Part shown: in pieces, positions 1-37,576 of the stretch
How the letters are laid out: every line of letters starts with the position of its first letter
Numbering within the stretch: the stretch's first letter is position 1
NCBI GenBank assembly: GCA_016199935.1
Contig: JACQFS010000077.1
Span: 1-37,576 of the forward strand
From: Verrucomicrobiota bacterium
GTDB lineage: Bacteria; Verrucomicrobiota; Verrucomicrobiia; Limisphaerales; JACQFS01
Reading direction: 5' to 3'
DNA: 37,576 nucleotides
Notes under the pieces: generated by a model
The model's database searches: none
What the model was told of the DNA's origin: nothing
The model's input: only the letters and a program-made list of their open reading frames with translations
Position numbers and translations under genes: made by a program

Positions 1-749
1 CCGAAGGCTCGCAGCAATTCATCTATCGCACGAGTTTGTCGAAACCGGCCACGACGCCGAGCCAGTTGACGGGCCGCTCATCCGTCGAAGGCAAGTCGCT
101 CTCGACGCAATCGCCCGCGGTCTCCGCCCCGGTCCCCAACGGCCGGACACCGGCGGCGAACCGGCAGAACATCGTCTCCAAGGGCAGCCCGTCCGTGCCC
201 GAAGGCTCCCGGACGTTTCAGCCGAACCAGCCCAGCCTCCTCGAACAGCGCACCGCCCAGCCCGGGCAATCCACCCCCGCCGACCGCGTGAACCCGCGCA
301 AGAATTCCAAGTCGCCGGAAAAAACCACTGCGCTCCCCGGCGCGCGCGCGATCGAGCAAACTCCCGCGCCGACGCTCGTGCGGCCCCCGGCGCCCGCCGC
401 GGTCTCCGTGCCCGCGACGCTCAAGCCGACCGTGCAGTCGCCAACGATCATTCGCGAACAACGCAGCGGCAATGACCGCAGCCTCAACCAGCCGCAAAGC
501 AACCCGCCCGCCCGCCAGCCAAATGCGCAACCGCTCGCCGACAGCCGGCCGCAGGTTCAATACACGCCCCGCATCACGCAGCCCGTCCAGACGCAGCGCC
601 ACCAGATTCCCACCACGCCCGCGCCCGCGCCGCGCGTCGAGTCCGCGCCGGCCCGCTCCACACCACCGGCCTCGAACAACAACTCCGGCCGCAATGACGA
701 CGGTAACGCGGGCCAGGGCGGCAAGTCGGGCAAAGGTCGCGACCGCTGA
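1..749 (+). CDS. Proline-rich, low-complexity protein, C-terminal part (5' truncated by window edge)
   Basis: An open frame is already running at the left edge: codons read in frame from base 3, so the TTG at 36 is probably internal and the true start lies outside the window. About 248 residues are visible. They are almost entirely Pro, Ala, Ser, Thr, Gln and Arg with no recognisable fold, and end in a Gly/Lys/Arg-rich tail (GGKSGKGRDR). Such composition suggests a disordered tail or linker of a larger, possibly cell-envelope, protein, but no function can be assigned. The gene ends just before a strong bidirectional hairpin terminator and converges on the glutaredoxin gene. That this frame is the coding one is supported by its being the frame open from the window edge and by the terminator directly after its stop. 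Confidence 0.6.
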   Translation, partial: EGSQQFIYRTSLSKPATTPSQLTGRSSVEGKSLSTQSPAVSAPVPNGRTPAANRQNIVSKGSPSVPEGSRTFQPNQPSLLEQRTAQPGQSTPADRVNPRKNSKSPEKTTALPGARAIEQTPAPTLVRPPAPAAVSVPATLKPTVQSPTIIREQRSGNDRSLNQPQSNPPARQPNAQPLADSRPQVQYTPRITQPVQTQRHQIPTTPAPAPRVESAPARSTPPASNNNSGRNDDGNAGQGGKSGKGRDR

Positions 750-769
750 ATCCTTCGCCGTTCTCCGAA

Positions 770-811
770 AAACAAAAACGCGCCGCAGCACTGCGGCGCG
801 TTTGCTTTTGA
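770..811. terminator. Bidirectional Rho-independent terminator
   Basis: A perfect 13-bp stem (776-788 with 791-803, core CGCGCCGCAG) is flanked by an A-rich run on the left (AAAAACAAAAA) and TTTGCTTTT on the right. It can therefore terminate transcription from both sides. It lies between the convergent proline-rich gene and the glutaredoxin gene, exactly where a shared terminator is expected. Confidence 0.85.
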
Positions 812-826
812 AACTCTGACGGCGTC

Positions 827-1171
827 TCAGCGACGCGCACCCCATTGGAACGGGACGGCGGCGGGCGCCTCGTGCGCGCACGGGGCGTTGGTCGGCGCGT
901 CGGCGGCGCGGGTGTTCGTCGTCACCACGTTGTTGGCGAGCAGCCACGCCTCGACCTCGTCACCGCTCACGTCGGCGAGCATCGTGCCGTTGATCTCGAC
1001 GCACGGCTGCATCATCTGGCCGCTCTTCTCGACCATTTCCTGGCGCTGGGCCGGGTCGTTGATGACGTCGCGGTCCTCGAAGGCCAGGTCGTATTTGCGC
1101 AACACGGCGCGCACGCCGTTGCTCCAGCCGCAACTGGGCTTGAGGTAACAGATGATTTTCGGTTTTTCCAT
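827..1171 (-). CDS. Glutaredoxin family protein
   Basis: A 114-residue thioredoxin-fold protein starting MEKPKIICYLKPSCGWSNG. The first strand leads into a CGWS motif (Cys14, Ser17), which is a one-cysteine active site of the monothiol type. The MQPCVEI segment near residue 55 matches the cis-proline loop of glutaredoxins, and GDEVEAWL near 70-76 resembles the end of the fold. Residues after about 82 form a Thr/Ala/Pro-rich tail. The expected role is glutathione- or thiol-linked redox chemistry or Fe-S handling in the cytoplasm. I chose the ATG at 1171; the frame is open further upstream to 1348, but that extension is Arg-rich and unlike the family. No clear ribosome binding site is visible. 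Family call firm, specific function open. Confidence 0.82.
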   Translation of the reverse strand: MEKPKIICYLKPSCGWSNGVRAVLRKYDLAFEDRDVINDPAQRQEMVEKSGQMMQPCVEINGTMLADVSGDEVEAWLLANNVVTTNTRAADAPTNAPCAHEAPAAVPFQWGARR

Positions 1172-1662
1172 AAGTGTTCGGTGGTTCGGTTCGTTCGGCG
1201 CGTTAAACTGCCAGACGCGCCGCAAATGGCAAGCGGCGTTCGCGAGCATGATTTCCGAAACGCCTCCGCACCCTCCGCGAAATCCTCGGCGTCCTCGGCG
1301 TTTCATTTTTAGAGCGGTTTCAAAAATTCTGTGGCCGCCCTCCAGCACGTGTGCGGAGCGCGGCGTTTACGCCGCTTCAACGTGACCAGACCAAGTCGCG
1401 TTGAAGCGGGCTAAAGCCCGCGCTCCGTCACCGCATCGCACAAGCCTCCACGAATGACCCACCGACACTTTTCGTCGCGCCGACGGCACCGATCAGAGCC
1501 ACGAGTTGGTCCGGTCACTCCCGGGTCATTTCTGCTGACGGTCGGGTGGCGGCGGGTTTCGGTCATTTCCTCCGTTTGAGATTTGAATTTGTTTCGGGTT
1601 TCGGATTTCGCGCTTCGGATTTTTCCTTTCCCCCGCCCGGCCGCCGCCCCTTAATCCCCGCC
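1172..1662. other. Intergenic stretch with repeats, no gene supported
   Basis: This 490-bp gap between the divergent glutaredoxin and glycerate kinase genes has no convincing coding frame. It holds word-like repeats (tccgcgaaatcctcggcgtcctcggcg near 1275-1302, written in part as cctcggcgtcctcggcg), a 30-bp inverted-repeat pair at 1355-1426, and GTTTCGGGTTTCGGATTTCG around 1589-1608. The last of these is a word type seen again inside waaF. Promoters for both flanking genes should lie here but none is clear. Confidence 0.5.
1355..1426. repeat. Inverted-repeat element (GGAGCGCGG...CGCTTCAACG arms)
   Basis: Two 30-nt arms, 1355-1384 and 1397-1426, are imperfect reverse complements: both contain GGAGCGCGG, a TTTA centre and CGCTTCAACG when read in the same sense. 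Each arm also has internal dyad symmetry (for example cggcgTTTAcgccg and gcgggctaaagcccgc), so the unit can fold as two small hairpins or one long one. It is non-coding and resembles a REP-type pair. Confidence 0.75.
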
Positions 1663-2754
1663 GTGCGCGTGCTCATCATCCCCGACAAGTTCAAGGGCAC
1701 GCTCACGGCCACGCAGGCCGCCCGCGCCATCGCGCGCGGCTGGCGGCGCGCGCGCCCGGACGATGAACTGGAGTTGTTCCCGATGAGCGACGGCGGCGAT
1801 GGCTTCGGCAAACTGCTCGGCGCCGCGCTCGGCGCCCGCCGCATCACCACCGCCACCGTGGACGCCGCGCATCGCGACTGCCGCGCCGCGTGGTGGTGGG
1901 ACGCGAAAAGCAAGACGGCCGTCATCGAAACCGCGCGCATCATCGGCCTGGCGATGCTGCCACCGGGAAAATTTCATCCCTTCCAACTCGATACACTCGG
2001 CCTCGGCCTTGTGCTCGCGGCGGCGCGGCGGCGGCGGCCCAAGCGCGTGCTCATCGGCATCGGCGGCAGTTCGACGAACGACGCCGGCTTCGGACTCGCG
2101 CGCGCGCTCGGGTGGCGTTTCCTCGACAAGCAGGGCCGCGGCCTCGACTCCTGGACGAAGCTGCACTTGCTCCATCGCATCGCAGCACCGGCGGTGAAGT
2201 GCCCACTCTCGAACGTGCTCGTGGCCGTGGACGTGCAGAACCCCCTGCTCGGCCGGCGCGGCTGCTCGCGCATTTACGGTCCGCAAAAGGGATTGCGCGC
2301 GGGCGACTTCGCCGAGGCGGAACGCAACCTCGCGCCGCTCGCAAAAAAATTTCCGAGCAAGGCCGTCACGCCCGGAGCGGGCGCGGCGGGCGGGCTGGGC
2401 TTCGGGCTGATGGCGTTTTTCTGCGGCCGGCTCAAGCCGGGCTTCGCGCTCTTCGCGCGGCACTCCGGCCTGATGAAGCGGATCGCGCGTGCGGACGTGG
2501 TGATCACGGCGGAGGGGACGATTGACCGCTCGTCGCTCATGGGGAAAGGCGTGGGCGAACTCGTCGCGCTGTGTCGCGCGAAAAAAATCCCGTGCGTCGG
2601 CCTCGCCGGCCACGTGGCGGACCGCGCGCGGTTGGAGAAACGCTTCGCGGCGGTCGGCGGGCTGACGGACCTGACGGGCGTGGAACAGGCGAAGGCGCGT
2701 CCGGCGAAATGGCTGGAGAAGCTGGCGGAACGCATCGCGGCGGATCACCGCTGA
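1663..2754 (+). CDS. Glycerate 2-kinase (GlxK/GarK family)
   Basis: This protein of about 363 residues phosphorylates glycerate with ATP, feeding glycerate into glycolysis or serine/glyoxylate metabolism. Visible family signatures are IIPDKFKGTL at the N-terminus, SDGGDGF (residues 42-48), GIGGSSTNDAG (132-142), GPQKG, GAGAAGGLGFGL and VITAEGTIDRSSLMGKG. Length and motif order match type I glycerate kinases. I chose the GTG at 1663 because the family begins right at this strand. The frame is open back to a GTG at 1546, but that leader translates a GTTTCGGGTTTCGG-type repeat and is unlikely to be protein. The nucleoside transporter follows about 90 bp downstream on the same strand. Confidence 0.9.
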   Translation: MRVLIIPDKFKGTLTATQAARAIARGWRRARPDDELELFPMSDGGDGFGKLLGAALGARRITTATVDAAHRDCRAAWWWDAKSKTAVIETARIIGLAMLPPGKFHPFQLDTLGLGLVLAAARRRRPKRVLIGIGGSSTNDAGFGLARALGWRFLDKQGRGLDSWTKLHLLHRIAAPAVKCPLSNVLVAVDVQNPLLGRRGCSRIYGPQKGLRAGDFAEAERNLAPLAKKFPSKAVTPGAGAAGGLGFGLMAFFCGRLKPGFALFARHSGLMKRIARADVVITAEGTIDRSSLMGKGVGELVALCRAKKIPCVGLAGHVADRARLEKRFAAVGGLTDLTGVEQAKARPAKWLEKLAERIAADHR

Positions 2755-2843
2755 CCCTCGCCCGTCGCACATTTTCCTGTCCGCCGCCGTGAAAGTGTGC
2801 GATGACGCGCGCGAACACCGACCACCCGCATCGCACTCATTGC

Positions 2844-4313
2844 ATGGAAACGGACCCGCCCCCACCCGCTGCGCCGGAAATCAGTGTCCATCCCCACACC
2901 CCGCTGGCGTGGCGCGCGGGCATCGGCGCGGTCGTGGTCGCGCTCGGGCTGGCGGCGTATTTTCTGCGCGACGCCATCGGCCTGCGGGGCCAGGCATTCG
3001 TCGGCGTGTTTTGCTTCTTCGGATTGGTGGCGATGTTTTCGACGAACCTGCGCGCGGTGAACTGGCGCACGATCGGCTGGGGCGTGGCGTTGCAGATCAT
3101 CCTCGCGGTGCTGGTGCTCAAGGCGCAGGTCACCATCGGCGGGACGGTTTACAGCGTCGTAAGCGTGCTCAATGCCGCGAAGGTCGTGGTGGTGAGCTTC
3201 ATTGATTTCTCGGACAAGGGCGCGGAGTTCGTCTTCGGAAATCTCGCGCATCCGGGCGACCTCGCGCTGAATCCCGGCAAGGAATTCCTGTTCATCTTCG
3301 CGTTCAAGGCGCTGCCGCCGATCCTGTTCGTCTCGGCGTTCTTCACCGTGCTGTATCACTACGGCGTGCTCCAGCGCATCGTGCGCGTGATGGCGAAGGT
3401 GATGGTCCATCTCATGGGCACGAGCGGCGCGGAGACGCTTTCCGTTTCCGCCAACGTCTTCATGGGCCAGACCGAGGCGCCGCTGATCGTGAAACCCTAC
3501 GTGCCGCGCATGACGAACTCCGAGTTGTTCGCGATGATGGCCAGCGGCATGGCGCACATCTCCGGCGGCATGATGGTCGTTTACATCAACTACGGCGCCG
3601 ATCCCGTGGCCGTGCTGACCACTTGCATCATGGCGTGCCCGTGCAGCCTCTATCTCTCGAAACTTTTCATGCCCGAGCTCGGCCAGCCGGAGACCGGCGG
3701 CTCAGCGCAGGCGCCGCTGCCCAAGTCCAATCACGCCAACGGCATCGACGCCGCGGCGGCCGGAACTGGCGACGGCCTGCGCCTCGCGCTCAACGTCGCC
3801 GCGATGCTCATCGTCTTCATCGCGTTCGTGGCGATGTTCGACGCGCTGCTGGGCCTGATCAAACCCGCACTCGGCTACGTCGGCCTCGCGCTGGGCGGCT
3901 GGGCGGACGACCTGTCGTTGAAAAAAATCTTCGGCTGGATGTTCTCGCCGGTCGCGTTCCTGATGGGCGTCGAGCTGAACGACGTTTCCAAAGTCGGCAG
4001 CCTGCTCGGCTCGAAGCTCGCGATCAACGAGCACTACGCCTACCTGCAAATGAAGAAGCTCCTGCCGGTGTTCGACCCGAAGACGCACGAACTCGTGCGC
4101 GCGGGATTGATGAGCCCGCGGTCGTTCGCACTCACGGCCTTCGCGCTGACGGGCTTCGCCAACTTCGCCTCGGTCGGCATCCAGCTCGGCGGCATCGGCG
4201 CGATGGCGCCCGACCGCCGGCCGGACCTCGCGCGGCTGGGATTGAAGGCGCTGTTCGTCGGCTTCAGCGCCACGCTGCTCAACGCCGCGATCGCCGGCGT
4301 GTTTTTGAAATGA
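2844..4313 (+). CDS. Concentrative nucleoside transporter (CNT/NupC family)
   Basis: A polytopic inner-membrane protein of about 489 residues that should import nucleosides by H+ or Na+ symport. CNT-family blocks are clear: an N-terminal bundle of hydrophobic helices, KALPPILFVSAFFTVLYHYGV, MGTSGAETLSVSANVFMGQTEAPL (the Gly-Thr-Ser and GQTEAP substrate/cation motifs), then MASGMAHISGGMM, and a C-terminal half with SLLGSKLAINEHYAYLQM and ALTGFANFASVGIQLGGIG. A variable Ala/Pro/Asn-rich loop separates the halves. The start is uncertain: ATG 2844 is chosen, with an in-frame ATG at 2802 adding 14 polar residues. The thymidine phosphorylase gene elsewhere in the window would use its substrates. 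Family assignment firm, substrate range not. Confidence 0.9.
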   Translation: METDPPPPAAPEISVHPHTPLAWRAGIGAVVVALGLAAYFLRDAIGLRGQAFVGVFCFFGLVAMFSTNLRAVNWRTIGWGVALQIILAVLVLKAQVTIGGTVYSVVSVLNAAKVVVVSFIDFSDKGAEFVFGNLAHPGDLALNPGKEFLFIFAFKALPPILFVSAFFTVLYHYGVLQRIVRVMAKVMVHLMGTSGAETLSVSANVFMGQTEAPLIVKPYVPRMTNSELFAMMASGMAHISGGMMVVYINYGADPVAVLTTCIMACPCSLYLSKLFMPELGQPETGGSAQAPLPKSNHANGIDAAAAGTGDGLRLALNVAAMLIVFIAFVAMFDALLGLIKPALGYVGLALGGWADDLSLKKIFGWMFSPVAFLMGVELNDVSKVGSLLGSKLAINEHYAYLQMKKLLPVFDPKTHELVRAGLMSPRSFALTAFALTGFANFASVGIQLGGIGAMAPDRRPDLARLGLKALFVGFSATLLNAAIAGVFLK

Positions 4314-4401
4314 GCGGGCCTGCTTCGCCGCCGGAATTTTCGTTTGAAAGCACCCTCCGGGTTCGTCCACTGTTACGCGTCAAAGTGAGACCGACGTTCG
4401 C

Positions 4402-5352
4402 GTGAAAAAGGCGCTGGCCATCAAGTTCCTGCTCTACCTGCTCTGCACGGTGGGCATGGTGATTTTCTTCGTGCTCTTCCGCAGCGCGTTCGCGGCCAAA
4501 ACGCAGACGCACGTCGAGCCGCCGCCCGACGCCACCACCAACGTCACCGCCCCGGTCACCAACGCCGCGGCGACCGGCTCGGTGCCGGCCGCGCGCGCCG
4601 GCAGCTTCCCGCTTTACCTCGCGCTGATGCTCGCGTGCGGCGCGGGATTGGCGCTGCTGCTGGCCCGGGACGTCTCCGCCTTTCTCGCCGAGCACGCCGC
4701 GGACTTCGTCTTCAACGACGACCTCCGCGGCCAGCGCAGTCCCGAATACGAGGCCGCCGAGTCGGAGTGGAACAACGGCAACCACCTCGAGGCCGTCCGG
4801 CTCTTGCGCGAGTATTACACGCGCTACCCGCGCGAGGTTTACGTCGCGCTGCGCATGGCGGAGATTTACGAGACCAACCTCAAGAACCCGCTCGCCGCCG
4901 CGCTGGAGTATGAGGAGATTCTGAAAAAGAAACTCCCGCCCGAGCGCTGGGGCTGGGCAGCGATTCATCTCGCCAATCTTTACTCCGGCCCGCTCGGCAA
5001 GACGGACCAGGCGCTCGAACTCCTCAACCGCATCGTCACCGAATACGGCACCACCGCGGCCGCAAAAAAAGCCCGCACGCGCCTCGGCCTGCCCGAGCCG
5101 CAACCGCAAACCGCCGACGGCGGAAAGCCGCAGGAAAAGAAGCCCGCCAAGAATCTCCCCAGCGGTTTCTCGCCGCGCGCCAAAGACGAGGCCCACCTGG
5201 AACCCGCCTCCGCCACCATTGACGACGTGCGCGATGAAGGTGAGGACGAGGACGAAGATGACACCGAGGGAAGCGAGGACGGCGCAGCTTCCCCGCAGCC
5301 CAAGAATCTCCCCGCCGGTTTCCGTCCCAAGGAGCCGGAGAAAAAAGAATGA
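4402..5352 (+). CDS. Membrane-anchored TPR protein of unknown function
   Basis: A 316-residue protein from a GTG start. A hydrophobic segment at about 6-29 is followed by a Thr/Ala/Pro-rich stretch, a second membrane segment at about 69-88, and then helical repeats (about 105-230) with the alternating small/aromatic pattern of tetratricopeptides (WNNGNHLEAVRLLREYYTRYP; ALEYEEILKKKL; TDQALELLNRIVTEYG). The C-terminus is highly charged, with an acidic DEGEDEDEDDTEGSED run and two copies of a KNLPxGFxP motif (KNLPSGFSPR, KNLPAGFRPK) that may be a short binding motif. It probably acts as an envelope scaffold. The gene starts about 90 bp after the transporter and is followed by dapL on the same strand. 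Confidence 0.75.
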   Translation: MKKALAIKFLLYLLCTVGMVIFFVLFRSAFAAKTQTHVEPPPDATTNVTAPVTNAAATGSVPAARAGSFPLYLALMLACGAGLALLLARDVSAFLAEHAADFVFNDDLRGQRSPEYEAAESEWNNGNHLEAVRLLREYYTRYPREVYVALRMAEIYETNLKNPLAAALEYEEILKKKLPPERWGWAAIHLANLYSGPLGKTDQALELLNRIVTEYGTTAAAKKARTRLGLPEPQPQTADGGKPQEKKPAKNLPSGFSPRAKDEAHLEPASATIDDVRDEGEDEDEDDTEGSEDGAASPQPKNLPAGFRPKEPEKKE

Positions 5353-5356
5353 CCGC

Positions 5357-5373
5357 GGCGCGGCCGCCGCGCC
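5357..5373. repeat. GC-rich perfect hairpin downstream of the TPR gene
   Basis: A 7-bp perfect stem, ggcgcgg and ccgcgcc, with a 3-nt loop, immediately follows the TPR stop codon. It has no T-tract, so it may stabilise the mRNA end rather than terminate. The rest of the spacer to dapL contains the words ctgaacactgaa and attacggatcactccttact, which also make up inverted repeats elsewhere in this window. Confidence 0.4.
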
Positions 5374-5442
5374 TTGGATTCCGCGCCGCGCCGCCTGAAC
5401 ACTGAAACCTGATTACGGATCACTCCTTACTCCTCACGACCC

Positions 5443-6681
5443 ATGGCTCTGCTCAACGACAATTATCTCAAACTCAAAGCCGGCTACCTCTTTCCCGAAA
5501 TCGGCCGGCGCGTGAAAGTATTCTGCGAGGCGAATCCCGCCGCCGCCGCGCGCCTCATCCGCTGCGGCATCGGCGATGTCACCGAGCCGCTCCCGCCCGC
5601 CGTCATCGCCGCGCTGCACAAGGCCGTGGATGAAATGGCCGTGCGCGAAACCTTCCGCGGCTACGGCCCCGAGCAGGGCTACGAGTTCCTCCGCGTCGCG
5701 ATTGCCAAGAATGATTTCCGCGACAAGGGCCTCGATGTGGCTGACGACGAGGTGTTCGTCAGCGACGGCTCGAAGTGCGATTGCGGCAGCATCCTCGACG
5801 TGCTCGGGAGCAAAAACAAAATCGCCATCAGCGACCCCGTCTATCCCGTTTACGTGGACACGAACGTCATGGCCGGCCACACCGGCGAGGCCAACGAAGC
5901 CGGAGCTTACGGCAAACTTGTTTACCTCCCGTGCCGCGCGAACAACGGCTTCGTGCCCGAGCCCCCCAAGCGCCATGTGGATGTCATCTACCTTTGCTCG
6001 CCGAACAATCCGACTGGCGCCGCCGCCACGCGCCCGCAACTCGAGGCGTGGGTGAAATACGCGCTCGAACACAAGGCCATCATCCTCTTCGACGCCGCCT
6101 ACGAGGGCTACATCGCCGATCCCGCGCTGCCGCATTCCATTTACGAAATCCCTGGCGCGCGCGAATGCGCCATCGAGTTCCGCAGCTTCTCCAAGAATGG
6201 AGGCTTCACCGGCGTCCGCTGCGCCTACACCGTCGTTCCCAAGACGCTGCTCGCCGCGACGAAGACGGGCGAAATGAAACCGCTGCACCCGCTCTGGAAC
6301 CGTCGCTCCGCGACGAAGTTCAACGGCGTGAGCTACATCGTCCAGCGCGCCGCCGAGGCGCTCTACATCGACGACGGCAAGGCGCAGGTCAAGGCGCTCA
6401 TCGAGCACTACATGGGCAACGCCGCCGTGCTGCGCGCCGGGGCGAAGAAGGCCGGCCTGAAAGTTTTCGGCGGTGTCAACGCGCCCTACATCTGGGTCAA
6501 GTGCCCGAAAGGCGTCACGAGCTGGGCGGCCTTCGACAAGATTCTCGGAGAAGCCAACGTGGTCATCACGCCCGGCTCCGGTTTCGGCTCCAAGGGTGAA
6601 GGCTTCTTCCGAATCAGCAGCTTCAACAGCCGTGCCAACGCGGAGGAAGTCGCGCGAAGGTTGCAGGAATTGAAGTGGTGA
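5443..6681 (+). CDS. dapL: LL-diaminopimelate aminotransferase
   Basis: A 412-residue PLP enzyme that converts tetrahydrodipicolinate directly to LL-diaminopimelate using glutamate, a one-step lysine/peptidoglycan route. The sequence matches the DapL type of class I/II aminotransferases: N-terminal [53 protein letters not shown], the aminotransferase [17 protein letters not shown], and the PLP-binding lysine in [12 protein letters not shown] (Lys251), then [14 protein letters not shown]. Length is typical of the family. DapL is shared by plants, chlamydiae, Verrucomicrobiota and a few other lineages, which helps place the organism. The ATG at 5443 is the family start. Very confident. Confidence 0.97.
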
Positions 6682-6688
6682 ACGGAGC

Positions 6689-6705
6689 GCGGGCGGCCCG
6701 CCCGC
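6689..6705. repeat. GC-rich hairpin after dapL
   Basis: gcgggc and gcccgc form a stem around a 5-nt loop a few bases after the dapL stop codon. There is no T-run. It lies between the convergent dapL and a small minus-strand gene, and may mark a transcript end. Confidence 0.35.
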
Positions 6706-6712
6706 AGGTTTC

Positions 6713-6946
6713 TCAGGACGCGTGTTTCACCCGCCCCGGACCGTTCGATCCTGCGCTCACCACTTGCGCGGGATCGACAAAACGAAACCCTCCGTCCGGC
6801 AGCACAACCAGCAGTTCGGCGTGAGTTGGAAAGAAGAACAGGTGGTCCGTGCTTACGACGGTAAGTCTGTTTCCATCGGCAAGCTGCAGTTCAAAGGGTT
6901 TGAACGGCGTGCGGTCCCGCAATTCCTTCAGGGTCTTGACTGTCAT
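6713..6946 (-). CDS. Small conserved hypothetical protein (77 aa)
   Basis: A 77-residue protein beginning MTVKTLKELRDRTPFKPFELQLADGNRL. The pattern (short helix, PFKPF, then a five-strand-like series with DGN, STDHLFFFP, VVLPDGGFRFVDPAQV) resembles a widespread but uncharacterised small family in Planctomycetes and Verrucomicrobia; that resemblance is recalled, not searched. No catalytic motif, signal peptide or membrane segment is visible. It is convergent with dapL and stands alone. The ATG at 6946 is the only sensible start, and there is no obvious Shine-Dalgarno. Confidence 0.65.
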   Translation of the reverse strand: MTVKTLKELRDRTPFKPFELQLADGNRLTVVSTDHLFFFPTHAELLVVLPDGGFRFVDPAQVVSAGSNGPGRVKHAS

Positions 6947-7310
6947 GGGCCGACTGTAAGCCCGCGCCGTCCCTCATGCAATCCGCGTTTGATGTCTACC
7001 CTTTAGCCGTCACGATGCAGTTGGGTTTGGGGAGCACGCTCGCCCCGGGCGTTACCAACCGGTGCTCTCGCCGGTTGGCCGGGCGCGGGAACACCTCACG
7101 GATTGGTGGGCGCTGCCGGCGGCCGGAGTTTCCGGCGAGGGCGACGAAAACCGCGGGTGAGGCACCCGCGCTCACCATTTCCAGGCGCATGGTTTCGGTT
7201 ACGACAAGGATGAGGGCAAGGATCAGCGCCGCGGGCGGGCGTCAACTGGCGGGATGCGGATGCGGAAAGCTCCCGCCAAATTCGCGGGACAGGCCCACTT
7301 TATGGGCTCT
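6947..7310. other. Intergenic stretch with small hairpins, no gene supported
   Basis: No convincing coding frame occurs in this 364-bp gap. It contains short perfect dyads: ccaaccgg/ccggttgg (7055-7062 with 7071-7078) and gcgggtg/cacccgc (7153-7159 with 7163-7169). These are embedded in a mosaic of GC-rich words (gagcacgctcgcc, ctgccggcggccgg) that look like worn repeat elements. Confidence 0.45.
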
Positions 7311-7718
7311 TCATTCCGGCTTGAGTGCTATCACTTTTGTCACAACAAAAAAGCTGTAGAATTGAAACGGCTGCTGCGGGAGTATATCTCCCGTAAGCCA
7401 CATTGGCGGACCACCAAACTCGCCCGACTCGTAGCCCTCAAGTCGATACCGCGTGCCTTTCCGAATCTGGACCTCGCCGCGAATCATAATAACGACCGGC
7501 TGCTTGAGCGTCCTTCCATCGGTCTCTGATACTTTCAGCGGATTGGCGAGCAGCGCGCGCGCGAAAACGCCGTCAATAATCATGCGAGTGCCTAGAGGCT
7601 TGCCCAAACAACCTGTAACTCTCGCTGGCGGGTTCAGGTCGCGCACGCTGGTTTCAGCCGTCACCAGCGAGCACATCAATAACGTAAGGGTAGAAAAGAT
7701 AATAATGGTCGTTCTCAT
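7311..7718 (-). CDS. Secreted small protein of unknown function (135 aa)
   Basis: The 135-residue product begins MRTTIIIFSTLTLLMCSLVTAE, a typical Sec signal peptide with a likely signal peptidase I site after about residue 21 (VTA/E). The mature part carries CLGKPLGTRM, VSETDGRTLKQPVVIMI, GTRYRLEGYESGEFGG and a C-terminal FQFYSFFVVTKVI, consistent with a compact beta-rich domain. I know of similar short secreted verrucomicrobial proteins without assigned function, but could not search. GC content is visibly lower than in neighbouring genes, which could mean later acquisition. A GAGA-like ribosome binding sequence precedes the ATG at 7718. Confidence 0.65.
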   Translation of the reverse strand: MRTTIIIFSTLTLLMCSLVTAETSVRDLNPPARVTGCLGKPLGTRMIIDGVFARALLANPLKVSETDGRTLKQPVVIMIRGEVQIRKGTRYRLEGYESGEFGGPPMWLTGDILPQQPFQFYSFFVVTKVIALKPE

Positions 7719-8097
7719 GATTTCTCAACCGAACATTCAAGTGAGCGGCAAGCTTGTCGCCAAATGCACGATTGATTGCGGTGACCGTAGTGCGCCCATT
7801 GCTGCAAGTCCATTGGGTTGTCGCAGTCAACGGTTTGTCAACCTCCGGGGCAAAGGCGGCAAATCGGCGTGCCTCGGCCGCGTCACCACCGCTGCGCTAT
7901 GATCATGTCCTTCACCTCGTCGCATTTGAGCAGTTGTAAGGGATCGCTCATGCCGATGGTGTTAGTCAGCTTCACGGCGTTGGTGTTCGCGCTGGTGCCA
8001 TCGGTCTGGGTTTGAGTAGGGGTCCGCTTTTCAACTGCATCGTTGCGGCTTTATGAGTGTCGGAAGCCACGGACACGCTAAAGTGTGGACACCAAAC
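7719..8097. other. Gap with possible minus-strand gene remnant
   Basis: No intact gene is supported. On the minus strand two overlapping open frames lack a proper start. One reads KRTPTQTQTDGTSANTNAVKL and continues to DPLQLLKCDEVKDMIIAQRW before a stop near 7890. The next frame continues from there with EARRFAAFAPEVDKPLTA towards 7670. The protein-like content and the frame switch suggest a decayed gene, but I cannot name a family, and it may be chance. Plus-strand frames across the same bases look less protein-like. Confidence 0.3.
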
Positions 8098-8802
8098 TCA
8101 CCTCAGCGACTCCAGAATCTTCTCCGCCGCCGCGCGCGGATTTTCCGCCGCGCAAATCGGCCTCCCGATCACCAGCCAGCTTGCGCCCGCCTGCATCGCC
8201 TCCTTCGGCGTGAGCGTCCGCTTCTGGTCGCCCTTCTCCGCGTCCGCCGGACGGATGCCCGGCGTGACCAGTTGCACCGAGGCCGGCAAAATTTCCCGCA
8301 GCCGCGCGATCTCCAGCGGCGAACACACCAGCCCGCGCAATCCCGCCTTTGCCGCGAGTGACGCCAGCCGCTCCACCTGCTGCGCGGGCGTCGCCGTGAC
8401 GCCGGTCTCCGCGAGGTCGTGCGCGTCCATGCTCGTGAGCACCGTCACGCCGAGCACGAGCGGTGCGTTGCGGCCCGAGCGCGAGGCGGTCTCCTGCGCC
8501 GCCTTTTCCGCCGCCGCCATCATCGCCGAACCGCCGCTCGCGTGGATCGTGAGCATCTGCACATCGAGCCGCACCGCGCTCTCGACGGCCTTCGCCACCG
8601 TGTTCGGGATGTCGTGAAACTTGAGGTCGAGGAAAACACTCGCGCCCGTCGCACGCACACGGCGCACGATCTCCGGCCCGCACGCCGTGAAAAGCTCCTT
8701 GCCGATCTTGAACGCCCCGACCGCCGGGGCGAGCTGCTCCGCAAGTTTGAGCGCCGCGTCCATCGTGGGCACGTCCAGCGCGACAATGATTGGATTCTGC
8801 AT
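8098..8802 (-). CDS. pyrF: Orotidine 5'-phosphate decarboxylase
   Basis: A 234-residue cytoplasmic TIM-barrel enzyme catalysing the last step of UMP synthesis, the decarboxylation of OMP. The catalytic signature DLKFHDIPNT holds Asp59, Lys61 and Asp64. The N-terminal IIVALDV, TIHASGG, GVTVLTSM, GLRGLVCS, VTPGIRP and C-terminal GASWLVIGRPI phosphate-binding segments are all in the expected order. Length fits the bacterial type I (group 1) enzyme. The ATG at 8802 opens directly at the first strand. The gene stands alone; divergently upstream, beyond an inverted repeat, lies mfd. Confidence 0.96.
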   Translation of the reverse strand: MQNPIIVALDVPTMDAALKLAEQLAPAVGAFKIGKELFTACGPEIVRRVRATGASVFLDLKFHDIPNTVAKAVESAVRLDVQMLTIHASGGSAMMAAAEKAAQETASRSGRNAPLVLGVTVLTSMDAHDLAETGVTATPAQQVERLASLAAKAGLRGLVCSPLEIARLREILPASVQLVTPGIRPADAEKGDQKRTLTPKEAMQAGASWLVIGRPICAAENPRAAAEKILESLR

Positions 8803-8888
8803 CGCGGCGATTGAGACAGAGGGCGAGGAAGGGTTGAAGCGTTAAATGGCTGAAGAGACGGGAGCATCTGAACGTTGTGGCCGCCGCG

Positions 8889-8944
8889 GTCCAAGACGCT
8901 GACGCGCCGTAGTGAGCACCCGCATTCGCGACAGCGTCTTGGAC
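8889..8944. repeat. Inverted repeat GTCCAAGACGCT / AGCGTCTTGGAC
   Basis: A perfect 12-bp inverted repeat, 8889-8900 and 8933-8944, with additional partial pairing on both sides. It sits between the divergent pyrF and mfd genes. A short trailing word (agtcctctggcgcttttc) follows the right arm. This looks like a dispersed intergenic palindrome rather than an operator, because the 32-nt loop is long. Confidence 0.65.
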
Positions 8945-9086
8945 TGCGCCAGTCCTCTGGCGCTTTTCCTCTGATTCACTGTGCTCCTTTCACACTTCAA
9001 ACTTCACCGTCCCCTTGACCTTCCGCGCCGAAGGGCAACACTCGCATCCGTTGGCGAACCTGCCGTCCACCGCGGCGAGCACGGAA

Positions 9087-12000
9087 ATGTTCGCCGCCAT
9101 CGCGCAGACTCCCGCCGCGCAGTCCCTGCTGCGGCGCGTAGAGTCGGGCGGCGCATTGTCTTGTGACGGCGTGAGCGCCGCGGCGCAGCCGTTTTTGGCC
9201 GCGCTGCTGCGTTGGAAATTTCCAATGTGCCCCATCGTCCTCGTCTGCGACGGCGTGAAAACGCAGGAGCGCGTGCAGCAGGACGTGACCACGTGGATGC
9301 AAGTTGGGGCGAAGGACAGCGCTCCCTCTCAACCCTCGCCTTTCAACTCTCAACCGCGCTTCTACCCCTCGTGGGAAGTCCTCCCGCACGAGTCAAAGCT
9401 CCCGCACGCGGATGTCATCAGCGAACGGTTGGAGACACTCATCGCGCTCTCGGCCGACCACGCATCCCGCATCACGCATCGCGCCCCGCTCATCGTCACC
9501 TGCGTCGCCGCGTTGCTGCAAAAAACTTTCCCGCCCGCCGAGATCGCCGCGCGCACGCGCCCGCTCAAGCGCGGCGCGAGCATCGTCCCGCTCGACCTCA
9601 TCGAGTGGCTGGAGGAGCAGGGCTACGACCCCGAATCCAAGGTCACGCAGAAGGGCGAGCTGTCCTTGCGCGGCGGCATCCTCGACCTGTGGCCGCCCAC
9701 GTGCCCGTGGCCGGTGCGGCTGGAGTTTTTCGGCGATGAGCTGGAGTCGCTCCGCTACTTCGATCCGCACACGCAGATTTCGCGGGAGGAAATCTCGACC
9801 GTCACGATCCCGCCGGCGGGTGAGTTGGGGATTTTGAAGCGCGCGCAAGGAGCTGCGGACCGCGGGCCGTCCCGGCCTGCAGCGGCCACGCAGCCACACG
9901 ACGTTGGTAATTTCCAAGCAGCCTCCGACACCGGACATGCTGCGAGCCGGGACGGCTCGCGGTCCGCCCCTCCGCTCGCCACCTTGCTCGATCATCTTCC
10001 GCGCGAGACCATTTTCCTCCTCTGCAATCCCGGCTCGCTCGACCTGCACGCGGCGAACTACGCGCAGCAGATTCCGCCCGGCGATCCGTTCTTCATCGCG
10101 TGGCCGGAATTCTGCGCGCGGCTGGAGTCCGGTGGTTTCACGTTCATCGAACTGAACGAAGCGGAGGAATTTGCCGCCGCCTCGGATCGGAGGGACGAGC
10201 TACGCGAGTCCCTGGCTGAATCCGACGCGGAAGAAGATGGGGACTTGCATAGCTCGTCCCTCCCGGGTGTAGGACTCCGCCTTTCGTTGAACTCGCTCGA
10301 CGCCTTCCGTCCGCTTGGCGACCGGCCGGCGGAGCCGCAGATTGCCGATGCTCAACGGCGCGAGTTTTTCGCCCAGCTTCACCGCTGGCTGCGGCAGGGC
10401 TGGGTGATCCACGTCTTCTGCAACAACGAGGGCGAGCGCCAGCGCTTCGGCGAAATCTGGGCGGAGTATGGCTTCGCAAATGTAGGTGCCGACGTGGGGA
10501 GGCTCACTTCAAACGCGGAACGCAGAACTCAGAACGCGGAAAAAAAATTAGAGCCTCCTCACGTCGGCACCTACCAACCCTTCACGCATCTTGGCGCACT
10601 CGCGCGCGGGTTTCTTTCGGACGAGGCGAAGCTCGTGGTCGTGACCGATGCGGAAATTTTCGGGCGCTACAAGGTGCAGCGACCGCGACGGCTCAAGTCG
10701 CCGCACGCGGCCTCCACGCGCTCGGCGCTCGACATTGATTTCACCGAACTGGCCGAGGGCGATTACGTCGTCCACGTCCAGCACGGCATCGGGCGCTATC
10801 GCGGGTTGAAATTTTTGCCCGCGAACAATCGCGACGCCGAATCCGGAATTCAGAATCCAGAATCCAGAATCGAACACCTCGCCATCGAGTTTGCCCCGAG
10901 CGAGCCGACGCAGCCCGGCCCGCTCCTTTACGTCCCCGTCACGGAGGCGCACCTCGTCGGTAAATATGTCGGCGCGGGCAAGGCGCGGCCGCCATTGAAC
11001 ACGCTCGGCGGCACGCGCTGGCTCAAAACGAAGGAGCAGACCGAGCGCGCCGTGCGCGATGTCGCGGCGGAGCTGCTGCGCGTGCAGGCGTTGCGCGAGA
11101 CGCAGCCGGGCTTCGCGTATCCGGACGACACGCCGTGGCAGCGCGAGTTCGAGGGATCGTTTCTTTACGAGGAGACGCCCGACCAGTGGAAGGCCATCCG
11201 CGAGACGAAGGCCGACCTCGAACGCGCGCGCCCGATGGACCGCCTCATCTGCGGCGACGTGGGTTTCGGCAAAACCGAGGTCGCCATCCGCGCCGCGTTC
11301 AAGGCTGTGATGAGCGGCAAACAGGTCGCCATCCTCGTGCCCACGACCGTCCTCGCGCAGCAGCACTACAACACCTTTCGCGAGCGCATGGCCGACTACC
11401 CGGTGCGCATCGAGATGCTCTCGCGCTACCGCACGCGCCGCGAGCAGTTGAAAATTATCGCCGATCTCGCGGCGGGCGCGGTGGACATCGTCATAGGCAC
11501 GCACCGGCTCGTGCAAAGCGACGTGAGTTTCAAGGAGCTGGGGCTGGTGGTGATAGACGAGGAGCAGCGCTTCGGCGTGCTGCACAAGGAGAAGTTCAAA
11601 CTCCTCCGCACGCACGTGGATGTGCTTACGCTCAGTGCCACGCCCATCCCGCGCACGCTGCACCTCGCGCTCACTGGCGCGCGAGACATGAGCACCATCG
11701 AGACGCCGCCGCAGGACCGGCTGCCAGTCGAGACGTTCGTGTCGCCCTACGACGAGCGGCTCATCCGCGACGCCATCCAGCGCGAACTGAATCGCGACGG
11801 CCAGGTTTTCTATCTGCACAACCGCGTGTTCGACATCGAGGCCGTCGCGACCAAGCTCAAGACGCTCGTCCCGCACGCGCGCCTCGTCGTCGGCCACGGG
11901 CAGATGGACGCGGATGAACTTGAGGACGTGATGACGAAGTTCGTCAACGGCGAGGCCGACGTGCTGCTCTCGACGACCATCATCGAGAGCGGCCTCGATA

Positions 12001-12902
12001 TTCCGAACGCGAACACCATCATCATTGACCGCGCCGACCGCTTCGGCCTGAGCGACCTCTACCAACTCCGCGGGCGCGTGGGCCGCTACAAGCACCAAGC
12101 CTACGCCTACCTGCTCATTCCGCGTCACGCCGGCCTGTTGAGCGACGCGCGCAAGCGCATCACCGCCATCAAGCAATACTCGACGCTCGGCAGCGGTTTC
12201 AAAATCGCCATGCGCGACCTGGAAATCCGTGGCGCGGGAAATTTGCTCGGCTCGCAGCAGAGCGGCCACATCACGGCCGTGGGCTTCGAGCTTTACTGCC
12301 AGTTGCTCAAGCAGAGCGTCAGCGCGCTCAAGGGCGAGAAAGTGAAGCCGCGCATCGAGGTAGTGATGCGGTTGGAATTCCTCGCGATGAATGCGGCGGA
12401 AGAAGGCGGATCGGAAGAAAGCTCAAAGCTCAAAGCTCAAAGCTCAAAAGTTTCAGACTTGAACATCAGCGTTCCCCGCGAGACGGCGACTTACTGGAGT
12501 CACGATGACGAGGACCAAGGAGCCAAATCAGAAAAGTCCCATTCCGTCCCACGAGTCCCAGCTTACGTCCCTTTGAGCTACGTCCCCGAGGCGCAGCAAC
12601 GCATCGAGATTTACCGCAAGCTCGCGCATGCCGACGAGAAAGCGTCGCTCGACGCGCTCGCGAAGGAATTCCGCGACCGCTTCGGGCCGCTGCCGGCGGC
12701 GGTGGAATTGCTTTTGCAGACCGCCGAACTGCGCCTGCTCGCCGCCGAGCGCGGCGTGACCGTCATCGAAACCAAGGACGACAAGCTCATGCTCACGCGG
12801 CGCGGCGACTTCGTGCAGGTCGGTGGAAAATTTCCGCGCCTTACCAAGAAGGACGCGCCCGGCCGGATGAAGGAAATCAAACGGCTGCTCCTAGCCTTGT
12901 AG
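9087..12902 (+). CDS. mfd: Transcription-repair coupling factor Mfd, enlarged by in-frame inserts
   Basis: A DNA translocase that removes stalled RNA polymerase and recruits UvrA. About 1271 residues from ATG 9087; a TTG at 9015 would give 1295. Domains in order: an N-terminal UvrB-like part (to about 480), a CarD/RID RNA-polymerase-binding domain starting FTELAEGDYVVHVQHGIGRY (about 552), the helicase core with Walker A GDVGFGKTE (about 722-730), VIDEEQRFG (about 824-832), LSATPIPRTL, ESGLDIPNANT and QLRGRVGR, then a TRCF C-terminal domain. It is 120-150 residues longer than the E. coli protein (1148). The excess maps to repeat-derived inserts at 9854-9968, 10189-10263 and 10482-10574, plus simple words near 10850 and 12418. 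All helicase motifs are intact and the frame is never lost, so the gene looks functional. Its TAG stop lies inside another repeat. Confidence 0.95.
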   Translation: MFAAIAQTPAAQSLLRRVESGGALSCDGVSAAAQPFLAALLRWKFPMCPIVLVCDGVKTQERVQQDVTTWMQVGAKDSAPSQPSPFNSQPRFYPSWEVLPHESKLPHADVISERLETLIALSADHASRITHRAPLIVTCVAALLQKTFPPAEIAARTRPLKRGASIVPLDLIEWLEEQGYDPESKVTQKGELSLRGGILDLWPPTCPWPVRLEFFGDELESLRYFDPHTQISREEISTVTIPPAGELGILKRAQGAADRGPSRPAAATQPHDVGNFQAASDTGHAASRDGSRSAPPLATLLDHLPRETIFLLCNPGSLDLHAANYAQQIPPGDPFFIAWPEFCARLESGGFTFIELNEAEEFAAASDRRDELRESLAESDAEEDGDLHSSSLPGVGLRLSLNSLDAFRPLGDRPAEPQIADAQRREFFAQLHRWLRQGWVIHVFCNNEGERQRFGEIWAEYGFANVGADVGRLTSNAERRTQNAEKKLEPPHVGTYQPFTHLGALARGFLSDEAKLVVVTDAEIFGRYKVQRPRRLKSPHAASTRSALDIDFTELAEGDYVVHVQHGIGRYRGLKFLPANNRDAESGIQNPESRIEHLAIEFAPSEPTQPGPLLYVPVTEAHLVGKYVGAGKARPPLNTLGGTRWLKTKEQTERAVRDVAAELLRVQALRETQPGFAYPDDTPWQREFEGSFLYEETPDQWKAIRETKADLERARPMDRLICGDVGFGKTEVAIRAAFKAVMSGKQVAILVPTTVLAQQHYNTFRERMADYPVRIEMLSRYRTRREQLKIIADLAAGAVDIVIGTHRLVQSDVSFKELGLVVIDEEQRFGVLHKEKFKLLRTHVDVLTLSATPIPRTLHLALTGARDMSTIETPPQDRLPVETFVSPYDERLIRDAIQRELNRDGQVFYLHNRVFDIEAVATKLKTLVPHARLVVGHGQMDADELEDVMTKFVNGEADVLLSTTIIESGLDIPNANTIIIDRADRFGLSDLYQLRGRVGRYKHQAYAYLLIPRHAGLLSDARKRITAIKQYSTLGSGFKIAMRDLEIRGAGNLLGSQQSGHITAVGFELYCQLLKQSVSALKGEKVKPRIEVVMRLEFLAMNAAEEGGSEESSKLKAQSSKVSDLNISVPRETATYWSHDDEDQGAKSEKSHSVPRVPAYVPLSYVPEAQQRIEIYRKLAHADEKASLDALAKEFRDRFGPLPAAVELLLQTAELRLLAAERGVTVIETKDDKLMLTRRGDFVQVGGKFPRLTKKDAPGRMKEIKRLLLAL
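9854..9968. repeat. Inverted-repeat element inside mfd, copy A (GGACCGCGGGCCGTCCCGG type)
   Basis: Arms 9854-9883 and 9939-9968 pair at 26 of 30 positions, with shared core GGACCGCG(G/A)GCCGTCCCGGC. The 115-bp unit lies within the N-terminal part of mfd and is translated as a Gly/Arg/Ser/Pro-rich stretch (GAADRGPSRP ... ASRDGSRSAP) that has no counterpart in ordinary Mfd. The host frame continues unbroken on both sides. Confidence 0.8.
10189..10263. repeat. Inverted-repeat element inside mfd, copy B (GGAGGGACGAGCT type)
   Basis: Arms 10189-10212 and 10240-10263 pair at 22 of 24 positions (core GGAGGGACGAGCTA). Arm-to-arm length is 75 bp, exactly 25 codons. The translation is polar (RRDELRESLAESDAEEDGD, then LHSSSLP). 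It lies in the variable region between the UvrB-like part and the CarD domain. Confidence 0.85.
10482..10574. repeat. Inverted-repeat element inside mfd, copy C (GTAGGTGCCGACGTGAGGAG type)
   Basis: Arms 10482-10505 and 10551-10574 pair at 23 of 24 positions. Length is 93 bp, exactly 31 codons. The 45-nt centre is built of gcggaacgcagaactcagaa words. The same arms and a related centre occur in frame inside the halogenase-like gene at 36522-36615, and diverged arms occur at 12899-12964, so this is a three-copy family in this window. Confidence 0.9.
10850..10872. repeat. Tandem CAGAATC word inside mfd
   Basis: A run of (a/c)agaatcc units (gaattcagaatccagaatcc) inside the CarD domain coding region is translated as ESGIQNPESRI. 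This sits where typical CarD domains run straight from the KFLPAN-like strand to the EHLAIEF strand, so it is probably a small in-frame insertion. Confidence 0.6.
12418..12450. repeat. Heptanucleotide tandem AAAGCTC x4 inside mfd
   Basis: Four consecutive AAAGCTC units followed by AAAAG are translated SSKLKAQSSK. They lie in the linker before the TRCF C-terminal domain, which is longer than usual here (roughly 40 extra residues up to VPLSYVPEAQQR). This is a simple-sequence insert or an expansion-prone tract within a coding region. Confidence 0.7.
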
Positions 12903-12964
12903 GAGACGACGTGAGGAGTCTCACGCTCTTCGTTTAATCAGAGTCTCGCTACCTCGACTCCTAC
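12899..12964. repeat. Inverted-repeat element overlapping the mfd stop codon
   Basis: Arms 12899-12922 and 12941-12964 pair at 18 of 24 positions and start GTAGGAG(A/T)CGA. The left arm contains GACGTGAGGAG, as in mfd copy C and the halogenase copy, so this is a shorter, diverged member of that family. The mfd TAG stop (12900-12902) is formed by its first bases. Confidence 0.75.
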
Positions 12965-13015
12965 GAGATTGGAAAAGTCTAGAATCCGCGTCGCACCCGC
13001 CACAATCATCCGTCC

Positions 13016-14056
13016 ATGACCAGTCCGCTCCCATCGCGCATCGAGTCTGTCGCGCAGCTTGAGGAACTCCTCAGCGAGCCGACGCCGCTCGTGGTGGAGA
13101 TGCTCCGCAAAATTCCCGGCGACATCCTCGTGCTCGGTGTGGCGGGCAAGATGGGGCCGACGCTCGCGCGCATGGCGAAACGTGCTTCCGACGCAGCGGG
13201 CATGAAGCGGCGATTTATCGGCGTGTCGCGGTTCTCGTCGGCGGAAGAGGCGGCGAAGCTGGAGATGCACGGCATTGAGACAATCCGTTGCGACCTGTTG
13301 GATGAGGGCGCGCTCGCGCGGCTGCCAGATGCGCCGAACGTCATCTTCATGGCGGGGAGGAAATTCGGCGCGACGGGCAATGAGTCGCTCACGTGGGCGA
13401 TGAACACGCACCTGCCCTCGCTCGTGTGCCGCAAGTTCCGCCGCAGCCGCATCGTGGCTTTTTCCACGGGCAATGTTTATGGCCTCGTGCCGGTGGCTGG
13501 CGGTGGCTCGCGCGAATCGGACGTGCCGAATCCCGTCGGCGAATACGCGATGAGCTGTCTCGGGCGCGAGCGAATGTTCGAGCACTTCAGCCGCACGCTC
13601 GGCATTCCCACCGCACTCATCCGGCTCAACTACGCCAGCGAGCCACGCTACGGCGTGCTGGTGGATCTCGCGCAAAAAATCTGGCATGCTGAAACGGTGG
13701 ACCTCGGCATGGGCTGGCTCAACACTATCTGGCAGGCCGACGCGAACGCGATGACGCTCGCCGCGCTCTCGCACACGGCCACGCCGCCATGTCTGCTTAA
13801 CGTCACCGGGCCGGAGCTGCTGAACGTGCGCGACGTGTGCGTGCGGCTTGGGAAGCTGATGAACAAGTCGCCGCGCTTCACCGGGGCCGAAGCTCCGACC
13901 GCGCTGCTCTGCAACGCGCAGCGGGCCTTCGATCTCCTCGGCAAGCCGCGCGTGACCGCGGAGCAGCTGATGGTGTGGGTCGCCGACTGGGTGATGCGCG
14001 GCGGCCCACTGCTCGGCAAGCCGACGCATTTCGAATCGCGTGATGGGAAATTTTGA
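13016..14056 (+). CDS. NAD-dependent epimerase/dehydratase family protein (atypical SDR)
   Basis: A 346-residue extended SDR-fold protein. ILVLGVAGKMGPTLARMA (about 37-54) is the nucleotide-binding strand-turn-helix with a GxxGxxG glycine pattern. VIFMAGRKFG and IVAFSTGNVYG match the core of NAD-dependent sugar epimerases. The catalytic Tyr-x-x-x-Lys site reads YAMSC, so the usual lysine is a cysteine; the enzyme may be catalytically altered or use another base. GWLNTIWQADANAMTL and LNVTGPELLNVRDV are typical later blocks. It starts about 50 bp after a repeat and ends 6 bp before the DapA-like gene, so the two almost certainly form an operon. Substrate unknown; a sugar or sugar acid is likely from the pairing. 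Confidence 0.85.
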   Translation: MTSPLPSRIESVAQLEELLSEPTPLVVEMLRKIPGDILVLGVAGKMGPTLARMAKRASDAAGMKRRFIGVSRFSSAEEAAKLEMHGIETIRCDLLDEGALARLPDAPNVIFMAGRKFGATGNESLTWAMNTHLPSLVCRKFRRSRIVAFSTGNVYGLVPVAGGGSRESDVPNPVGEYAMSCLGRERMFEHFSRTLGIPTALIRLNYASEPRYGVLVDLAQKIWHAETVDLGMGWLNTIWQADANAMTLAALSHTATPPCLLNVTGPELLNVRDVCVRLGKLMNKSPRFTGAEAPTALLCNAQRAFDLLGKPRVTAEQLMVWVADWVMRGGPLLGKPTHFESRDGKF

Positions 14057-14062
14057 CGAGAC

Positions 14063-15121
14063 ATGACTTCCGGACTTCCACCGACTGTTCGCAACGCCTT
14101 GCAGCGCGGCCTCGCGATTCCCGCGTGCCCGCTCGCGCTGACGGCCAAGCGTAAGCTGGACGAGCGCCGGCAACGCGCGCTGTTCCGCTACTACGCCGCC
14201 GCGGGCGCGGGCGGGTTGGCGGTCGGCGTGCACACGACGCAATTTGCGATTCGTGATCCGAAGATCGGCCTGTTCGAGCCGGTGTTGAAGCTTGCCGCCG
14301 AGGAAATGACGCGGGCTGATGCGAAACGCAGCGAGCCTCTGGTCCGCATCGGCGGCATCTGCGGCGAGCCGGCGCAGGCGGTGCGCGAGGCGGAGTTGCT
14401 GCGGGGTTGCGGCTATCACGCCGGGCTGCTGAGTCTCGCGGCGCTGAAGACCGCGACGGAGGACGAACTCATCGCGCACTGCCGCGCGGTGGCCGAGGTG
14501 ATTCCCGTCGTTGGGTTTTACCTTCAACCTGCTGTTGGCGGTCGCGTGCTGCCGTTTGGTTTCTGGCGGCGCTTCGCGGAAATTGAAAATGTGGTCGCCA
14601 TCAAGATCGCCGCGTTCAACCGCTACCAGACGCTCGACGTGGTGCGCGCCGTCGCCGAGTCCGGCCGCGAGGACATCGCCCTCTACACCGGCAACGACGA
14701 CAACATCGTGATGGATTTGCTCACACCATTCCGCTTCGTGGTGAACGGAAAACCGGTGGAGCGCCGCATTGTGGGGGGGTTGCTCGGGCATTGGTCAGTG
14801 TGGACGAAACGTGCGGTAGAGTTGCTGGCGGAGTGTCACGCGCTCGTGAAGGAGCGCGGCGCTCCGTTGCTCCGCCTTTCGATCGAGGTCACTGATTGCA
14901 ACGCCGCCTTCTTCGACGCGGCCAACAATTTCTCCGGCTGCATCGCGGGCCTGCACGAAGTCCTGCGCCGGCAGGGTTTGCTCGAAGGCATCTGGTGCCT
15001 CGACCCGCACGAAGCGCTCAGCCCCGGTCAGGCGGCGGAGATTGATCGTGTTTGCCGCGCATATCCGCATTTGACCGACGACGATTTCGTGCGCGCCGGC
15101 CGGGATGCGTGGCTGCTTTGA
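14063..15121 (+). CDS. Dihydrodipicolinate synthase/N-acetylneuraminate lyase family aldolase
   Basis: A 352-residue class I aldolase-type TIM barrel of the DapA/NanA superfamily. GAGGLAVGVHTTQFAIR corresponds to the GTTGE-like substrate loop, GFYLQPAVGGR carries the conserved barrel tyrosine, and VVAIKIAAFNRYQTLDVV carries the Schiff-base lysine. It is longer than DapA itself (about 290) and lysine synthesis here uses DapL downstream of another DapA, so I read it as a lyase for a sugar acid or related keto acid rather than true DapA. It lies 6 bp after the SDR gene and was probably acquired or retained with it as a catabolic pair. The ATG at 14063 matches the family start. Confidence 0.85.
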   Translation: MTSGLPPTVRNALQRGLAIPACPLALTAKRKLDERRQRALFRYYAAAGAGGLAVGVHTTQFAIRDPKIGLFEPVLKLAAEEMTRADAKRSEPLVRIGGICGEPAQAVREAELLRGCGYHAGLLSLAALKTATEDELIAHCRAVAEVIPVVGFYLQPAVGGRVLPFGFWRRFAEIENVVAIKIAAFNRYQTLDVVRAVAESGREDIALYTGNDDNIVMDLLTPFRFVVNGKPVERRIVGGLLGHWSVWTKRAVELLAECHALVKERGAPLLRLSIEVTDCNAAFFDAANNFSGCIAGLHEVLRRQGLLEGIWCLDPHEALSPGQAAEIDRVCRAYPHLTDDDFVRAGRDAWLL

Positions 15122-15228
15122 AGTGTCAGGGCCTTTTGCTGCCTTGACCTTCTCAAATGATGCGGGAAAATTCCGGCTCAGTTTCGTCCGTAAACCCAAG
15201 ACTGAACCTTGCCAGAAAGAAGAACCGT

Positions 15229-16680
15229 ATGAAACGTCTCAACTTCAACAAAGCCATCCCGCTGCTCGCGACGCTGGCCGGGCTCATTTTCGTCGGCGTC
15301 AATCCCGGCCGCGCGCAAACCGCTGCCGGCCTCACCAATTACGTGGTCCCGGTGGTGACCGTCGTGGCCACCGACCCGCTGGCCTCGGAGACGGGTGACT
15401 CGGGCGAGTTCACCATCTTCCGGAGTGGCAGCACGAATTTTCCACTGAACGTGTTCTACCGGCTCGGCGGCTCGGCGACCTACGGCTTGGACTATACCGC
15501 GCCGCCGGCTTGGGCCTACATTGCGGCGGGCGCGACTTCCGCCGTCGTGACGGTCCAGCCACTGGCCGACAATCTGGCCGAGGGCGATGAAACGGTGGTG
15601 CTGCAACTGAGGTGGTCGCCGCTGCTCATTCCCGTCAACTACTCGATCGGCACTCCGAACAGCGCCACCGTGACCATCGCGGACGGCCCGCCGGCGGGCA
15701 CCAACCGCCCGCCGGTCGTTAGCCTCGTGGCCCCGCCGAACGGCGCTGTGTTCAAGACGCCAGCGGATATTTTACTCCTCGCGACGGCGCTCGACTTCGA
15801 CGGCACGGTGAACAAGGTGGAATTTTTCTCGGGGACGACCAGCCTCGGCGTGGCCACCAACAACCCGCTCATCCTCACGCCGGTGGGTGCTTCACCGATC
15901 AGTCCGTTCCATCTCGTTTGGACCAACGTGCCGCCCGGCGGCTACGTCCTCACGGCCGTGGCCACGGACAACGGCGGGGCGATGGCTACGTCCGCACCCG
16001 TGAACATTACGGTCGTCACGAACCTTCCCGACACGAACGTGCCGCCGGTCGTCACCCTCTTCGCCATTGATGCCGTCGCCTCCGAGGGGACGAATTATCT
16101 GCGCTGGGCCGGCTGGCCACCGGCACCGACGGGCACGAACATTTGCTGTTTCACCAACACCGCGGCGTTCCTGGTGCGCCGGCGCGGCGACACCAACTCC
16201 GACCTCACGGTGAGCTACGCGGTCAGTGGAACCGCGTCGAACGGCGTGGACTACGAATCACTGTCGGGTGTCGTCACGATTCCGAGCGGGCATCAGACAG
16301 CCCGCATCACGGTGGTGCCGATTGATGACGACCTTCCGGAGCCGGTGGAGACGGTCGTCCTGACGTTGCAACAGCCGACCAATTCCCCGCCCGCCTACAA
16401 CGTCGGGCGACCCGCCCGCGCGGTCGCCATCATCGTGGACAACGATCATCCCCGGCCTCTGATGTGCGCGTTGTCCAACAGCCTCTTCCACGTCTGTCTG
16501 CCGGCGACCAACACCGCGTGCTACCGGCTGGAGTTTTCGACGAACCTCGTCAACTGGCTGCCGCTTTGCACCAACCTCGTGACCGAGGGCGCCTTTCATT
16601 ATGTTGACCCCGACGCCACGAATTCGCCGCAGCGGTTTTATCGCGTGCTGCCCGACGCCAATCCGCCCGTGGAGAATTGA
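15229..16680 (+). CDS. Secreted Calx-beta / Ig-like domain protein
   Basis: A 483-residue exported protein. ATG 15229 follows an AGAAAGAAG ribosome binding sequence and opens a signal peptide (KRLNFNKAIPLLATLAGLIFVG, cleavage probably after GRAQ near residue 29). A Calx-beta domain follows (about 40-155, with DYTAPPAWAYIAAG and DNLAEGDETVVLQL), then a bacterial Ig-like domain (about 160-260, VSLVAPPNGAVFKTPADI ... VATDNGG). A second Calx-beta domain (about 275-415) has DYESLSGVVTIPSGH and DDDLPEPVETVVLTL. A C-terminal YRLEFSTNLVNWLPL ... FYRVL module is of the kind common on verrucomicrobial surface proteins. Likely role: calcium-binding adhesion or matrix. Monocistronic as far as can be seen. 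Confidence 0.88.
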   Translation: MKRLNFNKAIPLLATLAGLIFVGVNPGRAQTAAGLTNYVVPVVTVVATDPLASETGDSGEFTIFRSGSTNFPLNVFYRLGGSATYGLDYTAPPAWAYIAAGATSAVVTVQPLADNLAEGDETVVLQLRWSPLLIPVNYSIGTPNSATVTIADGPPAGTNRPPVVSLVAPPNGAVFKTPADILLLATALDFDGTVNKVEFFSGTTSLGVATNNPLILTPVGASPISPFHLVWTNVPPGGYVLTAVATDNGGAMATSAPVNITVVTNLPDTNVPPVVTLFAIDAVASEGTNYLRWAGWPPAPTGTNICCFTNTAAFLVRRRGDTNSDLTVSYAVSGTASNGVDYESLSGVVTIPSGHQTARITVVPIDDDLPEPVETVVLTLQQPTNSPPAYNVGRPARAVAIIVDNDHPRPLMCALSNSLFHVCLPATNTACYRLEFSTNLVNWLPLCTNLVTEGAFHYVDPDATNSPQRFYRVLPDANPPVEN

Positions 16681-16762
16681 GCAAGGGCGGCCCAGGCCGG
16701 CCAGCAGATGACGGGAGATTGGCTGGCATTGCGGGTGCGACCGGCGCTAGTCTGCGCCGCGT

Positions 16763-17167
16763 ATGCAAATGCTCTGCGCCATCCTGTGCGACTACGCGGC
16801 GGACTACAGCGGCAAGCTCGCCGTCATGGGCGCGTTCGACACCATCATGGCGCAGCAGTTTCCCGTCACGCACGCGCACTGCTCCATCGCCATCCGCGTG
16901 CTCTTCAACGACACGGACGAGGGGAAGCACAAGTTTTCCATCAAGCTGATTGATTCCGACGGGCGCAACGTGCTGCCGAAGCTCGAGCCGGAAATCCAGG
17001 TGAAGCTCGCGGAGGAAATGTTTTTAGCGTCGCACAACTTCGTCATCAACCTCCAGGGCCTGAAGTTCGACAAGCCGGGGCAATACTCGATTGACGTGAG
17101 CTACGACGGCGAGATCGTCTCGCGCGTGCCGCTTCAGGTGATCGAGATGAAGAAGCCGGCGGCGTAG
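16763..17167 (+). CDS. DUF6941-like conserved hypothetical protein
   Basis: A 134-residue cytoplasmic protein, MQMLCAILCDYAADYSGKLAVMGAFDTI. It shows an immunoglobulin-like beta pattern: CDYA..GKL.VMGAFDTI, IAIRVLFNDTDEGKHKF, LIDSDGRNVLP, FVINLQGLKFDKPGQYSIDVSYDGE and VSRVPLQVIE. This matches my memory of the DUF6941 family, small proteins of unknown role found singly in many Verrucomicrobiota and Planctomycetes. An ATG at 16769 is an alternative start. No signal peptide. It converges with deoA only 15 bp away, with no obvious terminator between them. Confidence 0.8.
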   Translation: MQMLCAILCDYAADYSGKLAVMGAFDTIMAQQFPVTHAHCSIAIRVLFNDTDEGKHKFSIKLIDSDGRNVLPKLEPEIQVKLAEEMFLASHNFVINLQGLKFDKPGQYSIDVSYDGEIVSRVPLQVIEMKKPAA

Positions 17168-17182
17168 GTGACGCGCTCCGCT

Positions 17183-18493
17183 TCAAGCTGAAATGACTTC
17201 GTGAACCAGCGGCGGGAGTTGGGGAGCCTTTTCAGAAAACTCGAAGGCGGTGCGGAGGCGGAGCAGCGCGGCCTCGGCTTCGGCTTGAGTCGCAGCGTGA
17301 ACGCGCGCGAGCAGTGACTTCCTTTGCATTGATTCGCCGGGCTTGGCCAGCGAGTCAATGCCCACGTCGGGGTTGATGGCCGAATCCTTCATCATGCGCC
17401 CGCCGCCGAGGTCGCGGACGATTTCGCCGACGATGCGGGAGTCCACCTTGCTGACGAACCCTTCGCGGTCGCTCACGAGTTCGAGCACGACGGGCGCGGC
17501 GTGGTCGAGCTTGAGCTTTGCGCGGTAGGCGGCGAGGTCCGCGCCTTGGGCAACGATGAGTTCCTCCCACTTTCTTAGCGCGTCACCGGACTCCAAGCCG
17601 AGGACTGCGGCCCGGCGTGTGATGGCCAGATCGAATCCACTCATTGTTTGCGCTGCCAGATGCGCAGCGCACTCAACGACGAGTTGCCGCAAATCTTCCG
17701 GCCCCTTTCCTTCGAGGCAGGCCACGGATTCCTTCACCTCAAGCCAGTTGCCGGCGGCGCGGCCGAGCGGCGTGTTCATGTCGGTGAGCAGCGCGCGGGT
17801 GTTCACGCCGCAGTCGTGCGCGAGTGTGACGATGCTGCGGGCGAGTTCGCGCGCGGCCTCGCGCGTCTGCATGAAGGCGGCGGTGCCGAACTTCACATCC
17901 ATGATGAGCGCGTGAAGACTCTCGGCGAGTTTCTTGGAAAGGATGCTCGCGGTGATGAGCGGGATGCTCGGCACGGTGCCGGTCACGTCGCGCAGGGCAT
18001 AAATCTTTTTGTCGGCGGGAATCATCGTCGCCGTCTGGCCGCCCATCGCGACGCCGAGGCGCTGCACCTGCGCGACGAGGCGGGCGCGGTCGAGCTGCGT
18101 GGTGAGGCCGGGGATGGATTCGAGCTTGTCGAGCGTGCCGCCGGTGATGCCGAGGCCGCGGCCGGAAATCATCGGCACGCGGAAGCCGAGGCACGCGAGC
18201 AGCGGCGCGAGCGGAAGGGAGACTTTGTCGCCGACACCGCCAGTGGAGTGTTTGTCCACGATGGGGCGCGGGTCGTCGGGAAATTTCAGCACCTCGCCGG
18301 AGTCGCGCATGGCGAGGGTGAGAGCGGCGGTTTCCTCGCGGCTCATCCCGCGAAAAAAAACGGCCATGAGGAAGGCCGACATCTGGTAATCGGGAATCTG
18401 CCCGGCGGTATAGGCGCGGATGGCGTCCTGAATCTGCGCGGCGGTGAGCGGGGAGCCGTCGCGTTTGCGTTCGATCAACGGGAGGAAGTTCAC
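17183..18493 (-). CDS. deoA: Thymidine / pyrimidine-nucleoside phosphorylase
   Basis: A 436-residue enzyme that splits thymidine (or uridine) with phosphate to base and (deoxy)ribose 1-phosphate for salvage. Signatures: DYQMSAFLMAVFFRGMSREE, DKHSTGGVGDKVSLPLAPLLACLG (phosphate-binding glycine loop, about 80-103), MISGRGLGITGGTLDKLESIPG, ADKKIYALRDVTGTVPSIPLI, and KFGTAAFM at the usual KxGxxAFM position. Length agrees with DeoA/Pdp. It starts with GTG immediately next to a TTCAGT-type inverted repeat and has no clear Shine-Dalgarno. It lies downstream of fabF on the same strand, which is an unusual companion. The CNT transporter at 2.8-4.3 kb could supply its substrate. Confidence 0.95.
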   Translation of the reverse strand: MNFLPLIERKRDGSPLTAAQIQDAIRAYTAGQIPDYQMSAFLMAVFFRGMSREETAALTLAMRDSGEVLKFPDDPRPIVDKHSTGGVGDKVSLPLAPLLACLGFRVPMISGRGLGITGGTLDKLESIPGLTTQLDRARLVAQVQRLGVAMGGQTATMIPADKKIYALRDVTGTVPSIPLITASILSKKLAESLHALIMDVKFGTAAFMQTREAARELARSIVTLAHDCGVNTRALLTDMNTPLGRAAGNWLEVKESVACLEGKGPEDLRQLVVECAAHLAAQTMSGFDLAITRRAAVLGLESGDALRKWEELIVAQGADLAAYRAKLKLDHAAPVVLELVSDREGFVSKVDSRIVGEIVRDLGGGRMMKDSAINPDVGIDSLAKPGESMQRKSLLARVHAATQAEAEAALLRLRTAFEFSEKAPQLPPLVHEVISA

Positions 18494-18497
18494 AGAA

Positions 18498-18564
18498 GTA
18501 TTCAGTATTCAGTTTTCAGTGTTCAGTCACGCGCGAACGGTCTGAACACTGAACACTGAACACT
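18498..18564. repeat. TTCAGT-word inverted repeat between fabF and deoA
   Basis: The left arm (18498-18527) is made of agtattcagt/ttttcagtgttcag words, and the right arm (18542-18564) of three gaacact units. Arms pair over about 20 bp (cagtgttcag with ctgaacactg exact). The element fills the fabF-deoA spacer and abuts the deoA start codon, so the deoA leader is essentially the repeat. Confidence 0.75.
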
Positions 18565-18577
18565 GCTCACTTCGGAA

Positions 18578-19837
18578 TCACCCGTTGAACTTCCTCGCCA
18601 CCGTGCAGGCATTGTGCCCGCCGAAGCCGAAGGAGTTGTTCACGATGGCGTTGACCTTCAACTCGCGTGCGGTGTGCGGCACGTAGTCGAGGTCGCACTC
18701 GGGGTCGGGGTTGTCGAGGTTGATGGTCGGCGGAACGATGTCCGTCTGGAGCGCCTTGACGCAGATGGCCATCTCGACCGCGCCGGCCGCGCCGAGCATG
18801 TGGCCGGTCGCGCCCTTCGTGGAACTCACCGCGAGCTTCTTCGCGTGCTCGCCGAAGACGGTCTTGATGGCCTGCGTCTCGCACACGTCGCCCTGCGGCG
18901 TGGAGGTGCCGTGGGCGTTGATGTAGGAAATGTCCGTCGGATTCAGTTGCGCGTTCTTGAGCGCCATCTTCATGCAGCGCGCCGCGCCCTCGCCGCCGGG
19001 GGCGGGGGCGGTCATGTGGTTGGCGTCGGCGGTGTTGCCGTAGCCGAGCAGCTCGCAATAAATTTTCGCGCCGCGCGCCTTCGCGTGTTCGAGTTCCTCC
19101 AGCACGAGCACGCCCGCGCCTTCGCCCATGACGAAGCCGTCGCGGCCCGCGTCGAAGGGGCGCGAGGATTTCTTCGGCTCGTCGTTGCGCGTGCTCATGG
19201 CGCGCATGGCGCAGAAGCCGCCGATGCCGAGGTCATTGACGGTGGCCTCGCTGCCGCCGGCGAACATCACGGCGGCGTCGCCCATCTTGATGGTGCGCCA
19301 CGCCTCGCCGATGGCGTGCGTGCTGGTCGCGCAGGCGGAGCAGGTGGCGACGTTCGGCCCGCGCAGTTTGTGATACATCGAGAACATCCCGGAGGCCATG
19401 TTCAGGATCAGCATCGGGATCATGAAGGGTGACATGCGGCCCGGCCCCTTTTGCAGCAGGATGGTGTGCTGCTCCGCCGTGGTGTGCAGTCCGCCGATGC
19501 CGGAGCCGATGAACACGCCGATCTCGTCGCGGTTCAGCTTGTCCAGGTCCATCCCGGAATCCTTGAGTGCCTGCCAGCCCGCGTGGACGGCGAACTGCGT
19601 GAAGCGGTCGGTGCGGCGCACCTCCTTGGGCGAGGGAAACGCCGGCACGGGATCGAAGTTCTTCACCTCGGCCGCGATTTTGCAGTCATACGCCGACGCG
19701 TCGAACGAGGTGATGCGGTCGATCCCGCACTGACCCGCGAGCAGGTTATTCCAGAGCTCGTCCAGGCTTTGGCCCAGCGGCGACACGACCCCGGCGCCGG
19801 TGATCACCACGCGACGGTCGGTCCAGTTGCTACCCAT
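18578..19837 (-). CDS. fabF: 3-oxoacyl-[acyl-carrier-protein] synthase II
   Basis: A 419-residue condensing enzyme of type II fatty-acid elongation. The catalytic triad is visible: the cysteine in TCSACATSTHAIG (Cys169), the histidine in INAHGTSTPQGD, and the second histidine in KGATGHMLGAAGAVE. A C-terminal NNSFGFGGHNA block follows. N-terminal RRVVITGAGVVSPLG and EIGVFIGSGIGG are standard. Length fits FabF. It lies 60 bp downstream of acpP, separated by a hairpin, as the last fab gene of the cluster. The ATG at 19837 is the family start. Confidence 0.97.
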   Translation of the reverse strand: MGSNWTDRRVVITGAGVVSPLGQSLDELWNNLLAGQCGIDRITSFDASAYDCKIAAEVKNFDPVPAFPSPKEVRRTDRFTQFAVHAGWQALKDSGMDLDKLNRDEIGVFIGSGIGGLHTTAEQHTILLQKGPGRMSPFMIPMLILNMASGMFSMYHKLRGPNVATCSACATSTHAIGEAWRTIKMGDAAVMFAGGSEATVNDLGIGGFCAMRAMSTRNDEPKKSSRPFDAGRDGFVMGEGAGVLVLEELEHAKARGAKIYCELLGYGNTADANHMTAPAPGGEGAARCMKMALKNAQLNPTDISYINAHGTSTPQGDVCETQAIKTVFGEHAKKLAVSSTKGATGHMLGAAGAVEMAICVKALQTDIVPPTINLDNPDPECDLDYVPHTARELKVNAIVNNSFGFGGHNACTVARKFNG

Positions 19838-19882
19838 AAAGTCAAACGGGGCAGCGCCAGCACATCGGCGGACGCTGCCCCG
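19838..19882 (-). terminator. Hairpin with short T-rich tail between acpP and fabF (possible attenuator)
   Basis: A perfect 10-bp inverted repeat CGGGGCAGCG / CGCTGCCCCG (19847-19856 and 19873-19882) occupies the 60-bp spacer. Read on the minus strand, the stem is followed by GTTTGACTTTATG running into the fabF start codon. The tail is interrupted, so it would be a weak terminator or an mRNA-stabilising stem. Either would let acpP be made in excess over fabF. Confidence 0.6.
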
Positions 19883-19897
19883 AAAAGTGTCAGGCGG

Positions 19898-20146
19898 TTA
19901 CTTGTTGCCCGAGGTTTCCTCGATGTATTTGATGACATCGCCGACGCTCTGGAGCTTCTCGGCCTGTTCGTCGGGAATCTCCTGGCCGAACTCCTCCTCG
20001 AGCGCCATGACCAGCTCGACGGTGTCGAGCGAGTCCGCGCCCAAGTCCTCGATGAACTTCGCGTCGGGGGTGACCTGGTCGGCGTTCACGCCGAGCTGCT
20101 CGACGATGATTTTCTTGATGCGCGCTTCGATTGTTTGATCAGCCAT
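19898..20146 (-). CDS. acpP: Acyl carrier protein
   Basis: An acidic 82-residue protein that carries acyl chains on 4'-phosphopantetheine. The attachment serine is Ser39 in [19 protein letters not shown], the canonical DSL motif with the following recognition helix. Four-helix layout and length are normal, and the C-terminus ([10 protein letters not shown]...) is typical. It lies 126 bp downstream of fabG, a spacer long enough for its own promoter, and upstream of fabF with a hairpin in between. Confidence 0.97.
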
Positions 20147-20171
20147 GTGAGTCAGTAGTTAATTGCCCGCG

Positions 20172-20200
20172 TCTTTAAGCGACGCGCAAGGGAGCGTCAA
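20172..20200 (-). promoter_or_regulatory. Candidate acpP promoter
   Basis: On the minus strand TTGACG (20195-20200) and TAAAGA (20172-20177) are separated by 17 bp, about 25 bp before the acpP start. The -35 box is good and the -10 box is weak. A separate promoter for acpP would fit the 126-bp gap after fabG. Confidence 0.4.
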
Positions 20201-20272
20201 GCCCTGATTCGGAATCAAATCTTTCGCCCGCAAAAAGCGCGGTTGCAGCATCCCGGCCGCCACGACCCGCGA

Positions 20273-21016
20273 TCACATCACCATCCCGCCATCCACCGTG
20301 AGCACCTGGCCGGTGATGTAGCGCGCGGTGGGACTGGCGAGAAACAGCGCGGCGTCGGCGATGTCGTCCGCCTTCCCGAAGCAGTTCATCGGAATCACTT
20401 TCAAGAGGCCCGTGCGCATCTCCTCGTTGAGCACGGCGGTCATGTCCGTCTCGATGAAGCCGGGGGCGAGCGCGTTGACGGTGATGCTGCGCGAGGCCAG
20501 CTCCTTGGCTGCGGACTTGGTGAAGCCGATGAGGCCGGCCTTGCTCGCGGCGTAATTGCACTGGCCGCCGTTGCCGATGAGGCCGATGACGGAGGCGACG
20601 TTGATGATGCGGCCGCTGCGCTGCTTGGCGAACGCGCGGGCGAAGGCCTTGGTGAAATGAAACGCGCCCTTCAGATTCGTGTCGAGCACCGTGTCCCAAT
20701 CCGCCTCGCTCATGCGCATCAGCAGGCCGTCACGCGTGACGCCGGCGTTGTTCACGAGGATGTCCACCTTGCCGCACTCGGCGAGAATTTTCTCGCCCGC
20801 AGCGGCAACGGCGGCGCCATCGCTCACGTCCACGGCGTGTGCCCACGCCTTGCGGCCGAGCGCGCGGATTTCAGCGGCCACCTTCTCGGAATTTTCCGCC
20901 GTGCGCGAGACGCAGGCAACGTCCGCCCCGGCGGCGGCAAACTTGAGGGCGATGGCGCGGCCGATGCCGCGGCCGGCGCCAGTGACGACGGCGATGTGGT
21001 TGGTGAGTGGGGTCAT
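20273..21016 (-). CDS. fabG: 3-oxoacyl-[acyl-carrier-protein] reductase
   Basis: A 247-residue classical SDR that reduces 3-oxoacyl-ACP with NADPH in fatty-acid elongation. The TGAGRGIG cofactor loop (12-19), NNAGVTRDGLL (89-99) and catalytic Ser142, Tyr155 and Lys159 (NVASVIG ... CNYAASK) are all present. The C-terminal PGFIETDM and YITGQVLTVDGGMVM are the standard FabG ending. It lies between fabD (37-bp gap, with a single arm of the aaggagtaat repeat word) and acpP. Confidence 0.97.
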   Translation of the reverse strand: MTPLTNHIAVVTGAGRGIGRAIALKFAAAGADVACVSRTAENSEKVAAEIRALGRKAWAHAVDVSDGAAVAAAGEKILAECGKVDILVNNAGVTRDGLLMRMSEADWDTVLDTNLKGAFHFTKAFARAFAKQRSGRIINVASVIGLIGNGGQCNYAASKAGLIGFTKSAAKELASRSITVNALAPGFIETDMTAVLNEEMRTGLLKVIPMNCFGKADDIADAALFLASPTARYITGQVLTVDGGMVM

Positions 21017-21053
21017 GATGAGTAAGGAGTAATCCTTAATTGGTGACGGGGAA

Positions 21054-21983
21054 TCAGGTGGTGAGAGCCTTGGCGGTGGCGTCGAGGCTCGCGGCGTCGG
21101 CGACGTTCAGCATCTGCGCGGTCTTGTCGATGCGCTTCATGAAGCCGGTCAGCGCGGTGCCGGGGCCCAGTTCGATGAAACGGGTGAAGCCCTGCGCGAG
21201 CAGGTGGCGCATGGAGTTTTCCCACAGCACCGAGCTGGTGACTTGCGCGACGAGGCGCGCGCGGATGTCCGCCGGGCCGGCGTGCGGCTGGGCGTTGACG
21301 TTCGCGATGACGGGCACGGTCGGCGCGACGAGGGTGATGTCGGCGAGCGCGGCGTCGAGCTTGGGCTGCGCGCTGGCCATGAGCGGCGAGTGATACGCGC
21401 CGGCGACGGTGAGCGGGAGAGCGCGCTTGGCGCCGCGGGCTTTGGCGAGTTCGCACGCGCTCGCGATCTTGTCCGCCGCGCCGGAGATGACGAGCTGGCC
21501 GGGGCAGTTGAGGTTCGCGAGCGTCACGCCGGTTTCGTCGCAGACTTCGCGCGTCGGCACTTCGTCGAGGCCGATGATCGCGGCCATGCCGCCCTTCGTC
21601 ATCTCGCACGCCTCCTGCATGAAGCGCCCGCGCTGCCGCACGACTTTCAATCCATCCTCGAACGACATCGCGCCCGCCGCGGCGAGCGCGGTGAACTCGC
21701 CGAGCGAGAGGCCGGCCGTCGCGTCAAATTGCAAACCCGGCACGCGCTCCTTGAGCAACTGCCACGCGACCCAGCTCACGAGGTAGATGCCCGGCTGCGC
21801 GTTCTCGGTCTTCGTGAGTTCCGACTCGGGGCCGTTGAAGCAAATGCCCGCGAGGTCGTAGCCGAGCGCGGCGTTGGCGCGGTCGAAGAGCGCCCGCGCG
21901 GCGGGAAATTGTTCCGCCAAGTCTTTGCCCATGCCGACCGCCTGCGCGCCCTGGCCGGCGAAAAGGAGTGCTGTCTGGTTCAT
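21054..21983 (-). CDS. fabD: Malonyl-CoA:ACP transacylase
   Basis: A 309-residue enzyme that loads malonyl groups onto ACP. LLFAGQGAQAVGMGKDL opens the protein, the nucleophile is Ser93 in GLSLGEFTAL, and the catalytic histidine is His198 in VAGAYHSPLM. NLNCPGQLVISG and a C-terminal GPGTALTGFMKRI complete the family pattern. Length typical. It is the first gene of the fabD-fabG-acpP-fabF set; plsX and fabH, which often precede fabD, are not in this window. A taaggagtaa-type inverted repeat lies just upstream. Confidence 0.96.
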   Translation of the reverse strand: MNQTALLFAGQGAQAVGMGKDLAEQFPAARALFDRANAALGYDLAGICFNGPESELTKTENAQPGIYLVSWVAWQLLKERVPGLQFDATAGLSLGEFTALAAAGAMSFEDGLKVVRQRGRFMQEACEMTKGGMAAIIGLDEVPTREVCDETGVTLANLNCPGQLVISGAADKIASACELAKARGAKRALPLTVAGAYHSPLMASAQPKLDAALADITLVAPTVPVIANVNAQPHAGPADIRARLVAQVTSSVLWENSMRHLLAQGFTRFIELGPGTALTGFMKRIDKTAQMLNVADAASLDATAKALTT

Positions 21984-22034
21984 TCGGTTGCGGGGAGTGA
22001 AACGGAAGTGCGGGCGCGGGGGAAGCGCAATGAA

Positions 22035-22098
22035 TAAGGAGTAAGCAGTAATCCGTAAGAGGACCCGGGGCGCATTACGGATTACTCCTTACTCCTTA
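22035..22098. repeat. TAAGGAGTAA-type inverted repeat, supplies a stop codon
   Basis: Arms 22035-22058 and 22075-22098 pair at 23 of 24 positions. The 64-bp element lies between fabD and the upstream propeller-like gene. The last codons and the TAA stop of that gene (22089 onward, minus strand) are read from the right arm. Single arms of the same word occur at 21017-21035 and near 5416-5434. Confidence 0.85.
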
Positions 22099-23045
22099 CG
22101 CTTCACATCCGGCCGCTTGCATTTGAACAGCGTCGGCCGCGTGTCACCCGGCGCGATCCAGCGGGCCTCGCCGTTGTTGTCGGTGCAGAGCCAGATGAAG
22201 TCGTCGTCCACCGCGAGACCTTCCATCGTGCTCGTCGGGTAGCGCGTGTTGTAGGCCACGGCCATTTTGCGCTCCATCTCGGAGAAGGAAAATTGCGCGA
22301 GCACCTTTTCCTTCTCCGCGTCCACCTGGAGCACCACGCGCGCCTCGCGCATGAGCACCCAGAGGTGGCCGCCGTGCCAGCAGAGGTCGGAGTAATGCGG
22401 ATCGCGCGCCTTGCTGTTGGCGGGATGCACGGCGAAGTCCCGCTCGACCTTGAGCGTCGCGAGGTCCACGACGATGAGGCGGCCAAGCTGGCGCTCGTTG
22501 GCAACGAAAAGTTTTCCGCCGCCGATGGCCACGCCTTCGAAGGACGCGTTCGGGTCGGAGTTGAAATACTTCGTCGTCCACGACCAATCAATCGGCAGCC
22601 GCTCCAGCTTCTCCGTCTTCGGATCGAAGCGCATGATCCAGCGGTTCGCCTCCTCGCACACGTAGAGGCGCCCCTGCGCGTCGCGCGCGAGGCCCTCGCA
22701 ATCCCAGCGGCCGACTTTCTCCTTCGCGAACGGCGCGAGTTGCGCGTCGGTGAAACAATTTGGCAGCCGCTCGAGGTCCGCCGCGTTGGTGCCGGCGAGA
22801 AAACGGATGCGCCAGATGCCGGGCGCGTGGTCGTTGATCGTGAGCAGGCCGCCGTCGGGCAGGAGCGTGAGGCCGGAGGCATCGAAGCGTTCGCCGTGCG
22901 GGAGGTTGAGTTGCCAGAACTGTTCGGCGACAAGGGCGAATTGCGGCCACGTGTCCGGCGCGAGGCCGCCCGCCGCCTGCGCGGCCCCGAGCAGCGCGCA
23001 ACCCACGCCGAGGATCAACCACAGGAACTGGAGGATTCGCTTCAC
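22089..23045 (-). CDS. Secreted propeller-like protein (SdiA-regulated/phytase-esterase-like)
   Basis: A 318-residue exported protein. A GTG start opens a signal peptide (KRILQFLWLILGVGCALLGA, cleavage near AQA at residue 24). The mature part has repeating blades: FDASGLTLLPDGGLLTINDH, CEGLARDAQGRLYVCEEANRWIMRF, FEGVAIGGGKLFVANERQLGRLIVVDL, DLCWHGGHLWVLMREARVVLQVD and MEGLAVDDDFIWLCTDNNGEARW. The alternating EGLA...G.LYV..E pattern is that of SdiA-regulated or esterase-like phytase-related beta-propellers. An extracytoplasmic sugar- or phosphate-ester role is possible but not shown. Its C-terminal residues (DVKRKE) and stop codon are read from an inverted repeat, so the original 3' end may have been replaced. 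Confidence 0.7.
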   Translation of the reverse strand: MKRILQFLWLILGVGCALLGAAQAAGGLAPDTWPQFALVAEQFWQLNLPHGERFDASGLTLLPDGGLLTINDHAPGIWRIRFLAGTNAADLERLPNCFTDAQLAPFAKEKVGRWDCEGLARDAQGRLYVCEEANRWIMRFDPKTEKLERLPIDWSWTTKYFNSDPNASFEGVAIGGGKLFVANERQLGRLIVVDLATLKVERDFAVHPANSKARDPHYSDLCWHGGHLWVLMREARVVLQVDAEKEKVLAQFSFSEMERKMAVAYNTRYPTSTMEGLAVDDDFIWLCTDNNGEARWIAPGDTRPTLFKCKRPDVKRKE

Positions 23046-23073
23046 CGAAATTATTTCCGCCGCACTTTGCCTC

Positions 23074-23089
23074 GGAGCGCCGGCGCTCC
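23074..23089. repeat. Perfect 16-bp palindrome ggagcgccggcgctcc
   Basis: Fully self-complementary 16-mer directly downstream of the serine acetyltransferase stop codon on the minus strand. It has no T-tract. It may protect the mRNA end or be a minimal repeat unit, since it shares the ggagcgc word with the 1355-1426 element. Confidence 0.5.
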
Positions 23090-23093
23090 CGGG

Positions 23094-24014
23094 TCAGATC
23101 GAAAAATCGCCGGGCTGCTTCTCGCGGTCTTTCTTGTTCATCACCTTCACGCGGCACTCTTCGTTCACCACGAGCGAGAACGGCGGCACGCTCTGCGTCA
23201 GGAACACGCTCGCGCCGATGGTGCTGCCCTCGCCAATCACCGTGTCGCCGCCCATGACCGTCGCGCCGGCGTAGATCGTCACGTGGTCCTCGATGGTCGG
23301 GTGGCGTTTCTGCCCCTTGAGCTGCTGACCGGCGGAGAGTGATTTGGCGACGAGTCCGACGCCCTGATACATCTTCACGTGATTGCCGATGAGGCACGTC
23401 TCGCCGACGACCGTGCCGGTGCAATGGTCCACGAAGAAATGCGAGCCGATGCGCGCGCCCGGATGCAGGTCCATGCCGCTGCGGCTGTGCGCCCACTCGG
23501 CCATGATGCGCGGGATGAGCGGGACGTGCTTGAGATAAAGCTGATGCGCCATGCGCTGCACCGCCACCGCTTCCATGAACGGATACGCGACGATGACCTC
23601 CTCCCGGCTGAGTGCGGCCGGGTCGCCGTTGAAGGCGGCGTCGGCGTCGGTCCGGAGCAACTCGCGCACGTGCGGAAGCTTGCCGAGAAATTCCAGCGTG
23701 AGCCCGTGCGCGGCACCGCGGAAATCTTTTTTCGCCAGACCCTCGGGCGGGCGGTATTCGAGCGCCTTGTAGATTTCATCCTCGAGCCGGCCCGCGACCG
23801 AGTCCATGAGCGTCGCGGTCTCGACCTTTAACTCCGACGAGTGGATCACGTGCTCGTCGAAGAAGCCGGGACAGAGCAGCCGCAACAAGTCGCCGGCGAT
23901 CAGCGTGACGCCGTTCTTGGACGGAAGATTGACGCCGTCGAGGTGGTTGATGCCGCCGACGCGCGCGTAGGAGGCAAGGAGCTGGTCGGTGAGCTGCGTG
24001 ACCGTCAATTTCAC
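23094..24014 (-). CDS. Serine O-acetyltransferase (long CysE/EpsC-type)
   Basis: A 306-residue enzyme making O-acetylserine from serine and acetyl-CoA, the first step of cysteine synthesis. The N-terminal half is helical (SAT domain). The C-terminal half is a left-handed beta-helix with hexapeptide repeats: DLHPGARIGSHFFVDHCTGTVVGETCLIGNHVKMYQGVGLVAKSL, then IEDHVTIYAGATVMGGDTVIGEGSTIGASVFLTQSVPP. The catalytic His/Asp region (MDLHPGARIG...DHCTG) is intact. Long SATs of this kind are common outside proteobacteria. The start is GTG at 24014, with no strong ribosome binding site. It lies upstream of the propeller-like gene on the same strand with a 48-bp gap. Confidence 0.9.
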   Translation of the reverse strand: MKLTVTQLTDQLLASYARVGGINHLDGVNLPSKNGVTLIAGDLLRLLCPGFFDEHVIHSSELKVETATLMDSVAGRLEDEIYKALEYRPPEGLAKKDFRGAAHGLTLEFLGKLPHVRELLRTDADAAFNGDPAALSREEVIVAYPFMEAVAVQRMAHQLYLKHVPLIPRIMAEWAHSRSGMDLHPGARIGSHFFVDHCTGTVVGETCLIGNHVKMYQGVGLVAKSLSAGQQLKGQKRHPTIEDHVTIYAGATVMGGDTVIGEGSTIGASVFLTQSVPPFSLVVNEECRVKVMNKKDREKQPGDFSI

Positions 24015-24065
24015 GGGCGCAGTATTCGGCGACGCAGCGCGGAAGGCAAGCCGCGCGGAGCTTCG

Positions 24066-24401
24066 CTACTTCTTCTTCCCTTTGCCTTTGGGTTTCGCGG
24101 GCGCACCGCCGCCCTCGGCTTTGTCGAGTTCGCCCTCGTCCAACCGCCCGTCGCCGTTCAGATCGAGCGCCTTGAGCGAGGCGTCCGCGGCGAAGGCTTT
24201 GCGAATCTCGGCGCGCTCGGCGGCATCGAGGATGCCGTTGTGGTTTTTGTCGAAGCGGGCCATCACATCAGCGACGGCCTCCGGCGGCGTTTCGGGGCTT
24301 TTGACCCGTTCGTTTTTCTTTTTGGCCTCGGCGCCAAAGTGCGCGGCGGGCGTGAGGATGAGGAGGCAAAGACTGAGGAGCAGGGTGCAGTGGGTTTTCA
24401 T
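24066..24401 (-). CDS. Secreted EF-hand protein 1
   Basis: A 111-residue exported calcium-binding protein. ATG 24401 starts a signal peptide (KTHCTLLLSLCLLILTPAA, cleavage about residue 25). Lys-rich linker AKKKNERVKSP is followed by two EF-hand loops, DKNHNGILDAAE and DLNGDGRLDEGE, both with all calcium ligands (D1, N/D3, N/D5, G6, E12). A Gly/Ala/Pro linker and poly-Lys tail (KGKGKKK) close the protein. The frame extends upstream to 24464, but those residues precede a clear signal peptide and are rejected. A close paralogue lies 150 bp downstream on the same strand; the two are probably a tandem duplication. Confidence 0.8.
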   Translation of the reverse strand: MKTHCTLLLSLCLLILTPAAHFGAEAKKKNERVKSPETPPEAVADVMARFDKNHNGILDAAERAEIRKAFAADASLKALDLNGDGRLDEGELDKAEGGGAPAKPKGKGKKK

Positions 24402-24497
24402 GGTGCTTCGAGTTTTTGGAACGCGCGCAGCGTAGGAAAATCCGCGGCGACTTTCAACCTGCATTGATTCGCGGATGAAATTGGCGGCCAGCCGCTG

Positions 24498-24534
24498 AAA
24501 ATAAAAACCGGCGGCCGCGCGAGGCGGCCACCGG
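24498..24534 (-). terminator. Rho-independent terminator after EF-hand protein 2
   Basis: On the minus strand an 11-bp stem (24524-24534 with 24508-24518, one mismatch) is followed directly by TTTTTATTTT. It lies about 20 bp after the stop codon of EF-hand protein 2 and before EF-hand protein 1. The two paralogues therefore appear to be separate transcription units. Confidence 0.85.
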
Positions 24535-24556
24535 CGTGAGAGTGGCGTGGGGCGGC

Positions 24557-24850
24557 TTACGTGTTCTTTTTCTTCTTCTTGCCGCCGGCGGGCTTGATGG
24601 CGGCGATCTCGCCGTCGTCGAGTTTGCCGTCACCGTTGAGATCGAGCGACTTCAGGGTGGCGTCGGTCTCGAAGGCCTTCTTGAGCTCGGTCTTCTCTTC
24701 GTCGTCGAGGACGCCGTTGTGGTTTTTGTCGAAGCGGCCGAACACGTCAACGCCGCCCTTGTCCTTCTTGGCCTTGGCGGCGAAGGAGGTGGTGGGCGCG
24801 ACGAGGGCGAGGACGCAGAGTCCGGCGAGGATGGCAGTGAGTTTCTTCAT
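24557..24850 (-). CDS. Secreted EF-hand protein 2
   Basis: A 97-residue paralogue of the neighbouring EF-hand protein. The signal peptide is KKLTAILAGLCVLALVAPTTSFA (cleavage near residue 24). Two complete EF-hand loops follow, DKNHNGVLDDEE and DLNGDGKLDDGE, separated by a helix KTELKKAFETDATLKSL that matches the paralogue's AEIRKAFAADASLKAL. The C-terminus is GGKKKKKNT. Expected role: calcium binding or sensing outside the cytoplasm, possibly tied to surface charge through the poly-Lys tail. The gene has its own terminator. Confidence 0.82.
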   Translation of the reverse strand: MKKLTAILAGLCVLALVAPTTSFAAKAKKDKGGVDVFGRFDKNHNGVLDDEEKTELKKAFETDATLKSLDLNGDGKLDDGEIAAIKPAGGKKKKKNT

Positions 24851-24960
24851 TTTCGTAACTGTGGTTGCGACCGCGGATCTTGTTTCACCCGAGCCGGTGC
24901 GGTCACTGGCCGGCGCGCGGTGTTGTATTGGCGTGGTGGACGGAGCCGTGGGCGGCGAGG

Positions 24961-26064
24961 TTACAGCCTGGCCGCCTGGAGCACGGCCGCGACGACGCGC
25001 TCCACGCCGAGGCCGTTCATGCAGCGGAAATCAATCGGGCACTCGCGGAGAAAGCAGGGCGCGCACGGCGCGTCGGACTTGAGGAGAAAATGGCGCGCCT
25101 CGCCCGGCAGTCCGGGGCCGGTCAACTCCGGCGAGGTGCTGCCGAACGGCACGACGACGGGCGTCCCGACGGCGGCCGCGACGTGCATGGGGCCGGTGTC
25201 GTTGGTCAGAAGCACGCGGCAGAGCTTGAGCGCGGCGCAGAGTTCGCGCAGCGAAGTCTGGCCGGTGAGGTTGCGGAGTGCGGAGGGTGGAGGGCGGAGG
25301 GCGGACTCGATTTGCGCGGTGAGCGCGGTGTCGTTTCCGCCGCCGAAGAGAATCCAGCCGCAGTTCGCGCGCCGCTGGATTTCCTTCGCCGCAGCGATGA
25401 AGCGCTCAATGGGCCAGCGTTTCGCCGGGCCGTATTCCGCGCCAGCGTTGAGCCCGAGCCAGGTCCGCTGCGGATCGAGGCCGAATTTCTGGCGGAGCCT
25501 TTCCACCTCCGGCTCCGCCACATCGAGGCGCGGCGCGAGCGGCGCGGGATTCGCGCCCAGCGCGGAGGCGAGGTGGAGATACTGGTGAAGGTGGTGGGCG
25601 GCGGGGTTTCGGGTTTCGGGTTTCGGGTTTTGAGTTTCGCCACCCCGGACCAGTTTACGGATTTCGCCCACCGAACGTTTGTGCATCTTCACCGCGCCGG
25701 CACGAGGCGGAACAGTTTGCGTGAGGAAGAACCGCCGCCACTTTGCCGCGTAGCCGACGCGGCGCGGCACCCTGCCCCACCAGACTTCGAGCGCGGAGCG
25801 CGGCGAGTTGGGCAGGACGAGCGCGAGATCGAAGGCCTGCGCGCGCAATTCGCGACCGATCTTCCACACGCTTTCCTCCGGAGCGAACATGAGCACTGAG
25901 TCCACCGCGGGATGATGCAGCCAGAGGTCGGCGAGTTTTTCGGGCGTGAGCAGCGTGACGTGCGCGTCGGGAAATTTTTCGCGCAGCCGCAGTAGCGCGG
26001 GCGTGGTCATCACGGCGTCGCCCAGCCAGTTGACGCCGCGGATGAGAATGCGCGGCGGGGTCAT
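24961..26064 (-). CDS. waaF: Lipopolysaccharide heptosyltransferase (WaaF-like, GT9)
   Basis: A 367-residue GT9 glycosyltransferase adding heptose to the LPS inner core at the cytoplasmic face of the inner membrane. MTPPRILIRGVNWLGDAVMTTPALLRL is the family N-terminus. The acceptor part (RFPDAHVTLL-like) and donor part are present, with LNAGAEYGPAKRWPIERF, FGGGNDTAL and LTNDTGPMHVAAAVGTPVVVPFGSTSPELTGP, the ADP-heptose site. I chose ATG 26064; the open frame continues to 26127, but that extension is a translated GACGAAT repeat. A small in-frame word repeat (25604-25640) adds ETQNPKPETRNP between the domains. Third gene of lpxK-lpxL-waaF. Confidence 0.92.
   Translation of the reverse strand: MTPPRILIRGVNWLGDAVMTTPALLRLREKFPDAHVTLLTPEKLADLWLHHPAVDSVLMFAPEESVWKIGRELRAQAFDLALVLPNSPRSALEVWWGRVPRRVGYAAKWRRFFLTQTVPPRAGAVKMHKRSVGEIRKLVRGGETQNPKPETRNPAAHHLHQYLHLASALGANPAPLAPRLDVAEPEVERLRQKFGLDPQRTWLGLNAGAEYGPAKRWPIERFIAAAKEIQRRANCGWILFGGGNDTALTAQIESALRPPPSALRNLTGQTSLRELCAALKLCRVLLTNDTGPMHVAAAVGTPVVVPFGSTSPELTGPGLPGEARHFLLKSDAPCAPCFLRECPIDFRCMNGLGVERVVAAVLQAARL
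25604..25640. repeat. GGGTTTC tandem word inside waaF
   Basis: Three direct gggtttc units (25611-25629 region) and flanking variants lie in the interdomain linker of waaF. They are translated on the minus strand as TQNPKPETRNP. The same word, in tandem, occurs non-coding at 1589-1608. Confidence 0.65.
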
Positions 26065-26070
26065 GCGGAT

Positions 26071-26151
26071 GATGACGAATGACGAATGACGAATGACGAA
26101 CGGGCCACGACGGGCCGGATCAGCCATTCGTCATTCGTCATTCGCAATTCG
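26071..26151. repeat. GACGAAT-word inverted repeat between lpxL and waaF
   Basis: The left arm (26071-26100) is four tandem gaatgac units and the right arm (about 26125-26151) their reverse complement (cattcgtcattcgtcattcg). The element fills the whole 97-bp spacer, so both the lpxL mRNA end and the waaF leader run through it. The waaF start codon lies 7 bp from it. Confidence 0.85.
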
Positions 26152-26161
26152 GCGCCGGTGT

Positions 26162-27088
26162 TCACGCGGGCAGTTCGGTTTCCGCTGGCGTCGTCACCGC
26201 CGCCGGCTTGCGCGCGGGCGCGGGCTTCCAGCGGTTGTGGACCCAGAACCAGTTCGCCGGATCGCGGCGCACGGCGGCCTCGAAGGCGCGGTTCACGTCG
26301 GCCATGATCGCCTCGGTCGGGCGCGGGCGGCCGTTTTCCTCGGTGGGAATTTCCGGCCCCGCCTCCAGCCGCCAGCGCGCGAGGCCGGTGCGGTAGCAAA
26401 TGCCGGTGTGCAGCCGACAATGATAGCGCAGCGCAAAGACGGCGGGCGCGGCAGAGGTCGAGCACTCGCGACCGAGGAAGGGCAGGCGCAAACCCGCGTT
26501 GCCCGCGTGCTGGTCGGCGAACAGACCGAGGATGACGCCGGTCGGCTGCATCGCGGCCTTGAGGTCGTTGGCCTGCGAGCGGCGCTCGAAGAACAGGCAG
26601 CCGGAGCGCTCGCGCAGCGACTGCATCAGCCGCGAGAGCCCGGGCTCGCGGAGCGCGCGGTAGGTCGTCAGGCATTTGAACGCCGGCACGACGTGGCCCA
26701 GGCGTGCATACAACTCGAAGTTTCCAAAATGCCCGACGGCAACGACCACGCTCCGCGGGGTCATGGTCGGCTGCGGCAGCAGGAGTTCGGTCCCAACGAA
26801 TTCACAACGCGGCTTGAGATCCGGCCAGTCCATCGCGGCGGTTTTCGCCGCGCACGCGAAGCTCTCGCCGATGCGGCGGAAGCTCTCGCGCGCGATGGCG
26901 CGGATTTCGGCGGTCGGTTTTTCCGGGAAAGCGCGCGAGAGGTTGTTGCGCGCCACGGTGCGATGCCGTTTGTCGAGCAGATGGGCAAGCCGGCCGCCGA
27001 GCCGGCCCAGCACCGCGACCATCGTGATGGGCAGCATCTGGAGCAGCCGCACGAACCCGAGCGCCACGCTGTAGAGCAGGAAGTCCAT
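26162..27088 (-). CDS. Lipid A biosynthesis acyltransferase (LpxL/HtrB family)
   Basis: A 308-residue membrane-associated acyltransferase that adds a secondary acyl chain to lipid A from acyl-ACP. An N-terminal hydrophobic helix (LLYSVALGFVRLLQMLPITMVAVLG) anchors it. The HX4(D/E) catalytic motif is GHFGNFE (His120, Glu125). RRSQANDLKAAMQPTGVILGLFADQHAG and FLGRECSTSAAPAVFALRY are the LPLAT core. The Pro/Ala-rich C-terminal tail (about 290 on) is variable. The gene starts 3 bp after the lpxK stop codon, so it is translationally coupled to lpxK. Whether it is the LpxL or LpxM type cannot be told from sequence alone. Confidence 0.92.
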   Translation of the reverse strand: MDFLLYSVALGFVRLLQMLPITMVAVLGRLGGRLAHLLDKRHRTVARNNLSRAFPEKPTAEIRAIARESFRRIGESFACAAKTAAMDWPDLKPRCEFVGTELLLPQPTMTPRSVVVAVGHFGNFELYARLGHVVPAFKCLTTYRALREPGLSRLMQSLRERSGCLFFERRSQANDLKAAMQPTGVILGLFADQHAGNAGLRLPFLGRECSTSAAPAVFALRYHCRLHTGICYRTGLARWRLEAGPEIPTEENGRPRPTEAIMADVNRAFEAAVRRDPANWFWVHNRWKPAPARKPAAVTTPAETELPA

Positions 27089-27091
27089 GCG

Positions 27092-28264
27092 TCAGCGGAA
27101 GCAGATCTGGCGGACGCATTCGTGGAAGTCCTTCGCGCCGCTGATGAGTTTGATTTCCACGCGCATGAAATAAATCGGCAGGTCGCGCCGGTCGAGCTTC
27201 GGAAAGCGCACGGCGTCCTTCTGCGTGGTGATGATCAGCTCGGCCGCGCGCTTCTTGCCGCGGTTGATGGCGTTGAGCACCTCCTGCTGCGTGAAGCGAT
27301 GGTGGTCGGCGAAGCGCTTTGCATACACCAGCTCCGCGCCAAGTTTCACGAGGCTGTGCTCGAAACTCTCCGGCTGCGCAATGCCGCTGAGCGACGCGAC
27401 TTTTTTCCCTTTTAACAAGTCCAGCCCCGCGCGCTCGCCGGTGAAAACATTTTCAAAATAGAGCGGCTGGTGGATGCACTCGATGATGCCGGCGGTGCGG
27501 TTGTGCTTGTGGATGCGCGCGCGCAACGCGGCGGTGTCGCCGTCCACCTTGGTGATGAAAATGGTGCTCGCGCGCACGAGGTGCGGCGGCGGCTCGCGCA
27601 ACGTCCCGCGCGGGAGCAGATACTCGTTGCCAAACGGCTGCTGGAAATCCACGAGCACGATGTCGCGGCGGCGGCCGGCGAGTTTCCAGTATTGAAAGCC
27701 GTCGTCGAGCAGCAGTGTGTCGCAGCCGAACTTCTCAATGGCGTAGCGGCCCGACTTCACGCGGTCCTTGTCCACGAGCACCACCACGTCCTTGAGGTTC
27801 GAGGCGAGCATGTGCGGTTCGTCGCCGCCGGTCTCGGCGTCGAGCAGGAGATTTTTCCCGTCGGACACGATGCGTGGCGGGGTGCGGTCCTCGCGCAGGA
27901 GGAGTTTGTCCACGAGCCGTCGTGCGAGCGGGGGCGGCTTGCTGCGGTAGCCCCGCGAGAGGATCGCGACCTTGCGGCCCTGGTCGGTGAGCTCGCGCGC
28001 GAATTTTTCGACGACGGGCGTCTTGCCCGTGCCGCCAACGGTGAGGTTGCCGATGGCGATGACCTGCACGCCGAGCGTGGAGTCGCGCAGGATGCGCACG
28101 TCGTAGAGGAAACGGCGGAGCTTGATGGCGACTTTGAAGACCTTGGAGAGGCCCAGCAGGGCGACGCGCGCAATCGCGGCGCGTTTGCCGCGCCGTTGCT
28201 CAAAGATGACTTCGAGGACGAACGTCTCGACCGCTTCCGTCCACGCGCGAAATTGTTCCCGCAT
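27092..28264 (-). CDS. lpxK: Tetraacyldisaccharide 4'-kinase
   Basis: A 390-residue inner-membrane-associated P-loop kinase that phosphorylates the 4' position of the lipid A precursor with ATP. Walker A GNLTVGGTGKTP lies at 72-83 and is preceded by the usual N-terminal segment RRFLYDVRILRDS. ILSRGYRSKPP, GDEPHMLA, DDGFQYWKL, LVDFQQPFGNEYLLPRGTLREPP and ASLSGIAQPESFEHSL are all LpxK blocks. I chose ATG 28264 (MREQFRAW); the frame is open back to 28489, but that part translates a CACGGAT inverted repeat. First gene of the lpxK-lpxL-waaF operon, and strong evidence for an LPS-bearing outer membrane. Confidence 0.94.
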   Translation of the reverse strand: MREQFRAWTEAVETFVLEVIFEQRRGKRAAIARVALLGLSKVFKVAIKLRRFLYDVRILRDSTLGVQVIAIGNLTVGGTGKTPVVEKFARELTDQGRKVAILSRGYRSKPPPLARRLVDKLLLREDRTPPRIVSDGKNLLLDAETGGDEPHMLASNLKDVVVLVDKDRVKSGRYAIEKFGCDTLLLDDGFQYWKLAGRRRDIVLVDFQQPFGNEYLLPRGTLREPPPHLVRASTIFITKVDGDTAALRARIHKHNRTAGIIECIHQPLYFENVFTGERAGLDLLKGKKVASLSGIAQPESFEHSLVKLGAELVYAKRFADHHRFTQQEVLNAINRGKKRAAELIITTQKDAVRFPKLDRRDLPIYFMRVEIKLISGAKDFHECVRQICFR

Positions 28265-28322
28265 CGGCGCGGAGTCTGCCAACGCCCCGCGCGCGGGGCA
28301 AGGCGCGGGACGAGGAAATTGA

Positions 28323-28471
28323 AACCACGGATGCGCACGGATGCACACGGATGGGAGCAGCAGGAGCGGATTTTTTCTTATCCGCCATTCCGGCATGGCT
28401 CGGGCGCGAGCACGGAGCCACTGCGCATCGGATGGTTCTTCATCCGTGTCCATCGGTGTCCATCCATGGTT
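28323..28471. repeat. CACGGAT-word inverted repeat, copy 1
   Basis: Left arm 28323-28353 (three spaced cacggatg words) and right arm 28441-28471 (catccgtgtccatcggtgtcc...) pair at most positions. The 87-bp centre contains a smaller dyad, gcggat/atccgc around 28367-28384. The element occupies the divergent spacer between lpxK and the deoxyhypusine-synthase-like gene, where promoters for both are expected. Two related copies lie at 35998-36095 and 37480-37575. Confidence 0.8.
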
Positions 28472-28546
28472 AAAAATTCCGGTGAACAAAAACAGATTGC
28501 CTTTGCCGTTCGCTCCGCAAGACTCCGCCCCACTTTGTCACGCATC

Positions 28547-29545
28547 ATGAAATCCAAAAAGTCATCGCACCAGATCGGCCCCATCGGGAAGTTCATCAAG
28601 CACCACTACCGCCATTTCAACTCCGCCTCGCTCGTGGATGCCGCGGAAGGCTACCAGGCGCACCTCGCCAAGGGCGGCCGCATGATGATCACGCTCGGCG
28701 GCGCGATGAGCACCGCGGAGCTCGGCCTCTCGCTCGCCGAGATGATCCGCCGCGACAAGGTGCATCTCATCACCTGCACCGGCGCGAATCTCGAGGAGGA
28801 CGTCTTCAATCTCGTCGCCCACGACTACTACGTGCGCGTGCCGCATTACCGCGAGCTCACGCCGCAGGACGAGCAGAAGCTCCTCGACCGCCATTTGAAT
28901 CGCGTGACCGACACGTGCATTCCCGAGGGCGAGGCGATGCGCCGCATGGAAAAGGCGATGCTCGAGGTGTGGACGGATGCCGACAAGAAGGGCAAACGGT
29001 TTTTCCCCCACGAATTTTTCTACCAAGTGCTGCGCAGCGGCAAATACGAGAAGTATTACCAGATTGATCCGAAGGATTCGTGGATGCTCGCCGCGGCGGA
29101 AAAGAATCTGCCCATCGTCGTGCCCGGCTGGGAGGACGCCACGCTCGGCAACATGTTTGCCGCCGCCGTCATCCGCGGCGACGTGAAGAACGTCCACACC
29201 GTGCGCACGGGCATCGAATACATGACGTGGCTCGCGGAATTTTACACGCAGTCCACGAAGAAAAGTTCGCTCGGCATGTTCCAGATCGGCGGCGGCATCG
29301 CGGGCGACTTCCCGATTTGCGTCGTGCCGATGCTGCATCAGGACTTGGGGCGCACGAGCGTGCCGCTGTGGGGTTATTTCTGCCAGATCAGCGACTCGAC
29401 CACGAGCTACGGCAGCTACTCGGGCGCGGTGCCCAACGAAAAAATCACGTGGGGCAAGCTTGGTGTGAAGACGCCCAAGTTCATCATCGAGTCCGATGCG
29501 ACCATCGTGGCGCCGCTGATCTTCGGGCATTTGCTCGGCTGGTGA
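28547..29545 (+). CDS. Deoxyhypusine synthase family protein (bacterial)
   Basis: A 332-residue NAD-dependent enzyme of the DHS/homospermidine-synthase family. Eukaryotic DHS transfers an aminobutyl group from spermidine to a lysine of eIF5A, but bacteria lack eIF5A. Bacterial relatives are thought to act on polyamines instead. MITLGGAMSTAELG and LITCTGANLEEDVF match NAD-binding segments, PIVVPGWEDATLGNMF is conserved, and the catalytic lysine of the SWGK motif is kept as Lys304 in ITWGKLGVK. C-terminal IESDATIVAPLIFGHLLGW matches the DHS ending. ATG 28547 is correct for the family; the frame is open far upstream (to 27470), but that part is antisense to lpxK. Product probably a polyamine such as homospermidine (inference). 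Confidence 0.88.
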   Translation: MKSKKSSHQIGPIGKFIKHHYRHFNSASLVDAAEGYQAHLAKGGRMMITLGGAMSTAELGLSLAEMIRRDKVHLITCTGANLEEDVFNLVAHDYYVRVPHYRELTPQDEQKLLDRHLNRVTDTCIPEGEAMRRMEKAMLEVWTDADKKGKRFFPHEFFYQVLRSGKYEKYYQIDPKDSWMLAAAEKNLPIVVPGWEDATLGNMFAAAVIRGDVKNVHTVRTGIEYMTWLAEFYTQSTKKSSLGMFQIGGGIAGDFPICVVPMLHQDLGRTSVPLWGYFCQISDSTTSYGSYSGAVPNEKITWGKLGVKTPKFIIESDATIVAPLIFGHLLGW

Positions 29546-29585
29546 GGCGGGCGTTTCGCACACGTCAACGCGGACCTTTCCAACA

Positions 29586-29614
29586 TTGACACCCCCCAGC
29601 GCGCTCCCTAGCCT
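29586..29614 (+). promoter_or_regulatory. Sigma-70-like promoter for rpsU
   Basis: A perfect TTGACA (29586-29591), 17-bp spacer, then TAGCCT (29609-29614). This would give a leader of roughly 75 nt before the rpsU start. It is the best promoter-like sequence in the window and lies at the expected place for a highly expressed ribosomal gene. Confidence 0.6.
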
Positions 29615-29697
29615 GCGCGTCCCTGTTGAAATGGCTGCCACTGGGCGCGTTCGTCCGCTGGCGGCCGCAGGCAAACTCTGGAAGGAAGTGAGAACAG

Positions 29698-29895
29698 TTG
29701 ACTGAGATTAAACTCAAAAAAGGCGAGCCCGTAGAAAAGGCCCTGCGCCGGTTGAAAAAGAAAATCGACCGCGAAGGAACCCTGAAGGAAGTCCGCGCCC
29801 ACCGGCATTACGAAAAGCCGAGCGAGCGCAAACGCCGCAAGATGAAAGTCTCGCGCTTCAGCGCGATGCTGGCCCGGCGCTACGCCGACCTGTAA
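29698..29895 (+). CDS. rpsU: 30S ribosomal protein bS21
   Basis: A 65-residue basic protein with the bS21 sequence pattern: EIKLKKGEPVEKALRRLKKKID, then EVRAHRHYEKPSERKRRK, with a short C-terminal extension. It binds the 30S platform near the anti-Shine-Dalgarno and helps initiation. It starts with TTG at 29698, preceded by a strong GGAAGGAAG Shine-Dalgarno (29681-29689) at normal spacing. No ATG is available near the family start, so the TTG is real. A non-ATG start could keep expression in check. It has its own promoter and terminator and is monocistronic. Confidence 0.95.
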   Translation: MTEIKLKKGEPVEKALRRLKKKIDREGTLKEVRAHRHYEKPSERKRRKMKVSRFSAMLARRYADL

Positions 29896-29911
29896 TCCTT
29901 GAATGTCCGTG

Positions 29912-29953
29912 GCCGGGCGCTGTCCATAGTCGCGATGGCGCCCGGCTTTTTTT
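29912..29953 (+). terminator. Rho-independent terminator of rpsU
   Basis: A perfect 9-bp stem, GCCGGGCGC (29912-29920) and GCGCCCGGC (29938-29946), is followed at once by seven T residues. It lies 16 bp after the rpsU stop. The next gene starts only 4 bp after the T-run, so its transcription must come from read-through or a promoter inside or upstream of rpsU. Confidence 0.93.
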
Positions 29954-29957
29954 GTTT

Positions 29958-30872
29958 ATGTATTCGCTGTCCACCTGCTGGAATTCGCACCGTCACACCG
30001 ACGGGCGCTCGATGCTCAACGAAGTAGCCGAGATGGGTTTCGAGTATGCCGAGTTGAGCCACGGCATCCGCATCAGCCTGCTCCCCGGCATCTACGACGC
30101 CGTGGACGCGGGCGAGATCAAGATTTCCACGCTCCACAATTTCTGTCCGCTCCCGATCGGCATCAACACGGCGGCGCCGAACATTTTCAAGTTCACCTCC
30201 GACAATCCCCGCGAGCGCGAGAACGCCTGGCGCCACACCATCAAAACGCTCGACACCGCCGTGCGCGTGAAGGCGCAGCTCGTCGTGCTGCACATGGGCA
30301 ACATCGACATGAAGGACTACGGCACGAAGCTCGAGGAGCTTTGCGACCGCGGCGAACGGCACACGCTCAAATACCAGAAGCTCCTCGCCGAGGCGGACCA
30401 GAAGCGTGAGCAAAAGAAGGAGCGGCCGGTCCAGCTCGCCTACGATTTCCTCACCCAGCTCATCCCCGAGGCCGAGTCGCGCGGACTGAAGCTAGGCATT
30501 GAGAATCGCGAGGCCGTCGAGGAAATCCCGCTCGACGGCGACTTCGCGCATTTCTTCCGCATCTTCCAGAGCAAGGCCGTCGGCTACTGGCACGACTGCG
30601 GCCACGCGCAGATCAAGGAGAACCTCGGCTTCCTCAACCACCCGCTTTTTCTCGAGGGCCTCTCCGACCGGCTCCTCGGCTTCCACATCCACGACGTGCG
30701 CCCGCCCGCCCGCGACCACTGCCCGCCCGGCACCGGCATGATTGATTTCAAGGCGCTCAAGCCCTTCGTGCGCCCCGACCACATCAAGGTCTTCGAACTC
30801 AGCCCCGGCGCCTCGCCCGACGACGCGCGCCGCGGCGTGGCCCACCTCAAGGCAATCTGGGGCGAAGGGTGA
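29958..30872 (+). CDS. Sugar phosphate isomerase/epimerase family TIM-barrel protein
   Basis: A 304-residue xylose-isomerase-like barrel. MYSLSTCWNSHRHTDG begins strand 1; metal-ligand positions appear in EYAELSHG, LKLGIENRE (glutamate), YWHDCGHAQ (Asp/His), FHIHDVR (His) and KVFELSP (Glu). This set is typical of divalent-metal sugar isomerases, epimerases and AP-endonuclease-family-2 folds. Substrate unknown. ATG 29958 is used; a TTG at 29952 lies in the rpsU terminator T-tract and is unlikely. The stop codon overlaps the GTG start of the next gene, so the two are co-translated. Position right behind a terminator suggests low basal expression. Confidence 0.87.
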   Translation: MYSLSTCWNSHRHTDGRSMLNEVAEMGFEYAELSHGIRISLLPGIYDAVDAGEIKISTLHNFCPLPIGINTAAPNIFKFTSDNPRERENAWRHTIKTLDTAVRVKAQLVVLHMGNIDMKDYGTKLEELCDRGERHTLKYQKLLAEADQKREQKKERPVQLAYDFLTQLIPEAESRGLKLGIENREAVEEIPLDGDFAHFFRIFQSKAVGYWHDCGHAQIKENLGFLNHPLFLEGLSDRLLGFHIHDVRPPARDHCPPGTGMIDFKALKPFVRPDHIKVFELSPGASPDDARRGVAHLKAIWGEG

Positions 30873-31975
30873 ACTCGCCGAAGAAAATCCTCGGCCTCGT
30901 CGCGCGGCTCGTCATCTGCGGCCTGCTGCTGTTCTGGATTTTCAACACCATCTTCCTCAAGGAAGGCCGCAAGGTCGTCGAGCGCGACGGCGGTGCGTGG
31001 GAAAAACTTTCGCGCACCGAACAATGGCACGCCGCGTGGACCCACGGGCCGGTCGAGTTGCGCGCCAGTCTGGGAAATGTCCAGCGCGGCCACATCGCTT
31101 TTTCCTTCGTGCTCGTCGGCGGAACGATCCTCCTCGGCGTCGCGCGGTGGCAGATGGTCCTGCGCGTGCAGGGGCTGGCGCTCCCTTTCGCGCGCGCACT
31201 GAAGATCACGCTGGTCGCGCAATTTTTTAATTCCTTCCTCCTCGGCTCCACCGGCGGCGATCTCGTGAAGGCCTACTACACCGCGCGCGAAACGCATCAC
31301 CGCAAGACCGAGGGCGTCACCACCGTGTTCATTGACCGCCTCATCGGCCTCGGCTCGATGCTCGTCTTCGCGTGCGTGATGATGATCCCGAACTGGGCGC
31401 TGATGCGGGAACACGAGCGGCTCGCGGCGCTGTCGGCGTTCGTCTTCGTTATGGCCGCGGGCTGCGTGAGTGTGCTGGTGCTCGCGTTCTGGGGCGGCCT
31501 CTCGCGGCTCTGGCCCGGCGCGCGTCCCCTGCTCCGCCGCCTGCCCAAGGGCGCGCATCTCGAACGCTCGCTCGACGCCTGCCGCCACTTCGGACGCGAT
31601 GGCGGTTTTTTGCTCAAGGCCACCGCGCTCTCGATGCTCGTGAATCTCCTCTGCGTCTGGCAGATGTCCGTGCTCGCCGCCGGGCTTGGCGCGAAAATCT
31701 CCTTCGTCTCGCTGCTCGTCATCGTGCCGATGATCATCTGCATCGCCTCGCTGCCGATCACGCCGAGCGGCCTCGGCGTGCGCGAGAACCTCTGGGTCTG
31801 GATGCTCGCGGTGCCGGAGATCGCCGTCCCAGCCACCGACGCGCTGACGCTTTCGCTGCTGATGTTCGCCGGCGGCCTCTTCTGGAGCCTGGTCGGCGGC
31901 GTGGTTTATCTGTTCGTGAAAGACCGCGAGCACCTCGAGGAAGTCACGCACGGAGACAGCGACGATGCCGCATAG
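30869..31975 (+). CDS. Lysylphosphatidylglycerol synthase TM-region / flippase-like membrane protein
   Basis: A 368-residue polytopic membrane protein with about eight hydrophobic helices, no soluble synthetase domain, and the family blocks RWQMVLRVQGL, FFNSFLLGSTGGDLVKAYY (core GSTGGD), VFIDRLIGL, and a late PITPSGLGVRENLWVWML. This is the UPF0104/YbhN type, relatives of the lipid-flipping half of MprF and of dolichol- or polyprenyl-linked glycan enzymes. Likely role: moving or modifying a membrane lipid. Its GTG start overlaps the stop of the isomerase gene (GTGA), indicating tight coupling, though the logic of the pair is unclear. Confidence 0.88.
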   Translation: MNSPKKILGLVARLVICGLLLFWIFNTIFLKEGRKVVERDGGAWEKLSRTEQWHAAWTHGPVELRASLGNVQRGHIAFSFVLVGGTILLGVARWQMVLRVQGLALPFARALKITLVAQFFNSFLLGSTGGDLVKAYYTARETHHRKTEGVTTVFIDRLIGLGSMLVFACVMMIPNWALMREHERLAALSAFVFVMAAGCVSVLVLAFWGGLSRLWPGARPLLRRLPKGAHLERSLDACRHFGRDGGFLLKATALSMLVNLLCVWQMSVLAAGLGAKISFVSLLVIVPMIICIASLPITPSGLGVRENLWVWMLAVPEIAVPATDALTLSLLMFAGGLFWSLVGGVVYLFVKDREHLEEVTHGDSDDAA

Positions 31976-32122
31976 CTGATGCCGAAGCAGGCCGGCACGG
32001 TCGCCCGCCAAATAATACGTGTAGGTATTAAATGGTTGCTTTCGGTTTCGCCGTGCGGAATAGTCCGCCGTCGCAACCCGCCGTTGCACCGGTTACGCTC
32101 CGGCGGCTGCGGTGCCTGACTG

Positions 32123-33298
32123 ATGAATCGCGCGCACACAAACTTCCGGGCGCTTCCGCTGCTGATCGCAGCGCTGCTCACCGGCTTTTCCCTGAACGTC
32201 CCCGCGGCTGACAAGTCTCAACCCGCCGGCCCCGTCGCCACCGAAAATTCCTGGCCGATGTTTCGCGGCAATCCCTCCCTCACTGGCGTCGCGCCCGGCA
32301 AGCTCGCCGACAAGCTTTCTTTGCTCTGGACCTTCAAGACCGGTGGGCCGACCAAATCCTCTGCCGCCATTGCGGATGGAAAAGTCTTCATCGGCGGCGA
32401 CGACCAGAAAGTCTACGCGCTCGATTTTGCCACTGGCACAAAAGTTTGGGAGTTCAAGACCGAAGGGCCGATTGAATCCTCGCCGCTCGTGCTGGGCGCG
32501 ACCGTTTATATCGGTTCCGGCGACGGGAAGGTCTATGCGCTCTCGGCGAAGGACGGAACGAAGCTCTGGGAGTTCAAGACCGAGGACAAAATTCTCGGCG
32601 CGCCCAACTGGGTGAAGTCCGACAAGGACGGCAGGATGGCCATCCTCGTCGGCAGCTACGATTTCAAGCTCTACTCGCTCGACGCGGCGACCGGGAAATC
32701 GAACTGGGTTTACGAGACCGGCAATTATATCAACGGCTCGCCCGCCGTGCTCGACGCCATCACCGTCTTCGGCGGGTGCGACGCGGTGCTGCACGTCGTC
32801 AACATCCAGACCGGCGAGAAGGTGAAGGAGATTGACGGCGGCGCCTACATCGCCGGCTCGGTCGCGCTCGCGGACAACCGCGCCTACTACGGCCACTACG
32901 AGAACGAATTTCTCTGCGTGGACCTGCTCAAGGAAAAGACCGCGTGGACTTTCAAGGACCGCGCGTTTCCGTTCTTCGCCTCGCCGGCGGTCATCGGCGA
33001 CAAGGTCATCATCGGCGGGCGCGACAAACGCGTGCGCGCGCTCAACCGCGCCAGCGGCAAGGAAGTCTGGTCGTTCCCCACACAGGGCAAGGTGGACAGC
33101 TCGCCGGTGGTCGTGGACGGCAAAGTGGTCGTCGGCTCGGAGGACGGGCGGCTCTACATGCTCTCGCTCAAGGACGGCAAGGAGCTGTGGAGCCACGAAA
33201 TCGGCCAGGGCCTGACCAGTTCGCCGGCGGTCGCGAGTGGCAAAGTCGTCATCGGCTCGGAGGATGGGAGCGTGTATTGTTTTGGGGTGAAGAAATGA
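32123..33298 (+). CDS. Secreted PQQ-type (BamB-like) beta-propeller protein
   Basis: A 391-residue exported propeller. The signal peptide (residues 1-29, LPLLIAALLTGFSLNVPAA) is followed by SWPMFRGNPSLTGVAPGKL, the usual opening of this family. Then come six to seven blades of the form GKVFIGGDDQKVYALD.ATG.KVWEFKT, the quinoprotein-repeat pattern with W and A-T-G turns. No dehydrogenase residues are evident, so it is probably a scaffold or binding protein rather than a PQQ enzyme. The last base pairs overlap the next gene (ATGA). Its neighbours in the overlapping run are functionally unrelated, so the coupling may be incidental. Confidence 0.88.
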   Translation: MNRAHTNFRALPLLIAALLTGFSLNVPAADKSQPAGPVATENSWPMFRGNPSLTGVAPGKLADKLSLLWTFKTGGPTKSSAAIADGKVFIGGDDQKVYALDFATGTKVWEFKTEGPIESSPLVLGATVYIGSGDGKVYALSAKDGTKLWEFKTEDKILGAPNWVKSDKDGRMAILVGSYDFKLYSLDAATGKSNWVYETGNYINGSPAVLDAITVFGGCDAVLHVVNIQTGEKVKEIDGGAYIAGSVALADNRAYYGHYENEFLCVDLLKEKTAWTFKDRAFPFFASPAVIGDKVIIGGRDKRVRALNRASGKEVWSFPTQGKVDSSPVVVDGKVVVGSEDGRLYMLSLKDGKELWSHEIGQGLTSSPAVASGKVVIGSEDGSVYCFGVKK

Positions 33299-33498
33299 AA
33301 CCTGAATCCGCACTCGACGCCCAAATTGAACGCTATCGCCAGATGACCGGCGAGGAGCGGCTCGCCATCGGCTTCCGCTTGCATGAATTGTCCTGCGACG
33401 TGGCGCGCGAAGGCATCCGCGCACAATTCCCCAAAGCGACGGCCGAGGAAGTTGAGCGGCGACTCCAGGAACGCATCCGCCTTTCGTATGCCGCATGA
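33295..33498 (+). CDS. Small helical protein paired with nucleotidyltransferase (67 aa)
   Basis: A 67-residue protein, MKPESALDAQIERYRQMTGEERLAIGF, then RLHELSCDVAREGIRAQFP and KATAEEVERRLQERIRLSY. It is strongly helical, amphipathic and without signal or metal motifs. Its ATG overlaps the propeller stop (ATGA) and its stop overlaps the start of the nucleotidyltransferase (ATGA), so all three are translationally coupled. Small helical proteins of this type commonly sit just upstream of stand-alone nucleotidyltransferase genes; the pair resembles a toxin-antitoxin-like or regulatory module. This is inferred from layout only. Confidence 0.7.
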   Translation: MKPESALDAQIERYRQMTGEERLAIGFRLHELSCDVAREGIRAQFPKATAEEVERRLQERIRLSYAA

Positions 33499-34064
33499 AC
33501 GAGCAGCAGCTACTCACCGATTGCCTGGTGCGGCTCAACCGCGACGGCCTCGGCTACATGGTGACCGGCTCGATGGCCAGCAACTTCTGGGGCATCCCGC
33601 GCTCGACGCATGACCTCGATTTCGTCATCCAGCTTCCGCCGTCCGCAGTGCCGCAAATGGTCGCGGCCTTTGCGGGAGATTTCTTCATTGATGAACCGGC
33701 GGTGCGCGCCGCGTTTCGGCCACCCTATCAGTTCAATGCGATTGACCAGCGCTCCAGCCTCAAGGTGGACTTCTGGCTGCCCAGTGGCGCGCCGTTCGAG
33801 CGCGAAATGTTTCAGCGCCGCCAATCCCGCACGCTCTTCGGCGTGCCGGCGTGGATTGCCACGGCGGAGGATGTCATTCTCCACAAACTTTACTGGGACA
33901 AGCTCACGCCGTCCGAGCGGCAGCGCGGCGATGCGGCGGGCGTGTTTGCCGTTCAACGCGACGTCCTCGACCGCGCGTATCTGCAACATTGGGCCGCCGA
34001 GCTTGGCGTTCAATCCACGTTCAACCTGCTTCTTGAAGGCAAACTGAAGCCCAAATCCACATGA
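33495..34064 (+). CDS. Nucleotidyltransferase-fold protein (MNT/DUF6036-like)
   Basis: A 189-residue protein with the minimal nucleotidyltransferase signature: YMVTGSMASNFWGIPRSTHDLDFVIQL gives the Gly-Ser (25-26) and Asp-x-Asp (40, 42) of the polymerase-beta-like superfamily. The third acidic residue is probably Asp in SLKVDFWLP. A later ATAEDVILHKLYWDKL segment is typical of such stand-alone enzymes. It may modify a tRNA or protein, or be an antitoxin-type partner; no substrate can be given. It follows a coupled 67-residue protein and its stop overlaps the radical SAM start. Alternative: part of an abortive-infection AbiE-like pair. Confidence 0.78.
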   Translation: MNEQQLLTDCLVRLNRDGLGYMVTGSMASNFWGIPRSTHDLDFVIQLPPSAVPQMVAAFAGDFFIDEPAVRAAFRPPYQFNAIDQRSSLKVDFWLPSGAPFEREMFQRRQSRTLFGVPAWIATAEDVILHKLYWDKLTPSERQRGDAAGVFAVQRDVLDRAYLQHWAAELGVQSTFNLLLEGKLKPKST

Positions 34065-35410
34065 GCACCGTCACCATCGCCCCCGCGCCGAAGACCGCCG
34101 GACCGCCGATTCACCACGAAACCAAGGCGGGCAATTACTTCGTCGCCAACTATCCGCCGTTCGCGTTCTGGAAGCCGGAATACGTCTCCGAGTTTCAGAA
34201 GGCCATCGAACAGCCGCCGCGGCCCGGCGTGCCGCTGGGCGTTTACATGCACATTCCGTTTTGCCGGAAGCGCTGCCACTTCTGCTACTTCAAGGTCTAT
34301 ACCGACAAGGATTCGTCCGAGATCAAGGACTACATCGAGACGGCGCTGGCGGAATTGGAGTTCTACGCGAAGAAGCCGTTCGTCGGCGGGCGCAAGGCGA
34401 GCGTGGTGTATTTCGGCGGCGGCACGCCGAGTTATCTTTCCGAGAAGCAGCTCCATCATCTCGCCGACGGCATGAAGCGCCTCATCCCGTGGGACGGCGC
34501 GGAGGAAGTCACCTTCGAGTGTGAGCCGGGCACGCTCACGGATCACAAGCTTGCGGCCATCCGGGACATCGGCGTCACGCGGCTCTCGCTCGGCGTGGAA
34601 AATTTCAACGACCACATCCTCGACATCAACGGCCGCGCGCATCGCAGCAAGGAAATCGCGCGCGCCTACGGTTACGCGCGCGAGCTGGGCTTCCCGCAGA
34701 TCAACATTGATCTCATCGCCGGCATGGTCGAGGAGACCGAGGAGAACTGGCGCGATTGTGTGGCCAAGACCATCGCGATGTCGCCCGACTCGGTGACGAT
34801 CTACCAGATGGAGATTCCCTACAACACGACCATCTACCAGCGCATGAAGGCCGAGGGCAAACTCGTCGCGCCCGTGGCGGATTGGGAGACGAAGCGCGCG
34901 TGGGTCGCCTACGCCTTCGCGGAAATGGAGAAGGCCGGCTACACCGTCAACAGCACTTGCACCGTGGTGAAGGACCCGGCGAAGACGAAGTTCATCTATC
35001 GCGAGCGGCTCTTCACCGGCGCGGATTTGCTTTCGCTCGGCGTGGCGAGCTTCGGGCACATCAGCGGCGTGCATTACCAGAATCAGCACGAGTTCGCGCC
35101 CTATGTGGAGGCGATTCACGCTGGACGCTCGCCCGTCTATCGCGCCTACCGCACGAGCAAGGACGAGGAGTTGATCCGCGAGTTCATCCTGCCGCTGAAA
35201 CTCGGCGCAGTGAAGGCGAGCCATTACATCCAGCGTTTCGGCGTGGACCCGCGCGTGCGTTTCGCCCCCGCGCTGCAACGCCTCAAGGACTGGGGCTACC
35301 TGACCGTGGACGGCGACGACCTCCGCCTCAACCGCGACGGCCTGCTGCAAGTGGACCGCCTGCTGCACGAGTTCTTTTTGCCGGAGCATGAGACGGGGCG
35401 ATACGCGTGA
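34061..35410 (+). CDS. Radical SAM coproporphyrinogen III oxidase-like enzyme (HemW/HemN-type)
   Basis: A 449-residue radical SAM protein. The 4Fe-4S motif HIPFCRKRCHFCYFK gives Cys68, Cys72 and Cys75 (CX3CX2C), as in HemN/HemW, where CYF (rather than CxY) follows. VVYFGGGTPSYLS, VTFECEPGTLTDHKL, RLSLGVENFNDHIL and INIDLIAGMVEETEENW are the SAM- and barrel-defining blocks; a HemN-C-like C-terminal part follows (RTSKDEELIREFILPLK). It could be a HemW-like heme chaperone, a heme oxidase or a methyltransferase/cyclase of another pathway. ATGA overlap with the upstream nucleotidyltransferase; a UbiC-like gene starts 1 bp after its stop codon. See the pathway finding. Confidence 0.85.
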   Translation: MSTVTIAPAPKTAGPPIHHETKAGNYFVANYPPFAFWKPEYVSEFQKAIEQPPRPGVPLGVYMHIPFCRKRCHFCYFKVYTDKDSSEIKDYIETALAELEFYAKKPFVGGRKASVVYFGGGTPSYLSEKQLHHLADGMKRLIPWDGAEEVTFECEPGTLTDHKLAAIRDIGVTRLSLGVENFNDHILDINGRAHRSKEIARAYGYARELGFPQINIDLIAGMVEETEENWRDCVAKTIAMSPDSVTIYQMEIPYNTTIYQRMKAEGKLVAPVADWETKRAWVAYAFAEMEKAGYTVNSTCTVVKDPAKTKFIYRERLFTGADLLSLGVASFGHISGVHYQNQHEFAPYVEAIHAGRSPVYRAYRTSKDEELIREFILPLKLGAVKASHYIQRFGVDPRVRFAPALQRLKDWGYLTVDGDDLRLNRDGLLQVDRLLHEFFLPEHETGRYA

Positions 35411-35411
35411 G

Positions 35412-35996
35412 ATGAGCACACCCGCCACATCCAATTCACGCCCAATGCCGACGGCCTTGCCCATCGCGTATCCGCTGGACGATTTCTATGCGCAGCAAGG
35501 CTTGGTGTTGCCGCCCATCGAGGCGGTCGAGGGCAAGGATGTGCCGGAGCCTTATCGGTCGCTGCTCGTCCACGCGGATGACATGACGCCGACGCTGGAG
35601 AAATTTCACGGCGACAAGATTCACATTCGCGTCATGCGCCGCCAGCAGCGGGACGACTTTTATTTCCGCGAAGTCGTGCTCGTGGTCGATGCGGACGAGC
35701 GACCGGTGGAGTTCGGTGCCATCAAGATGAACCTCACCCTCTTCTCGTCCGCCGCGCGCAAGCTCATCCTCGAAGAGCGCGAGCCGCTCGGCCACATCCT
35801 GCGCGATTGTGCGGTGGCGCACGCCAGCCGGCCCAAGGCGTATCTGCGCGTCGAGTCCGACCCGCTCATCAACGAGGCGCTGAAGCTGACGGGCAAGCAC
35901 ACGCTCTACGGCCGGCGCAACACGCATTTCGACACGCAAAATCGCCCGCTGGCGGAGATCGTGGAAATCCTGCCGCCGGAACCGGCGAAGATTTAA
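35412..35996 (+). CDS. Chorismate-lyase-fold (UbiC-like) protein
   Basis: A 194-residue protein from ATG 35412. The middle (about 50-170) looks like the UbiC/UTRA fold: RSLLVHADDMTPTLEKFHGDKIHIRVMRRQQRDDFYFREVVLVVD, then PVEFGAIKMNLTLFSSAARKLILEEREPLGHIL, and a C-terminal LTGKHTLYGRRNTHFDTQNRPLAEIVEILPP. In UbiC, an arginine in a VLxR/REVxL strand and a glycine-leucine turn (PLG) bind 4-hydroxybenzoate; both have counterparts here (FREVVL, EPLGHIL). It may release 4-hydroxybenzoate from chorismate or bind an aromatic acid. It starts 1 bp after the radical SAM stop, so an operon is likely. Function tentative. Confidence 0.6.
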   Translation: MSTPATSNSRPMPTALPIAYPLDDFYAQQGLVLPPIEAVEGKDVPEPYRSLLVHADDMTPTLEKFHGDKIHIRVMRRQQRDDFYFREVVLVVDADERPVEFGAIKMNLTLFSSAARKLILEEREPLGHILRDCAVAHASRPKAYLRVESDPLINEALKLTGKHTLYGRRNTHFDTQNRPLAEIVEILPPEPAKI

Positions 35997-35997
35997 T

Positions 35998-36095
35998 TAG
36001 CCACGGATGAAACACGGATTGAACACGGATCAAAATCGGGAGCACCGGATGAGTATTCTCCATCCGTGTTTCTTCCGTGTTCAATCCGTGGCTAA
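35998..36095. repeat. CACGGAT-word inverted repeat, copy 2
   Basis: Left arm 35998-36030 (gccacggatgaaacacgg...) and right arm 36062-36095 pair nearly throughout, the mismatches being where the words gaaacacgg and attgaacacgg are swapped. It lies between the UbiC-like and halogenase-like genes and ends 11 bp before the halogenase GTG. A spurious GTG start at 36077 lies inside it. Confidence 0.9.
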
Positions 36096-36106
36096 AAGCG
36101 ACTGAC

Positions 36107-37483
36107 GTGAAAACTGACTTCGACGTTCTGATTATCGGCGCCGGCCCGGCGGGTTGCTCGGCGGCGAGCATTCTGGCGGAGCTGGGCCATCGCGTGCTCG
36201 TGCTCGAGCGCGAGAAGTTCCCGCGCTACCACATCGGCGAGTCGCTCATCCCGTTCTGCTACGGCCCGATGGAACGCCTCGGCCTGATCCCGAAGATGAA
36301 GACTTCGTGCTTTCAGAAAAAGTTCAGCGTCCAGTTCGTGCAGCCCAACGGCAAGGCGAGCCAGCCGTTTTATTTCTTCAACCGCTACGACCGCGAAACG
36401 ATCGCCTCCACGTGGCAGGTGTTGCGCAGCGAGTTCGACGTGATGCTCATGCAACACGCACGCGACCGCGGTGCCGAGATCATCGAGGAAATTTCCGTGA
36501 AGGAATTACTCCGCGAAGATGGTAGCAGCCGACGTGAGGAAGCTTACTCTTCAAATGCGGAGTGCAGAATGCGGAATACGGAATCTAGTCAGAGCCTCCT
36601 CACGTCGGCTGCCAACGGTCGCGTGGTCGGCGTGCGCGCGCAGAAAAAATCCGGCGAAGTCGTCGAGCTTCGCGCGCCGATAACGCTCGATTGCACGGGC
36701 AAGGAAAGCTTCACCGCCGTGCGCAACGGCTGGCGGATGAAGGATCCGTATCTCAACAAGGTCGCCGTGTGGACTTACTACAAAGGCTCCAAGCGCGAGC
36801 CGGGCATCGACGAAGGACAGACGACCGTCGCGATGATTCCCGACAAGGGTTGGTTCTGGCACATCCCGCAGCACAACGACATGGTGAGCGTTGGAGTCGT
36901 GGCTGAAGGAAAGTATCTCGCGCGCGGAGGCATCAAGGATCCGGAGACGATCTTCCACCGCGAGGTGGAAGAGAACCTCTGGATCAAGGATCGCCTCAGC
37001 GTCGGCCAGTCCACCGGCGAATATTTCCTCACTAGCGAATACAGTTTCCACGCGCGCCATTGCGGCAGCGAGGGTCTGCTGCTGGTGGGCGACGCGTTTT
37101 GTTTTCTCGATCCCGTGTTCAGCAGCGGCCTCATGCTCGCGCTCAAGAGCGGCGTGATGGCCGCGGATGCCGTCCATGACGCGCTCGTCGCCCGAGATTT
37201 CTCCCCGGCGCGTTTTGCGAATTACGCATCGTCGCTCCGCGCCGGCATCGAGAACATGCGCAAGCTCGTCTACGCGTTCTACGATCCGAATTTTTCTTTC
37301 AAGGAGGTCATCGCGAAATATCCCGACGCCGCGGGTGACATCACCGACTGCCTCAGCGGCGACGTGAACAAGGATTTGAGCCGCCTGTGGAAATGGGTCG
37401 CCGAGTTCGCACCGCTGCCGGAGGAGCTGCCCGTCGGCCAACCGTTGATGGGGTCGCGCGTTTTGCACCCGCCTCCAATTTAG
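36107..37483 (+). CDS. FAD-dependent oxidoreductase, tryptophan-halogenase-like
   Basis: A 458-residue flavoprotein. DVLIIGAGPAGCSAASILAELG is the FAD Rossmann motif, followed by REKFPRYHIGESLIPF. GWFWHIPQ (about 248-255) matches the WxWxIP signature of flavin-dependent halogenases, and LLLVGDAFCFLDPVFSSGLMLALKSG is the second FAD block. The family also includes related monooxygenases and reductases, so halogenation is likely but not certain. GTG 36107 is used; upstream codons to 36077 translate a repeat. A 94-bp inverted-repeat insert (36522-36615) adds about 31 residues (SSRREEAYSSNAECRMRNTE...) in a surface position between REDG and NGRVVGVRA, without breaking the frame. The stop codon is formed by a third repeat. 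Confidence 0.87.
   Translation: MKTDFDVLIIGAGPAGCSAASILAELGHRVLVLEREKFPRYHIGESLIPFCYGPMERLGLIPKMKTSCFQKKFSVQFVQPNGKASQPFYFFNRYDRETIASTWQVLRSEFDVMLMQHARDRGAEIIEEISVKELLREDGSSRREEAYSSNAECRMRNTESSQSLLTSAANGRVVGVRAQKKSGEVVELRAPITLDCTGKESFTAVRNGWRMKDPYLNKVAVWTYYKGSKREPGIDEGQTTVAMIPDKGWFWHIPQHNDMVSVGVVAEGKYLARGGIKDPETIFHREVEENLWIKDRLSVGQSTGEYFLTSEYSFHARHCGSEGLLLVGDAFCFLDPVFSSGLMLALKSGVMAADAVHDALVARDFSPARFANYASSLRAGIENMRKLVYAFYDPNFSFKEVIAKYPDAAGDITDCLSGDVNKDLSRLWKWVAEFAPLPEELPVGQPLMGSRVLHPPPI
36522..36615. repeat. Inverted-repeat element inside the halogenase-like gene (GCCGACGTGAGGA type)
   Basis: Left arm 36522-36545 and right arm 36592-36615 share an exact CAGCCGACGTGAGGA core (15 bp) and pair over about 20 of 24 positions. 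The 46-nt centre (aaatgcggagtgcagaatgc...) matches the centre of mfd copy C. Removing the element restores an ordinary REDG-RVVGVRA junction in the protein. Confidence 0.88.
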
Positions 37484-37575
37484 GCCACGGATGAAACACG
37501 GATTGAACACAGATAAAGACGGCGCGCGAGTTCTCGGCATTTCCGTGTTTCATCTGTGTTTCATCCGTGGCTAAA
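37480..37575. repeat. CACGGAT-word inverted repeat, copy 3
   Basis: Left arm 37480-37513 (taggccacggatgaaacacgg...) and right arm about 37543-37575 (...catctgtgtttcatccgtgg) pair across most positions. The TAG stop of the halogenase-like gene is the first codon-sized word of the element. It runs to the window edge. Confidence 0.88.
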
Positions 37576-37576
37576 G

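Follow-up and report, generated by a model that had tools for sequence, protein, structure and literature searches.

Palindromes built of short repeated words in a Verrucomicrobiota genome: probable gene-less relatives of intervening-sequence (S23/PF05635) elements

Introduction

The stretch of DNA considered here (37,576 nt from the draft genome of a Verrucomicrobiota bacterium; "the window") contains several palindromes that have no sequence in common but seem to be built in the same way: each arm is a short word repeated in tandem, and the second arm is the reverse complement of the first. Are such unlike sequences one kind of element, and if they are, is there a gene to which they belong? 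A REP-associated Y1 transposase was the candidate named in the initial annotation. The evidence assembled below points to a different gene family, PF05635, also designated 23S-rRNA intervening-sequence protein (IVP), S23, or TIGR02436 "four helix bundle protein." The word palindromes are quite probably short gene-less (MITE-like) members of a group of stem-loop elements, here called IVS/S23, whose long form carries a PF05635 gene. This type of element has until now been known mainly as the "intervening sequence" (IVS) of rRNA genes. To our knowledge, no function has so far been assigned to the S23 or four-helix-bundle family, and where rRNA intervening sequences come from, and how they move, has been an open question since 1990.

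Word palindromes of the window

The palindromes and their parts are as follows (window coordinates):

18495..18573, no strand: TTCAGT-word palindrome, gene-less, with fabF on one side and the next gene on the other
18495..18526, + strand: 5' arm of the TTCAGT palindrome, about four copies of AGTATTC / AGTGTTC
18542..18573, - strand: 3' arm of the TTCAGT palindrome, the word as its reverse complement
22035..22098, no strand: AAGGAGT-word palindrome (TAAGGAGTAAGCAGTAATCCGTAA), words also readable as AGTAAGG / TAAGGAG
about 26071..26151, no strand: GACGAAT-word palindrome (AATGACG)
28314..28480, no strand: CACGGAT-word palindrome, 10-nt words, loop of 87 nt
35997..36095, no strand: CACGGAT-word palindrome, 11-nt words
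37484..37571, no strand: CACGGAT-word palindrome, 11-nt words

All the palindromes named in the initial annotation are thus present, at the positions it gave or a few bases off. Their arms are tandem 7-nt words, lengthened to 10-11 nt in the CACGGAT copies. The AAGGAGT palindrome overlaps the stop-codon end of an ORF (22089-23045). As RNA, five of the six are predicted to fold at -35 to -54 kcal/mol (z -6.2 to -10.3), with no shuffled version equally stable; terminal inverted repeats with a stable stem, a defining feature of IVS/S23 elements, are therefore found in the window palindromes.

Census of inverted repeats

A census of inverted repeats with a score of at least 14 was carried out on 1.49 Mb, or 30%, of the source genome (G000, a draft). 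There are 346 of these, 77 with word-built arms, compared to 33 and none in DNA resampled on a dinucleotide basis. At least two of the 77 calls are GAG/GAC-type repeats inside coding sequence, which leaves about 75 real elements. The 77 include some 15 word families. Words are mostly 7 nt long (period 7 in 39 of 77), the median length of the elements is 89 bp, and loops vary from copy to copy. The supposition that the unlike words represent one kind of element is supported, and the build described for them, with repeated-word arms and a reverse-complement second arm, proves even more regular than was recognized: the words have a fixed polarity, with the 5' arm of 98 out of 101 close pairs carrying the word in one and the same orientation. 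A text search of the literature for the words themselves gave no match.

Separate from the word class, the same 1.49 Mb contains 117 hairpin-armed inverted repeats (true REP-type doublets), and there are four Y1_Tnp genes in the genome. GTAG-tagged REPs are also known in PVC bacteria (PMC3733652). The word palindromes might on these grounds be REP/REPIN elements that owe their spread to Y1 (IS200-like) transposases of relaxed specificity. A single word arm, however, is not itself a hairpin, and each Y1 gene of this genome is near REP-type hairpins of its own family or near none. Inverted repeats bracket the gene at 17 of another 23 Y1 loci (Prosthecobacter, Chthoniobacter, and a related genome), but none of these has word arms. 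With no word-bracketed locus among 27, Y1/RAYT was rejected as owner of the words; the transposase of the initial annotation is unsupported as their generator, and a REP/RAYT origin seems very improbable. The search it called for, for a RAYT/IS200-like gene flanked by such words, found none among these 27 loci; the words flank PF05635 genes instead.

PF05635 genes between word arms

Arm pairs of a single word at gene-size distance are few in the 1.49 Mb, apart from a TTCAGT pair enclosing a 167-aa gene; the insertion separates a PSD1-type gene from a DUF1501-type gene (both named by eye). The 167-aa protein matches TIGR02436 (four helix bundle protein) with 96 bits and, more weakly, the retroelement protein Avd (E 2e-10); among solved structures, XCC0516 (2GSC) is closest to it in sequence. 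A reverse transcriptase was considered as a partner, as in a DGR/Avd-like retroelement, and rejected: there is no RVT_1 match in the draft genomes G000, G002, and G037.

The whole genome has seven matches to PF05635, one of them under the curated cut-off. All seven genes are enclosed by two inverted word arms, with a different word each time: TTTTCAGG, TTCAGT, GGGAGAAAGG, GGTAAGCGG, CGAAATC, GACGAAT, and CACGGAC, this last pair being imperfect. The gene-bearing elements are 462-563 bp in length. For six of the seven genes, the word recurs in dispersed palindromes of the same genome (mean 3.3 per gene), compared to 15 of 45 for words of foreign PF05635 genes (mean 0.36).

Two of the seven words, TTCAGT and GACGAAT, are shared with window palindromes. 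The TTCAGT palindrome at 18495..18573 has a cognate PF05635 element on another contig of the genome (C197:36283-36845); its arms match those of locus L292 with a score of 27, the next best being 13. Cognates of the window GACGAAT palindrome are found in the same genome (C197:21859-22402), in Prosthecobacter (L371), and in a member of the Phycisphaerales (L361). The AAGGAGT and CACGGAT palindromes have no cognate among the PF05635 genes found in this genome. A 220-aa relative, seen in loci L297 and L319, may be the partner of longer words (9-10 nt).

Bracketing by word arms is general. A wider set of 61 PF05635 loci was drawn from 38 genomes of the order, with Prosthecobacter and Chthoniobacter added, and 52 of the loci have word arms. 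Among random windows of the same size in the source genome, 50 of 3000 are bracketed (Fisher p 4e-74 vs. PF05635 loci); for FabF-locus windows of relatives the number is 2 of 446, and the comparison with the 23 Y1 loci gives a Fisher p of 1e-13. Full-length members, like IVSs, thus have an S23/IVP ORF between their arms (7/7; 52/61), while the window copies are gene-less. Beyond this set, 14 of 18 PF05635 loci from Planctomycetota, one Bacteroidaceae MAG, and further Verrucomicrobiota are word-armed, as are 10 of 12 plasmid loci (11 at a looser threshold). The plasmids are from Nostoc, Calothrix, Pseudanabaena, Geminocystis, Aulosira, Trichormus, Gemmatirosa, Riemerella, and Azospirillum, representing Cyanobacteriota, Gemmatimonadota, Bacteroidota, and Alphaproteobacteria. 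The Azospirillum element (L395) lies within a 23S rRNA gene, making it a classical IVS whose arms are built of words. The classical 23S rRNA IVS is most likely an element of this kind that has an rRNA gene as its site. None of the open-licence papers searched ties standalone PF05635 genes to word-built inverted repeats, although an earlier description may exist elsewhere.

Co-variation of words and proteins

Similarity of arm words follows similarity of PF05635 proteins (Mantel r 0.377, p 2e-4, 52 loci). The correlation holds for 77 loci when the comparison is restricted to pairs that come from different genomes and whose flanking genes are unrelated (r 0.315, p 2e-4). A word is common to 58% of the closest protein pairs, vs. 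0.7% of the most distant. The GACGAAT genes of this genome (L296), Prosthecobacter (L371, in G039), and the Phycisphaerales (L361, in G051) are mutual best matches among about 74, and come from two phyla.

These relationships bear on another possible history, in which the word palindromes have origins of their own and later receive PF05635 genes in their loops, much as rRNA helices receive IVSs. The position of rRNA IVSs at hairpin tips (PMC4990558) would fit, as would the additional inner hairpin present in L296 and the few other genes also enclosed by word arms. Arbitrary hairpins would not, however, yield a word that tracks the PF05635 lineage across unrelated sites and phyla, nor a pair such as L298 and L329, from two distant genomes, in which homology is confined to the element: gene and arms are in common and nothing else. 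Insertion into pre-existing hairpins is accordingly unlikely. That the word tracks the protein where flanks are unrelated argues instead that the gene and its arms move together.

There is one counter-example. The orthologous PF05635 loci L315 (G005) and L341 (G003) are at the same genomic site, but have different words in both arms. Words can therefore also change in place, and in a concerted way.

Presence and absence in related genomes

An exact-pattern search of a collection of 84,980 species found GACGAAT palindromes at 26 loci, all of them in PVC bacteria except for one in a Bacteroidaceae MAG. Two draft genomes of a single genus, G038 and G041, share stretches that are 91-100% identical, and here positions can be compared directly. 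Variation in copy number or position, the lack of which would have counted against the initial annotation, is evident: of the 19 GACGAAT palindromes in G038, eight have empty orthologous sites in G041. The spacer sequence around the element differs at the empty sites as well, and neither a target-site duplication nor a clean junction is visible in the eight alignments. One G038 site has a REP-type palindrome in its place in G041, and one G041 junction, corresponding to two G038 sites, has a palindrome of a different word, TGTGAGAAGTGAG. Copies common to both genomes also differ: at one site the number of words is 2+5 vs. 3+11, and in another copy the loop is inverted. Heptameric stem repeats in variable number, another feature of IVS/S23 elements, are thus present. 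A PF05635 gene of the GACGAAT word was found in neither of these two MAGs, which have the freshest copies, but only in their relative G039.

At the 18495 site of the window, no relative within the order that has conserved flanks has a TTCAGT element, and one such relative (L084) has a CACAGAT-word palindrome instead. Insertion into coding sequence also occurs: a GACGAAT palindrome is found in frame in a PSD1-type gene, adding some 45-50 residues that are missing from a paralogue.

Given their high predicted stability, and their location adjoining stop and start codons, the palindromes could be conserved regulatory hairpins (terminators or mRNA stabilizers) under host selection. With an empty site or another palindrome in relatives, and loops that differ between copies, this is hardly credible. 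In a purely local origin, each palindrome would be made in place by slippage and inverted duplication, with no mobile element involved. Template slippage plus inverted duplication was one common generating process suggested in the initial annotation, and a part of that suggestion stands. The change from 2+5 to 3+11 words is a slippage-like step, as expected where word number changes in the manner of tandem repeats; arms differ in detail between copies; and the orthologous pair with different words could be read in the same way. Local events alone do not explain the same words at many sites of one genome and in other phyla, a polarity fixed at 98:3, or near-identical copies at unrelated sites. 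As sole cause, local origin is therefore disfavored, to the point of being highly improbable, and slippage remains as a modifier. Gene-bearing copies also recur at separate sites: two in one Pirellulales genome (L353 and L362) have 89% identity over 466 nt, and their flanks are unrelated.

At four G038 loci (L221, L224, L226, and L230), a GACGAAT palindrome keeps one neighbor gene in comparison to G041, with gene order disrupted on the opposite flank. Such palindromes might conceivably mark rearrangement hot spots.

Comparison with known systems

The rRNA IVSs with an S23 ORF (Leptospira, Coxiella, Brucella) resemble the elements described here in having terminal inverted repeats, a long stem, and a PF05635/S23 ORF in the loop. 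Gene-less IVS forms exist in Salmonella. The Coxiella IVS has, as here, heptameric repeats in variable number: these are GACAGAT heptamers whose number differs among strains, and the IVS is cut by RNase III (PMC4990558). Unlike known rRNA IVSs, the elements here are between protein genes, are mostly gene-less (tens to hundreds per genome), belong to many word families per genome, and are found in PVC bacteria, Bacteroidota, Cyanobacteriota, and others. As the window copies are between protein genes rather than in an rRNA gene helix, and one word-armed member (L395) is in a 23S rRNA gene, they are best regarded as kin of rRNA IVSs, but not as rRNA IVSs themselves.

REPs and REPINs with their RAYTs are likewise short palindromes scattered through the genome, and are related to a gene that has these repeats on its flanks, but the arms here are tandem words and not hairpins, the gene is PF05635 and not Y1, and Y1 loci have other repeats. 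MITEs are also gene-less inverted-repeat elements related to gene-bearing ones; the elements here differ in showing no target-site duplication in the eight empty-site alignments. No DDE transposase with the same ends was found among the Y1, PF05635, and gene-size arm pairs examined in 1.49 Mb.

The STRR sequences of heterocystous cyanobacteria are, like the arms here, tandem heptamers dispersed between genes; no description of them as inverted pairs or with a gene was found. The word-armed PF05635 loci on cyanobacterial plasmids suggest a link between the two. A further parallel is the P6b loop of the Nostoc and Calothrix trnL intron, which has a heptanucleotide stem of two classes, TDNGATT and NNTGAGT (PMC4476775). 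The hairpin stem consists of 7-nt words in variable number, as here, and one of the word classes has repeatedly taken the place of the other. It is known only as a hypervariable intron loop, and no connection to S23 or IVSs was found.

A possible mechanism

The long members can be described as a single small PF05635 gene between two inverted arms of 7-8-nt words. Each protein lineage is most likely paired with its own word, so that one genome comes to have many unrelated-looking palindromes of identical design. The protein may recognize its word, either as DNA or as an RNA/ssDNA hairpin, and both gene-bearing and gene-less copies could then spread through word recognition plus host enzymes. 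Host enzymes would have to do the chemistry, since we know of no catalytic site or nuclease activity in PF05635 and RVT_1 is missing from the three genomes searched. Word number probably changes by slippage, which would keep it changing. By analogy to rRNA IVSs (PMC4990558), cleavage by RNase III is probable once the hairpin is transcribed.

From these sequence relationships, we tentatively suggest, with somewhat less than even confidence, that PF05635 four-helix-bundle proteins could be word-reading mobility factors, each binding its own 7-8-nt word array and spreading gene-bearing and gene-less stem-loops through bacterial genomes and rRNA genes, with neither a transposase nor a reverse transcriptase of its own. 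Such stem-loops would represent a new mobile-element class, in which DNA or RNA word and protein sequence correspond in a readable manner. If these readings hold, a very common "hypothetical" gene would become the marker of a large selfish stem-loop family, and hundreds of unexplained palindromes per genome would gain an owner; heptamer repeats in cyanobacteria and in trnL introns might also belong here. Because word and protein correspond, recognition of the one by the other can be put to a direct test.

Other repeats and enclosed genes

Three segments enclosed by word arms have something other than a PF05635 gene inside. One contains an ADP-ribosylglycohydrolase gene, another a 152-aa ORF, and the third a run of other palindromes. 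The ADP-ribosylglycohydrolase-like gene (L007, 7134-8115, contig C260 of G000) is inside CACGGAT arms, between valS and another gene, and is possibly cargo or another owner of the CACGGAT words. The 152-aa ORF (L053, 583-1327, contig C200 of G000), with no family assigned, is inside ACGCAAAG arms.

Repeats of other kinds are also present. A Y1 transposase gene (L002, 1350-1960, contig C171 of G000) has CTCATTAACACCCCGCTTTAGCGGGGTG hairpins on both sides, with similar hairpins dispersed in the genome; this is an ordinary RAYT-REP pair. A large family, CGGACCGCGAGCCGTCCCGGCTCGCAGCGG, occurs as REPIN-like inverted pairs with a nearly constant spacer of 51 nt (window 9849-9973, L015, L052, L018, and others). 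GTAG-type palindromes, GGTAGCAGCCGACGTGAGGAGGCTC, are found at 10482-10574 in the window and at similar loci; their loops sometimes contain word arrays of their own (CGGAACG, CGAAACC), so the elements nest.
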